Origin: Fodinibius sediminis
Lineage (GTDB): Bacteria; Bacteroidota; Rhodothermia; Balneolales; Balneolaceae
Assembly: GCF_900182555.1 (NCBI RefSeq)
Contig: NZ_FXTH01000022.1
Coordinates: forward strand, 1-53,131
Direction: 5' to 3'
Length of the DNA stretch: 53,131 nt
Made by a program: the position numbers and the translations under genes. Shown one piece after another: positions 1-53,131 of the stretch (positions within the stretch are counted from its first letter, which is position 1; each line of letters begins with the position of its first letter). The notes under the pieces were generated by a model, which worked only from the letters and a program-made list of their open reading frames with translations, was not told the DNA's origin and did no database searches.

Positions 1-91
1 ACAAACTGTTGCGACAAGCTTTTGCCGTTGGTAAGAGGTGCGAAGCGTTCAACAAAAAAAAGGCATTGGTTGCTTGACTTTAAACACAGTT
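1..91 (+). mobile_element. Possible right end of an IS1595-like element
   Basis: The rlmD homology read from the right stops abruptly near position 95. Beyond it, the plus strand holds an open frame that enters from the left edge and ends with TGA at 75-77. Its first visible residues, KLLRQ, resemble the usual C-terminus of IS1595 transposases. The sequence AAGTCAAGCA, read inward from about 91 on the minus strand, partly matches AAGTATAGCA at the end of the transposase-bearing element at the right edge of the window. This is an inference from short matches. An unrelated insertion or an assembly junction is also possible. Confidence 0.3.
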
Positions 92-731
92 CATTACGCA
101 GGTATCCCGATTGGCGTTTGCTGTCGTAGGGAGCCACCTCGTGTTTTACACACCAGGAACGAACAAAATCGAGTATCTTGTATGAAATGGGCTGCTGCAG
201 GTGGCATTCATGGAGATTCAGTATTTTATCATAACGGCCGGGGGCATGCAGTCCTGCTGCAAAACAGCGGTCATCGACATAGGCGTCACTTTTGATCTCC
301 TCCTGACTCAACCAGCGCCGGGAGCCGACCGAATATTCCATTTTGTTGCGGTAATAGAACGGCTTCTCACACCCCATGGTCTTATTGACACTGACATTGG
401 TGAGGCCACCAATTCGCTCCATATGATCTCGCACCTGTTCCCTTTTGAATGTAAGCTGATATTCATAGTCTACGTGTTGCCAGCTGCATCCCCCGCATTC
501 ACGGGCATGGCGGCATTGGGGGGCAATGCGATGGGGACCCGGTTCGAGGATCTCGATTAACCGGGCCTCCCTGTAACTCTTTTTCTTTTTGGTAATACGG
601 GCTTTGATACGGTCGCCAGGTGCGGTATTGGGGACAAATACAGCGAGGCCATCGACCTTGGCAATACCTTTTCCTTCATACGCAGCAGCATCAATGGTAA
701 GCTCCGTTACCGTTCCTTTCTTAAGTGCCAT
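1..731 (-). CDS. rlmD: 23S rRNA (uracil-C5)-methyltransferase RlmD/RumA, N-terminal part, probably disrupted
   Basis: The frame opens at an ATG (729-731) and stays open to the left edge. It starts with a TRAM domain (residues 1-60, MALKKGTVTELTI), followed by the iron-sulfur cluster cysteines C-x5-C-x2-C in CRHARECGGC. A YRNKMEYS segment comes next, then the approach to the methyltransferase domain ending in SGYLRN near position 95. In this family that segment normally continues LVIR or LVVR. Here the frame reads ELCLKSSNQC, which does not look like the family, so the gene appears cut by an insertion and the SAM-binding catalytic domain is not in the window. It lies 11 nt downstream of the cyclic-nucleotide-binding gene and is probably cotranscribed with it. 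The family call is secure; the disruption is an inference. Confidence 0.8.
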   Translation of the reverse strand, partial: MALKKGTVTELTIDAAAYEGKGIAKVDGLAVFVPNTAPGDRIKARITKKKKSYREARLIEILEPGPHRIAPQCRHARECGGCSWQHVDYEYQLTFKREQVRDHMERIGGLTNVSVNKTMGCEKPFYYRNKMEYSVGSRRWLSQEEIKSDAYVDDRCFAAGLHAPGRYDKILNLHECHLQQPISYKILDFVRSWCVKHEVAPYDSKRQSGYLRNELCLKSSNQCLFFVERFAPLTNGKSLSQQF

Positions 732-742
732 TACTGGAGAGG

Positions 743-1291
743 TTAAAGCAGTTCATCGTTGTTGTTGGGATTCATATAAAGCTCAAATTGAAGGGATAGC
801 GCGTGTTTGGCCCCGACCTGCTTTTTGAGCTCATTGGTGACAATTTCCAGTTGCTTCATTGCCACCACTGCGAGGGTCTCCATAAATTTAACGGCAATGA
901 CAGGATGCCTTTTTTTCAATGTTTCAAAATCGGGTTTAAAAAAACCGAGCAGTGTACAGTCTGTAAGACACCGAACATTGGAAATACGCCGGATCTCGTA
1001 TCCAATGGAGAGTGCTCCAAAACTTTCAGGGGCGCTGATGATATAGGAGTGGTGGGTCTGCTGGTCGGACTCACCTTCGAGGACCAGTTCGACTTTTCCA
1101 TCCTCGATAAAATACATGCCGGTTCCGGGATCACCCTGGTAATAAATATATTCCTCCTTCTTGTAATTACGCCGGTGGCAGTATTGCAGGAATTCCGTCC
1201 GCTCGAGTACGGTCAAATTCTTCAAAAACCGTGAGTTCAAGATGATATTGCCTTGTTTCTTTATATCGCCAAGCCGTTCCGATAAGAACAT
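743..1291 (-). CDS. Crp/Fnr-like cyclic nucleotide-binding domain protein without a DNA-binding domain
   Basis: The 182-residue protein has a cNMP-binding beta barrel over about residues 20-135 (ILNSRFLKNLTVLERTEF, YYQGDPGTGMYFIEDGKVEL, then the C-helix region). Classical Crp/Fnr regulators are about 210-230 residues and carry a C-terminal helix-turn-helix. Here the chain ends shortly after the C helix in a polar tail with no recognisable helix-turn-helix. It may therefore act as a stand-alone ligand sensor or through protein contacts. The canonical cAMP phosphate-binding arginine motif is not obvious, so the ligand is unknown. The gene precedes rlmD by 11 nt on the same strand. Confidence 0.75.
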   Translation of the reverse strand: MFLSERLGDIKKQGNIILNSRFLKNLTVLERTEFLQYCHRRNYKKEEYIYYQGDPGTGMYFIEDGKVELVLEGESDQQTHHSYIISAPESFGALSIGYEIRRISNVRCLTDCTLLGFFKPDFETLKKRHPVIAVKFMETLAVVAMKQLEIVTNELKKQVGAKHALSLQFELYMNPNNNDELL

Positions 1292-1372
1292 ACGAGTATA
1301 TTCCTTATTAGATTTAAAAAGACCAAAGTACAGAAAAATAGTGTTATAATTTAATAAAAGGTATGCCGGTGC

Positions 1373-1884
1373 TCAGGGATTTTTTCTGCGGAGTTGCTTG
1401 TGAATTTCCGGGATCTTGAGCATGGCTGCTGAACCATACCATGTATACAGCTCCACTTCAAGTCGACCCGCTTTAACAGCCGGATCCGTAGCAGTATAGG
1501 TTCGTGCTTCTTCAATGGAAGAAGGTTTGAAAATGTACATCCCTCTCAAATCGTCCGCATCGATGAAGGGCCCGGGATGATGAGTTTTCCTTCGTCGGCC
1601 AGCCTGTTGATGTTCGCCAGGTGGGCGCGCTGAAGCCGGGCAGCTGTCGTGGAATCATGACTGCGGTTGGGACCCGCTTTCAGGAATGCCAAAACATTGA
1701 TCCGCACGCCGTATTCATCGGCCTCCAGTTCCCAGGCCCGTGATCATCAAGGGTACTGTCCGCAGCATCGGGGGACGAGTTGTCTGATGTTGGGGGGGGT
1801 AGTACATTGCGCCAGTGTGAAAATGAGGAAGGGGAGAACAGTCAAACGGGGTAGTATCGTATTTGTGTTCATAAATCGAGCCAT
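1373..1884 (-). pseudogene. Decayed YciI-family lipoprotein
   Basis: Reading the minus strand from an ATG at 1882-1884 (or 1870-1872) gives a lipoprotein signal peptide ending FLIFTLAQC, with the lipid-attachment Cys just before a run of eight C (G8 on the plus strand). Three frame changes are needed to read on. One, in the C8 tract, gives a Ser/Asp-rich linker (SDNSSPDAADSTLDDHG). One near 1738 enters AWELEADEYGVRINVLAFLK. One near 1570 passes from KLIIPGP to IDADDLRGMYIFKP. The last segment ends at TGA (1373-1375) after YGSAAMLKIPEIHKQL. This order matches the YciI-like lipoproteins of Bacteroidota. No single open frame is left, so it is a pseudogene unless the sequence has indel errors. 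Confidence 0.7.
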
Positions 1885-2228
1885 TTCGTATGCAGTTCAA
1901 TATAAATATACCCAATCCGGCAATTTATTCTAGCTTCTATTTTGGCGACTTGGATTATGTATTTACCAGTAATCCCTGCCATGGAACCAACCAAGAGCGT
2001 CATGGACAAGGGGTTTAGAAACGGGGATATTACGGTTGAAGCGAGTTACACCCGTCGATCATGGAAAAAGAAGCTTGCCCTGAATAAGCCGTGAGGACTG
2101 AAAAGCGGGATAGAAATGAAGGTGTCCGGAACTAAGCCGCACCAAGCAGAAAAAACAAAAGCCGCGGTTGTTACGGCGGCTTTTGCATGCCATAAAGACA
2201 GTAGAATTTGCGCTGTTTTAGGTGTGGT
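1885..2228. other. Intergenic stretch, no clear gene
   Basis: This stretch holds one short plus-strand frame at 1981-2094 (37 residues, basic, no ribosome-binding site, no recognised family) and a hairpin terminator at 2157-2184. Nothing else is recognisable. Confidence 0.4.
2157..2184 (-). terminator. Rho-independent terminator, possibly bidirectional
   Basis: The inverted repeat AAAAGCCGC / GCGGCTTTT is separated by 10 nt. It has A and T tracts on both flanks, so it could stop transcription from either side. It lies 45 nt beyond the stop of the small minus-strand gene at 2229-2324. Confidence 0.6.
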
Positions 2229-2324
2229 TTATGTTTTATTCTTCCATTGATCATAGATGATGGGGATCAGGAAGAATGAGAACGCAACGGCACTGATAAT
2301 TACAGAAGTTATATCAATATCCAT
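2229..2324 (-). CDS. Small single-pass membrane protein (31 aa)
   Basis: A short frame begins MDIDITSVIISAVAFSFF and ends YDQWKNKT. It has a two-residue acidic N-terminus, one hydrophobic segment of about 20 residues and a basic polar tail, the layout of the very small membrane proteins common in Bacteroidota. A strong terminator follows 45 nt after the stop, which supports it as a real transcription unit. No Shine-Dalgarno sequence is visible, which is usual for the group. The function is unknown. Confidence 0.45.
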   Translation of the reverse strand: MDIDITSVIISAVAFSFFLIPIIYDQWKNKT

Positions 2325-2355
2325 GGGGGTATTTTTTTTGAGGATGAAACAGGGC

Positions 2356-2397
2356 CATGCCGCTCCCATTATCTGTTACTACAGTTTGGGCGGCATG
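2356..2397. repeat. Intergenic inverted repeat
   Basis: CATGCCG (2356-2362) pairs with CGGCATG (2391-2397), and inner CCCA/TGGG can extend the stem. There is no T tract, so this is a hairpin of unknown role between two minus-strand genes. Confidence 0.4.
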
Positions 2398-2457
2398 ATT
2401 TATTAGGTGTGCTGGTATCAAAATTCATCAATTCCGATACCCACAGAACCAGCGGTT

Positions 2458-2832
2458 TTATAAGAAAGAATGGAAGGGAAATAGAATTGTTCTGATGCGC
2501 AGACTGCGGTGGATAGTTCTGCATCTTATCAAATAAATGGATGAGACAGCTATCTCATACGGAATGCCTGAAAATCCGTTATTGGTATCATCCTCAGAGT
2601 TTGTTTCGGAAAGAGCGGTCGCTGGTTTATTCAGTGAGTCAGGCGGTGTTTCTGTCTCATGATGAAACGCAAAGAAACGCACGAGCCCGGGGGGATATGC
2701 AGAAGGAGAGGGAATCCCCTTTATGGCCTGTATTTGTCCGGGGACCTCATGTGGTTCAACTTCGGTCTCAGCTTTAGTACTGAAGGGTATCAGAAGAACC
2801 AGGAACAACAATATGTGTGCTCGCTGTTTCAT
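2458..2832 (-). CDS. Hypothetical secreted protein
   Basis: The 124-residue product opens with a clear signal peptide (MKQRAHILLFLVLLIPFSTKA, cut before ETEVEP). A low-complexity polar region rich in Pro, Glu, Ser and Thr follows, then a short C-terminal part with Tyr, Ile and Arg. The last 35 residues look unlike the rest, and the gene may be frameshifted near its end, because another frame continues as GSVGIGIDEF before stopping. No family is recognised. It is probably monocistronic. Confidence 0.45.
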   Translation of the reverse strand: MKQRAHILLFLVLLIPFSTKAETEVEPHEVPGQIQAIKGIPSPSAYPPGLVRFFAFHHETETPPDSLNKPATALSETNSEDDTNNGFSGIPYEIAVSSIYLIRCRTIHRSLRIRTILFPFHSFL

Positions 2833-3002
2833 CGAGTCCTAAAATACAAATGTTTCGACTAATTGTTAGATTTTCATGCATGCTTTATACAGTGGCACTT
2901 TGATTTGGATCCCATAGCCCATCCGATTCTGTTATGGAAAGATATATCGCTAAAGAAACGGATGAGCACCCAAAAGGGAGGACTTGCACACTGCCATTTT
3001 CT

Positions 3003-4073
3003 TTAATTCGGATTACCATTACGGATACGAATTCCGTAGGCCTGTTGAGGATTTTCAACCATCAGCCGGTTGATTTCTGCTGTGGTGAAGCCGTGTTCCC
3101 TCAGGGCGGGCAGAAGATGCTTCGAGATGTCAGTATATCCCCTGAATTCGCCCCCGTTGACTTCATCAGGATTGTAATAGCCGGCATCGTGGGAAATTAG
3201 GACCCGGTGCAGCAGTCCGGCCTCCCTTAGTTTGCTGAGACGTTCTATGAACCATTCAAGATTGCTGTTTGACGGCGGCTCTTCTGAGGAATTATGGTTA
3301 AAATTATCAAGGGAGATCCATCCGCCGGCCCGGCCTATCTTGATCTGGGCCTCCAGGGTGCCCGCCTGGGAGTGCGTCCATACCCAGGCAGCAGGCGAGA
3401 CCCCGGCTTCTTCCAGAATATCCAGCTGGCCCAGTGCCGGTTCATCACCGGTTGTATGCGAGACAATGGTCAGGCCTGTTGCCAGGTGGGTCAGAGCTGC
3501 CGCGCGAACGATCTTTTGATGGAGACTGGACAATGGGGCATCACCCCTTACGGAGATTTTAATGAATCCGGGGCGGATATCGCTGCCGTCTATTCCGTTC
3601 TCAAACTCGTCAATCCACCGGCGGGAAATAGTTTCAGCTGATTCCTGCCAGGCATGTTGAGGCATAAACTTGTTGTCCACCGCACCATAATATCCCGTAT
3701 TAGTGAGTATGTTGATGCCCGACCGGCGGGCGAGTTCCTGAAGAAGGAAAGGATCACGTCCAAGGTAGGCCGGTGTGCATTCCAGTATCGTCCTGATACC
3801 TTGCTCTTTGGCTTCCCTGAAATAAGGCAGCACCTTGTCGATTACCTTTTGTCGGTTCCACCGGTGGTATCCCGTGCTGTCGGCTCCGATCCAGTCCACC
3901 AGTACGTGTTCATGAATGAGGGTGGGACCCATTTCCGAGGCTGAGATGGGGCCGGTAACCGTCGCGACTGCATGGTCTCCCTCCTGAACCTGTTGACCCG
4001 GCGCGGAAGGGGGAAGGAAAAATAGTAACCAAAGCAGCATCAGGTAACTCGAGTAGGTTTTTAACATAAGCAA
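3003..4073 (-). CDS. Secreted phosphotriesterase-family metal hydrolase
   Basis: A 356-residue TIM-barrel amidohydrolase of the phosphotriesterase-related (PTE/PHP) family, with an N-terminal signal peptide ending near SAPGQQ. The binuclear metal ligands are visible in order: HEH (54-56), bridging lysine in FIKISV (K172), His in IVSHTTGD (H206), His in WTHSQ (H234) and Asp in ISHDAGYY (D296). The set is complete, so the protein should be active. Many members are lactonases or carboxyl esterases rather than organophosphate hydrolases, so the substrate is unknown. It is divergent from the GH127-like gene, and the 247-nt spacer contains a perfect palindrome. Confidence 0.85.
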   Translation of the reverse strand: MLMLKTYSSYLMLLWLLFFLPPSAPGQQVQEGDHAVATVTGPISASEMGPTLIHEHVLVDWIGADSTGYHRWNRQKVIDKVLPYFREAKEQGIRTILECTPAYLGRDPFLLQELARRSGINILTNTGYYGAVDNKFMPQHAWQESAETISRRWIDEFENGIDGSDIRPGFIKISVRGDAPLSSLHQKIVRAAALTHLATGLTIVSHTTGDEPALGQLDILEEAGVSPAAWVWTHSQAGTLEAQIKIGRAGGWISLDNFNHNSSEEPPSNSNLEWFIERLSKLREAGLLHRVLISHDAGYYNPDEVNGGEFRGYTDISKHLLPALREHGFTTAEINRLMVENPQQAYGIRIRNGNPN

Positions 4074-4148
4074 TGTTTTAAAGTGAGTTATATGTGCAGG
4101 GTAAAATAAATTTGTATGTACCTTGTAATGAATATGGTGATTGTGATC

Positions 4149-4160
4149 CTTGTTAACAAG
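4149..4160. promoter_or_regulatory. Perfect 12-bp palindrome, candidate operator
   Basis: CTTGTTAACAAG is fully self-complementary. It sits between the divergent phosphotriesterase-like and GH127-like genes, 76 nt upstream of the first and 160 nt upstream of the second. A dimeric repressor or activator could bind it; the regulator is unknown. Confidence 0.35.
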
Positions 4161-4320
4161 AAATGTAACACAGCATAAACCAGTAAAAAAATAAATCTGC
4201 CAACCGTCAAAATTCAGATGGACGTGAGGCTGATGAGTTGAGGATAAATCAGATTTTGTGTTCTTTGTTGTATGGTGCGATCATGTTAGAAGGGAATTAT
4301 GAGATGGGCATTTTATAATT

Positions 4321-6408
4321 ATGGATAGGAAAAAGTTCATTCAGCATATTGCGGGTTCAAGTTTTGGCCTAATGACAAGTGTACCCTTTGTCCCTGCAAA
4401 AAAGGTCCGGAAAAATGCGGGGGGACGTACTCGGGAGAAAAGCAATGACTATTATATGAGTGCAAGAGCTCCCCTGAAGTCTCAGCATTATACAGCGCTG
4501 CCAATTGGAAACATCCAACCCAGGGGGTGGCTCCTGGAGCAGCTCAGAAAGCAGAAAAAAGGTTTAACCGGAAATCTGGATAGCCTTTATTCAGAAGTTG
4601 TGGGCCCGAATAATGGCTGGCTTGGCGGTGGCGGAGACGGATGGGAGCGCGGACCCTACTGGCTGGACGGACTGGTGCCGCTGGCTTACATTCTGGATGA
4701 TCAGGATCTAAAAGATAAAGCACAACAATGGATTGAATGGAGCCTGAACAACCAGCTTGAAGACGGCTATTTTGGTCCTGAACCCTTTGAGGAGCCTCCG
4801 GAGCCCGTCCGGGGTGTCCAGCGAGGAAATAGAAGGGACTGGTGGCCTAAAATGGTGATGCTAAAAGTTCTCAAGCAGTATTACATGGCCACCAGTGATG
4901 AGCGAGTATTGGATCTGATGACCCGTTATTTTAGGTATCAGCTGGATCATCTGCCCGAGCGGCCATTGGGTCACTGGTCATTCTGGGGGAACCGTCGAGG
5001 CGGTGATAACCTGATGATGGTTTACTGGTTGTACAATCACACCGGGGATCGGTTCCTGCTGGAACTCGGCGACTTAATTCACAAGCAGACTTTTGACTGG
5101 ACAGGGATATTCGGGAAGGGCAAAATGGCTCGCCTGAATCCTGTACCGCGTTTGCATACGGTCAATATTGCGATGGGACTCAAGGAGCCTGTTATTTATT
5201 ACCAGCGGACACACAATGTGGATGATATTCGGGCCGTGAAAGACGGGTTGGCTGATCTGGGAAACATTCATGGCTTTGTTACCGGACTTTACGGGGCCGA
5301 TGAAAATCTCCACGGCAATAATCCAACCCAGGGCACCGAGTTTTGCACCGTTGTGGAGATGATGTATTCTTTTGAGCAGATGACGCGCATTACGGGTGAT
5401 ACCTATTTTGCGGACTACCTTGAAAAGGTGGCGTTTAACGCCTTGCCAACTCAGCACGATGAGGAATATGAGCGGAGACAGTATTTTCAACAGACCAACC
5501 AGGTGCAGATCTCCGATCATAGCCGCAACTTTTTTAACGATGCCAATGCCCAGCTGTGCTACGGGGTATTGAATGGTTACCCCTGCTGTACAACTAATAT
5601 GCACCAGGGGTGGCCCAAACTGGTACAGAACCTGTGGTACGCCACAAGCGATAATGGTCTCGCAGCAATGATTTACTCTTCAAGTAAAGTGAGCGCAAAA
5701 GTAGGGGGAGGCACTGAAATTACGATCATTGAGGAGACCGACTATCCCTTTGATGATACGGTGAAGTTCAATATCAAGAGTCCCGAGCCGGTATCTTTTC
5801 CTCTTGAACTGCGAATCCCGGGGTGGGCATCAGAGGCTTCAATACGGGTAAATGGCAGGGATTGGAAACAGGTTGAACAAAACAGTGGACAAATGGTTGT
5901 CGTTGACCGAAAATGGTCGGACGGAGATACGGTTTCCCTGGAAATGCCGATGGAGGTACAGGTAAGCCGCTGGGTGGAAAATTCAGCAGGCGTAGAACGG
6001 GGGCCCCTGGTCTTTGCTCTGAAGATTGGTGAAACCTGGGAGCAGAAGCAACCGCCTGAAGAGAATTGGCGAATTCAGCATCCCTATTACGAAGTATATA
6101 CTGCAGATCCCTGGAATTACGGTCTCACGAAAAAAACGGTTGAGAATAGGGATTTCAAGGTCGTCTATGATGATAAGCAAAAAGGGAACTACCCATGGAA
6201 TTTGAATAATGTTCCTTTGAAAATGACGGCGAAGGCCAAGAAAATAGACGAGTGGAAACTCTATGACCATTCGGCAGGCCCTTTGCCTGTAAGTGGACAG
6301 CATCGGTACGGGCAGGGCAATAATTCTGATGCTGAGGCAGAAGAGGTTGTCTTGGTGCCGTATGGAGCAACGACCCTTCGTATTTCTCAATTTCCTGTTG
6401 TCAGCTGA
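4321..6408 (+). CDS. Beta-L-arabinofuranosidase-like glycoside hydrolase (GH127/DUF1680 type)
   Basis: The 695-residue protein has an N-terminal export-like segment (MDRKKFIQHIAGSSFGLM), an (alpha/alpha)6 barrel, then beta domains. GH127 enzymes use a zinc-bound cysteine nucleophile. The matching residues are here: the Glu and Cys of TEFCTVVEMM (about 339 and 341) and the Cys pair of YPCCTTN (about 421-422), at nearly the family's usual spacing. Such enzymes release L-arabinofuranose or related sugars from plant or algal glycans. Sister families (GH146 and other DUF1680 groups) share the motifs, so the exact sugar is not settled. It stands alone on the plus strand after a 247-nt spacer. Confidence 0.8.
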   Translation: MDRKKFIQHIAGSSFGLMTSVPFVPAKKVRKNAGGRTREKSNDYYMSARAPLKSQHYTALPIGNIQPRGWLLEQLRKQKKGLTGNLDSLYSEVVGPNNGWLGGGGDGWERGPYWLDGLVPLAYILDDQDLKDKAQQWIEWSLNNQLEDGYFGPEPFEEPPEPVRGVQRGNRRDWWPKMVMLKVLKQYYMATSDERVLDLMTRYFRYQLDHLPERPLGHWSFWGNRRGGDNLMMVYWLYNHTGDRFLLELGDLIHKQTFDWTGIFGKGKMARLNPVPRLHTVNIAMGLKEPVIYYQRTHNVDDIRAVKDGLADLGNIHGFVTGLYGADENLHGNNPTQGTEFCTVVEMMYSFEQMTRITGDTYFADYLEKVAFNALPTQHDEEYERRQYFQQTNQVQISDHSRNFFNDANAQLCYGVLNGYPCCTTNMHQGWPKLVQNLWYATSDNGLAAMIYSSSKVSAKVGGGTEITIIEETDYPFDDTVKFNIKSPEPVSFPLELRIPGWASEASIRVNGRDWKQVEQNSGQMVVVDRKWSDGDTVSLEMPMEVQVSRWVENSAGVERGPLVFALKIGETWEQKQPPEENWRIQHPYYEVYTADPWNYGLTKKTVENRDFKVVYDDKQKGNYPWNLNNVPLKMTAKAKKIDEWKLYDHSAGPLPVSGQHRYGQGNNSDAEAEEVVLVPYGATTLRISQFPVVS

Positions 6409-6431
6409 CACTACAAAAGAACCAGCCCTGT

Positions 6432-6452
6432 CCGGGCCATGGCACAGCCCGG
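6432..6452 (+). terminator. GC hairpin after the GH127-like gene
   Basis: CCGGGC (6432-6437) pairs with GCCCGG (6447-6452), 24 nt after the stop codon. No T run follows, so it is a weak candidate for intrinsic termination. Confidence 0.35.
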
Positions 6453-6481
6453 CAGGAAATTAGCTAATAGAGGAGAAGAAA

Positions 6482-6499
6482 TCCCCCGCGTGAGGGGGA
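6482..6499 (-). terminator. Hairpin terminator after the malic enzyme gene
   Basis: TCCCCC (6482-6487) pairs with GGGGGA (6494-6499) around a 6-nt loop. Read on the minus strand it lies 30 nt beyond the malic enzyme stop and is followed by a T/C-rich tract. Confidence 0.5.
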
Positions 6500-6529
6500 C
6501 ATCTGCCGTATCATCGGTACTGGTTGCAT

Positions 6530-7954
6530 TTATTGAATCTCTTTTTTCCGCTTGGCGGCCCCACTCTCATAGGCGGCCTCTTTAACTGCTTTGGCTACCC
6601 GTCGAACGACCTGCTTGTTAAATACACTTGGTACAATATATTCTTCTCCGAGGTCATTCTCGTCAATGCATTCTGCTATGGAATGGGCGGCAGCGAGCTT
6701 CATCTCTTCATTGATATCCTTGGCCCGCGCATCAAGGGCACCACGGAAGAGGCCGGGAAAAGCCAGCACATTATTGATTTGATTAGGGTAATCACTACGT
6801 CCCGTGGCAATGATCCGTGCTATATCATTAATCTCTTCCGGCATGATTTCCGGTACGGGATTGGCCAGTGCAAAAACGATGGGATCTTCAGCCATTTTTT
6901 CAATGGCTTCACGCGGTACGATGCCGGGCCCGCTTACACCAATCAGCAGGTCGGCCCCGGAGGTTGCATCCATAAGTGATCCCGAGGAATTGTCGGGATT
7001 CGTATTCTGGGCAATCCATCGTTTACTGTCGTCAGCTTCGGAGAGGTTATCGCGATTGATGATGCCACTACGGTCGCAGCAGAGGACCTCTTTAGCCCCG
7101 GCTTCAAGCAGGATACGGGTAATGGCAACGCCTGCAGCTCCGGCGCCTACAATGACAATACGCAGTTCGGACAGCTCCTTTCCTGTCACTTTGAGCGCAT
7201 TGATGGTTGCGGCCAGCGTCACTACGGCGGTACCGTGCTGATCGTCATGGAAAACGGGAATATCCAGCAGATCTTTAAGCCGACGTTCAATTTCAAAACA
7301 GCGTGGAGCACTGATGTCCTCGAGGTTGATGCCCCCGAAGCCCGGTGCCATCCATTTTACGGCATTGACAATATCATCCACGTTCTGTGTGTCCAAACAT
7401 ATTGGATAGGCATCGACATCAGCAAACTCCTTGAAAAGCATGGCTTTTCCCTCCATAACCGGCATAGCCGCTTCAGGTCCGATGTTGCCCAGCCCGAGTA
7501 CGGCAGAACCGTCACTGACAACAGCGACCGAGTTCTGTTTGATTGTCAGCGTATGCGCCTTCTCCTTGTCTCTGGCAATGGATTCACACACACGTCCCAC
7601 ACCCGGGGTATAAGCCATGGAAAGAGCGTCACGGGTGTTGACGGGTACTTTGTTTTCAATACGGATTTTTCCGCCGAGGTGAAGCAGGAATACGCGGTCT
7701 GAGACATTGCGTACCTTGACGCCCTCAATTTTTTTAACCGCCTTGACAATATCCTTTGAATGTTTTTCGTCGCGGGCACTGACGGTGAGGTCGCGCACTT
7801 TGTAGCGCCCTTCGACTTTGACAACGTCCACAGCGCCCGGGTCGGCCTTCTGTTCTGCAATAGCATTAAGTACTTTAACCAGCATACCCGGCTTGTTCTC
7901 AATATACAAGCGCATGGTAAAGCTGTAGCTTACACTCGGCTGAATTTCACTCAT
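6530..7954 (-). CDS. Malic enzyme with N-terminal ACT domain
   Basis: The 474-residue protein carries an ACT regulatory domain at about residues 12-85 ([19 protein letters not shown]), then the malic enzyme catalytic domain ([37 protein letters not shown]) and a Rossmann domain with GAGAAGVA. It converts malate to pyruvate and CO2 with NAD(P) reduction in the cytoplasm. Short bacterial malic enzymes with an ACT domain are a recognised group; the ACT part probably senses an amino acid or another small ligand. The coenzyme preference cannot be read reliably. It is monocistronic and divergent from cydA. Confidence 0.92.
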
Positions 7955-8092
7955 GTAACTCCTGTTAATTCATTTTTGCTTGTGGAATATGATGATGTTG
8001 AAAATCAATAAAGATATAAAAAATAAGAAAATTTTACATCTTTTTCGGCTGATAGATACAGCGCTTACTATTTTCATTGATGGCTGGGCCAT

Positions 8093-8122
8093 TTGAAACA
8101 AGAAGTTATCATCTGATATAAT
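8093..8122 (+). promoter_or_regulatory. Candidate sigma-70-like promoter for cydA
   Basis: TTGAAA (8093-8098) and TATAAT (8117-8122) are separated by 18 nt and end 87 nt before the chosen cydA start. TTTG at the -35 box also fits the Bacteroidota -33 element. Confidence 0.4.
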
Positions 8123-8209
8123 TTTTATCCATATTACAGAACAGCCTGCAAGCTGGATAGTGCCACTTGTCTGAAATCATGAATCGTGTTGGGTATACTG
8201 CCCATATAT

Positions 8210-9532
8210 ATGGAGAATCTTCTTGCTGCCCGTCTTCAGATGGCCGTGTCGCTCGGTTTTCATATTATTTTTGCCTGTGTCGGAATGGCTATGCCTTTTT
8301 TAATGGCCATCGCAGAATACCGATGGATTAAGTCGGGCCAGCAGGTCTACCAGGATCTCGCCAAAGCGTGGTCCAGGGGAGTCGCAATCTTTTTTGCCAC
8401 GGGCGCTGTATCGGGTACGGTCCTGTCGTTTGAACTGGGAATGCTCTGGCCTACATTCATGGAGCATGCGGGCCCCATCTTCGGAATGCCGTTTTCATGG
8501 GAGGGTACAGCCTTTTTTGTTGAAGCGATAGCGCTTGGACTTTTCCTGTATGGGTGGGATAAGCTCCGCCCCTGGACGCACTGGTTGACAGGGCTCGTGG
8601 TTGGAGTATCAGGGGTAGCCTCGGGCATTTTTGTAGTGGCGGCCAATGCCTGGATGAACAGTCCTGCCGGTTTTGAATGGGTAAACGGTGCAGCCGTCAA
8701 TATTGATCCGGTAGCGGCCATGTTTAATGATGCCTGGCTTTCACAGGCGCTGCATATGACCCTGGCAGCTTTTGTTGCTACTGGTTTTGCCGTTGCGGGC
8801 CTGCATGCATTGTTGCTGTTGCGGGATCCTAAAAACCTCTTTCACCGGGAGGCTGTTAAAATTTCATTGATCATAGGGGGACTTGCCGCCATATTTCAGC
8901 CTCTTAGCGGAGATTATGCCGCCAAGGGTGTTGCCGACCGACAGCCAGCTAAACTCGCTGCTATGGAGGGGCATTTTAGCACGAGTCAGCCCGCTCCGCT
9001 TGTGATCGGGGGCATTCCCGATGAAGAACAACAGGTGGTGCACTATGCCATCGAAATACCGCGGATGCTCAGTTTCCTGGCCCACGGAAATTTTGATGCC
9101 GAAGTTAAGGGGCTTGACCAGATTCCACGGGAGGAGTGGCCGCCGGTGGTGATTACGCATATTGCTTTTCAAATTATGGTGGCGAGCGGAATTATAATGA
9201 TGCTGCTTGGCCTGTTCTATTATTACGCTCTCTGGAGAGGAAAGAAAATCATTCGCAAAAGATGGTTTCTGTGGCTGATTGGAATTTGTACTCCCCTTGG
9301 TTTCATCGCCGTGGAGGCTGGGTGGATTGTCACGGAAGTCGGGCGACAGCCCTGGATCATTTACGGGGTCATGAAAACAAGGGATGCTGTCACGCCCATG
9401 CCGGGTCTGCAGTACTCGCTCTATCTCATTCTGGCGCTATACCTGCTGCTGTCTGTTATTGTTATCTGGCTGATGTATCGGCAGATTATCACTTTAAGCA
9501 GTCGCTATGAAACGGCAAAAACAGGCGGATAA
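8210..9532 (+). CDS. cydA: Cytochrome bd ubiquinol oxidase subunit I
   Basis: An integral membrane subunit of the bd-type terminal oxidase, which reduces O2 to water with quinol. The ATG at 8210 is preferred over the upstream GTG at 8186, because MENLLAARLQMAVSLGFH is the usual N-terminus and places the haem-ligand His at residue 18. Visible signatures are GFHIIFACVGM, the HMTLAAFVATGFAVAGLHAL helix and GRQPWIIYG near the C-terminus. At about 440 residues it lacks the long Q-loop of the E. coli enzyme, so it belongs to the short-loop type, which includes cyanide-insensitive oxidases. cydB follows after 32 nt. Confidence 0.95.
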   Translation: MENLLAARLQMAVSLGFHIIFACVGMAMPFLMAIAEYRWIKSGQQVYQDLAKAWSRGVAIFFATGAVSGTVLSFELGMLWPTFMEHAGPIFGMPFSWEGTAFFVEAIALGLFLYGWDKLRPWTHWLTGLVVGVSGVASGIFVVAANAWMNSPAGFEWVNGAAVNIDPVAAMFNDAWLSQALHMTLAAFVATGFAVAGLHALLLLRDPKNLFHREAVKISLIIGGLAAIFQPLSGDYAAKGVADRQPAKLAAMEGHFSTSQPAPLVIGGIPDEEQQVVHYAIEIPRMLSFLAHGNFDAEVKGLDQIPREEWPPVVITHIAFQIMVASGIIMMLLGLFYYYALWRGKKIIRKRWFLWLIGICTPLGFIAVEAGWIVTEVGRQPWIIYGVMKTRDAVTPMPGLQYSLYLILALYLLLSVIVIWLMYRQIITLSSRYETAKTGG

Positions 9533-9564
9533 GGTATTTAATGTCCAAATATTCCTAAACAGCC

Positions 9565-10572
9565 ATGCTTCTTGAAGTTGTTATTTTCTTTCTTGCACTT
9601 TCAATGGTCTTCTATGTGCTTTTTGCAGGAGCAGATTTTGGAGCCGGTGCTCTGGAACTTATTTCCGGACGTCAGGATCGTGAAACCATCGCACATGCCA
9701 TCAGCCCTGTCTGGGAGGCTAATCATGTATGGCTGATACTGGTAGTGGTGATTCTTTTCATGGGTTTTCCTAAAATTTATGCAGCCATGTCGCTCTACCT
9801 GCATATTCCGCTGCTCTTGATGCTGGTTGGTATCATTTTGAGGGGTACGGCCTTTACATTTATGCATTATGATGCTATTCAGGACGGAAGTGATCGCACC
9901 TACAATGCGATATTCAAGTTTTCAAGCATGTGGACGCCTCTTTTTCTTGGGATAATCATCGGTGCGCTGGTGCTCGGACGAATCAATCCCGATGCTGCTA
10001 CTTTTTTTGAAGCCTACCTCGCTTCATGGCTGAACCTGTTTTCATTTGCAGTGGGACTGTTTTGCCTGGTCCTGTTTACATTTTTAGCGGCCGTCTACTT
10101 GATAGGGGAAACAACGGATATCGAACAGCGCAGTGCTTTCATAAGGGTTGCGTGGCAATTGAATGGGGCTTCCGTCATTTCAGGGGGGCTGGTTTTTGCT
10201 GCTGCACAATGGAATGGGCTACCGCTTTGGCGTGATTTCATGCAATCGCCTGTGGCTTTGATGGCGGTGATCTTTGCTGCGGTGCTGCTGCCCTTGTTGT
10301 GGAGGAGCCTGCATTATGCACGGGTGGCCTGGTCCAGGATCCTTGCAGCCACACAGGTGGTGATGATTCTGTTAGCATGGTTCTGGGTGCAGTATCCCGT
10401 TGTGGTTAAAATGAAAAATGAGGATCAGGCTCTCACATTTTACAATACTGCCGCACCCGATGAAACTTTGCTTCAGCTTGTCGTCGCCCTTGTGGTTGGT
10501 GCTTGTATTATTCTTCCATTCCTTTATTTTCTGATGAATACCTTCAAAGGAAAACAGTTTACCAATAACTAA
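9565..10572 (+). CDS. cydB: Cytochrome bd ubiquinol oxidase subunit II
   Basis: The 335-residue, roughly eight-helix membrane partner of CydA. The N-terminal helix and following motif (FYVLFAGADFGAGALELI) and the segment SPVWEANHVWLILVVVILF are characteristic of CydB. It pairs with CydA to hold the haem groups in the cytoplasmic membrane. No cydX-type small subunit is seen after it; the aldose epimerase gene begins 17 nt downstream instead, so all three are probably one transcript. Confidence 0.95.
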   Translation: MLLEVVIFFLALSMVFYVLFAGADFGAGALELISGRQDRETIAHAISPVWEANHVWLILVVVILFMGFPKIYAAMSLYLHIPLLLMLVGIILRGTAFTFMHYDAIQDGSDRTYNAIFKFSSMWTPLFLGIIIGALVLGRINPDAATFFEAYLASWLNLFSFAVGLFCLVLFTFLAAVYLIGETTDIEQRSAFIRVAWQLNGASVISGGLVFAAAQWNGLPLWRDFMQSPVALMAVIFAAVLLPLLWRSLHYARVAWSRILAATQVVMILLAWFWVQYPVVVKMKNEDQALTFYNTAAPDETLLQLVVALVVGACIILPFLYFLMNTFKGKQFTNN

Positions 10573-10589
10573 TTTCAGGACTCGGTACA

Positions 10590-11609
10590 TTGAATAAAAC
10601 AGATTTCCAGGGAACCCTCGGTAATAGGACTGTCAACCTTTATACACTCACCAACAGTAACGGCCTCCGGGCCTCGGTGACCAACTACGGGGCCCGTCTA
10701 ACAGCATTTGAGATGCCTGACCGGCAGGGCAATTTTGATAATGTGGTGGTTGGCTATGGTTCGATGAACGAATTTTTAACCAATGAGGAACAGTACTTTG
10801 GCGCTGTAGTCGGACGCTATGCCAATCGTATTGCCGGTGGACGAATAACAGTGGATGACCATACCTATCAGCTTCCATGCAATTTGGATGGGCATCACCT
10901 GCACGGTGGGCCGCAGGGATTCCACCAGGTTGTGTGGGGAGCAGACCAGGTAGATGCACAAACACTGAACTTGTCATATCGATCGACTGATGGAGAAGGA
11001 GGTTATCCGGGCAACCTCGGGGTTAAAGTTACTTATGAATTGACTGATCACGATGAACTCAGGGTCACCTACAGCGCAGAATCGGATACGCAAACAATCC
11101 TGAATATGTCGCATCACGCCTACTACAATTTGCATGGCACCAGCAACGGGGATTCGGTTGATAATCACCGGCTGACCCTCCATGCTGATCATTTTACCGA
11201 GGTTGATTCCGATCTGATTCCCACGGGCAAGATTGCCACCGTCGCGGATACCCCTCTGGATTTTCGAGCACCCAAGGCTTTGGGGGAGGATCGGAAAGCG
11301 GATCATCCCTGTCTGAATCATACGGAAGGCTATGATCATAATTTTGTGCTCCGCGGATATGGACATGAAAATCCGCACCTTGCGGCAGAAATTGAAGAGC
11401 CGAAATCGGGTCGGGCTCTGCAGCTGTATACCAGTGAACCGGGGTTGCAGTTTTATTATTCGGAACATCCCGTTTCCGGCATTGAATCAGCATTTTGCCT
11501 GGAGCCGCAGCATTTTCCGGATAGTCCTCACCACAATCATTTTCCATCAACAGTTCTTGATGCCCATGAAACCTATCAATGGGAAATGATTCTGGCTGTA
11601 CATACCTGA
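10590..11609 (+). CDS. galM: Aldose 1-epimerase (galactose mutarotase)
   Basis: The 339-residue GalM-type beta-sandwich enzyme interconverts alpha and beta anomers of sugars such as galactose or glucose. Signatures are GRYANRIAGG, HLHGGPQGFH with the active-site His, NMSHHAYYNLHG with the second His, YDHNFVL, and the catalytic Glu in FCLEPQHFPDSPHH. The only suitable start is TTG at 10590, preceded by AGGA nine nucleotides upstream. No signal peptide is present, so it is cytoplasmic. Its close coupling to cydAB is unusual, as no galactose genes are next to it. Confidence 0.92.
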   Translation: MNKTDFQGTLGNRTVNLYTLTNSNGLRASVTNYGARLTAFEMPDRQGNFDNVVVGYGSMNEFLTNEEQYFGAVVGRYANRIAGGRITVDDHTYQLPCNLDGHHLHGGPQGFHQVVWGADQVDAQTLNLSYRSTDGEGGYPGNLGVKVTYELTDHDELRVTYSAESDTQTILNMSHHAYYNLHGTSNGDSVDNHRLTLHADHFTEVDSDLIPTGKIATVADTPLDFRAPKALGEDRKADHPCLNHTEGYDHNFVLRGYGHENPHLAAEIEEPKSGRALQLYTSEPGLQFYYSEHPVSGIESAFCLEPQHFPDSPHHNHFPSTVLDAHETYQWEMILAVHT

Positions 11610-11726
11610 TTTTCTTCGTTGAGGTTTCGTCGATTTGGATTCAGCCGGAATCTTTCTGCTATTTTTGAAAGGCCGACAAATAATTTCGGGAGCTTTACGT
11701 TATTTCAAAAACAGCAAGGGGATCAA

Positions 11727-11744
11727 CAGCTTTGTCCAAAGCTG
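11727..11744. promoter_or_regulatory. Dyad-symmetric element, candidate operator
   Basis: CAGCTTTG and CAAAGCTG are perfect inverted arms separated by TC. The site is 118 nt after galM and 105 nt before the SUMF1-like gene. No T run follows, so an operator fits better than a terminator. The rest of the 239-nt spacer shows no gene. Confidence 0.35.
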
Positions 11745-11848
11745 CACCTTCAAATGTTTTTTAATTTTGAAATTGCATCTTGGTTTTTTCTTTGCTAAGC
11801 TCTTGGGCTGTTACAGCAAGATTTTCTATTTAACCACATATTTTCTTT

Positions 11849-12832
11849 ATGAGATATCGATATCTTTTATTTTTATTCTTTTTGACAATTGGGGTTACAA
11901 GCCGTGGGATGGCACAAGAGTTTGTTCCCTACGAAGAGCACATTCCGGAATCGGAGGAGAGTATTGAAATGGTTCCCGTGGAGGGCGGTACATTCATGAT
12001 GGGCAGCCCCGAAGATGAAACCGGCCGTGAGGCGGATGAAGGACCCCGGAACAAGGTCAAGGTAGACGATTTCTGGATGGGAAAGTATGAAATTACGTGG
12101 CAGGAGTATGACCTGTTTGTTGAAGAGAAGCTTGAAAATGTGAGCACACCGTCCGGCGGCGAGGTTAATGTAGAGGCCGATGCAGTATCGCTTCCGACTC
12201 CCCCGTATATCGATATGAGTTTTGGCATGGGAAGAGACGGGTACCCTGCGATTAACATGACACAGTATGCCGCCATAATGTATGCCAAATGGCTTACGGC
12301 TGAGACTGGACATTTCTACCGGCTGCCGACAGAAGCTGAGTGGGAGTATGCCTGCAGGGCCGGGGGAAACAGCACTTATACCTATGGTGATGATCAGTCT
12401 GAACTTGATAAATATGCCTGGTATAAAGGAAACAGTGACGGCGGGTATCAAAAAATTGGCACCAAGGAGCCCAATGCCCTGGGGATTTATGATATCCACG
12501 GCAACGTGGCTGAATGGACCATGGACCAGTATGATGAAAACTATTATGAACAGTTTGAGGGCAGCACGGCCGATAATCCCTGGCTGAAGCCCGAGGAGCT
12601 GTATCCCCGGTCACTGCGCGGGGGCAGTTGGCAAGACGAACCGGCAAAATTACGATGCGCTGAGCGGCGCGGATCGGAGGCTAAGTGGAAACAGCTTGAC
12701 CCTCAGCTTCCCAAAAGTCTCTGGTGGCTGACCAATGCTCCTTTTGTGGGTTTCCGACTGGTGCGACCGGCCGATCCCCCTCCTCAGCAAGAAATAGAGG
12801 AATATTGGCTGGAAGCGATCGAAGATTATTAA
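11849..12832 (+). CDS. Secreted SUMF1/formylglycine-generating-enzyme-fold protein
   Basis: The 327-residue protein has a signal peptide (cut after GMAQ) and a full FGE-sulfatase (SUMF1) fold: MVPVEGGTFMMGSP, DFWMGKYEITWQEYD, YRLPTEAEWEYACRAGG, NALGIYDIHGNVAEW, LRGGSWQDEP and VGFRLVRP. True formylglycine-generating enzymes have two cysteines just after the RGGS motif. Here that stretch reads WQDEPAKLRC, and the single Cys lies later, so oxidase activity is doubtful. In Bacteroidota such proteins often serve structural or secretion roles (GldK/GldJ-like). No sulfatase is nearby. It is monocistronic and ends at a strong terminator. Confidence 0.85.
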   Translation: MRYRYLLFLFFLTIGVTSRGMAQEFVPYEEHIPESEESIEMVPVEGGTFMMGSPEDETGREADEGPRNKVKVDDFWMGKYEITWQEYDLFVEEKLENVSTPSGGEVNVEADAVSLPTPPYIDMSFGMGRDGYPAINMTQYAAIMYAKWLTAETGHFYRLPTEAEWEYACRAGGNSTYTYGDDQSELDKYAWYKGNSDGGYQKIGTKEPNALGIYDIHGNVAEWTMDQYDENYYEQFEGSTADNPWLKPEELYPRSLRGGSWQDEPAKLRCAERRGSEAKWKQLDPQLPKSLWWLTNAPFVGFRLVRPADPPPQQEIEEYWLEAIEDY

Positions 12833-12870
12833 CAGCCGGGGATCACTCGTTTTATAACTTTTTTTGTATG

Positions 12871-12907
12871 GGGACTGGCCATTCATTTGGTTCAGTCCTC
12901 TTTTTTT
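12871..12907 (+). terminator. Rho-independent terminator
   Basis: GGACTG (12872-12877) pairs with CAGTCC (12893-12898), and TC plus seven T follow. It is 39 nt after the SUMF1-like gene and sits between convergent genes. Confidence 0.75.
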
Positions 12908-12913
12908 ATGGGT

Positions 12914-13957
12914 TCACGGATTGAGGGTCAATGCATCAAAATCATTTGTTTTCACAACCATAATCTCCGAATTTCCCCGCTTGCTGCTATATTCAATGCG
13001 CATCGCGCATTGTGGTCTGGATTCGATAAACGCCCGCCCGCCTTCGGCTCCCATTACACTTACAGCCGAAGCATAACTGTCGGCGGTAATGCCGTTGGGG
13101 GCGATAATGGTAACCATACTTTGGTTGGTTAGACCCAGGCCGGTATGGGGATCTATGATGTGGGAATAGCGTTTGCCGTTAATATTAACATGCTGAAACA
13201 GGTCGCCGGATGTTGCCACAGCGCTATTTGCCAGGAGGAGCGTCACAGCTTCGGGTTCTCCCTTTTCATTGTGAGCGGGTATGCGAACGGTCCATCCCTT
13301 TTTGCCGGGGGGAGGGGCGCCAAGCCGGATGTCTCCTCCCGCATCCACCAGGGCGGATTGGATGCCCGACTGATTGAGGACACGCAGGATCTCATCTGCG
13401 GCATATCCCTTGGCAATGCCTCCCAGGTCAAGCTGCATGCGGGGATGGGTAAGGGCAACTGCCGTGCGGGATGAATCAACTTCTACATATCGATAGCCTA
13501 CTCGCTGTTTAAGGGCTTGCAGTTTCGCGGATGGTGGCAGTTCAGGATTCTTGCTGTGCCGTATGGATCTCCAAAGTTTGACCAAGGGGCCGGTGGTGAT
13601 ATCAAAAGCCCCCTCTGTCTGGCGGGCAACAAGCTGAGCTTTGCTGATGACTCGAAAGAGGACCGGGTCGACGGGGAAAAATCTGTCCGTGCCGGAGCGG
13701 GCAGACAGGTAATTCAGGTTGCTGTCTGGTTCATAATCACTGAGGATGCTATTCAGGGTATCTGCTCGCTGAAAGGCGTTCCTGGAAGCGGCTTCTGCCA
13801 GAGAGTCGTCGTCGGCATAGAAGGTGATTTTGAACAGGGTGCCCATCTGTTGGTCCGTGAATTCATAGCGCTTGAGATCCTGTGCAAGAATGTTCTGGAT
13901 CGGCAGAAGAAGACACAGAATAAGAAACAGAAAATAGCTGCGGCTTTTGAAGATCAT
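12914..13957 (-). CDS. apbE: FAD:protein FMN transferase (ApbE)
   Basis: A 347-residue exported flavin transferase that covalently attaches FMN to Thr/Ser of target proteins such as NqrB/C or RnfG. It has a signal peptide (cut near ILAQ). Typical ApbE blocks are DQQMGTLFKITFYADD, the segment TEGAFDITTGPLVKLW, QLDLGGIAKGYAADEI, ALVDAGGDIRLG, SGDLFQHVNINGKRYSHIID and the metal-site region GITADSYASAVSVMG. All look intact. No target flavoprotein is encoded in the window. It is convergent with the SUMF1-like gene. Confidence 0.93.
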   Translation of the reverse strand: MIFKSRSYFLFLILCLLLPIQNILAQDLKRYEFTDQQMGTLFKITFYADDDSLAEAASRNAFQRADTLNSILSDYEPDSNLNYLSARSGTDRFFPVDPVLFRVISKAQLVARQTEGAFDITTGPLVKLWRSIRHSKNPELPPSAKLQALKQRVGYRYVEVDSSRTAVALTHPRMQLDLGGIAKGYAADEILRVLNQSGIQSALVDAGGDIRLGAPPPGKKGWTVRIPAHNEKGEPEAVTLLLANSAVATSGDLFQHVNINGKRYSHIIDPHTGLGLTNQSMVTIIAPNGITADSYASAVSVMGAEGGRAFIESRPQCAMRIEYSSKRGNSEIMVVKTNDFDALTLNP

Positions 13958-14136
13958 AATCGGTCTTGTATGCTGGTTAAGTGGGAGGGGCTACTCCTGT
14001 GGCCTGACCTGGTATCGTCCGTCCGGACAGGGCGGCAGAGGAACTTAAAATTTCTTGAACGGGAATGCGATTTTTTCAATATTGGATTTTTAACAATTAC
14101 AGCCACTTTAACTTTTCATTATTATAACCTGCTTTC

Positions 14137-14910
14137 ATGAAAAAAATTGTTTCCTTCCAGCTGTCGATTCCCGCCATTGTACTATTGCTCACTATGAATA
14201 CGGCCTGTGCCCAGCAACAGGATATGAAACCGGAAGAAACGGAAGTATGGAAGCCCATTCCCGGCAAGGTGGATCCCAACGGGTTCAATGACAAAGCACC
14301 GCCGTCGGATGCGATTGTCCTTTTTGATGGCTCTGACCTGGATGAATGGGAATCAGCAGGGGAGGAAGGAGCACCTGCTGAATGGAATATCTCGGGCGAC
14401 CACTTGACCGTTGCCCCCGGAACCGGCAGCATACAGACCAAACAGGGATTCGGTTCTGTTCAGCTTCACGTCGAATGGCGTTCCCCGGAGAAAGTGGAAG
14501 GCGAGGGACAAGGACGCGGTAACAGTGGAATCTTTTTGCAGGGCAAATACGAATTGCAGGTACTGGATAGTTACAACAATGAGACCTACTCGAATGGAAT
14601 GGCCGGCAGCATATACAAGCAGCATATTCCGCTGGTCAACGCAGCTCGCGAACCCGGTGAATGGCAGAGCTATGATATTATCTATACCGCCCCGGAATTT
14701 GAGGAAGAAGGTCGGTTGAAGTCACCGGCCCGCATTACCGTTTTCTGGAATGGGGTGTTGGTACAGGATGATGTAGAGATAGAGGGACCAACGGAGTATA
14801 TTGGCCATCCATCCTACGAAGTGCATGAGGAAAAGCTGCCGATCATGCTGCAGGATCACAGCAATCCGGTAAGCTATCGAAACATCTGGCTCCGTGAACT
14901 GGATAAATAA
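14137..14910 (+). CDS. Secreted DUF1080 (3-keto-disaccharide hydrolase-like) protein
   Basis: The 257-residue protein has a signal peptide (MKKIVSFQLSIPAIVLLL, cleaved near TACAQQQ; the Cys could be a weak lipobox). One DUF1080 beta-sandwich follows: IVLFDGSDLDEWES, a carbohydrate-binding-like core with GNSGIFLQGKYELQVLDSY, and the C-terminal IMLQDHSNPVSYRNIWLREL. The family is linked to hydrolysis of 3-keto-glycosides and to other sugar binding. The gene stands alone; no keto-sugar dehydrogenase is adjacent. tadA lies convergent, 6 nt after the stop. Confidence 0.85.
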   Translation: MKKIVSFQLSIPAIVLLLTMNTACAQQQDMKPEETEVWKPIPGKVDPNGFNDKAPPSDAIVLFDGSDLDEWESAGEEGAPAEWNISGDHLTVAPGTGSIQTKQGFGSVQLHVEWRSPEKVEGEGQGRGNSGIFLQGKYELQVLDSYNNETYSNGMAGSIYKQHIPLVNAAREPGEWQSYDIIYTAPEFEEEGRLKSPARITVFWNGVLVQDDVEIEGPTEYIGHPSYEVHEEKLPIMLQDHSNPVSYRNIWLRELDK

Positions 14911-14916
14911 AAGAGC

Positions 14917-15423
14917 TTAGATAGCGCCGTTGTTTTTGCTGCGGCGCTCCTGAAAAAACTGTTTTAGAATCCATTCGCAATCCTGTTCCATGAGACCGTG
15001 AAGAACTGTTGGCTGGTGATTCAGTTTTTTGCTTCCGGCAATATTGAATACGCTCCCGCAGCTTCCGGCCTGAGCGTCAAGGGCCCCCATGACGATGGTG
15101 CCAATTTTTGACCACACAAGGGCCCCGGCGCACATGGGGCAGGGTTCAAGGGTCACATAAAGGGTACAGTCAGTCAGGTATTTTTCACCCAGGGTTGCAC
15201 AGGCGGCGGAGATGGCCAGCATTTCAGCATGAGCCGTAGGATCACCAAGCCGTTCGGTTTGATTGTATCCCTTGCCAATAATATCATCGTCCTTGACGAC
15301 AATAGCCCCTACGGGCACTTCTTTTTCCTCATACGCTTGCTCAGCCAGCAAAAAAGCCTGTTGCATAAACCGAAGGTGCTTCTGTGCTCCTGAAAGATCT
15401 GTACTCATATTTATTTGCTTCAA
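14917..15423 (-). CDS. tadA: tRNA-specific adenosine deaminase / nucleoside deaminase
   Basis: The 168-residue zinc deaminase converts A34 to inosine in tRNA-Arg(ACG). Zinc and catalytic residues are in TAHAEMLAIS (His and the proton-shuttle Glu) and TLEPCPMCAGALVWSKIG (two Cys). ACGSVFNI-type residues follow as GSCGSVFNIAGS. Length and order fit TadA rather than cytidine deaminase. The start may be Met1 or Met6 (15408), as both lie ahead of the conserved region. It is divergent from apt across 54 nt, with no room for separate long regulatory regions. Confidence 0.9.
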   Translation of the reverse strand: MKQINMSTDLSGAQKHLRFMQQAFLLAEQAYEEKEVPVGAIVVKDDDIIGKGYNQTERLGDPTAHAEMLAISAACATLGEKYLTDCTLYVTLEPCPMCAGALVWSKIGTIVMGALDAQAGSCGSVFNIAGSKKLNHQPTVLHGLMEQDCEWILKQFFQERRSKNNGAI

Positions 15424-15477
15424 TATATGTTAAGTAGGTATTATCCGGTGAATTAAATCAACATCAAGATAACAGGA

Positions 15478-16020
15478 ATGGACGAAGTTAAACAACAGAT
15501 TCTTGCACTGCTGAGAGAAAATATTCGGAACATTGGTGATTTTCCTCAGCCAGGTATCCAGTTTAAAGATATTACTCCGTTGTTGCAGAACCCGGATACG
15601 CTCGAATTGACATCACAGGTATTGGCACGTCCCTTTCGCAGTCACAACGTAGACTATGTGGTGGGGCTGGAATCGCGCGGATTTTTGTTCGGCACCAACC
15701 TTGCCCAGGATCTGCATGCCGGTTTTATTCCCATCCGCAAGCCCGGTAAACTGCCTTCTGATACCCTGTCAGCAACATATGCCCTGGAATATGGGGAAGA
15801 CACCATTGAGATTCACCGGGATGCCTTCTCGGAGGGTGCCAGGATTCTCATTCATGACGATCTTATTGCTACGGGAGGATCTGCTGCTGCCGCTACCGAG
15901 CTTGTGGAAGAGCTGGGAGGGAAGGTGGTAGGGTACTCCTTTATTATTGGCCTTAAGGAATTGAAGGGAACAGCTTTGCTGCCTGCAAAAGTGCCTGTAG
16001 AAATTTTGCTTTCCCTGTAA
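15478..16020 (+). CDS. apt: Adenine phosphoribosyltransferase
   Basis: The 180-residue type I phosphoribosyltransferase makes AMP from adenine and PRPP in purine salvage. Signatures are IGDFPQPGIQFKDITPLL at the N-terminus, VVGLESRGFLFG, IRKPGKLP, and the PRPP loop ARILIHDDLIATGGSA. The length matches the family exactly. It is the first gene of a plus-strand series but is separated by 95 nt from the next lipoprotein gene, so cotranscription is uncertain. Confidence 0.95.
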   Translation: MDEVKQQILALLRENIRNIGDFPQPGIQFKDITPLLQNPDTLELTSQVLARPFRSHNVDYVVGLESRGFLFGTNLAQDLHAGFIPIRKPGKLPSDTLSATYALEYGEDTIEIHRDAFSEGARILIHDDLIATGGSAAAATELVEELGGKVVGYSFIIGLKELKGTALLPAKVPVEILLSL

Positions 16021-16115
16021 AACGACTCTGGAACAAATTTGTGACGCCTCTCTATAAGTAACTGTATCCACCAGTTGGTAAGGGTTAACTACAATTAAAT
16101 GATAGAGATAGTCAC

Positions 16116-16610
16116 ATGAAATTAAACGGAAAAACTACGGTGGCTTTGTTGGTTGCGGTCCTGTTTGCAGCAAGTGGCTGTAAACAGTCGATGGTAATCA
16201 GCAGGGTTGATTATTCACAGCCAATAGAATCTGTTCTAACACCTGATGAAAATGGGATCGTCAGTGATGTGAAGCAGGGAATGGAATTCAATATGCTCCC
16301 CCTGCAGTACATGGAAACACAGGATACGACTTCTGTTACCACTTCAGAATTGAGGTATATCAGGGGAGAAAACGGGTTGTTCTACATGACTGCGCCCATG
16401 TATAAACATGTCTATTTGATGTCGCCGGAAGAGGGAAAATTGGAACTGCGCGAGCAGTTCAAAATTGATGAAAAAGGGATTGAAAAACCTGCGTTTAACC
16501 AGCGTGATAATTTTGTACAGCTTGTAAACCGCTCGACGGGAGAACGCTACAGGGTTACACCTGAAGGTATTGAAAAAGAGAATGGAACAGAAAAAACAGA
16601 AGGGCAATAA
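16116..16610 (+). CDS. Hypothetical lipoprotein
   Basis: The 164-residue protein begins with a lipoprotein signal peptide (VAVLFAASGC lipobox, Cys22), followed by a mostly beta-like polar domain with no recognised family (GIVSDVKQGMEFNMLPLQYM, HVYLMSPEEGKLELREQF). It ends in a Lys/Glu-rich tail. Only 2 nt separate it from the coiled-coil membrane protein gene downstream, so the two are almost surely cotranscribed and may act together in the cell envelope. The role is unknown. Confidence 0.6.
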   Translation: MKLNGKTTVALLVAVLFAASGCKQSMVISRVDYSQPIESVLTPDENGIVSDVKQGMEFNMLPLQYMETQDTTSVTTSELRYIRGENGLFYMTAPMYKHVYLMSPEEGKLELREQFKIDEKGIEKPAFNQRDNFVQLVNRSTGERYRVTPEGIEKENGTEKTEGQ

Positions 16611-16612
16611 CC

Positions 16613-17884
16613 ATGAAGAAACTATCATTCGTTTTATTGAGCATTTTTCTTCTACTTGGAACAACCCGTGTCTGGGCCCAGCAGCAGCAGGAGGAGTTGT
16701 CGGATTTTGAAATCCAGAAGAATTTCAAGGCCCAGTATCAGGAATTTAAGAATAAAGTTGACACGGTTGCCGTGGCCGACAGCGCCCAGGCAATATTGGA
16801 GGATGTCGCTTCATTTGATCAGGAATATCAATCGCACAAGGAGCTGCTTAATAAAGCGCTTTATCCAGATACCTACAGCCAGGTGATCGAGGAGTTGAAT
16901 CAGGCGGCGACGCTGGCAGCCAACCGCCTCCAGAAAATGGAACAGCAGGACGATCAGCTGACCACGCTGCAGCTTCGGCTGCTGGCCTACCAGGAACATG
17001 TTTTCCAGTTGACCCAGGAAGCCGATTCCCTGAAGCAGGCGATGCAGGAATCCATAGAAAGTGAAAAACAGTTGTCGGGCATGGTACGCAACTACCGGAG
17101 AAACCTGGAACAGCGCGATGAACTTGTGCTGGCCTTTATCGACTCCACCGTGGTGGCTTACCAGCAGATGGATCTCCAGGCCATTAGAGAGCTTGAAAAG
17201 ATGAATGCTAAAGCTCGTATCGATTCCGATGGAGATGCGCTCAAGATGATCCGCGACATTGCAGCTGAAAATGTTACCATCCTCGAAGAGAACAGCAGTA
17301 AATTGCGCCTCGAGGATTATATGCGGATGCAGACGGTTCAGCAGCGGTTTGAAGAGATGTGGAATCGCCTCGGAAATAAGATCGCAGAGGTCTACGGCGG
17401 AAGCGATTCGGAAGAGATCGCCAGTGAGGTGGATAGCAGAATCTCAGAGTGGGATCAAATGCTGCAGGAAAAGACCTTCGCCACATTGAACGACTCGCTG
17501 AGCGAACAGGGCCTCGCAGTCGGTAGCTTTAAGAATGCCGAGGAATTCAAAAACTCCCTTAACAGCTATCTGGACAGTGCCATCAAGGAGAGTAAAAGCG
17601 ATGCCTCCCAGGAAAACTATGAACACTATCAGACCTTCCAGGACTTCTGGAACCGGGTGGAACGACAGTGGAGCAGTCATTTTACAAATGCTGAACTCAT
17701 GACAAGCGCCGAGCTGGCTACTATTTCCGAAAAAACGGATCAATGGGCGCAGTATGCTGAGCCGGAATCCAACACGATGACGTACCTTCTCATACTTGCT
17801 GTTTTTGTGGTTCTCGTACTTGGAGGGTTGCTGGTGCGTGAAAAAACCAAAAGCAATAAGGACAGAGAGAATGAAGCATCATAA
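16613..17884 (+). CDS. Envelope coiled-coil protein with C-terminal transmembrane anchor
   Basis: The 423-residue protein starts with a signal peptide (cut after VWAQ). Long Glu/Gln/Lys-rich helices with heptad-like spacing cover most of residues 30-370. One strong transmembrane segment near the C-terminus (TYLLILAVFVVLVLGGLLV) precedes a charged tail, KTKSNKDRENEAS. The layout suggests a periplasmic helical domain anchored in the inner membrane with its tail in the cytoplasm. No catalytic motif or known family is recognised. It overlaps nothing and follows the lipoprotein gene by 2 nt. Confidence 0.6.
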   Translation: MKKLSFVLLSIFLLLGTTRVWAQQQQEELSDFEIQKNFKAQYQEFKNKVDTVAVADSAQAILEDVASFDQEYQSHKELLNKALYPDTYSQVIEELNQAATLAANRLQKMEQQDDQLTTLQLRLLAYQEHVFQLTQEADSLKQAMQESIESEKQLSGMVRNYRRNLEQRDELVLAFIDSTVVAYQQMDLQAIRELEKMNAKARIDSDGDALKMIRDIAAENVTILEENSSKLRLEDYMRMQTVQQRFEEMWNRLGNKIAEVYGGSDSEEIASEVDSRISEWDQMLQEKTFATLNDSLSEQGLAVGSFKNAEEFKNSLNSYLDSAIKESKSDASQENYEHYQTFQDFWNRVERQWSSHFTNAELMTSAELATISEKTDQWAQYAEPESNTMTYLLILAVFVVLVLGGLLVREKTKSNKDRENEAS

Positions 17885-17906
17885 CAGATACTGAAAAAGG
17901 GGTGCT

Positions 17907-18752
17907 CTATTGCCCCTCGCTGGTATTGAGGCGTTTTCTTTTTATTTGCTTTATCTCCCTGGGCGTCAGCTCATTGTTGAAATCATATAAAGCTGCCTCC
18001 CAAGATCCGTAGGTGGGGTTCGGTAATATATACCAGCTTCGTCCCCATCGTATTTGGTGCTGATTGACGAGACGGATCCGCTCTTGAAGGCTCCTGTTTT
18101 TTGCCGGGATAAAATCATTGAGATCGTCACCAAAAAGCATAAGAATGCGATAACGGGAGCCCACATACCGGCGACGCGCACTCTTTTCAGAGGTCCACTG
18201 TGGCTGCTCCCCGTTACTCAGAATGCGATCTTCTTTGCTGGAGAGCGGGAAGCCGAGCTTCCGGAGGTTTGCACGGGTTCCCGCTTCCACCCCGGCATCC
18301 CTGTTTGTCAGGTAGAAGATGGCAATACCTTTCTCTGATGCTAATTTCAGGAAGGGTTGTGCCCCGGGAACCGCCTCAGCCCGGGCCTCCATGACCCAGC
18401 GGTTCCAGGCCTCGGGATCAAAATCACTGTTCTTTTTGATCATGCGAGCCTGAAAGGCAGAATTGTTGAGCACGGTTTCATCCACATCCACCACGATGGC
18501 CGTCGGGTAGTCGCGAAGAATTGAATCCTGCTGGGTTGGATAGGCGCTCCACTGCGAATCCTCTATCGCCAGCCCCAGCTGAGCTGCAGCTGTCTGGTAT
18601 ACCTGTATTGTCAGGGCCCTGTATTCAGCCGCATGCTGGGCCCAAAGCGTTGAGGAGGTAGTGGGATGCTGAAGGAGGCCTGCAGTACTGCTGCAGGCCG
18701 TTATGAGAGTTGCAAGAGCGGCCAGAAGTCCGGTGAGCGTGCAATTTTTCAT
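17907..18752 (-). CDS. Lipoprotein e(P4)-type acid phosphatase / 5'-nucleotidase
   Basis: A HAD-superfamily outer-membrane phosphatase that dephosphorylates nucleotides outside the cell. The start is placed at 18752 rather than 18782, because MKNCTLTGLLAALATLITAC gives a standard lipobox. The DDDD-type core is visible: VVDVDETVLNNSAFQ (both nucleophile-region Asp residues), FYLTNRDAGVEAGT and LMLFGDDLNDF. The C-terminus has GSWEAALYDFNN, typical of the e(P4) group. It is convergent with the coiled-coil gene and divergent from the RimB-like gene. Confidence 0.9.
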   Translation of the reverse strand: MKNCTLTGLLAALATLITACSSTAGLLQHPTTSSTLWAQHAAEYRALTIQVYQTAAAQLGLAIEDSQWSAYPTQQDSILRDYPTAIVVDVDETVLNNSAFQARMIKKNSDFDPEAWNRWVMEARAEAVPGAQPFLKLASEKGIAIFYLTNRDAGVEAGTRANLRKLGFPLSSKEDRILSNGEQPQWTSEKSARRRYVGSRYRILMLFGDDLNDFIPAKNRSLQERIRLVNQHQIRWGRSWYILPNPTYGSWEAALYDFNNELTPREIKQIKRKRLNTSEGQ

Positions 18753-18875
18753 GGCATCAGCTATATTAGATTGGATTTGCATTTCCCAAAGATAGCAAGT
18801 TTCGTGTGAGGGGATAAAGTTTATTCAGCAGATGATAGAAAGCAGAATAACTTGTATACTTAAGGCCGTTTATGG

Positions 18876-18891
18876 ATTGATAGAAATCAAT
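18876..18891 (+). repeat. Inverted repeat just upstream of the RimB-like gene
   Basis: ATTGAT and ATCAAT flank AGAA and end 4 nt before the start codon at 18896. It could form a small hairpin in the leader or bind a regulator. Confidence 0.35.
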
Positions 18892-18895
18892 AGCT

Positions 18896-19345
18896 ATGAG
18901 TAGAAAAGACAGAGGTTTGGATGTCATAGGACGGCTTGAATCCGTTGATTTTCCGGAATGGGAACTGTTTGATATCGATGCTAAGATTGATACGGGGGCC
19001 TATACCTCAAGTCTTCATTGCCATCATATTGAATCCTTTGATAAGAATGGCAGGCCCCATGTCCGTTTTAATTTGCTGGATCCTTCGCATGAGACCTATA
19101 ATGACAAACTTTTCAGACTTCCGGTTTACAACACAAAAACCATCAAAAGTTCAAACGGGACCACAGAAACACGCTTTATCATCAAAACGTTGATACGGAT
19201 TTTTGGTAAAGAACTTGAAGTGGAATTGTCACTGGCCAATCGATCGGAAATGCGCTATCCCGTATTGATTGGACGAAAACTAATTAATGGTCACTTTCTT
19301 GTCGATCCGTCCAAAAAATATTTAACAAAAATGATCAAGGAGTAG
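18896..19345 (+). CDS. RimB-like ATP-dependent zinc protease family (RimK-associated)
   Basis: The 149-residue protein belongs to the pepsin-like family that accompanies RimK (Pfam Zn_protease, called RimB in Pseudomonas). The active-site segment AKIDTGAYTSSLHCHHIE carries the DTG motif, and the second conserved block is YPVLIGRKLINGHFLVDPSKKYL. RimB is reported to cleave the poly-glutamate tails that RimK adds to ribosomal protein S6. Its position, 11 nt before rimK, supports this role here. It is probably the first gene of a five-gene operon. Confidence 0.88.
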   Translation: MSRKDRGLDVIGRLESVDFPEWELFDIDAKIDTGAYTSSLHCHHIESFDKNGRPHVRFNLLDPSHETYNDKLFRLPVYNTKTIKSSNGTTETRFIIKTLIRIFGKELEVELSLANRSEMRYPVLIGRKLINGHFLVDPSKKYLTKMIKE

Positions 19346-19356
19346 ATTTAAACTGC

Positions 19357-20235
19357 ATGCATATTGTTGTTTTATCGCGTAACAGGACCCTTTATTCGAC
19401 ATCCCGATTGGTTGAAGCTATTGAAGATGATGGACATACGGCAACAGTTCTCGATCATTTGAAATGTGATATTATCAGCGAAGAGGATAATCCCTGTATC
19501 CTGTATCGGGGCACCAAGGTTGAGGGGGTGGACGCTGTAATTCCCCGAATCGGGGCTTCAGTCACTTTTTACGGATCTGCTGTAGTGCGTCAGTTTGAGA
19601 TGATGAAGGTTTTCTCAACGGTTGAATCGCAGGCGCTGGTTCGTTCGCGCGACAAGCTGAGAAGCCTGCAGATCCTCGCTCGTTCAGGAGTGGGTATGCC
19701 CAAGACGGTGTTTACAAACGATTCTACAGAAGTGGGAAAAATTATTGAACTGGTCGGGGGTCCCCCGCTCATCGTCAAGCTGCTCGAGGGCACCCAGGGG
19801 GTGGGCGTTATCCTTGCGCCCACTTATCAGGCCGCTGAATCCATCATCCAGGCTTTTCACAGTATGAAAGCCCGCGTGATTGTACAGGAATATATTGAAG
19901 AGGCCAGGGGTGAGGATATCCGGGCTTTTGTGGTGGATGGAAAAGTTGTAGGGGCCATGAAACGAAAAGGCAAGGAAGGAGAATTTCGTTCGAACCTGCA
20001 CCGCGGTGGTTCGGGAGCACTCATTGAACTGAGCCCCCGGGAACGGGAAACTGCACTGATTGCAGCAGAAGCGATGCGGGTTTCTGTGGCAGGTGTGGAT
20101 TTGCTTCAATCAAAACGGGGGCCACTGGCGCTGGAGGTCAATTCCTCACCGGGACTTCAAGGCATTGAGACCGCGACAGGCAAAGATATTGCCGGTGAAA
20201 TCATCGCATATATAAAACGCAATGTCCAAGCATAG
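19357..20235 (+). CDS. rimK: RimK, ribosomal protein S6--L-glutamate ligase family
   Basis: The 292-residue ATP-grasp ligase has the RimK-specific N-terminal domain (MHIVVLSRNRTLYSTSRLVE, VIPRIGASVTFYG) and ATP-grasp core (PPLIVKLLEGTQGVGVILAP, VQEYIEEARGEDIRAFVVDG, ending LALEVNSSPGLQGIE with metal ligands). It adds glutamates to the C-terminus of S6 or to another target. Its last 14 nt overlap the next frame if that gene begins at 20222, a sign of translational coupling. Confidence 0.93.
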   Translation: MHIVVLSRNRTLYSTSRLVEAIEDDGHTATVLDHLKCDIISEEDNPCILYRGTKVEGVDAVIPRIGASVTFYGSAVVRQFEMMKVFSTVESQALVRSRDKLRSLQILARSGVGMPKTVFTNDSTEVGKIIELVGGPPLIVKLLEGTQGVGVILAPTYQAAESIIQAFHSMKARVIVQEYIEEARGEDIRAFVVDGKVVGAMKRKGKEGEFRSNLHRGGSGALIELSPRERETALIAAEAMRVSVAGVDLLQSKRGPLALEVNSSPGLQGIETATGKDIAGEIIAYIKRNVQA

Positions 20236-21214
20236 GGCCTCAAAAATACCTACCCAGATGTCTGACATTATAGAAATTAATGGCTATCGTATTGGCCGGG
20301 GCGAACAACAAGCTATCGAACTCAATATCGCCCGACTCCCGACACATACGAATATAGATCTCCCCATCCACCTATACAGAGCCGAAGAGGATGGACCGGT
20401 ACTGCTGCTGACAGGAGGACTGCACGGCGATGAAATCAACGGGATTGAGATCCTGCGCCGAATGATCCACAATCAGATGTTGATGCCCCGGAAAGGAACG
20501 GTTATCGCCATGCCGCTGGTAAATACCTATGGATTTATCCAGAATATTCGCGGCCTGCCCGACGGCAAGGATATTAACCGAAGCTTTCCAGGTAGTCAAA
20601 CGGGATCCCTGGCCAGCCTCATGGCTCATACCCTTATGAACCAGATCCTTCCCCACGTCGACTTGGGAATCGACTTCCATACGGGAGGGGAAGCACGGGC
20701 CAACTATCCCCAGATCCGGTGCGACTGGAGCCTCAAGAGGAACCGTGATATTGCGAAAGCCTTTTCACCGCCGGTTATCGTTAATTCTTCCGTACTCGAT
20801 AATACCTTTCGTAAAGCGGCTCAGGACAACGGGACCCCTGTCTTGGTCTATGAAGGCGGCGAGGCCCTTCGGTTTGACGAGTTGGCCATTCAAGAGGGCA
20901 TAGACGGTACCCTGCGTCTCATGGAATACCTGGAGATGATCCCGGCTACAACCGATCCACAACAAACAGAAATTTATGAAGCATCTCCCTGGATACGTGC
21001 CGAATATGGCGGACTGTTTCGACATGAAGCTGAGCTTGGCGACCATGTAGAGGAAGGCCAGCTGCTGGGATATATTAGTGATCCCTACGGAGATTTGTGG
21101 GCCGAGGTACAAAGCCACAAAGAAGGACGTATCATTGGATTGAATAATGCACCGGTCGTATACAAGGGAGATGCCCTTGTTCATATTGCCTGTGATTTTA
21201 TCAAAACTGTATAA
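20222..21214 (+). CDS. AstE/aspartoacylase-family zinc deacylase linked to RimK
   Basis: The 330-residue protein of the succinylglutamate desuccinylase/aspartoacylase superfamily (M14-like). Zinc ligands are in GGLHGDEINGIEILRR (His and Glu) and LGIDFHTGGEARANYPQIRC (His). The catalytic Glu region is VLVYEGGEALRF. A C-terminal beta domain (GDHVEEGQLLGYISDP) looks lipoyl-like. The start could be the ATG at 20222, overlapping rimK by 14 nt, or Met13 at 20258. This RimB-RimK-AstE-like order recurs in several phyla. The substrate is unknown; an N-acyl or glutamyl modification is plausible. Confidence 0.87.
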   Translation: MSKHRASKIPTQMSDIIEINGYRIGRGEQQAIELNIARLPTHTNIDLPIHLYRAEEDGPVLLLTGGLHGDEINGIEILRRMIHNQMLMPRKGTVIAMPLVNTYGFIQNIRGLPDGKDINRSFPGSQTGSLASLMAHTLMNQILPHVDLGIDFHTGGEARANYPQIRCDWSLKRNRDIAKAFSPPVIVNSSVLDNTFRKAAQDNGTPVLVYEGGEALRFDELAIQEGIDGTLRLMEYLEMIPATTDPQQTEIYEASPWIRAEYGGLFRHEAELGDHVEEGQLLGYISDPYGDLWAEVQSHKEGRIIGLNNAPVVYKGDALVHIACDFIKTV

Positions 21215-21228
21215 TATTCTATAATATC

Positions 21229-21582
21229 ATGTACGACGATCTAGTTTTTCATATTACGACAAAAGAAGAGTTCAACAATCAAAAAAGGAATAATAAGTAT
21301 TATCCGGAATCTCTTACTTCGAAAGGATTTATCCATTGTTCAAAGGGATCACAGATCGAACGTACGGCGAATCATCACTTCGCTGGCCGTCAAGAGGTTT
21401 TGCTGCTGGTTATTGATGTCTCTACGCTCTGCTCCGATATTAAATATGAGGTCGATGAAGAGACCGGAGAAAAGTTCCCCCATATTTACGGCCCCCTCAA
21501 CACGGATGCTATTATGGACAAACTGAACATTTTTGCCGAAAGCGACGGCACCTTCAATATTGCATTCAGTTCTAAATCATAG
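21229..21582 (+). CDS. DUF952 domain protein
   Basis: The 117-residue single-domain protein has the DUF952 landmarks KGFIHCSKGSQIERTANHHF near the N-terminus and EKFPHIYGPLNTDAI near the C-terminus. The fold is related to ADP-ribosyltransferases, but no activity is established for the family. It follows the AstE-like gene by 14 nt and abuts the next gene with no spacer (stop at 21582, ATG at 21583), so it belongs to the RimK run. Confidence 0.85.
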   Translation: MYDDLVFHITTKEEFNNQKRNNKYYPESLTSKGFIHCSKGSQIERTANHHFAGRQEVLLLVIDVSTLCSDIKYEVDEETGEKFPHIYGPLNTDAIMDKLNIFAESDGTFNIAFSSKS

Positions 21583-22446
21583 ATGGAGAACAACCGGCTT
21601 TTACACCATATTGAGGAGATAGCCCAGTGCCCCTCCTTCAGTTCGTATGAAGAGCGGCTCCACCCCTATGTTCGCAGTGTCTTTGAAAAGATTCAGCAAA
21701 GCAGAGAGGAAAAGGGTGTTGCGGGCAACAGTTTGATGTTTCGTGTTGGGCATCGCCCGGAGCGACCTACCATCGCATTGGCGGCCCATCTAGATAAAAT
21801 CAATCATTATGGTTCTGACTTCCCCGACTCACTTCCGGTTACGATTACCGAAGAATACATCGAGGGTGCAATGGACGACAGCGTGGGAGTAGGACTTCTG
21901 CTGCGGATCGCAGAGGAAGCTGCAAATCATGATTGGCCTGATTTACTGTTTTTCTTTTCTGAGATGGAGGAAAGCAAGGGGCTCAGGGAGCAGCCGGAAC
22001 TTCTTAAAGACGGGGGAAAGGGCTGTGAACACGGGATGGGGGCACGGCGCATTGTAAACCGGTGCCTGAACGTTTCCTGGCTGCCCGATCTGGTGATCAC
22101 GCTGGATACCACTCCGATTTTTAAGGGAGAGCCGGGTATCGCACTCTATGCGAGGCACTGGGAATTAAATAATCTGGATGCCTCAGATATACTCATAAAA
22201 GCCACAGAAGAGGTCATCAATGCCATGCTGAAACTGAATGGGGGCATTCGGCTCCATAACAACACCAATGATTATCTCCACTATGGATATGAATTTAATA
22301 AAAGGACATCACAGGATATTGTATCTATTGCTCTCGAGCCGGCAATTCACCCATACCATCAGCGTGGCGAGCGCGTTTACACCAGTGATGTAGAAGAAGT
22401 GTTTGATCTGACAGTGTCATATCTCAACAGCAGGGGTATTGCATAA
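21583..22446 (+). CDS. M28/M42-like zinc aminopeptidase
   Basis: The 287-residue protein has the metal-site pattern of co-catalytic zinc peptidases: His in ALAAHLDKINH, bridging Asp in EGAMDDSVGVGLLLR, and the acidic pair in FFFSEMEESKGLRE (catalytic Glu). Later ligands are plausibly the Asp of VITLDTTP and the His of ALEPAIHPYHQRG. It is shorter than classical M42 or M20 members and has no signal peptide, so it is cytoplasmic. It starts directly after the DUF952 stop. It may trim peptides or glutamyl conjugates tied to the RimK system; that is an inference from position. Confidence 0.75.
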   Translation: MENNRLLHHIEEIAQCPSFSSYEERLHPYVRSVFEKIQQSREEKGVAGNSLMFRVGHRPERPTIALAAHLDKINHYGSDFPDSLPVTITEEYIEGAMDDSVGVGLLLRIAEEAANHDWPDLLFFFSEMEESKGLREQPELLKDGGKGCEHGMGARRIVNRCLNVSWLPDLVITLDTTPIFKGEPGIALYARHWELNNLDASDILIKATEEVINAMLKLNGGIRLHNNTNDYLHYGYEFNKRTSQDIVSIALEPAIHPYHQRGERVYTSDVEEVFDLTVSYLNSRGIA

Positions 22447-22552
22447 CGAATAGCTGCAGCTGGAAACAGATGAAAAAATAAATCAGATATTGCGGACAAA
22501 ACCTCTATAATATGATCCTGGTACGCAAAGTTTAGTACAAGGTCAACGTAAA

Positions 22553-22774
22553 TTACCTCCCGATCTTTTTTCTGCTGTTTGCATGAAGCTTGTCTATTTT
22601 GTTAAAAATCCTTTCCAATGCTCCTTCTCTAAATAATCCTGCAGCAAAAACTTCTTTCTCACCATCCGAAAAGACGATATGAATAGATCCGATCCATGCA
22701 TACCGGTATTCTCTGACCTTGTAGAAACCGCGGTATTTTTTTGTTGCATAATATTCTTCTAAACGATGATCCAT
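22553..22774 (-). CDS. Hypothetical small protein (73 aa)
   Basis: The frame encodes a basic, aromatic-rich protein, MDHRLEEYYATKKYRGFYKV, continuing into a likely beta strand section (YAWIGSIHIVFSDGEKEVFA) and a helix (LERIFNKIDKLHANSRK). The composition looks like a real folded domain and not a shadow frame. No family is recognised. It stands opposite to the RimK run, in an AT-rich region, with no clear promoter. Confidence 0.5.
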   Translation of the reverse strand: MDHRLEEYYATKKYRGFYKVREYRYAWIGSIHIVFSDGEKEVFAAGLFREGALERIFNKIDKLHANSRKKIGR

Positions 22775-22962
22775 TGCGTTCCTGGGGAGATCCTATTAAA
22801 AATATGTCCTTTGCTTTATTTGTAGTCTAAATTAATATTTGCATGTAATAAATATTATGATACACTACGAATGCATAATGGAACTATCTTTTATATTGTA
22901 GGTAAATCCACTACACTGCAGTCTGCCAACTATTTTACTGCTGAATATTAGTATATGTTATA

Positions 22963-23160
22963 ATGAACGAATTATTGGAAGCTATTCGTACGTATGAAAA
23001 AAAATACTGGAAGTATCCAGAAATAAGGATAACCAGGAATTTCTTTGAAGAGCACCAGCGACAGCTTCTAAGGATTATGCAGGTTACCAAGGTAGTCTTT
23101 GATGACAGCGTGGATAAGTGGGAAATCATTACCGATGATCGTCATACCAAACAGAAATAA
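22963..23160 (+). CDS. Hypothetical small protein, first of two tandem paralogues
   Basis: A 65-residue protein beginning MNELLEAIRTYEKKYWKYPE. It aligns without gaps over about 55 residues with the 58-residue product at 23358-23534: L-[LI]-EAI then Y, YP, F, H and the late DD..D.WE residues agree in position. This supports both as genuine. The predicted fold is helix-strand with a C-terminal acidic strand. No known family and no signal peptide; function unknown. Confidence 0.55.
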   Translation: MNELLEAIRTYEKKYWKYPEIRITRNFFEEHQRQLLRIMQVTKVVFDDSVDKWEIITDDRHTKQK

Positions 23161-23357
23161 GCGCACAGTTGGCCCTACGATATTAAATGGCGGGGGGAGG
23201 CATAACGGCTTGCAGGTTGTGAACTTGCTTCCCTTTTCTTCGGATATGTCATGAGTAATAAATTATAGCGGTGTAAAGGGAACTTATCAGTATTTCTTGC
23301 GTATAATGCATGTATTGAACCTCTCTTTTTAAATTATATGAGAACGTTGGACGAACA

Positions 23358-23534
23358 ATGCCGGATCTGATCGAAGCAATAAGTATTTATTACAATGACA
23401 ATGGGGTTTACCCTAAAGTCTTGGTGAGTAGCAGCTTTTATGATACCCATAAATTGGGCATGGCTGATTTATTGGAGATTCTATCCATTGAAATTAATGA
23501 TGATATTTTGGACTGGGAATTAGAAAGCTCTTAG
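23358..23534 (+). CDS. Hypothetical small protein, second tandem paralogue
   Basis: A 58-residue frame (ATG at 23358, TAG at 23532) beginning MPDLIEAISIYYNDNGVYPK and ending DDILDWELESS. It is a diverged copy of the product at 22963-23160, sharing M-x-[ED]-L-[LI]-EAI-x2-Y, YP, F-[FY], H and DD-x2-D-x-WE. The 197-nt spacer between them has no other frame. The conservation of spacing argues for a small family evolving by duplication. Function unknown. Confidence 0.5.
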   Translation: MPDLIEAISIYYNDNGVYPKVLVSSSFYDTHKLGMADLLEILSIEINDDILDWELESS

Positions 23535-24045
23535 GGTAACGGGACACAGTCTTTTTTTACGTGTAAATGGTACTGTACGAGCGGAATTTCTGTTTTTTGT
23601 TCAGTTCCAGTTTCATGATGAAGAATCCATTGCCTTGCAACTGATAGCTGAAATACTGGAAAAGTAAGAGTCTGCCGGACCAAGGAAAGCATTGTCTGAT
23701 CCCGAGATAAGATGCTGGCCAATATATCGATAGCAATACCTTAGACTGGGGAGCCTTCCCCGGTGAAGCCACTTTCTGCTATTTTTTAAATTGCATCAAA
23801 TATCCTGATCACTTCAATGAGCGGTCAGTCCTTGCATTAGTTCTCCGGGAAGAGATTTTTTTAAAAGAAATATTGGCAGGGTCCGGCATACAGTTACTGT
23901 GGGATACCGACTGTCATAGCCCGGTATAGGGAGGTGATATTCTCCTCCCGGGAGAGGTTCCATTGCTACTTGGTCTTGTTGAGCAGATGTGCATAAACAG
24001 TTCCAGTGAAACCAATGGAACTCAAAATTTGGAATAATTTACTAT
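23535..24045 (+). other. Gene-poor stretch with two start-less open fragments
   Basis: Two plus-strand stretches are open but have no usable start. One ends at TAA 23665-23667 and reads FLFFVQFQFHDEESIALQLI, continuing AEILEK. The other runs 23711-23929 and includes FPGEATFCYFLNCIKYPDHF and GSGIQLLWDTD. Both look more protein-like than random sequence and may be remnants of one or two degraded genes. No RNA gene, repeat or family match is seen. Confidence 0.3.
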
Positions 24046-24080
24046 AAAAAAAGGCCTTTACTGGTTAGTAAAGGCCTTTG
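24046..24080 (-). terminator. Strong rho-independent terminator of tRNA-Val
   Basis: AAAGGCCTTTAC (24050-24061) and GTAAAGGCCTTT (24068-24079) form a perfect 12-bp stem with a 6-nt loop. A T-rich tract follows on the minus strand, 6 nt past the tRNA 3' end. Confidence 0.85.
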
Positions 24081-24085
24081 GGGTG

Positions 24086-24160
24086 TGGGTAATGCAGGAT
24101 TCGAACCTGCGACCCCCAGCTTGTCGAGCTGGTGCTCTAAACCAACTGAGCTAATTACCC
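24086..24160 (-). tRNA. tRNA-Val (anticodon GAC)
   Basis: The minus strand folds into a cloverleaf. The acceptor stem GGGTAAT pairs with ATTACCC, the D stem is GCTC/GAGC, and the anticodon stem CCAGC/GCTGG closes the loop TCGACAA with anticodon GAC. The T arm is GCAGG-TTCGAAT-CCTGC, and the discriminator is A. CCA is not encoded. The base at position 33 reads C, not the near-universal U, and T32 can pair with A38. A terminator follows directly and a promoter-like pair precedes it, so the tRNA is a single-gene unit. Confidence 0.9.
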
Positions 24161-24170
24161 GTGAGCGCCC

Positions 24171-24200
24171 AATATAGTGATCTTTCATATTAGATAGCAA
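24171..24200 (-). promoter_or_regulatory. Candidate promoter of tRNA-Val
   Basis: On the minus strand, TTGCTA and TATATT are spaced by 18 nt. TATATT ends 10 nt before the mature tRNA 5' end, which suits a short leader. Confidence 0.4.
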
Positions 24201-24320
24201 GTGATGACCAGAACTATTTTGTCCAAGAGGGTATCGCGCGTTTTCTGCTCTTTTTTCTTTCGGCTGTAGAGCAGGTTTTGTATTTTTAGGATTCGAAAAA
24301 ATATTCGTTTAAAAAGAATT

Positions 24321-24776
24321 ATGGCCCAGCGAAGAGAAGCCCGCAAAGCAGTACTGCAAGCCTTATATGCCAATGAAATAGGCAAAGGAAAATGGACCGA
24401 AATTATAAAGTCAGTTATAAAACCCAAGCTCACCGATCCCGATACTTTCAAATTTGGTGAGCGATTGTTTCTCAAGGTTGTTAACAATCAGGAGACCCTG
24501 GACGAAGTTATTCAATCGCATATCAACAACTGGAGCATTGACCGGTTAAATGCTGTAGACCGCCTGATCCTGCGTCTGGCTATTGCAGAGTTTCTGTTTT
24601 TTGAACAGATACCTACCAAGGTAACAATTAATGAAGCTATTGAAATTGCCAAGAAATTCTCTACAAAGAAGTCAGGCAATTTTGTGAACGGCATCCTGGA
24701 CTCCGCCCTGGAACAGCTTAAAAAGGATAACCGCATCCAGAAAAAGGGCAGGGGGCTGATTGAAACCTCTCTCTAA
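24321..24776 (+). CDS. nusB: Transcription antitermination factor NusB
   Basis: The 151-residue all-helical NusB protein binds boxA RNA with S10 to prevent early termination in rRNA operons. Matching segments are RREARKAVLQALYANEIG, SIDRLNAVDRLILRLAIAEF, and the C-terminal TINEAIEIAKKFSTKKSGNF then VNGILD. Length and order fit well. It starts a plus-strand run: the phosphatase follows at 15 nt and ychF 36 nt later. Confidence 0.95.
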   Translation: MAQRREARKAVLQALYANEIGKGKWTEIIKSVIKPKLTDPDTFKFGERLFLKVVNNQETLDEVIQSHINNWSIDRLNAVDRLILRLAIAEFLFFEQIPTKVTINEAIEIAKKFSTKKSGNFVNGILDSALEQLKKDNRIQKKGRGLIETSL

Positions 24777-24791
24777 ATTAGAAGAGTCTTT

Positions 24792-25466
24792 GTGAAGAAT
24801 TTGAGCGAGCAAAAATATATTGCGATTGGAGATATCCATGGCTGTGCCGCGACAATGAAAGCGCTTATCGAAAAGCTGCAGCCTTTTTATGACCGGACCT
24901 TCGTTTTTGTGGGAGACTATATCGATCGGGGACCGGATTCCCGGGGTGTGGTGGATTTTTTGCTTGATTTCCGGAAGAAGGTGGATTGTGTATTCCTGAG
25001 AGGCAATCATGAACAGATGATGCTGGATGCACTTAATGGCGGTGACCGCCAGCTTTGGCTGATGAACGGTGGAAAAACAACCATCCGTTCCTATAACGGT
25101 GACGGCCTGCAATTTGACATGCCTGAGAGCCACAGGCAATTTTATGAGGCTACCAAATTGTACTACGACACTAAAGAATATTTTTTTGTTCACGCGGGGG
25201 TTTCTCCCAACAAAACTATTGAGGAATCACTTAGCAGTAAAGAGGAAATGCAGGCTTTTCTGTGGGTCCGTTCGCACCTGAATGCTTTTGAGAAGCCCTG
25301 GGAAAAAACGATTGTATTTGGACACACACCCCGGCCTCAACCGATCCGGCAGGCCAAGATGATTGGCATTGATACGGGTTGTGTTTATGACCGGCGGGGC
25401 TACCGCAGGCTGACGGCCGTTAAGTTGCCGGAAGAAGAATTTGTGGAACATCCGTATATGGATTGA
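24792..25466 (+). CDS. Metallophosphoesterase, PPP-type serine/threonine phosphatase family
   Basis: The 224-residue single-domain phosphoesterase has the PPP motifs in order: GDIHG near residue 15, GDYIDRGPDSRG, RGNHEQM and FGHTPRPQP. These bind two metals. Members include Ser/Thr phosphatases and ApaH-like dinucleotide hydrolases, and the precise substrate is open. The start is GTG at 24792, the only candidate in frame before the conserved IAIGDIHG. It lies 15 nt after nusB. Confidence 0.9.
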   Translation: MKNLSEQKYIAIGDIHGCAATMKALIEKLQPFYDRTFVFVGDYIDRGPDSRGVVDFLLDFRKKVDCVFLRGNHEQMMLDALNGGDRQLWLMNGGKTTIRSYNGDGLQFDMPESHRQFYEATKLYYDTKEYFFVHAGVSPNKTIEESLSSKEEMQAFLWVRSHLNAFEKPWEKTIVFGHTPRPQPIRQAKMIGIDTGCVYDRRGYRRLTAVKLPEEEFVEHPYMD

Positions 25467-25502
25467 TCTAATTGAACAGATAGGCTAACTAAATATTTAT
25501 AC

Positions 25503-26597
25503 ATGAGTTTACGATGTGGAATTGTCGGATTGCCGAATGTAGGTAAATCCACTCTTTTTAATGCGTTAAGTGACGCCGGTGCAGATGCTGCGAATTTCCC
25601 GTTCTGTACTATCGATCCCAATGTGGGCGTTGTGCCGGTTCCTGATGAACGCTTGGATACCCTGTATGAGATCGTTGGATCAAAGGAGAAGCTGCCGACC
25701 AGCGTGGAGTTTGTTGACATTGCAGGACTGGTTAAAGGAGCTTCCGAGGGCAAGGGGAAAGGGAATGCCTTCCTCTCTCACATCCGGGAAGTGGATCTTA
25801 TTGTGCATGTGGTTCGCTGTTTTGATGATTCCAATGTTATTCATGTGGAAGGTGATGTCAATCCTACAAGAGATGTACATATCATTGAAGATGAATTGAT
25901 ACTGAAGGATTTAGAATCGGTTGAAAAACGTCTCGAGAGCCTCAAGAAGGAAGCCAAGAGTGGCGATAAACAGACGATTCAGAAACTGGAAATTGTTCAG
26001 CAGCTGAAGGAACATCTTGAAAATGGCAATGCCGCCCGTACCTTTGATGCTGATGATGAAAAGCGAAAGGCGTATCGCGAGCTTTTCCTGCTTTCGGATA
26101 AACCGGTGCTGTATGCCTGCAACGTCTCGGAGGATGACCTGGATGAAGGCAACAAATGGGTGGATGAGGTCCGGGAGATTGCAGACCGGTTTAATGACGA
26201 GGTTGTGACTTTCTGTGCAAAAATCGAGGAGGAAATAGCCGAGCTTGATGAAGAGGAGAAGCAGATGTTCCTGGAGGAACTGGGGGTGGAAAGTGCCGGC
26301 CTGGAGCGGCTGATACGAGCTGCCTACAAAGAACTGGGGCTTATTACCTATTTCACTGTCGGTCCCAAGGAGACAAGGGCCTGGACCGTTCGCAGGGGTT
26401 CTAAAGCGCCTGAAGCTGCAGGAGTCATCCACAGCGATTTTGAACGCGGGTTCATCCGGGCCGAAACGGTAAGCTATGAAAAATACAAAGAGCTGGGGTC
26501 AGAAAAAGCGGTGAAGGATGCCGGCGAAATGCGCCAGGAAGGCAAGGATTATATTGTTCAGGATGGCGACGTCATGCTTTTCCGCTTTAATGTGTGA
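25503..26597 (+). CDS. ychF: Redox-regulated ATPase YchF
   Basis: The 364-residue OBG-like P-loop ATPase has GLPNVGKSTLFNALS (Walker A), VDIAGLVKGASEGKGKGNAF with the DxxG switch, and a coiled-coil insertion around residues 130-190. The NKxD base-specificity motif is replaced (CNVSEDD), which explains the preference for ATP over GTP. The C-terminal TGS domain (TYFTVGPKETRAWTVRRGS) is complete. YchF binds ribosomes and affects oxidative stress responses. It is the last gene of the nusB run. Confidence 0.96.
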   Translation: MSLRCGIVGLPNVGKSTLFNALSDAGADAANFPFCTIDPNVGVVPVPDERLDTLYEIVGSKEKLPTSVEFVDIAGLVKGASEGKGKGNAFLSHIREVDLIVHVVRCFDDSNVIHVEGDVNPTRDVHIIEDELILKDLESVEKRLESLKKEAKSGDKQTIQKLEIVQQLKEHLENGNAARTFDADDEKRKAYRELFLLSDKPVLYACNVSEDDLDEGNKWVDEVREIADRFNDEVVTFCAKIEEEIAELDEEEKQMFLEELGVESAGLERLIRAAYKELGLITYFTVGPKETRAWTVRRGSKAPEAAGVIHSDFERGFIRAETVSYEKYKELGSEKAVKDAGEMRQEGKDYIVQDGDVMLFRFNV

Positions 26598-26716
26598 GTC
26601 ACTGGCCCTCTGGGTCCATTGGTAGCAGCCAGCCTGCGATATCTCCCAGTGAGGATAACTGCTTGATGGGACCATTTCATGGAGCGTACAATATGATACC
26701 AGATTGCTGAAATGGT

Positions 26717-27319
26717 TCAGTTGAATGAATTGTCTCCTGTACCAGTAGTGTCCTGACCGGTTGTAAAGGTGACATCCTCATCCGGAACATTGGCGGGAAT
26801 AATGCGATCGGGCACCACCCAGGCGTCAGGGTATTTTTGCTTGATTAGCTGGGTGAATGCAGCAGCCTTCTCTTTACTGTGAAAATCGCCGATATGCACC
26901 TTGTAGTAGGGCTGTTTGAAAAAAACGTATGCTTTGGGGTTATACGCCAGGGCTTCAGCTTCTATCCATTCCTGAAACTGACTTGAGATGGTATCGGCCT
27001 GCTGAACATCCCTTGTTGAAACGAGCTGGATACGATATCCCTGATACGGATTTCTGCTTACTGCAGACCCTGTGGAGGCTTCCTGGGTAAATACGGATGG
27101 AATCTCCACTTCGTCCGACTGCTGAAGATCGGCAAGGGCACTTCGATTTTCATCGAGCAGCTGTTGTAGAGCTCTGGCTTCTTCTTCCGTCATGCCTTCG
27201 TCGGCCATTTCGGCGTCGGAAGGTCCGCCGTCGGCTGCCTGGCGGGAAGTGGAACAGGCACTGAAAATAAAGGCGAAAGATAACAGTGAGATTGTTAAAT
27301 ACAGAGGGAGTTTGGTCAT
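26717..27319 (-). CDS. SPOR-domain lipoprotein
   Basis: The start at 27319 is preferred over 27334: it leaves 4 nt after the upstream gene and gives the signal peptide MTKLPLYLTISLLSFAFIFS followed by AC, a lipobox. An Asp/Glu/Ala-rich linker follows (AADGGPSDAEMADEGMTEEE), then a C-terminal SPOR domain (YQGYRIQLVSTRDVQQADTI, KVHIGDFHSKEKAAAFTQLI). SPOR domains bind denuded peptidoglycan. The gene is the last in the deoC-aldehyde dehydrogenase run, though it is functionally unrelated. Confidence 0.8.
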   Translation of the reverse strand: MTKLPLYLTISLLSFAFIFSACSTSRQAADGGPSDAEMADEGMTEEEARALQQLLDENRSALADLQQSDEVEIPSVFTQEASTGSAVSRNPYQGYRIQLVSTRDVQQADTISSQFQEWIEAEALAYNPKAYVFFKQPYYKVHIGDFHSKEKAAAFTQLIKQKYPDAWVVPDRIIPANVPDEDVTFTTGQDTTGTGDNSFN

Positions 27320-27323
27320 AATT

Positions 27324-28193
27324 TTAGAATCCAACTGGATGCCACGTTGTTTTAATTTCCTGAAAATCGGTAATAAAATAGGGAGATTTTGCTTCTTTAT
27401 CCTGCCAATCCTCCATGGGTTTGCGAATAATTCGTTTCACATTTAAAGCACCGTTTTCGTCAATTTGTTTCTGCTGCTGGACCTCGATGTCAGGATTGGT
27501 ATAAAAAAAGGCGTTAACATCCATATGCGAGGTCATGGGATCGAGCAGTTCTGTGCGGGAACCGGTCAGTATATTGACAACTCCAGCCGGAACATCAGAA
27601 GAATTCAGGACTTCCGCAAAGCTGATGGCACTGAGGGGATATGTTTCGGAGGCAAGTACTACACAGCTATTTCCTCCTGTGATCACCGGAGCGATCACAG
27701 AAACCAATCCGAGCAGGGGTTGTTCTTCCGGAGCCCAAATAGTGACGACCCCGGTAGGCTCTGGAAGAGAAAAATTGAAATGAGAGCTTGCCACAGGGTT
27801 AATACTGCCGAATACCTGCTGGTATTTGTCTGACCAACCTGCATAATAAATAAGACGGTCAATGGATGATTCTACCTCGGCAACAGCCCTTTTGGCTTTG
27901 TACCCAGTGCGTTCAAGTTCTTCTGTGAACTGGCCTTTCCGTGTTTCAAGCATCTCGGCAATGCGATAGAGAATTTGTCCGCGGTTGTAGGCGGTTCGGT
28001 CGCTCCATCCCGGGAAGGAGCCGCGGGCTGCCACTACAGCCCTGCGAACATCCTTGCGCGAACACTGGCAGGCATTGGCAAGAATATTTCCCTCCCGGTC
28101 ATATACTTTGTAATGGCGACCTGACTCGGTTCGCGGGAATGCTCCATCTATATAGGTCTTGTATGTTTTCAATACGTTAACTCGATCTGGCAT
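27324..28193 (-). CDS. Half-length aldehyde dehydrogenase-like protein lacking the catalytic domain
   Basis: At 289 residues it covers only the N-terminal, NAD-binding part of the ALDH fold: TYIDGAFPRTESGRHYKVYD, an alpha/beta Rossmann-like section with GVVTIWAPEEQPLLGLVSVI, and GVVNILTGSRTELLDP. The region that would hold the catalytic Cys is absent, and the chain ends with a unique tail (KSPYFITDFQEIKTTW). It has its own start and an intact frame, so it is not simply a broken gene. It lies 54 nt after a full-length ALDH gene. Together they resemble the two domains of ALDH16. Confidence 0.85.
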   Translation of the reverse strand: MPDRVNVLKTYKTYIDGAFPRTESGRHYKVYDREGNILANACQCSRKDVRRAVVAARGSFPGWSDRTAYNRGQILYRIAEMLETRKGQFTEELERTGYKAKRAVAEVESSIDRLIYYAGWSDKYQQVFGSINPVASSHFNFSLPEPTGVVTIWAPEEQPLLGLVSVIAPVITGGNSCVVLASETYPLSAISFAEVLNSSDVPAGVVNILTGSRTELLDPMTSHMDVNAFFYTNPDIEVQQQKQIDENGALNVKRIIRKPMEDWQDKEAKSPYFITDFQEIKTTWHPVGF

Positions 28194-28247
28194 GACATGA
28201 ATAAATTGGGTTAATACATCGTCAATTTAACTGAAAGGTGATGGATA

Positions 28248-29771
28248 TTAGCCCGGTACAAGCTCTACATAGGGATAGAGTCCGTGTAATCCCCCCTCGC
28301 GGCCCTGGCCGCTTTCCTTGTAGCCGCCAAAGGGAGAAGTGGGGTCAAAATGGTTATAGGTGTTTGCCCAGACTACCCCGCTGCGAATTTTGCTTCCCAC
28401 CTTGAAAATTTTGGATCCCTTGTCGGTCCAGACCCCGCCGGCCAGTCCATAGGGCGTATTGTTGGCTTTCTCTATACCTTCTTCTGGTGTTCGAAAGGTC
28501 TGGATCGTTAATACCGGACCAAATATTTCCTCCCGCACAATACGGTTGGACTGGCTGACATTGCTAAAGAGGGTAGGGCGGCAGAAGTAGCCCTTTTCGG
28601 GAAGAGTGCACGAGCTCTGGTACATTTCTGCACCTTCCTCGACCCCCAATTCAAGATACTCGCTGATCTTGTTGTATTGCTGCTCGGAATTGATAGCGCC
28701 GATATCTGTATTCTTGTCAAGTGGATCACCCACAATGAGCGTTTCCATCCGGTCGCGCAGTTTCTGTAATACGCGGTCGGCAATACCTTCCTGTACCAGC
28801 AGGCGGGAGCCGGCACAACAAACATGCCCCTGATTAAAGAAAATGGCATTGATGATTCCCTCAACCGCCTGGTCGACGGGAGCGTCATCAAATATCATAT
28901 TGGGACCTTTGCCGCCCAGTTCCAGGGTGTACTTTTTATCGGTTCCGGCCAGTGATTCCATAATTATTTTTCCGACCTCTGTTGAACCGGTAAATGCAAT
29001 CTTGTCAATATCGTTGTGGTTGACGATCAATGAACCCGTTTGTCCGGTACCGGTGACGATATTGACGACGCCCTCGGGCAACCCGGCATCCTGGCATAAC
29101 TCGGCAAATTTAAGAGCCGTCAGCGAAGTAGTTTCAGCAGGTTTTAAGACCACCGTATTTCCGGTTGCCAGAGCCGGGGCCACTTTCCATGCCAGCATAA
29201 GCAGCGGGAAATTCCACGGGATAATTTGTCCGGCCACACCGAGTGGTCTTGCTTTCCTGCCGGGAAAGGCATAATCCAGTTTGTCGGCCCAGCCGGCATA
29301 ATAGAAAAATTGGGCCGCAGCCAGCGGGATATCCACATCGCGTGCCTCCCGGATGGGTTTGCCTCCGTCCATTGTTTCAATTATGGCAAACTCCCGCGCC
29401 CGTTCTTGAATTAGTCGTGCCAGCCGAAAGATATACTTGCCCCGATCGGCGGCTTTCATCTCCGACCACGTTTTATTATAGGCTTTGCGGGCAGCTGCCA
29501 CGGCCTTGTCTACATCCTGCTGGGTAGCCTCTGCAACCGACGACAATGTCTCCTCGGTAGCGGGATTTACCGAAGGAAGGTACCGGCCTTTCTCCGGCTT
29601 CTGAAAATGCCCTTCGATAAAAAGGTCATATTGCTCCCTGAGATCAATCTGATCGCTGCTCTGGGGAGCCGCATCATATTTCCAGGGTCCGTTGAAATCA
29701 AGTCCGGGGACGGAATTCCCGGCTTTATTGGGCGTTGCGGCTTCTGTGCCGGTAGGTTCTTTTTCTGACAT
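28248..29771 (-). CDS. Aldehyde dehydrogenase (full length)
   Basis: The 507-residue NAD(P)-dependent dehydrogenase oxidises aldehydes to acids. Asn187 in IIPWNFPLLML, Glu284 in TLELGGKGPN and the nucleophile Cys318 in FNQGHVCCAGSR are present, as is the Rossmann loop FTGSTEVGK. An N-terminal extension of about 40 residues precedes the fold. It lies 55 nt downstream of deoC and upstream of the half-length ALDH, which suggests it handles acetaldehyde or a related product of deoxyribose 5-phosphate cleavage. The combined length with its neighbour (796) is close to ALDH16. Confidence 0.92.
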   Translation of the reverse strand: MSEKEPTGTEAATPNKAGNSVPGLDFNGPWKYDAAPQSSDQIDLREQYDLFIEGHFQKPEKGRYLPSVNPATEETLSSVAEATQQDVDKAVAAARKAYNKTWSEMKAADRGKYIFRLARLIQERAREFAIIETMDGGKPIREARDVDIPLAAAQFFYYAGWADKLDYAFPGRKARPLGVAGQIIPWNFPLLMLAWKVAPALATGNTVVLKPAETTSLTALKFAELCQDAGLPEGVVNIVTGTGQTGSLIVNHNDIDKIAFTGSTEVGKIIMESLAGTDKKYTLELGGKGPNMIFDDAPVDQAVEGIINAIFFNQGHVCCAGSRLLVQEGIADRVLQKLRDRMETLIVGDPLDKNTDIGAINSEQQYNKISEYLELGVEEGAEMYQSSCTLPEKGYFCRPTLFSNVSQSNRIVREEIFGPVLTIQTFRTPEEGIEKANNTPYGLAGGVWTDKGSKIFKVGSKIRSGVVWANTYNHFDPTSPFGGYKESGQGREGGLHGLYPYVELVPG

Positions 29772-29826
29772 AATAACTGAATTGGTTGGATCTAAAAAAC
29801 CGTGTTATCCGTAGCTGAGCGGTATC

Positions 29827-30726
29827 TTAATCATTACTGAAGTAATCGAGGCTCTGGTATACACCTGTTTTCTGCTTAACAATCTGCAAGAGCAGGTCGT
29901 TGGTGAGAGAACTGGCCCCGAATCGAAAGTAGTCGGGATGCAGCCAGTTGCCGCCGAGGGTTTCGTTGACCAGCACCAGGTATTGAATGGCCTGTTTTGC
30001 CTTGCGGATACCTCCGGCAGGCTTCATGCCTACCATATGTCCTGTACGGTAATAATAATCACGGATAGCTTCGAGCATAACAAGTGTTACAGGCTGTGTT
30101 GCTGCAGGTTTTACCTTGCCGGTTGAGGTCTTGATAAAGTCAGCACCCGCATGCATGGCCAGGTCACTTGCTTTGCGGATATTCCCGTAGGTCTGAAGCT
30201 CACCTGTTTCCAATATGACTTTGAGGTGAGCTTTACCGACAATTTCCTTGACCGCTGCTATCTCATCAAACACATAGTTATAATTACCCTCGAGGAATTC
30301 GCCGCGGGAAATGACCATGTCGACCTCGTCGGCTCCGTCTTCAATAGCCTGCCGGGTTTCTTCCAGTTTTACTTCCAATGGCGCCATGCCGCTGGGAAAA
30401 GCCGTTGCAACACTGGCTACATGAATGCTGGTGCCACGAAGCGCTTTTTCTGCGACACTCACCAGCCTGGGATATACGCATACCGCAGCGACGGTGGGAA
30501 GGTCGGGTTGGTAAGGGTGGGGTCTTTTGGCCTTCTGGCAGAGCTGGATAACTTTTCCAGCAGTATCCATACCTTCGAGGGTTGTCAGATCTACCATGCT
30601 CAGGGCCATTTCCAACGCCTTGATTTTGGACTCCTTTTTAATGCTTCGACTGTTGAGCCGTGCGACTCGCTCCTCCACTCCGACCTGGTCAATGGGGGGA
30701 GACTGACTGTAATCAGGAATATTCAC
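29827..30726 (-). CDS. deoC: Deoxyribose-phosphate aldolase
   Basis: The 299-residue class I aldolase splits 2-deoxyribose 5-phosphate into acetaldehyde and glyceraldehyde 3-phosphate. Schiff-base Lys199 is in ADFIKTSTGK and the second lysine, K235, in VGMKPAGGIR. EVDMVISRGEF and ILETGEL are also typical. The N-terminal 60 residues are an extension beyond short bacterial DeoC, as in the longer eukaryote-like group. It opens the run that continues with two aldehyde dehydrogenase genes, which fits conversion of released acetaldehyde to acetate. Confidence 0.94.
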   Translation of the reverse strand: MNIPDYSQSPPIDQVGVEERVARLNSRSIKKESKIKALEMALSMVDLTTLEGMDTAGKVIQLCQKAKRPHPYQPDLPTVAAVCVYPRLVSVAEKALRGTSIHVASVATAFPSGMAPLEVKLEETRQAIEDGADEVDMVISRGEFLEGNYNYVFDEIAAVKEIVGKAHLKVILETGELQTYGNIRKASDLAMHAGADFIKTSTGKVKPAATQPVTLVMLEAIRDYYYRTGHMVGMKPAGGIRKAKQAIQYLVLVNETLGGNWLHPDYFRFGASSLTNDLLLQIVKQKTGVYQSLDYFSND

Positions 30727-30961
30727 TGGCGGTTCTATGATTGCATTTATTTAAAGGATGAAGACGGTATTTATAGGACAAAAGTTAAGGATAAGATTGC
30801 TATTCCCCCAACATCCGGCCGGGATTATTCTAAAGGATAACCTTCCGGAGTGCCTGCAGATGCGGTCGACCCTGTGTGAAAGATAAAATGATGTTGTTTT
30901 GTATCATTTTTTAGAATTAATTATATAGACCAAATACTATAAAATACAGGGAGGGAATATC

Positions 30962-31378
30962 ATGGACCTATCGAATATCAATTTTTTTGCGGTCGTTACC
31001 GCTACTCTTTCAACCTTCGCTGTGGGATGGCTGTGGTATGGGCCTCTTTTTGGACAACTATGGATGAAGACAGTCGGACTGACCGAGGCAGAACTGGCAG
31101 AGGCTAACATGCTAAAAATATTCGGACTGGCTTTTATCTTTGAGCTGATCATGGCCGTTAACCTGGCGATCTTCCTTACGGGGTCATCGGAAGCTGCCGA
31201 ACAGATGACAGGGGGGCTTGGGGCATTTTACGGTTTTCTGACGGGCTTTGGATGGGTATTTTTTGCTCTGGCTGTCACAGGCCTGTTTGAACGAAGGTCG
31301 TGGAAATATATTCTTATCAACGGGGGATACTGGTGCGTGGGTTTTACGCTGATGGGCTTGATTATCGGTAGCTGGTGA
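30962..31378 (+). CDS. DUF1761 membrane protein
   Basis: A 138-residue protein with four predicted membrane segments: NINFFAVVTATLSTFAVGWL, FGLAFIFELIMAVNLAIFL, a segment over TGFGWVFFALAVTGLFE and YILINGGYWCVGFTLMGLII. GWLWYGPLFGQLWMK is the DUF1761 signature. Function unknown. A GGAGGG ribosome-binding site lies 6 nt before the ATG, stronger than usual here. The 235-nt upstream spacer, shared with deoC, contains an AT-rich hairpin (AAAATGAT at 30885, ATCATTTT at 30903). Confidence 0.85.
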   Translation: MDLSNINFFAVVTATLSTFAVGWLWYGPLFGQLWMKTVGLTEAELAEANMLKIFGLAFIFELIMAVNLAIFLTGSSEAAEQMTGGLGAFYGFLTGFGWVFFALAVTGLFERRSWKYILINGGYWCVGFTLMGLIIGSW

Positions 31379-31466
31379 TAATCCTGATTTTGAGGACAGT
31401 CCTGTTTGTCCTATTTTTTCTGCATCGTCAAGAAATTGGAAACCGTAATATACCCGGACTAACGCA

Positions 31467-32321
31467 ATGAAATATATCGGAGCACATGTGAGTGCGGCCG
31501 GCGGCGTGGAAAACGCCCCTGAACGAGCCCATGATATCGGCGCAACGGCTTTTGCCCTTTTTACCAAAAATCAACGCAGATGGGAGGGACCGGCGTTGAC
31601 CTCGGAAAATATTGAGGGCTTTAAAGCGAATTGTGAAAAGTATGGCTATTCCATGGATTATGTGATGCCGCATGACAGTTATCTGATCAACCTGGGGCAT
31701 CCCGAGCAGGCCAAACTGGAAAAGTCACGGAACGCCTTTCTGGATGAGATGCAACGCTGCGAGCAGCTGGGGATAACGCTGTTGAATTTTCATCCGGGGA
31801 GTCATCTCAACAAGATAAGCGTGGATGAATGTCTGAGACGGAATGCGGACTCCATTAACTGGGCGCTTGATCAAACGGAAGGAGTGACGGCGGTTATAGA
31901 AAATACGGCCGGTCAGGGGACCAATACGGGATTTCGTTTTGAGCATCTTGCCGCAATTATTGATAAAGTGGAAGATAAGAGTCGTATTGGAGTTTGTATT
32001 GACAGCTGTCATGCTTATGCTGCGGGATATGATCTTTCAACACAGGAGGGATATCAACAGATGTTTAGCAAATTCGAAGAGATCGTCGGCTTTCAATACC
32101 TTAAGGGGATCCATCTCAACGACTCTAAAAAGGAACTGGGCAGCCAAGTCGACCGGCACGAGAGCATAGGCCAAGGGGAAATAGGACTGGAGGGATTCAA
32201 ACGTCTCATGCAGGATGATCGGCTGGATGATATACCCATGATACTGGAAACTCCCAACACCAAACGCTGGCCCGAAGAGATCAGGCTACTCAAGGAACTG
32301 GCCGGTCAGGAACAGCTGTAA
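31467..32321 (+). CDS. nfo: Endonuclease IV
   Basis: The 284-residue AP endonuclease cuts DNA 5' to abasic sites in base excision repair. It has the TIM-barrel zinc motifs [73 protein letters not shown], and PMILETPN. All metal ligands appear present. It is monocistronic on the plus strand, 88 nt after the DUF1761 gene, and is followed by a hairpin. Confidence 0.96.
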
Positions 32322-32356
32322 TACGTTGCTAGATGGTCACGTTCAGAAATGCTTGG

Positions 32357-32400
32357 GGATGAGATACGGCATCGAGGCAGCGGTATCCCATCCATTTTTA
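32357..32400 (+). terminator. Possible terminator after nfo
   Basis: An 11-bp stem with one mismatch (GGATGAGATAC at 32357-32367, GTATCCCATCC at 32383-32393) is followed by ATTTTTA. It begins 36 nt after the stop. Confidence 0.45.
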
Positions 32401-32482
32401 AGGGGATACCGACGTAAAGGATTCAACAGACATCTCTCAAGTCCTTGATCATTAAACGTCTAAGGACCCGTTCAGCAATCTG

Positions 32483-33328
32483 TTACTCGGCAATGGCAGC
32501 TGTCAGGTAAATACCGTTATCCCGTATATCAATAAGATCCTTTCGGTAGAGTAAACCGATCGCTTTTTTGAATGTTTTTTTGCTCATTTTCAGCCGCTTC
32601 TTAATCTCCCCGGGATCACTTTTGTCATGAAGATCCAGAAACCCATCCGACCGGCGAAGCTGTTCCAGTATAGCCTCGGCCCGTCCCTCCACTTTGGCAT
32701 AGCCAATGGGCCGCAGTGTGACATCGATTTTGTTATCCGGGCGTATTTGTTTGATATAGCCAGTTGTACGGTCGCCCGGGGAGACGTCAGTAAAAAACTC
32801 GTTGTGATAAATGAGCCCCCGGTGTTTCCCGTTGATGGCAACGTTATAGCCCAGGTCGGTTTTATCCAGAATCCAGAGGTCAACCTGTTCTTTCTCTTTG
32901 ACGGATAGGTTCGTATTATCCAAAAATCGATCGATTTTCATACTGGCGGCCAAGCGGTCTGTCGCTTCGTCGAGGTAGACATAGACCAGGCAGGGCTGCC
33001 CCTCTTGCAGCCGGGTCGTTTGTTCGCTGTGGGGCAGAAACAAATCCTTGTCCAGTCCCCAGTCAAGGAAAGCCCCGTGCCGGTTGAGATCCTTGACCGT
33101 CAAAGAGGCCAGGTGATGCAGGGTTACCTTGGGTTCCTGCATGGTGGCTGTGATGCGTTCTTCACCATCCTTATATATAAAAACCCGCACATTTTCTCCT
33201 TTTTGCAGCTTTCTGTCGGCAAGCTTGCCGGGAAGCAATACTTCTTCTCCCCGGTCTTCTTTAAGCACGTAACCGTGTTCAGTAATACGGTCTACGCCGA
33301 GTATTTGATGGGTTCCCAATGTAAGCAT
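32483..33328 (-). CDS. CvfB-like S1 RNA-binding protein
   Basis: The 281-residue protein has tandem S1-like beta-barrel modules: residues 1-60 (VLKEDRGEEVLLPGKLADRK), 70-130 (LNRHGAFLDWGLDKDLFLPH) and 140-215 (GYNVAINGKHRGLIYHNEFF). A winged-helix end follows (MSKKTFKKAIGLLYRKDLID). This is the CvfB/YitL arrangement. Members bind RNA and affect virulence factor expression in Gram-positives; the role in this phylum is not known. It follows the cupin gene by 29 nt. Confidence 0.88.
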   Translation of the reverse strand: MLTLGTHQILGVDRITEHGYVLKEDRGEEVLLPGKLADRKLQKGENVRVFIYKDGEERITATMQEPKVTLHHLASLTVKDLNRHGAFLDWGLDKDLFLPHSEQTTRLQEGQPCLVYVYLDEATDRLAASMKIDRFLDNTNLSVKEKEQVDLWILDKTDLGYNVAINGKHRGLIYHNEFFTDVSPGDRTTGYIKQIRPDNKIDVTLRPIGYAKVEGRAEAILEQLRRSDGFLDLHDKSDPGEIKKRLKMSKKTFKKAIGLLYRKDLIDIRDNGIYLTAAIAE

Positions 33329-33357
33329 ATACAGTTGCTGTAATTCAGAATTAAAAA

Positions 33358-33696
33358 TTAACGGCTGTTATCTTTGAACAGGATAGTAACCAGCAGGATG
33401 CTGTCTTCTCTGGCATGAATGGAATGAGGCTGATTATGGTCCAAATAAAGCCAGTCATTTTCTGCCAGCGTTCTCGCTTCGTCCTCCACCTGAAAAATAA
33501 CGTGCCCCTTCAAGCACTGTACTGACAGCTCGCCCTCCACACTGTGTTCCATGATGTCTCTGCCTCTGGGCAATACCATCCGGATTACCTCCATATCATC
33601 GGTCTTCACCAGTGCGAAAGTTGTCTTTCCCGGCATGCCGTCTTTGAGAGTATTCAAATTGATGACTTCTCCCGCTTCTACATGTCCACTGCTCAT
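33358..33696 (-). CDS. Small cupin-domain protein
   Basis: The 112-residue single-cupin protein keeps cupin motif 1 only in part: MVLPRGRDIMEHSVEGELSV has a His and a Glu. Motif 2 is LYLDHNQPHSIHA with a His. The metal ligands are fewer than in oxidoreductase cupins, so binding or sensing is more likely than catalysis. It lies between the DUF6940-like gene and the cvfB-like gene, 29 nt before the latter, probably in one transcript with it. Confidence 0.75.
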   Translation of the reverse strand: MSSGHVEAGEVINLNTLKDGMPGKTTFALVKTDDMEVIRMVLPRGRDIMEHSVEGELSVQCLKGHVIFQVEDEARTLAENDWLYLDHNQPHSIHAREDSILLVTILFKDNSR

Positions 33697-33850
33697 AATG
33701 TCCTCTGGTTATGTGACTGGATTGTCTAATGCCGTATAGGATATTAACATACCAATTTAATATACGGCTGTAAAAGCAGAGTTTTTAATATGGGGAAGGA
33801 TTATTTTAATCGGAAAGAAGGTTCATATATGACTGGCCTCAGAATGACTG

Positions 33851-34465
33851 CTAACGACTAATCATTTTATATTCCCGGCTTTGATAATATTTTGGACGGG
33901 AATCAATGCGGGCATGGGTCCAGCTTACGCCCAGTCCTGAGGTACTCAGCCATCGAGGGGTGGGAGCAATGCGATCCAGCATCTGTTTCGCGGTTTTTTG
34001 CCAGAAGGCATCAATTTGATGATTGTCTGCCTTACGAATGAAAGCACCGATGTGCGGGTATACGGAGAATTTTTTTAGGGGACAGGGGACGATGAGCAGG
34101 GCGTCGCCGCCCAGGTTGGGAAAAGTTACAACCGCCTTTTTATGATCGAAATAGGAGCTGAACGTCAGATGGTCGGCCTTTCGTTCGGCCAGTGGCTTAC
34201 TGTTAACAAGGTTGCACTCGTAGGGCCGATCCAGGTTATGCAGGGTCATGGGCCTGTTTTCCCACAGGAAAGCTTCAAAGGGGGAATCGGCCAGAAAGGT
34301 ATTATAAAATCTTCGAAAGTTGGATGACTTGAACAGAAGTTCCAGGAAATATTGGTTCGTGATGACGGATTCCTCATCATAGATGCGAAACTTTATGTGG
34401 TAACTGCTTGAGGTAAGTCGATCGATGTTCCACATGGCCCTGGGTCTCTTTTGATTGGTTGTCAT
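33851..34465 (-). CDS. DUF6940-like protein
   Basis: The 204-residue soluble protein contains the blocks FEAFLWENRPMTLHNLDRPY and VVTFPNLGGDALLIVPCP, which match the DUF6940 family as I recall it. HIGAFIRKADNHQIDAFWQK follows. No catalytic motif or signal peptide is seen and the role is unknown. A 154-nt gap separates it from the cupin gene downstream. Confidence 0.7.
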   Translation of the reverse strand: MTTNQKRPRAMWNIDRLTSSSYHIKFRIYDEESVITNQYFLELLFKSSNFRRFYNTFLADSPFEAFLWENRPMTLHNLDRPYECNLVNSKPLAERKADHLTFSSYFDHKKAVVTFPNLGGDALLIVPCPLKKFSVYPHIGAFIRKADNHQIDAFWQKTAKQMLDRIAPTPRWLSTSGLGVSWTHARIDSRPKYYQSREYKMISR

Positions 34466-34597
34466 GAAGTGTTGTGTGCAAAATTCCCCTTTCCAGTTTT
34501 CTTGCAGCTTTAGATTGTCAGGCAGGGAAGCGACGGTGGCTGATGCGTGAATCCGGGCTTCTTGGAATCACTGCTTCAAACCGCCCTAAATTTTCCT

Positions 34598-34605
34598 TAT
34601 CTTTG
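34598..34605 (+). promoter_or_regulatory. TAnnTTTG -7 element upstream of leuS
   Basis: TATCTTTG matches the Bacteroidota -7 consensus TAnnTTTG exactly and lies 113 nt before the chosen leuS start. No convincing -33 TTTG is found at the right distance. Confidence 0.35.
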
Positions 34606-34718
34606 GCAACTTGCTAAGTAGCATGCCTCCATCTACAGAGGGGGGTGCCTATTGTTTCTTACACCGCAGTATCCGTCGTGAAGCAACGAATTATAACAAA
34701 ATTTTAATCAATAATTTA

Positions 34719-37310
34719 ATGAGCTCGTATAATCCCGATAAAATTGAATCGAAATGGCAGCAGTACTGGCAGTCCAACAAAACTTTCAAGACACCAGAAA
34801 GCCATGACAAGCCCAAATACTATGTGCTCGATATGTTTCCCTATCCCAGCGGGTCGGGACTTCATGTCGGACACCCCGAGGGATATACGGCTACTGATAT
34901 CTTGGCAAGATATAAACGGATGAATGGATTCAACGTGCTTCATCCCATTGGGTGGGATGCCTTTGGCCTGCCTGCCGAGCAATATGCTGTGAAGACCGGT
35001 ACGCACCCGAGGGATACGACAGAAAAAAATATCAATCGGTTTCGAGAGCAACTGCAGTCCCTTGGTTTCAGTTACGACTGGGACCGGGAAGTAAATACAA
35101 CGGACCCTGATTATTACAAGTGGACACAGTGGATTTTTCTTAAGCTTTATGAAAAAGGACTTGCCTATGAGGACGATGTGCCGGTCAACTGGTGTCCCGA
35201 ACTGGGTACGGTACTGGCCAATGAAGAAGTTATCGACGGCAAAAGTGAGGTTGGGGGCTACCCGGTTATCAAGAAGCCGATGCGCCAGTGGGTATTGAAG
35301 ATTACGGAATATGCCGATCGGCTGCTGGAAGGTCTGGATGAGCTCGACTGGCCGCAGTCTACCAAAGAAATGCAGCGTAACTGGATTGGCAAATCCATTG
35401 GAGCTGAAATTGATTTTGCGGTCGCGGCTGCCAATGCATCGGAGCATATCAAAGTTTTTACCACGCGTCCCGATACCATTTTCGGGGCCACGTATATGGT
35501 ACTCGCCCCCGAGCATGATTTGGTAAACCGCATTACAAGCGACGACCAGCGGGAGGCTGTAGAGGAATATAAACAGCAGGCGGCTCAAAAGTCTGATCTT
35601 GAGCGTACAGAGCTCAGCAAAGAGAAGACCGGCGTTTTTACCGGTGCCTATGCCGTCAACCCCGCAAGCGGGGAAAAGATACCGGTCTGGGTGGCTGATT
35701 ATGTGCTGGCCACCTACGGGACCGGAGCTATCATGGCGGTACCCGGGCAGGATGAGCGCGACTGGGAATTTGCGGAAAAGTTTGATCTTCCAATCATACG
35801 GACTGTTGAGCCTCCCGAAGATTTTGTCGGCAAGGCCTATACGGGCGAGGGAAAGGCGATTAACAGTGATTTTCTCAATGGTCTGGGAGTTGATGAGGCT
35901 AAAACTGAAATTATCGCATGGCTGGAGGAGCACGGAGCCGGTAAAAAAGCTGTTAATTACAAGCTGCGTGACTGGCTGTTTTCCCGACAGCGCTACTGGG
36001 GTGAGCCTTTTCCCATTATTCATGTTGACGGGGAGCCCAAGCCGCTGGATGAGGAGCATCTGCCGGTGACACTGCCGGAAGTTGAAGATTTTGAGCCTAC
36101 AGAGGATGGGGATCCACCACTGGCACGGGCCGAAAAATGGGTCAAGACCACAGATCCAGAGACAGGGAAGCCGGCTGTCCGCGAGACGAATACCATGCCA
36201 CAGTGGGCTGGTTCCTGCTGGTACTACCTACGCTATTGCAGTCCTGATTTTGAAGGCGGTCCTGTGGATTTTGATGAAGAAAAGTACTGGATGCCAGTGG
36301 ATATGTATGTGGGAGGAGCTGAGCATAGTGTTCTGCACCTTCTGTACGCCCGTTTCTGGCACAAGGTCTTATACGATTGCGGCGTGGTATCAACAAAAGA
36401 ACCGTTTCAACGGCTGGTACACCAGGGGATGATTCTGGGTGAAATGGAGTTTACCGGCTACAAAAAAGACGGTGAATGGATTTCAGCAGACCTGGCCGAA
36501 GGGGTAAGTGGCACAGAACGGATAAAGCTCCAGGATGAGCGGGTAGAAAAAAAGGGCGACCATTTTGTTGTTGCCGGCACTGACTGCATGGTGGACGCCA
36601 AGGCTCACAAAATGTCAAAATCACGCGGCAATGTGGTTAATCCCGACGATATCGTGGAGCAGTATGGCGCTGATTCGATGCGACTCTATGAGATGTTTAT
36701 GGGTCCGCTGGAACAGGTTAAGCCGTGGAGTACTAAAGATGTGGACGGTGTGTTTCGCTTTTTGAACCGCGTCTGGCGCCTGATGATCGACGAAGATACC
36801 GGTGAGCTCAACGATACGGTGATTGAAACGGACCCCTCAGGCGAACAATTGAAAGTACTGCACGAATGCATACAGAAAGTGACCGGGGACGTGGACGACC
36901 TTTCGTTTAATACAGCAATATCGGCTATGATGATTTTCATTAACGAAGCATACAAATGGGATAACCATCCAAAGTCCGTGCTGCAAAGTTTTATGAAACT
37001 GCTTTCACCATTTGCCCCGCATATTGCCGAAGAGTTGTGGCAGAAGCTCGGGAATGAGGAGAGTATTGCTTATGCCGACTGGCCTGAGCTCAATGAAGAA
37101 TATTTGGTTTCTGATACCCAGATGTATCCCATACAGGTAAATGGGAAAGTGCGTGGGGAAATTTACGTGCCCCGTGACAAGGCAAAAGACAAGGAATATG
37201 TACTAGCGGAGGCAAAATCCGTTGAAAACGTTGCCAAATACCTGGACAAGGGTAAACTGGTCAAGGAGATCTTCGTGCCCGAGCGCATCGTGAACCTGGT
37301 GGTTCAATAG
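34719..37310 (+). CDS. leuS: Leucyl-tRNA synthetase
   Basis: The 863-residue class I synthetase charges tRNA-Leu. The start is set at the ATG 34719 ([20 protein letters not shown]), the normal LeuRS N-terminus; a longer reading from TTG 34611 adds 36 residues unlike the family. HVGH (49-52) and KMSKS (about 631) are the catalytic motifs. The CP1 editing domain lies between, with [19 protein letters not shown] and [16 protein letters not shown]. The C-terminal anticodon-binding and tail domains are complete ([13 protein letters not shown]). It is monocistronic. Confidence 0.97.
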
Positions 37311-37363
37311 CACGGTATGCAGGGAGTGGCAGCTAACGCATGTCTTTGGGATGAGAGGCGACC

Positions 37364-38797
37364 TCAAAGTTCCCTGAAATAATCAACATCACTGCTGTCG
37401 TGCAGAATGGACGGCAGTTTCCCCTGTGCCTTTTCCTTGCCTTTCTGCTGCAGCCATCGGTTGATCTGCTGCTGGCTAACGGTAAAGACCTTAGGGGCAT
37501 CGAGGGTCTGACTGTCTCGCCGGATGGCGTAATGACGGTTATCTTGCCGGATGGCCGCATCCAGCTTCTTGGATAAACGGTTCAGGGTATCCCGGTGAAT
37601 GGGATCCGAAACCTGTATGAACCAGTAATGGCGGGGAATATGCTCATGTTCCGGCATTTGCGCGCCCACGGTAAAATTTCCAATGGTGATTTTCATTTCT
37701 TCGGCAATACGTGCCAGCGCTTCTGCTGCTTCATAAGCATAAAGTGCTTCCCCGTAGTCATCGAGCATCTCACTGACGCGTCCCATCACTTCAATACGCG
37801 GGGAACGGGTCTGGCTGAACTCCACAATGTCATTAAGGGCATACCGCCACAGGCCTGCGTTGGTGGTTACCAGGACCGCATAAGGCGTATGGGGCTGGAC
37901 TTCCCAAAGGGGAACCGCCTGCTGTATGGACAAGGCATCCGGGTCTGCAAGTGGATTGGGGATGAACTCATAAAAAATACCGTTATCGAAAACAAGGTTG
38001 AGATCCCTGCGCTGCAGATCGTCACTAAAAGCAATATATCCCTCAGAGGCGCCATAAGTCTCAATGAAATCAACCTCCATTGTTCCCAGCAACGCCTGGA
38101 TGTGCGACCTATAGTTGTCAAGTTTTACGCCTCCGCAGACCAGGAGGCTGAGATTGGGCCAAATATCTGCCATGCTATTTTCACCCGTTCGCTCAAGAAG
38201 CTCCTGAAAAATGGTAAGGACCCAATTGGGAGCAGCTGTTATTACCCGTACATCTGTATCGAGAGCTTCATCAAGAATGCGGTCGATTTTTTCACTAAAG
38301 GGGAGCTGCGTCAATTCATCGGCATTGAAAAATTGCAGGGGGGAGAGCCAGAATGGCGCATGCTGGGCAGAAAAGGCACTAATTTCGCCAATTTGGAACT
38401 GCTCATTTGTTTCCATGAATCCGGGCAGGCTGACGTGGGTGCCGATGATATTAAAAATATTTGGGCGTTGCCGCAGATAACTTGCGGCAATTTTACGCAT
38501 AAAGCGGCGGTCGGACTGCAATCGCTGATCCGACAGGGGCAGATGTTTGCCCTGGCCCGATGTGCCGGCAGATACGGCGAATTTATTGATGGGGCCGGGC
38601 CAAAAAATATGTTGGTTTCCCTGCTTGAGTTCCTGGATTCGGGCAGCGATGTCATCATAGAATGAGATGGGAACCTCCTCCTGAAAATTACTGTAGGAGG
38701 AGATTGTTCCAAAATTATGCCGGCGTCCGAAGTTGGTGTCCTCCGCCCGGCGTATCAGTCCGGTGAGTAACTGCTGCTGCGTTTGTTTTATATCCAA
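37364..38797 (-). CDS. GH3 auxin-responsive promoter family protein (acyl-adenylate/amide synthetase-like)
   Basis: The 477-residue protein belongs to the bacterial branch of the GH3 family, adenylate-forming enzymes of the firefly luciferase superfamily. The ATP motif is KFAVSAGTSGQGKHLPLSD, the second motif is VDFIETYGASEGYIAF, and WRYALNDIVEF fits the hinge. Plant GH3 enzymes join amino acids to hormones; the bacterial substrates are unknown. The C-terminal domain is complete. It is convergent with leuS and upstream of the gltA terminator. Confidence 0.88.
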   Translation of the reverse strand: MDIKQTQQQLLTGLIRRAEDTNFGRRHNFGTISSYSNFQEEVPISFYDDIAARIQELKQGNQHIFWPGPINKFAVSAGTSGQGKHLPLSDQRLQSDRRFMRKIAASYLRQRPNIFNIIGTHVSLPGFMETNEQFQIGEISAFSAQHAPFWLSPLQFFNADELTQLPFSEKIDRILDEALDTDVRVITAAPNWVLTIFQELLERTGENSMADIWPNLSLLVCGGVKLDNYRSHIQALLGTMEVDFIETYGASEGYIAFSDDLQRRDLNLVFDNGIFYEFIPNPLADPDALSIQQAVPLWEVQPHTPYAVLVTTNAGLWRYALNDIVEFSQTRSPRIEVMGRVSEMLDDYGEALYAYEAAEALARIAEEMKITIGNFTVGAQMPEHEHIPRHYWFIQVSDPIHRDTLNRLSKKLDAAIRQDNRHYAIRRDSQTLDAPKVFTVSQQQINRWLQQKGKEKAQGKLPSILHDSSDVDYFREL

Positions 38798-38885
38798 CGT
38801 AGGGGAATTAAACTTCTGATTGACTGCTGTTCAGATACCAATATCGTAATTAATGGAAAACTGTGCTTTTCCAAAAGAAGGTCAT

Positions 38886-38913
38886 TAAAAAAGCCCCGAA
38901 AGTTTCGGGGCTT
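38886..38913 (-). terminator. Rho-independent terminator of gltA
   Basis: AAGCCCCG (38891-38898) pairs with CGGGGCTT (38906-38913) and a T6 run follows on the minus strand. It is 29 nt beyond the citrate synthase stop. Confidence 0.8.
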
Positions 38914-38942
38914 CAAATTTTAACCGGCAAACCAGGCGGTTT

Positions 38943-40106
38943 CTACCGTTCTTCAACAGGTACCCAGGGAAGGTCTTTTTCGCCTACATAAAGGGCACGG
39001 GGTCGCACCAGACGGTTGTTTTCTGCTTGTTCAATGTAATGTCCGGTCCATCCTGAAACACGACTCATGGCAAAAATGCAGGTGTAAAGGTCAGGACTAA
39101 TGCCCATGGAATAGTATACCGTGGCGGAAAAGAAATCCACATTGGGGTCAATTCCTTTTTCACTCTTCATCGTCTCAAGAATTGCTTCTGACCATTCGTA
39201 GAGTTTTTCGTGACCTGTTTCTCTGGACAGCTGGTCAGACATGCCGCGCAGTATACGTGCTCGCGGATCCATGGTTTTATACACCCGGTGGCCAAAGCCC
39301 ATGACTTTTTGCTTGTCATCCAGGCGCTCTTTGATGTATTCAACCGGGTCGGCATCATTCTCTTCTATATCAAGAAGCATATTCATCACGGCCTGGTTGG
39401 CACCGCCGTGCAGTGGCCCCTTCAGGGCACCGATGGCACCTGTAATGGAAGAGTACATATCCGATTCCGTTGAGCAAATCGTACGATTGGTGAAGGTAGA
39501 AGCATTCATGCCGTGCTCTGCATGCAGAATCAGGCACAGATCCATGGTTTTCTCAGCCTGTTCTCCGGGCTCTTCCCCATTGAGCATGTACAGAAAGTTA
39601 AAGGCCGTGTTTTTTTCAGAGAGGGGAGCAACTACTTCCTTACCATTGCGAATTCGATCGTATGCCGCAATAATAGTGGGCATTTTGGATGTAATGGAAA
39701 TAGCTTTGTTGATACGGAATTCTTTGCTGGTGTCTGCCTCTACTTCATGAAAGTCTGAGAGCATGGAAACCGCCGTACGCAGCACGGACATCGGCTCTGC
39801 ATTGGAAGACGTGCTTTTCAGGTAGTTCAGCACCGCTTCCGGCAGATCACGATTATTTTGAAGCTTATTGTTCAGTTCATCCAGTTCCGCTTTATTGGGC
39901 AGGCGATCATTCCACAACAGGAAGCAAACCTCTTCAAAAGTGGCATTTTCAGCAAGAGTGTCAATATTATAACCGGCATAAATTAGTTTGCCCTCTTGTC
40001 CGTCTATAAAACTCTTAGTTGATGAAAAGGCGACGATGCCCGCCAGACCCTTATTAATATGTGGGTATTTACTCAGATCAATATCTTCTTTTAAGCTCTC
40101 AGCCAT
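38943..40106 (-). CDS. gltA: Citrate synthase
   Basis: The 387-residue enzyme condenses oxaloacetate and acetyl-CoA at entry to the TCA cycle. Catalytic blocks are LILHAEHGMNASTFTNR, GPLHGGANQAVMNMLLDI, MGFGHRVYKTMDPRARIL and the Asp in NVDFFSATVYYSMGI. The short N-terminus and length fit the dimeric (type I-like) group, and the sequence cannot be separated from 2-methylcitrate synthase by eye. It is monocistronic with its own promoter element and terminator. Confidence 0.94.
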   Translation of the reverse strand: MAESLKEDIDLSKYPHINKGLAGIVAFSSTKSFIDGQEGKLIYAGYNIDTLAENATFEEVCFLLWNDRLPNKAELDELNNKLQNNRDLPEAVLNYLKSTSSNAEPMSVLRTAVSMLSDFHEVEADTSKEFRINKAISITSKMPTIIAAYDRIRNGKEVVAPLSEKNTAFNFLYMLNGEEPGEQAEKTMDLCLILHAEHGMNASTFTNRTICSTESDMYSSITGAIGALKGPLHGGANQAVMNMLLDIEENDADPVEYIKERLDDKQKVMGFGHRVYKTMDPRARILRGMSDQLSRETGHEKLYEWSEAILETMKSEKGIDPNVDFFSATVYYSMGISPDLYTCIFAMSRVSGWTGHYIEQAENNRLVRPRALYVGEKDLPWVPVEER

Positions 40107-40150
40107 TCTGTACTCCGGTTTTAGATTGGATATAAACTTTAAATTTGGGT

Positions 40151-40181
40151 CAAATATAATATTTACTGATTAGAAAATCAG
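40151..40181 (-). promoter_or_regulatory. gltA promoter region with inverted repeat
   Basis: On the minus strand, TATATTTG (40151-40158) is a perfect TAnnTTTG -7 element, 45 nt before the ATG. Just upstream lies CTGATT-TTCT-AATCAG (40166-40181), a 6-bp inverted repeat in the -33 region that could be an operator. Confidence 0.45.
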
Positions 40182-40304
40182 GTTTTGATGGGACTATTAT
40201 TTGGTCATTTCAATGGAATCTAATCTGGTCATGCAGAATCAATTAACAGCATTTACTTTTGCACAACACTTACCATGCTTATGGGTGCAAAAGGGGTCGT
40301 GACC

Positions 40305-41066
40305 CTACTTCTCCTTTGCCTTGTTCCAGTAGCGGTCCATCTCTTCAAGAGAGGTCTCGGTGATATCCTGTTCGTTTTTTTCCAGCTGTTCTTCGATGTA
40401 CTGGAAACGGCGGATGAATTTTCGATTGGCGGCCCTGAGGCAATCCTCGGCATCCAGGTTGTAGCTTCGCCCGATATTGACAAGTGAAAACAGTAAATCA
40501 CCGAACTCTTCCTTCTGTTTTTGCCGTTCGTCTGCGTATAGCGTCTCCTTAAATTCCTGCAGTTCTTCATCCACCTTTTCCCATACCTGCTCTTTTTGGG
40601 GCCAGTCAAAACCAACATTGGCGGCTTTTTCCTGCATGCGCTGCGCCCGGATCAGGGCAGGGAGCTGTTTGGGAATACCATCCAGTACCGATTTTTTTCC
40701 TTCCTGCAGCTTGATGCTTTCCCAGTTTTCAGCAACCTGTTTTTCATTTTCAACATCGGTGTCCCCAAAAACATGCGGATGCCTGCGGATCAGCTTTTTT
40801 TGGATGGCATAAACCACATCCCCCATATCAAAATGTTCTTTTTCATTGGCCATAATGCTATGAAACACAACTTGCAAGAGCACATCACCTAACTCTTTTT
40901 TTAATTCGGAAAAATTGTCCTCATCAATAGCCTCGATGGTTTCATATGCTTCTTCAACAAGGTGATCTTTGAGACTTTCGTGTGTCTGCTGGCGATCCCA
41001 GGGACATTCTTTCCGGAGGATTGCAACAAGTCGGAGCAGATCGTCAAAATGGTCAGTAGGTTCCAT
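40305..41066 (-). CDS. mazG: Nucleoside triphosphate pyrophosphohydrolase MazG
   Basis: The 253-residue protein has two MazG domains. The N-terminal one has CPWDRQQTHESLKDHLVEE and the acidic motif EAYETIEAIDEDN with ELGDVLLQVVFHS. The C-terminal one has EKVDEELQEFKETLYADERQ and EEFGDLLFSLVNIGR. It hydrolyses non-canonical or excess NTPs to NMP and pyrophosphate in the cytoplasm. It follows maf, another nucleotide-cleaning gene, after 104 nt on the same strand. Confidence 0.94.
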   Translation of the reverse strand: MEPTDHFDDLLRLVAILRKECPWDRQQTHESLKDHLVEEAYETIEAIDEDNFSELKKELGDVLLQVVFHSIMANEKEHFDMGDVVYAIQKKLIRRHPHVFGDTDVENEKQVAENWESIKLQEGKKSVLDGIPKQLPALIRAQRMQEKAANVGFDWPQKEQVWEKVDEELQEFKETLYADERQKQKEEFGDLLFSLVNIGRSYNLDAEDCLRAANRKFIRRFQYIEEQLEKNEQDITETSLEEMDRYWNKAKEK

Positions 41067-41170
41067 GTGGTTTAGCCGGGTGTAAAATTAGGTTTTTGTT
41101 AACAGAAAAGTATGCAGCGCTCATCACTCCAATATAAGAAATGAGAGGCGGGGATTCCTGGGGGGCGGAT

Positions 41171-41782
41171 CTATTTTTGAGCCGTAAGATATTCGGGTGC
41201 GAAATCCTGCATTACCTGATAAAAGGCATAGAGTGGAAATCCTACCACGGTGTTGTAGTCTCCTTCTATGCGTTTTACAAAGATAGAACCATAGTTGTCC
41301 TGTATGCCGTAAGCACCGGCTTTATCCATTGGACTTCCGCTTGCTACATACCTCTGCACATCATCGGCATTCAGATTGCCAAATGTAACCTTTGTTTCTT
41401 CAAAAAAAGTATGAATTCGGCTTTTTTTACCCGGGGCTTTTTTGTAAAGAGAAACCCCCGTAACCACAGAGTGGGTATCTTCACTGAGCTGCATGAGCAT
41501 CTGCCGGGCCGCTTCGCTGCTGCAAGGTTTTTCAAGTATGGTTTCCCTGAAGACAACAATCGTATCAGCCCCGATAATCAGGGCATCCTCAAATGTTTGT
41601 GCTACATCCTCTGCTTTTCGGGATGCCAGCATTTGAACAATATCGGCCGGGGCAAGTGCGTCATCATACTGTTCCTCAACAGTGCTTATCTTGACCTTAA
41701 AAGGAATCTGCAGCTGATCCAGTAGCTTTTTACGTCGTGGACTTCCGGAGGCGAGGACTATAGTTTTCAAAAATGAACTCAA
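41171..41782 (-). CDS. maf: Maf-family nucleotide pyrophosphatase
   Basis: The 203-residue Maf/HAM1-fold protein has the N-terminal LASGSPRRKKLLDQL motif, the central IIGADTIVVFRETILEKP, and the YGIQDNYGSIFVKRIEGDYN then VVGFPL block. Members hydrolyse dTTP, UTP or modified bases. It is divergent from the DUF3098 gene and lies upstream of mazG. Confidence 0.93.
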   Translation of the reverse strand: MSSFLKTIVLASGSPRRKKLLDQLQIPFKVKISTVEEQYDDALAPADIVQMLASRKAEDVAQTFEDALIIGADTIVVFRETILEKPCSSEAARQMLMQLSEDTHSVVTGVSLYKKAPGKKSRIHTFFEETKVTFGNLNADDVQRYVASGSPMDKAGAYGIQDNYGSIFVKRIEGDYNTVVGFPLYAFYQVMQDFAPEYLTAQK

Positions 41783-41881
41783 TTTAGTTGTAAAATTATT
41801 GTTAGTTTATAAGGTTATAACGATGAACCCAGACTCGTCATTTCGTTGTAAGGATAGCATAAATTTTTAAATTTATCTCAG

Positions 41882-42139
41882 ATGATGGCAGCAAGAAATC
41901 GAAATAGCCGAGGTAACAGAAAACCGATGATCTTCAGCCCCTGGAATTATAAAGTCCTGGCCCTGGGACTTCTATTGGTCATCATCGGTTTCTCAGCTAT
42001 GTACATTGAAAACAAAGTGCAGGGTATTATTTCCTTATACATCTCTCCAATTGTGATAATGGCGGGCTATGTGGCTGTTATTGTAGCCATCCTAAAACAC
42101 GATAGCGGCTCTTCCACTGCCTCCGACCAATCTAGATAG
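41882..42139 (+). CDS. DUF3098 membrane protein
   Basis: The 85-residue protein has a basic N-terminus and two membrane segments, SPWNYKVLALGLLLVIIGFS and SPIVIMAGYVAVIVAILK. The NYKVLALGLLLVIIGF plus SPIVIMAGYV pattern is that of DUF3098, found mostly in Bacteroidota. Function unknown. The next gene begins after 6 nt. Confidence 0.8.
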   Translation: MMAARNRNSRGNRKPMIFSPWNYKVLALGLLLVIIGFSAMYIENKVQGIISLYISPIVIMAGYVAVIVAILKHDSGSSTASDQSR

Positions 42140-42145
42140 CGACAC

Positions 42146-42946
42146 GTGGATCGTAAGCTAAACGTCTTTTTTTCTTTTGTAATCGTGCTTGTAACTATAT
42201 CCAACATGGGAAACCCTGTTCCCGTCTGGAATATATTGGTTGGGTTTTTGGCTTCTTTTTTATTTTCATTAGCGGCTTTCGGACTTCAACGCCTGTCGCT
42301 GGATGGGATGTTCGCAGCAACAGTGATAGGCACTATCGTTTTTGGCTTCGGAGGCTGGGCGATGGTTTTCATTGTGTTGCTTTTTTTTATCAGCAGCTCG
42401 TTGATCAGTGGCAGTCGCGAGGCTTATGCCGACGAGGTCCGGCGCAGTGGCATTCAGGTGTGGGCAAACGGCTTCTGGCTGATCACCTTCCTGGTCCTTG
42501 CCGTTATCCTTGAAACAAATATTCTCCTAATCGGCAGCTTGTCAGCTGTTGCAGCAGCCACAGCTGATACCTGGGCAACTGAACTACGCGACAAGCGCAG
42601 CAATGGCACGTATCTTGTCACCACCTTTAAACCGGTTGCACCCGGTACCGACGGAGGGGTCAGCATCAGGGGGACTATATGGGCCTCAATCGGGAGCCTG
42701 TTGATCGCTCTTGTTTCGGCGTATTTTTTCTCTCTGGGCATCGGCGCCTTCCTCATTATTTTTGCTGCAGGATTTTCGGGATGTCTCATCGATTCTTATT
42801 TTGGGGCAGCTTTTCAGCAGAACAACCGGCCAGTGTCCATCCCGTTTAGACAGGAGGGGATTCGGATTGACAACAACCTTGTTAATGCAATCTCTACCGG
42901 GTTGGGTGCGCTTTTGGCCATAATTTTAAGAACACTGACTGTATGA
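42146..42946 (+). CDS. DUF92 family integral membrane protein
   Basis: The 266-residue protein has about seven membrane helices and the DUF92 (TIGR00297) motifs AAATADTWATELRD, TDGGVSIRGTIWASIGS and GFSGCLIDSYFGAAFQ. The family includes VTE6-like phytyl phosphate kinases and relatives of polyprenol/CDP-alcohol enzymes, but most bacterial members are uncharacterised. The start is GTG at 42146. The stop overlaps the symporter start by 4 nt, showing translational coupling. Confidence 0.88.
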   Translation: MDRKLNVFFSFVIVLVTISNMGNPVPVWNILVGFLASFLFSLAAFGLQRLSLDGMFAATVIGTIVFGFGGWAMVFIVLLFFISSSLISGSREAYADEVRRSGIQVWANGFWLITFLVLAVILETNILLIGSLSAVAAATADTWATELRDKRSNGTYLVTTFKPVAPGTDGGVSIRGTIWASIGSLLIALVSAYFFSLGIGAFLIIFAAGFSGCLIDSYFGAAFQQNNRPVSIPFRQEGIRIDNNLVNAISTGLGALLAIILRTLTV

Positions 42947-44250
42947 AAAAATGGTATAAGCAACTGCACTGGCAAATTATCATCGGCTTGGTACTTGGTC
43001 TTATATGGGGACTGGCGGCAAGTGTTCTGGGGTTTTCAGCTTTCACTATTGATTTTATAAAACCCATTGGTACCATATTCATTAATTTGCTTAAGCTTAT
43101 TGCTGTACCGCTTGTACTGGCATCCCTTGTTGTGGGGGTGACAAGCCTGAACGATATGGCCAAGCTCTCGCGGATGGGCGGAAAGACCGTGGGTATCTAT
43201 ATCATCACAACAATTTTTGCCATTACCATCGGACTCGCTGTTGTCAACATCCTGCAGCCCGGTGATTTTCTTCCTCCTGAAACTCAGCAGGAACTGATGT
43301 CGAGTTATGAGGGGAATGTTGAAGGATCCACACAAACCGCGCAGCAGGTCCTGGATCGCTCCCCGTTGAGTTTTTTCGTGGATATTGTACCGGAAAATTT
43401 CTTTTCAGCGGCAAGCGACAACGGGAATATGCTGCAGGTTGTTTTCTTTGCTATTTTGCTGGGCATCGGCATCATCCAGATCCCCATTGAAAAAGGACGC
43501 CCGCTGATCAACTTTTTTGATTCCCTGAATGATGTGATCATCAAGATTGTCGACCTTATCATGTTACTGGCTCCCTACGGTGTTTTCGCCCTGATGGCTG
43601 GTGTTATCGTTGATTTGGCAGGTGATGACCTGGGGCAGGCGCTGAATCTGCTGGGAGCGCTGGGCTGGTACAGTGCGGCCGTCTTGATTGGTCTGTTGCT
43701 GCACGTGCTTATTGTGTATTCCAGCCTGTTCAAAATTTTTAGTAAGATGAAACTGAGAGACTTTTTCAAGGCTATCCAGCCTGCTGTCTTACTCGGTTTC
43801 AGCACAAGTTCAAGTTCTGCCACCCTTCCTGTTACCATGGAACGTGTGGAGAATAACGTCGGGGTCGATGAGGAAGTCTCCAGCTTTGTACTTCCCATCG
43901 GAGCTACCATTAACATGGACGGCACCAGCCTGTACCAGGCCGTAGCTGCGGTCTTTATTGCCCAGGCTCTGGGACTTGATCTTTCCATTGCACAGCAGCT
44001 GACAATTGTCTTAACGGCAACGCTCGCTTCCATCGGCTCAGCCGGCGTACCCGGTGCCGGTATTATCATGCTGGTGATTGTCTTGCAGGCAATCCAGGTT
44101 CCCGTGGAGGGCATTGCCCTTATTTTGGGAGTCGATCGTATCCTCGATATGTGTCGAACGGCAGTCAATATTACCGGGGATGCGGCTGTATCAGTGGCAG
44201 TGGCCTATACCGAAGGGCTGCTGGGCGAGATGCATCTGGATGATGATTAA
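42943..44250 (+). CDS. Dicarboxylate/amino acid:cation (DAACS) symporter
   Basis: The 435-residue transporter has an eight-helix, two-hairpin fold. LLKLIAVPLVLASLVVGV, the serine-rich hairpin GFSTSSSSATLPVT, PIGATINMDGTSLYQAVAAV (ion and substrate site), GVPGAGIIMLVIVL, and VDRILDMCRTAVNITGD are all present. It imports glutamate, aspartate or C4-dicarboxylates with Na+ or H+. The arginine in DMCRTAVNITGD often favours acidic amino acids. It is coupled to the DUF92 gene by a 4-nt overlap. Confidence 0.94.
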   Translation: MKKWYKQLHWQIIIGLVLGLIWGLAASVLGFSAFTIDFIKPIGTIFINLLKLIAVPLVLASLVVGVTSLNDMAKLSRMGGKTVGIYIITTIFAITIGLAVVNILQPGDFLPPETQQELMSSYEGNVEGSTQTAQQVLDRSPLSFFVDIVPENFFSAASDNGNMLQVVFFAILLGIGIIQIPIEKGRPLINFFDSLNDVIIKIVDLIMLLAPYGVFALMAGVIVDLAGDDLGQALNLLGALGWYSAAVLIGLLLHVLIVYSSLFKIFSKMKLRDFFKAIQPAVLLGFSTSSSSATLPVTMERVENNVGVDEEVSSFVLPIGATINMDGTSLYQAVAAVFIAQALGLDLSIAQQLTIVLTATLASIGSAGVPGAGIIMLVIVLQAIQVPVEGIALILGVDRILDMCRTAVNITGDAAVSVAVAYTEGLLGEMHLDDD

Positions 44251-44310
44251 TCAGGCGGTGTGTAGACGAAACGGGATTGTTGTTCGTTGCATAAGCAAAT
44301 AAAAATAGTT

Positions 44311-45222
44311 ATGAATCTAAGAACAACAGTGATTCTTGGTTTCTTCATGATTGGGCTCGTGCGACTATCTGCTGCGGGCATGCCGGTTACTGTGCCTGCT
44401 GATACTTTGAGTTATGAGCAGCGACTGGATAAAGGAATTGAGGCTTTTTACCAGTCCGACTGGAATGAAGCATTTTCCGTTTTTCAATACCTTCAACAGA
44501 AATACCCAGGGGATGCGCGTGCATATTTCTTTAGCTCGATGATTCCCTTCTGGAAATATTATTTCGGCGGCAAGAAGCCTTCCGCGGCTCATGCTTTCTA
44601 CGAGCGCTCGGAAAAAGCCCTGACGGTAAGTCACAATCAGCTGCAATCGAATCCGTATGACACCACTATGGTTTTGATGCTCAGTGGACTCCATGGATAT
44701 CGAAGCCTTGTGGCGGCAGGGGAAGAGGATTACCGGCGAGCTATTGAAAGCGGGATGGACGGATTTACCTATACCCGTCAGCTTTTGAAGTTAGATGCAC
44801 AGGATCCCAAGGCGCTGATCGGCAAAGGGATGTTCTACTACATGATGGGCAGCGTTCCAGATCAATTGAAGTGGGTTGCCCGGTTTGCCGGTTTTTCAGG
44901 AGACAGGGCCGAGGGATTTCGCGCCCTTGAAGAGGCAGCCCGATCGAATAGCTATGTGCGCAATGATGCAAAAATGATTTTATCCTATCTTTACGAACGG
45001 GAACATCAGGAGAAAAAAGCACTAGAACATCTCCGTGAGCTTGCTGAAAAATACCCTCGCAATATCATATTTCAATATCATACGGGGCGTCTTTACGAGA
45101 AATGCGGAAAAATTGATCTGGCCAGGAAAAAATACAAGCTTGTGGCTTCGATGGATGAGCACAGCTGGAGCTCAATGCCGTCTAAAAGCCTGGAACGGTT
45201 CCGGAATTTATCAGGAAAATAA
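44311..45222 (+). CDS. Exported tetratricopeptide-repeat protein
   Basis: The start at 44311 gives a typical signal peptide (MNLRTTVILGFFMIGLVRLS); the upstream TTG at 44287 is less likely. The mature part is helical with at least two TPR-like units (GIEAFYQSDWNEAFSVFQYL, ILSYLYEREHQEKKALEHLR), plus a last one containing LYEKCGKIDLARKKYKLVA. It probably scaffolds proteins in the periplasm. No specific family or partner is recognised. It follows the symporter by 60 nt. Confidence 0.75.
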   Translation: MNLRTTVILGFFMIGLVRLSAAGMPVTVPADTLSYEQRLDKGIEAFYQSDWNEAFSVFQYLQQKYPGDARAYFFSSMIPFWKYYFGGKKPSAAHAFYERSEKALTVSHNQLQSNPYDTTMVLMLSGLHGYRSLVAAGEEDYRRAIESGMDGFTYTRQLLKLDAQDPKALIGKGMFYYMMGSVPDQLKWVARFAGFSGDRAEGFRALEEAARSNSYVRNDAKMILSYLYEREHQEKKALEHLRELAEKYPRNIIFQYHTGRLYEKCGKIDLARKKYKLVASMDEHSWSSMPSKSLERFRNLSGK

Positions 45223-45323
45223 TGCCTGATGATTAGAATTATATTTCTCTTTTACTGTTTTGATTACCACCAAAAAAAATAGTAAATATAATTACAGGTA
45301 CAGGGTGCAATTCAACTTGTTTT

Positions 45324-47438
45324 ATGGGCAAAAAGCTACGGTGTTGGGTAATTAAATTTTTTCTTTTTTTGGGTCTCTTTTTAGGGGGGAAAGAGATTGC
45401 TGTAGCGCAGACAGCCGGTGATTTAGCTTTTGTCGGGCTTAATACCCATCAAAACGACTTCGCCATCATTACGCTTAATGATTTGCCACCTGGCAGGGTC
45501 CTTTTTTTTACCAATGGGAAATGGCGTGGTCGCTCTTTTGAAGAAGAAAGAGGTATTCTCCGATGGATAACCCCTGATAATGTGATTAGCGCCGGCACTG
45601 TAGTTATCTTTGAAGACGTTCGTTCTATGAGACCTTCGGTTAGCCATGGAGCAGCAGAGGGCGGAGGCATTGAACTGACTTCCCGGGATTTTGCCCTTTA
45701 TTCGTACAGCCGAAACAGACCTGAACAACCTCATTTATTCCTCACCGCAATAACCAATGACAAAAGCCTGCTTGAGGGTACCGGACTTAGGGCGGAAAGG
45801 GAGGCCGTAGTGATAGGGCGCGGGATTGATTATGCGGTGTATCGCGGTGAGCGCACGGGGGGGCGAGGAGGTATTTCTCACCGGATTATTGCCGATACAC
45901 AAAACCACTGGCTGCAAAGTACGGAGGGAGCATCCATGAACATCAGGAGGGATATGGCATCCCTTTCCGCTGCAGCTCAAGCTATACAGAGGCCATCATC
46001 CACCTATGTGGCCTCCATTGATGGAAGGGAGGGGTGGAAGGGGCTGTCCTCTCCCACTGTCAATACCGCTTTTGAGCATATTCTGGGCGATATTTGGAAG
46101 GGGGGAGCAGATACTGAAAATTCCGCCAGGGAAGGCTCAATCCTGACCTGGGGAGAGCGGGAAGAAGCGTTTGTCTACCCGACGGATATGAAAAATTATA
46201 TGGAAGCGGGAAGGGGATACTTCATTCATGTACCCGAAGATAATGATCTGAATAGGGGAGGCGTTCCCAAAATACTGTCTTCCGAGGGTCGCCCCCACGG
46301 TCGATATGTTGATATTCATGTTACAGCCACTGATGCCAATGAGAACAAGCGCATCGATGGTATGGAGGGGTTCAATCTGCTGGGGAATCCGTACAGCCGT
46401 GAGCTTTCAGTCGGAGCTGTTAAAGAGGCTCTTGCCACTGCCAATGGCAATATGAACTATTACCTGTATGTTTGGAACCCGGAGCTTGGCAACGGCAACG
46501 GGGGGTTCGAATTTTTAACGAATAATGAAGTAATTGCTCCGGTTCAGCCCTTTTGGGTACGTTACCTGGACTCCGATATCAACGGTATTGTACGGTTTGA
46601 CCGAAATAACCTTCTTGCCGAACAGCAGAGGGAAACCTATTATTCTTCGAATGAACCCACCGGCAGCTTCGATATCAGGCTGGGGGCTGACAACTGGTAT
46701 GACACCTATCGCATAGAACTCCGCGAAGGGGCCCGGGTTGGTGAAGATCAGTGGGATGCGTACAAGCTTTTTTCGCTGAATACTGGTTCTATCAATCTCT
46801 TCAGTAGGGTGAGCGGGAGTAACAGGCTGGCAAAAAACGTGCTGCCGAATAGCTTGGAGCGTGAATTGGAAATTCCCCTGGCTTTTTCAGCCTTGGACAA
46901 GGACAAGCTATTATTTCAATGGGATACGCCGGACGAGCTGCCCCGGGACTGGAACTTGGTACTGGTGGATCAGAAAAGGAAAAGAGAAATTAATTTGAGA
47001 ACAGCTAATCGCTACGCCTTTGAACCGGAAACCCCGACCATAGAAAAAGCTGTTATCCCCCGTCAGCAGTCGTTGCTGAATACCCAGTATGAAGCGATCA
47101 GTGGTGAGCGATTCTCACTGGCTATCCGTCCCTCTGGAACCCAGGAGCAGATACTCTCGGAGCTTCCCGAGTCTATACGGTTGAAACCCAATTACCCAAA
47201 CCCTTTTACAGTTAGCACCACGATTCCCTTCGAATTGGATGAGGCTACAGATGTGACGCTTACGGTCTGGAACATGATAGGCCAGAAGGTGGCTACACTC
47301 ATAGACAATGAACCGAGACAAGCTGGAAAAGACCACGAAGAGGATTGGAATGCTGCAAATATGCCCAGTGGCATGTATATTGCTCGTCTGGAGGCGGGAG
47401 GAGAGGTTTTTACCCGGAAAATGACCTTGATTAAATAA
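45324..47438 (+). CDS. Secreted protein with type IX secretion sorting domain
   Basis: The 704-residue protein has a signal peptide (cut near AVAQ) and an N-terminal beta domain of the type seen in many Bacteroidota exoproteins (TAGDLAFVGLNTHQNDFAII, GRVLFFTNGKWRGRSF). A long middle follows, with GFNLLGNPYSRELSV-type repeats. The C-terminal sorting domain starts with LKPNYPNPFTVSTTIPFEL and ends with SGMYIARLEAGG then FTRKMTLIK. It should be exported through the T9SS to the surface or medium. It is monocistronic, and the ligand is unknown. Confidence 0.85.
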   Translation: MGKKLRCWVIKFFLFLGLFLGGKEIAVAQTAGDLAFVGLNTHQNDFAIITLNDLPPGRVLFFTNGKWRGRSFEEERGILRWITPDNVISAGTVVIFEDVRSMRPSVSHGAAEGGGIELTSRDFALYSYSRNRPEQPHLFLTAITNDKSLLEGTGLRAEREAVVIGRGIDYAVYRGERTGGRGGISHRIIADTQNHWLQSTEGASMNIRRDMASLSAAAQAIQRPSSTYVASIDGREGWKGLSSPTVNTAFEHILGDIWKGGADTENSAREGSILTWGEREEAFVYPTDMKNYMEAGRGYFIHVPEDNDLNRGGVPKILSSEGRPHGRYVDIHVTATDANENKRIDGMEGFNLLGNPYSRELSVGAVKEALATANGNMNYYLYVWNPELGNGNGGFEFLTNNEVIAPVQPFWVRYLDSDINGIVRFDRNNLLAEQQRETYYSSNEPTGSFDIRLGADNWYDTYRIELREGARVGEDQWDAYKLFSLNTGSINLFSRVSGSNRLAKNVLPNSLERELEIPLAFSALDKDKLLFQWDTPDELPRDWNLVLVDQKRKREINLRTANRYAFEPETPTIEKAVIPRQQSLLNTQYEAISGERFSLAIRPSGTQEQILSELPESIRLKPNYPNPFTVSTTIPFELDEATDVTLTVWNMIGQKVATLIDNEPRQAGKDHEEDWNAANMPSGMYIARLEAGGEVFTRKMTLIK

Positions 47439-47606
47439 CCGTTTATCGGCCGGTGGGCTACCCTGGAGGGAAAGATAAACTGCCAATAGGGAATATGATT
47501 TTTAGAATCGAATACTTTCCTATATTTTATCGAATCATTTTAAGCTGTAAGCTGTTATAACTTTTAATCTAATTAAAAAACTAACGGAGTATCTTTTTAA
47601 ATAAAA

Positions 47607-48425
47607 ATGCAATATAAGAATATACAGGGTATAGACATACCCGAAATAGGTCTTGGTACCTATAAACTCCATGATAGAGAATGCGAACGAGTTTTACGGA
47701 CAGCGCTGGATATCGGATATCGCCATATTGATACCGCGCAAATGTACAAGAATGAGAGGGAGATTGGTGAGGCGATCAGTGTTTCTAATGTTCCGCGCGA
47801 AGATATCTTTTTAACTACCAAAATATGGCATACGAATCTGGATGCCGATGATGTATTGCAGTCTACGGAGCAGAGTCTCCGTCATCTGGATACGCCTTAT
47901 GTCGATTTGCTTCTCATTCACTGGCCCAATGAACAGTACGATTTGCGTGAGACTATTGAATCAATGCTGGTGCTCCGCGATCAGGGAAAGGCCATGAATA
48001 TAGGAGTGAGCAATTTCCCCTTGCCGTTACTGAAAAAAGTCAATGATGAAATTCGGGCTCCTATTTTCTGTGACCAGGTGGAATTCCATCCTTTTATCGA
48101 CCAGCTTGATTTGCTTGACTATGCCATAGACAATGATATCATGCTTACCGCTTATGCTCCGCTGGCCAAAGGTAAGGTTAGTGGGAACAAAGAACTGCAG
48201 GAAATCGCTGAGAAATATGACAAGTCCCCGGCGCAGATAGCCCTCCGTTGGCTTATAGAACAGGAAAATGTGGTAGCTATTCCCAAGGCTTCTACCGATG
48301 AGCATCTTCGGGAAAACTTTGATATTTTTGATTTTTTCCTCGAGGATGAAGATTTCGAACGCATTGATCAATTTGAAAAGGGGCAACGGCTGGTCAATCC
48401 GAGTTTTGCTCCAGATTGGGGATAA
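47607..48425 (+). CDS. Aldo/keto reductase
   Basis: The 272-residue NADPH-dependent reductase of the AKR superfamily. The catalytic tetrad is in place: Asp and Tyr in HIDTAQMYKNEREIG, Lys in FLTTKIWHTN and His in LLLIHWPN. The C-terminal IPKASTDEHLRENFDIFDF contributes to the cofactor site. It is closest to the AKR5 group (2,5-diketogluconate reductase-like), but the substrate is unknown. The 168-nt upstream spacer contains no other gene, and a terminator follows. Confidence 0.93.
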   Translation: MQYKNIQGIDIPEIGLGTYKLHDRECERVLRTALDIGYRHIDTAQMYKNEREIGEAISVSNVPREDIFLTTKIWHTNLDADDVLQSTEQSLRHLDTPYVDLLLIHWPNEQYDLRETIESMLVLRDQGKAMNIGVSNFPLPLLKKVNDEIRAPIFCDQVEFHPFIDQLDLLDYAIDNDIMLTAYAPLAKGKVSGNKELQEIAEKYDKSPAQIALRWLIEQENVVAIPKASTDEHLRENFDIFDFFLEDEDFERIDQFEKGQRLVNPSFAPDWG

Positions 48426-48453
48426 CCTGATCGGTTGCATGCATTCAGAAAGG

Positions 48454-48481
48454 CGTCGTCCGGCAACGGGGGGCGTTTTTT
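48454..48481 (+). terminator. Rho-independent terminator after the aldo/keto reductase
   Basis: CGTCGTCCG (48454-48462) and CGGGGGGCG (48467-48475) pair around the tetraloop GCAA with one G-G mismatch, then six T. It overlaps the 3' end of the convergent thioesterase gene. Confidence 0.65.
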
Positions 48482-49202
48482 ATTTGGAGGAAGCCAGGGC
48501 GAGAATTCTGTTATCCGAATGACGTTTCAACTGGAAGTATTTTTGTTTGCCTCCGGACTTAAAACTTGCTGTAACAGTATCTCCTAAAGAAGCCTCTGCC
48601 ATAAACTTAATATCTATATTATCGGGCTTATTCTTTCCTTGGTGAGAAGCCATCGCCCACTCTACATACCGGACGTTGTTCAGGTGGAGATTAAGGTCCA
48701 AATCAGTTTTCCTGACGTGAAATGATTCAGAAGCATCGGCTTTCTCAAAGCCTGTAACAGTGTGCTCGTCGGGGCTAAGTACATGGGAGGAGTGGGCTGG
48801 TACTTTATTGCGTATCTCTTCTGGGATGCGATGGGGCTTTCGGCTTTCCATATCCAGGATCAGCCAGTGGCTGAGGGACCGGCCAATCGTGTTTCCCTTC
48901 TGATCGTATATTCGGAAATCACGGTATGCCCGCAGTCCATCGCCGCCGGAAGGCCAGGTTTTTATGGTCACGCTCTCACGCCATGCTGGAAACCGTTCTA
49001 TGACGAGCTGCAGGCGATGCAGTACCCAGGTTAGCTTATGCTGCTGCAGATCTGTAATATCAAAGTGGAGTTCAAGTGCATGATTTCCGGATACCTCCTG
49101 AAGGAGATTGCAGATGGCGGGAAGTGTGGCAGTTTGGTTTGCATCTACCTCTGAAGAACGAATTTTAAAGGATTCTTCGTAGGTTAGCGGGCTGTTTGAC
49201 AT
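48480..49202 (-). CDS. Acyl-ACP thioesterase
   Basis: The 240-residue double-hotdog thioesterase releases fatty acids from acyl carrier protein. The N-terminal hotdog has VLHRLQLVIERFPAWRESVT and SHWLILDMESRKPHRIP. The catalytic Asn/His helix of the C-terminal hotdog is DLDLNLHLNNVRYVEWA. This places it in the bacterial FatA-like family. Its end overlaps the aldo/keto reductase terminator by 2 nt. A hairpin lies 44 nt upstream of the start. Confidence 0.88.
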   Translation of the reverse strand: MSNSPLTYEESFKIRSSEVDANQTATLPAICNLLQEVSGNHALELHFDITDLQQHKLTWVLHRLQLVIERFPAWRESVTIKTWPSGGDGLRAYRDFRIYDQKGNTIGRSLSHWLILDMESRKPHRIPEEIRNKVPAHSSHVLSPDEHTVTGFEKADASESFHVRKTDLDLNLHLNNVRYVEWAMASHQGKNKPDNIDIKFMAEASLGDTVTASFKSGGKQKYFQLKRHSDNRILALASSK

Positions 49203-49245
49203 CAGTCTTTTGAATTCAGTGAAAAATGGTAAAGTAAGATTATTA

Positions 49246-49270
49246 AGCTCTTTTTGGAAATGAAAGAGCT
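49246..49270 (-). repeat. Inverted repeat upstream of the thioesterase
   Basis: AGCTCTTT (49246-49253) and AAAGAGCT (49263-49270) form an 8-bp stem with a 9-nt loop, 44 nt before the gene. The spacer 49203-49380 shows nothing else definite; a frame at 49317-49415 runs through the terminator and is probably spurious. Confidence 0.4.
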
Positions 49271-49380
49271 ATTGTATCCGTACCGCATTGAATGACAGAC
49301 TGATCAGAACTTTGAATGGCAACGGTAATCATGATGAATTGGTACAGGCAGCTTCGGAAAGGAATTCAGATTTTACCCCA

Positions 49381-49407
49381 AAAAAAAGCCCCCCGGAAAG
49401 GGGGGCT
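49381..49407 (-). terminator. Rho-independent terminator of the polysaccharide cluster
   Basis: AGCCCCCC (49387-49394) pairs with GGGGGGCT (49400-49407) around GGAAA, and an eight-T run follows on the minus strand. It ends the sugar transferase transcript. Confidence 0.8.
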
Positions 49408-49437
49408 AGGGTGATGTGATGAGATGAACCCAATAGG

Positions 49438-50169
49438 TTAATGGGCCCGGGTTTTGAAGGTAACCATGCTTTTTATTGTCATGAAAATAAGCTTCAGGTC
49501 CATGGCCAGGGAACGCTCTTTGATATATTTGAGATCGCATTTCAGACGTTCCCGCATATGCTTGATGTTAAGCGTTCCACCCCGAAGGCCCGATGCCTGT
49601 GCCAATCCCGTAAGTCCCGGTTTTACCGAGAACCGCTTGTAGAAATCGGGGAATGTGGTATTCCAGTACGAGTTCTCCCGCAGGGGGTAGGGGCGTGGCC
49701 CCACCAAACTCATATCACCTTTCAGGACGTTGATAAATTGCGGTATCTCGTCCAGGTTGGTCTTTCGAAGAAATTGGCCAAAGGGAAAAATTCGACTGTC
49801 ATTCTTCTTGGTAATATCCGGTTTCTTGCCCGATGCATTATCCTGATGGCAATGCATCGTTCGGAATTTATAGCAGTTAAAAACCCGACCATCAAACCCG
49901 GACCGTTCCTGTTTAAAGATAACCGGGCCGTTTGAAGACAGCTTGATGCCAAGGGCAATAACGGGATATAGCAATATGAGAATCATTGTTCCTATGAGGC
50001 CAAAGAATAAATCAAGCCCTTGTTTCCATAGGAGTTTCTCATGATAAATCTGGGCATAATTTATAGATATGGAATTAATCTCTAAATTTAATGCCGATGA
50101 CGAGGTCGGAATGGGAACCCTCCTCAATCGATTCTTTTTGGGCGAGTATTTTTTTGCTGTGGAACTCAT
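49438..50169 (-). CDS. Bacterial sugar transferase (polyprenyl-phosphate sugar-1-phosphate transferase, WbaP/WcaJ type)
   Basis: The 243-residue protein has one membrane segment near residues 55-78 ([20 protein letters not shown]), then the catalytic bacterial sugar transferase domain: [60 protein letters not shown] and [12 protein letters not shown]. It starts lipid-linked saccharide assembly by moving sugar-1-phosphate to undecaprenyl phosphate on the inner membrane. It is the shorter type without the extra membrane helices. It is the last gene of the cluster, with a 300-nt spacer upstream. Confidence 0.92.
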
Positions 50170-50469
50170 AAAATGGATCGATTAAGTTTTAAATTAATCT
50201 TGCAGAATTTAAGGCCGTTTGGTTAGCCCGGGGCATTTAATCGACAGAATAAATTTGCCCGTTTGCTATTATTAATTGCAATATCTGTACCGCGCTCAGT
50301 GCCTCCTGTCAGTTGCGTGTAATGAAGCAGAAAAATCACCTTATAAGGCTGTAAAGGGCAAATGAAGGCAAGGAAATGAGCTGAAATTCTGAAAAAGGAA
50401 GGTGGCTTAGTGTCCTAAATTATACACACTGTACAGGATATAGGACAAGGTATAACGAGGGACGGAAAA
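50170..50469. other. Upstream region of the sugar transferase
   Basis: No gene is seen. TGTCCTA (50411-50417) and TAGGACA (50441-50447) form an inverted repeat with a 23-nt centre. It may be a hairpin after the polymerase gene or a regulatory site. A promoter for the sugar transferase is expected here but is not obvious. Confidence 0.35.
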
Positions 50470-51765
50470 TTAGCTGTTCTCCAATCGGAAAAGCTGTTTT
50501 GAGAAACTGTTTCCAGGAGAGGGCAGATAATGGTAGGACATCCCTAAAAACAGCCAGGTGGGGAGGTAGGTATATTCTGTGACCGCTATCAGCATAGTCA
50601 CAAGGATAATGATCAGTGCTGCTTTAAGCCCGAATTCTTTGGATGTACGGCCCAGGATCAGGATTGGATAAGCAAAGACAGTCAGGAAAACCGTTAACCC
50701 CAGGAGTCCGTTATTGACAAGTATGGTTGAAAAGAAATCTGTGGATCGTATATAGCCGAAGCCGAGTCCGAATATCTTGGTCGGCAGTGGGGCTTCCCAC
50801 CAAAAGGTTAGGGAGTTTATCATGTTAGATAGGCGTACATTACCCGAGATAGAGGCGCCGGAAAGCTTTTTGAGAATCAGCTCATTAAAAACGGAGAAAA
50901 CAGCTTGATACTTTATGATGGTAATCAATACGATGCCTGCTCCCCCCGCGACAAGATATTTCCAGCCCACTTTTCCACTGAAGACAAGAACGACAAGATA
51001 AGTGAATATACCCAGAATAGCCGTTGTTGAGGTAGAGAACAGCAGGGCCAGCGTCAAAATACCCCCGATAAGATATTTTTGTTTATGAAGGGCCAGCACC
51101 CAGTAGGGCAATACCGTAAAGGCAAACATGGAGGCTTCACCCGTAAGGCTTTTCATTCGCAGGGTCGAGAGGCCGGCAATATTCATAACCTGGGTTGAGC
51201 TTCCGAAATAGCGTTCGTTGAATACGCGGTTAGACAAAAAATCACCGGATGTGCCCGTAAGCCAGAAATAGAAAACTTCGTAAAAGCCGTAGGCGACCAG
51301 CAGCAGAATGCCGGCAAAAATATAGGGATCCCAAGAGGGATGATACCATTTGCAAACAAATAAGAAGGTTAGCAGGCAGGCCGCCAAATAGAGGCTTTGG
51401 GTAAAAAGGGTTGGGCGGAGCACAAACTTCCGGGTGAATGAAAGGGGATCGACCAGGGGCAGAGAGGATAAATCCATGTGTCCATACAGCGACAGCAGGA
51501 ACTGGCTGACCAGGTTGAGGGTGATATAGGCAATGGCGATAAGTAGCAGCAGGTAAAAATACTCCTTGATCTCCCTTACCGTTGCGAAGGCAACAATAAG
51601 AGGAACGGAGAGGAAGGCCATCATGTAAGCAGGGGTTGTACCCTGAATGAAAGGAACCAGCAAAACGGATGTAATGGGAAGAACCAGGGCCCAGCATTTG
51701 AAAAAGGTATCGATCACCCGTCGTCCTGTTTCAGTTTTATGGTATGTTTTAACCGGGTCGATCAT
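50470..51765 (-). CDS. O-antigen/capsule polymerase-like membrane protein (Wzy-like)
   Basis: The 431-residue protein has about ten to twelve membrane helices, including LPITSVLLVPFIQGTTPAYM, YILGLGFGYIRS-like loop residues (IFGLGFGYIRSTDFFS) before a late helix, and a large central loop. This topology and its place between an initiating sugar transferase and a glycosyltransferase fit a Wzy-like polymerase or O-antigen ligase. Sequence conservation in this class is very low, so the call is mostly from topology. The start overlaps the glycosyltransferase end by 4 nt. Confidence 0.75.
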   Translation of the reverse strand: MIDPVKTYHKTETGRRVIDTFFKCWALVLPITSVLLVPFIQGTTPAYMMAFLSVPLIVAFATVREIKEYFYLLLLIAIAYITLNLVSQFLLSLYGHMDLSSLPLVDPLSFTRKFVLRPTLFTQSLYLAACLLTFLFVCKWYHPSWDPYIFAGILLLVAYGFYEVFYFWLTGTSGDFLSNRVFNERYFGSSTQVMNIAGLSTLRMKSLTGEASMFAFTVLPYWVLALHKQKYLIGGILTLALLFSTSTTAILGIFTYLVVLVFSGKVGWKYLVAGGAGIVLITIIKYQAVFSVFNELILKKLSGASISGNVRLSNMINSLTFWWEAPLPTKIFGLGFGYIRSTDFFSTILVNNGLLGLTVFLTVFAYPILILGRTSKEFGLKAALIIILVTMLIAVTEYTYLPTWLFLGMSYHYLPSPGNSFSKQLFRLENS

Positions 51766-52934
51766 GAATGATCCGGGGATTTAGGTGTTGCCAGGTTAAG
51801 CAGCTGTTTTGTAATAGACTGCCAGGAATGCTTTCGGGACTCCTGCTGTGCCATGGCCGCAAGTTTTTGCTGGTTGTTCAGGCAATATCTGAGCTGTTCG
51901 TGGAATTGTTTGGCATCCCCTGCAAAGGTAATAAAATCTTCATTTCTGTTCTTGAGTTCCTTCAGGGGAGTACTGACCACCGGTAATCCACTGATGCCGT
52001 ATTCATACACTTTCATCGGCGAGCGGGCGTGATTAGCCTCTGTCAGCTTCAGGGGTAATATACCTATATCGGCATGCTGCATGAAAGCAGGGACTTCTTC
52101 ATAGGGCTTGGGTCCCAATGCTGTAATATTACTGATCTTACCATCAAGATGCTTGCGGCTGCCCGGGCCGATAATGACAAAATGCAGATCGGGACTCAAA
52201 CGTGCGGTTTTTTTCAGGAGGTCAAGGTCAAAGCGATCATCGAGGCTGCCCACATACAATACAATGGGGGTTGTTATTCCAAGGTATTCTCGGGGTTTTT
52301 CACGGGGAGTGCTGAAATGAGAAGCTTCAACGCCATTGCGAAGAACCCTAGCCTGGATTCCGTACCGCTGTTCGAAAAGCTGTCTGAGCGGCTCGGAGGT
52401 CACCAGCACCAGATCTGCGAACGTGCATATCTGCTGCTCAAGATCTTGAATAGCCTGTTTTCCCGCCCCACGAGACATATTGCTGTAGTCATCGGTTGCC
52501 CGGTAGATCCAGGTTCGGGCCTGAATAAACTTTCGCATGAAGAAAAGGCCGGGTTTGTCCTGGATGACGAGATCAGCTTCCTTGAAATCCAACTTTTTTA
52601 TTTTTGATCCCATCCGGTTAAAGGTGAACCATTGGTTTAGTGGTATCCGGGCACGATCAAAAATGCCCCTGTTGAAAGGAGTAAGTACGAAGGGAGTCAG
52701 ATTGGTAATGTTGTCTGAATCTATGTTGGGGCTAAGGGTATTCAATCGGCTTTTTAACACGTTGCGATAGTCTGCATCTCCAAGCTTGGGGAGGTTGAGA
52801 AAGTGGAAGAGCGAAAGGGGAGAGGGCACATACAGAACACGGTGACCCATGGATGCCAGGTTCCTGGACAGATGATAGCTCCCGACTTTAAACAAATAGT
52901 TGCGGGGAGTATGGCTCAGAAAAACTATGTTCAT
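51762..52934 (-). CDS. Glycosyltransferase (GT4-like)
   Basis: The 390-residue GT-B glycosyltransferase has an N-terminal domain (SYHLSRNLASMGHRVLYVPS) and a C-terminal nucleotide-sugar domain with IVLYVGSLDDRFDLDLLKKT, FVIIGPGS, and the conserved acidic motif region ADIGILPLKLTEANHARSPM then KVYEYGISGLPVVST. It adds a sugar to the growing lipid-linked oligosaccharide or capsule. The IS1595-like element begins 22 nt upstream of its start codon, so the natural promoter may be displaced. Confidence 0.9.
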   Translation of the reverse strand: MNIVFLSHTPRNYLFKVGSYHLSRNLASMGHRVLYVPSPLSLFHFLNLPKLGDADYRNVLKSRLNTLSPNIDSDNITNLTPFVLTPFNRGIFDRARIPLNQWFTFNRMGSKIKKLDFKEADLVIQDKPGLFFMRKFIQARTWIYRATDDYSNMSRGAGKQAIQDLEQQICTFADLVLVTSEPLRQLFEQRYGIQARVLRNGVEASHFSTPREKPREYLGITTPIVLYVGSLDDRFDLDLLKKTARLSPDLHFVIIGPGSRKHLDGKISNITALGPKPYEEVPAFMQHADIGILPLKLTEANHARSPMKVYEYGISGLPVVSTPLKELKNRNEDFITFAGDAKQFHEQLRYCLNNQQKLAAMAQQESRKHSWQSITKQLLNLATPKSPDHS

Positions 52935-52956
52935 AACAGGCAGTCAATTTAAAATA

Positions 52957-53131
52957 GGGTCTTATGAAGTATAGCATGTTATAAAAGTTTGTAACATATT
53001 GCTATACAATGAATAACAAGTATTACAAGCGTTCAAGAATTTCTGAGGCCAAATTTCGGCATTTAATTCGATGTTTTTCGTTGGATTTAACCGCGACTGA
53101 AACGGCCGAATTGACCGGAATTTCGTTGCGC
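52957..53131 (+). mobile_element. IS1595-family insertion sequence, left end (cut by window edge)
   Basis: The likely outer end is GGGTCTTATGAAGTATAGCA, starting near 52957. Inverted arms TATAGCA (52970-52976) and TGCTATA (53000-53006) lie just before the transposase start at 53009. The other end of the element is outside the window, so the boundary and target duplication cannot be checked. Confidence 0.55.
53009..53131 (+). CDS. IS1595-family transposase, N-terminal fragment
   Basis: The first 41 residues are in frame to the window edge, beginning MNNKYYKRSRISEAKFRHLI then RCFSLDLTATETAELTGIS. This is the helix-turn-helix N-terminus of IS1595 (ISXO2-like) transposases, which recognise the element ends. 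The zinc ribbon and the DDE/D-type catalytic core are outside the window, so activity is unknown. It reads away from the polysaccharide cluster. Confidence 0.8.
   Translation, partial: MNNKYYKRSRISEAKFRHLIRCFSLDLTATETAELTGISLR

Follow-up and report, generated by a model that had tools for sequence, protein, structure and literature searches.

A two-gene ALDH16-type aldehyde dehydrogenase encoded next to deoC in Fodinibius sediminis and its relatives

The 53,131-nucleotide stretch of Fodinibius sediminis DNA that we analysed (the window) carries a trio of genes, two of which very probably specify an ALDH16-type dehydrogenase in two subunits, which would dock as a classical aldehyde dehydrogenase (ALDH) dimer does and oxidise acetaldehyde derived from DeoC. 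The trio lies on the minus strand. Its first gene, deoC (29827..30726, 299 aa), encodes deoxyribose-phosphate aldolase, which releases acetaldehyde from 2-deoxyribose-5-phosphate. It is followed by the gene for the large, catalytic ALDH16 subunit (28248..29771, 507 aa) and by that for the small subunit (27324..28193, 289 aa), a separate C-terminal-domain protein without a catalytic domain, hereafter also called the half. The spacers between deoC and the ALDH gene and between the ALDH gene and the half are 55 and 54 nt, respectively. The nearest named relatives of the window belong to Fodinibius/Aliifodinibius (Balneolota).

These frames agree with an earlier note made from the letters alone, which had counted 507 + 289 = 796 residues and placed the pair after deoC. 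The aldolase gene scores 193 bits against NCBIfam TIGR00126 (cut-off 117) and is the only match to that family in the genome; its position directly beside the ALDH gene on the same strand is that of a deoxyribose-catabolic operon. A profile search also placed an acetyl-CoA synthetase, AcsA, above its cut-off elsewhere in the genome. The two ALDH16 genes share one frame in the window, with in-frame stops between them, and by eye no Shine–Dalgarno-like stretch is evident before the ATG of the half in the window. The span that the earlier note gave to the system, 26717-30726, was too wide, as it takes in a SPOR-domain lipoprotein gene that the note did not mention (ORF 26717-27334, minus strand, apparent ATG at 27319 by eye) and that lies outside the ALDH16 system. 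Judged by eye, this gene starts 4 nt past the stop of the half, and a relative of it also follows the half in loci L038-L043, L098, L099, L106 and L108. Two further ORFs in the window have no Pfam match: 16613-17884 (plus strand, 423 aa) and 50470-51765 (minus strand, 431 aa).

Searching all PDB sequences with phmmer, we found the ALDH16 structure 6mvr as the first match of the large protein (residues 31-475; 553 bits for the whole chain, next match 444 bits), and Pfam Aldedh covers the protein nearly from end to end. The intact Cys, Glu and Asn claimed by the earlier note are in place: the oxyanion residue Asn187 (29211..29213), the general base Glu284 (28920..28922) and the catalytic thiol Cys318 (28818..28820), all on the minus strand. 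We take these, with their roles, to be Asn169, Glu268 and Cys302 in ALDH2 numbering. Glu and Cys are invariant in 104 of 104 large-subunit rows, an alignment that includes one one-chain row (L211), and Asn occupies its column in 102 of the 104, the other two holding an X and a gap; all three residues are kept in 28 of 28 one-chain sequences. The NAD-site lysine is kept in 103 of the 104 rows, the remainder being a gap or X, and a wider alignment shows it in 101 of the 102 two-gene large rows other than the window's, with one Q. Having all four residues of the active and NAD sites, the large protein is predicted to be an active ALDH.

What its alignments show to be missing from the large subunit is the greater part of the flap, together with the last strand, both of which classical ALDHs use to oligomerise. 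The segment between the GWxDK and PxGV motifs, presumably the site of the oligomerisation flap in classical ALDHs, is only 11 aa long in the window protein (residues 165-175; 29247..29279, minus strand). Among 103 two-gene large subunits, that of the window included, 102 have 11-12 aa here, the exception being L110, an ORF truncated at an edge; all 29 one-chain catalytic parts have 9 aa, whereas in 20 other ALDHs the segment runs to 15-23 aa, with a median of 19. Past the GRE motif, two-gene large subunits continue for a median of 13 aa (range 12-48; motif present in 101 of 102 rows), and other ALDHs for 18-31 aa, ending in (T)ExKTVxV-like strands (motif present in 9 of 20). One-chain ALDH16 proteins run on for 34-42 aa from the GRE motif to the C-domain (measured in the 6 of 28 rows with the motif), whereas the two-gene form has a stop and a new start.

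The small subunit holds the missing parts. Its flap segment is of full length (residues 124-145, 22 aa; 27759..27824, minus strand); it is 22 aa long in 107 of 107 halves and 19-20 aa in one-chain C-domains, and the model of the small subunit (pTM 0.87) places strands in it at 130-133 and 138-146. The protein ends in the motif EIKTTWHP (residues 279-286; 27336..27359, minus strand), modelled as a last strand at 278-286; K[TN]xWxP occurs in the last 30 aa of 106 of 107 halves and 28 of 29 one-chain C-domains. This ExKTTWHP end is the counterpart of the classical (T)ExKTVxV strand. The earlier note had described a protein keeping only the NAD-binding half; the NAD-binding half is indeed there, but 'only' was wrong, given the flap and C-terminal strand, and the half itself no longer has the lysine of the NAD site. 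Its place is taken by Leu, Ile, Val or Ala in 107 of 107 halves, and the lysine is likewise absent from 29 of 29 one-chain C-domains, so that the small subunit, like the second domain of ALDH16 generally, is predicted to be unable to bind NAD normally. In the counts of flap, lysine and end motif, L211 and L221, both of the one-chain type, were first grouped with the two-gene rows and were moved in a recount.

With its Rossmann core, protruding flap and missing catalytic domain, the small protein has the make-up of an ALDH16-type C-terminal domain. Its first phmmer match among all PDB sequences is 6mvr residues 501-766, at 224 bits, with the next at 97. Foldseek ranked 6mvs first for the model (TMq 0.88, rmsd 1.9, 38% identity), with other ALDHs at TMq of about 0.8. 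By VIA-align, ALDH16 chains and other ALDHs tie (Z of 36.3 vs 36.8), so the fold alone does not pick out ALDH16, while the sequence does; of the better match to a non-ALDH16 family that the earlier note had named as a counter-sign, the sequence comparison shows the opposite and the fold a draw. The VIA-align matches span classical ALDH ranges such as 16-497 with ~275 residues aligned, which we interpret as an alignment of the NAD-binding domain and the terminal strand that passes over the catalytic domain. The half is under strong purifying selection. Its NG86 dN/dS values are 0.118/2.408 against L038 and 0.109/1.56 against L039 (not computable against L040 and L043), and those between congeners are 0.023/0.943 and 0.036/0.816.

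To see how widely this arrangement occurs, we surveyed genomes of five phyla. Within the window's own phylum, the stand-alone half (at least 49% identity) was found in 54 of 296 genomes and the two-gene large protein (at least 63% identity) in the same 54, the two sets being identical with no orphan; the C-domain lay within a frame of 813-1061 aa in four of the 296 (G179, G096, G243 and G254). The other surveys were centred on genomes picked for carrying the gene. They gave one two-gene genome (the centre genome itself) and 39 one-chain genomes among 349 in the phylum of G305; eight and five among 119 in that of G299, where G754 was counted as one-chain although its C-domain match is partial; nine two-gene genomes and one truncated one-chain-like frame among 115 in that of G300; and ten two-gene and no one-chain genomes among 46 in that of G302. 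Scoring covered the first 5-8 candidates of each genome in both searches of the 296 genomes and in the phylum of G305. A frame longer than the half was not always a fusion: G688 and G678 proved to be two-gene. No genome listed in the five surveys had both forms. The two-gene genomes of the other four phyla, together with G297, make up 29 further genomes with the half, and 29 of 29 also hold the large gene (58-74% identity), a co-occurrence scored there in one direction, from half to large gene. With 54 of 296 genomes in the window's phylum and strong purifying selection, the stand-alone half is well beyond chance.

Both genes are also kept where they are unlinked. They lie on different contigs in G013, G034, G131, G297 and G707, and ~7 kb apart in G271, where deoC is one gene beyond the ALDH; their joint retention in unlinked genomes points to a partnership rather than mere operon history. 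In two of these genomes, the half is seen apart from deoC and ALDH at L281 6609-7481 (G034), where a DUF58 gene and a beta-lactamase-family gene come after it, and at L282 3931-4884 (G013).

Gene order was examined in 80 named loci, the best 80 of 96 matches to the window's own protein and thus a set that favours close relatives; this and the other locus sets share at least one genome (L038 and L243), and duplicates were kept. In 72 of the 80 the ALDH gene immediately precedes the half at no more than 203 nt, overlapping it by 4 nt in seven loci; in three it lies farther off (L038, L061 and L106). ORFs intervene between ALDH and half at L038 4356-4973 (Fodinibius salsisoli), where the product presumably resembles a REP-associated transposase, and at L061 3985-4554, where we take it to be HNH-endonuclease-like. 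No ALDH is visible in the remaining five, four of which have <400 nt upstream; the fifth, L055, has 3.4 kb, and its genome encodes a 69%-identical ALDH on another contig.

Of the 88 two-gene loci that offer 1300 nt or more of room, 86 have deoC upstream on the same strand, as have 7 of 12 loci with less. The same holds for one-chain ALDH16 in 28 of 28 loci, 26 of them within 343 nt, with longer distances at L201 (846 nt) and L209 (2024 nt). By contrast, deoC was near other ALDHs in none of 16 neighbourhoods, in a test that finds it in 29 of 29 one-chain loci. The coupling is not universal: deoC is missing at the two-gene loci L061 and L075, at L223 (the catalytic gene of the L055 genome) and near the catalytic genes of G013, G034 and G131. 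Several phyla show the order deoC–ALDH–half, an actinomycete example being Nonomuraea gerenzanensis (L284 2455-5840), a span for which the gene table of the plasmid collection lists no feature. The Sinorhizobium meliloti one-chain locus reads DeoR regulator, deoC, ALDH16 and 'fucose-binding protein', and that of Nitratireductor deoC, ALDH and RbsD/FucU; ABC transporter genes lie nearby. L221 315-1556 has a one-chain-type C-domain, but of the catalytic domain just the final 91 residues align, and the catalytic N-terminal part was not found elsewhere in this 3.6-kb locus, which stops at a contig end.

A catalytic-domain tree of 32 two-gene, 28 one-chain and 10 other ALDH rows, the 32 drawn at <80% identity from 101 two-gene pairs, sets each group on its own side of a branch (support 100/99, 100/99 and 100/100, respectively), in 100% of 200 bootstrap trees. 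A quick tree with 20 outgroup ALDHs gave the same division, uniting the large subunit and one-chain ALDH16 in one clade apart from all 20, and the C-domain tree likewise separates two-gene from one-chain forms. Pairwise distances of the two subunits correlate (Mantel r 0.76 for two-gene and 0.83 for one-chain forms; 0 of 2000 permutations as high), a co-variation partly due to shared host ancestry. The trees need one change of state and show no direction, be it fusion or fission. Tentatively, and at rather less than even odds in our judgement, ALDH16 may have begun as an asymmetric two-subunit ALDH for acetaldehyde removal during deoxyribose catabolism, made of a live subunit stripped of its oligomerisation parts and a dead half-subunit supplying them; the one-chain form, possibly including animal ALDH16A1, would then be a later fusion.

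The two subunits split the parts of a classical ALDH between them, and this complementarity is an argument for an obligate hetero-oligomer that mimics the classical dimer or tetramer. Structure prediction did not support a complex. Since the two genes share a frame, the stops between them could be read as Ser to give an 815-aa read-through, which was modelled with AlphaFold2 from 63 alignment rows. Each part folded (overall pTM 0.59), but the small domain was not placed as in 6mvs (overall rmsd 21 Å, TMq 0.52), and VIA-align covered the large part alone. Two larger alignments (A3 and A4) were set aside, as their half rows were just 31-43% identical to the first row, which we read as half rows laid onto the large domain. 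From the published description of ALDH16 and the reciprocal anatomy, we infer that the small subunit most likely docks on the large one where a second protomer would sit in a classical ALDH dimer, with its flap completing the sheet of the large subunit. Such an alpha–beta unit would hold one active site, and two heterodimers would probably form an alpha2–beta2 body imitating the classical tetramer in the manner of the one-chain ALDH16 dimer. Because deoC stands beside both two-gene and one-chain ALDH16 and beside none of the 16 other ALDHs, oxidation of acetaldehyde during deoxyribose catabolism is its likely role: acetaldehyde from 2-deoxyribose-5-phosphate would be converted to acetate, and activation by acetyl-CoA synthetase would complete a route to acetyl-CoA.

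Three other readings deserve weighing. The large protein might be an ordinary ALDH that is self-sufficient, with the small one acting independently as a regulator or cofactor sensor and sharing no more than the operon, as the complete set of catalytic residues examined and the five genomes with the genes on different contigs would allow. We consider this unlikely: the flap of the large protein is mostly gone and its last strand is absent, precisely the two parts that the small one retains; none of 107 halves has the NAD-site lysine; co-occurrence in the phylum is 54 of 54 even where the genes are unlinked; and one-chain homologues join the same two parts. Those homologues, and the shared frame with its in-frame stops, could instead suggest that the window holds a one-chain ALDH16 broken by frameshift, decay or assembly error. 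This we regard as practically refuted by the conservation of the two-gene form, which has stand-alone frames in other phyla as well as in 54 of the 296 genomes of this one, forms its own clade and includes a half under purifying selection; moreover, the relative frame of the two genes varies (39, 18 and 14 of 71 loci). Nor is a conserved read-through signal evident at 16 same-frame loci, where TAA, TAG and TGA all serve as stops.

The earlier note had also suggested a channel-type enzyme. Such an enzyme would pass acetaldehyde between active sites, possibly in complex with DeoC. Although deoC is linked in almost all loci with room for it, the small subunit has no catalytic domain and hence offers no second active site, and no DeoC–ALDH fusion was evident among the loci laid out. 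We found nothing in support of channelling and consider it highly improbable. The broader proposal of that note, a two-gene ALDH16 associated with DeoC, is strongly supported by the best PDB match of both proteins, the complete co-occurrence in the phylum and the deoC linkage of both forms; an ALDH16-type dehydrogenase in two subunits is the reading we prefer.

The closest characterised protein is the ALDH16 of Loktanella sp., represented by structures 6mvr, 6mvs, 6mvt and 6mvu; two ALDH16 subunits mimic the classical ALDH tetramer, as a review describes in its account of the family (PMC8160307). It has the same two parts in the same order, is the best sequence match of both window proteins and the best Foldseek match of the small one, and has the active Cys, Glu and Asn; its one-chain relatives adjoin deoC, and the flap segment of their catalytic part is just as short. 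The match of a one-chain relative in the sister clade to 6mvr runs from end to end (1237 bits). The Loktanella protein, however, is one chain of 767 aa where F. sediminis has two genes, and the two forms are separate clades; as its parts are not in one polypeptide, the system described here is a two-gene variant and no one-chain member of ALDH16. Human ALDH16A1, which we compare by description, shares the family name and is described as lacking the catalytic residues (PMC10650815), whereas the large subunit of the window keeps them. Classical enzymes of the ALDH1/ALDH2 type resemble the large subunit in fold and catalytic machinery, at no more than 48% identity to 20 outgroup ALDHs, but have in one polypeptide the flap, last strand and catalytic domain that are divided here. 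Among the literature matches listed, a scope that excluded the primary structure paper, we recognised no treatment of a two-gene ALDH16 or of ALDH16 with deoC, and all matches on ALDH16 and deoxyribose were unrelated. The key structure paper on ALDH16 is reportedly that of Liu and Tanner (2019). We know of no agreed natural substrate for ALDH16 and, to our knowledge, no two-gene member has been assayed with acetaldehyde.

ALDH16 is poorly understood and carries an extra, dead domain. The two-gene form allows this dead part to be taken away, exchanged or varied in dose with no need for protein engineering. With the flap lost on one side and the catalytic domain on the other, the pair makes a clear case of a dimer interface turned into the sole task of a subunit, and the near-constant deoC neighbour in the sampled two-gene and one-chain bacteria provides a concrete metabolic hypothesis for ALDH16.
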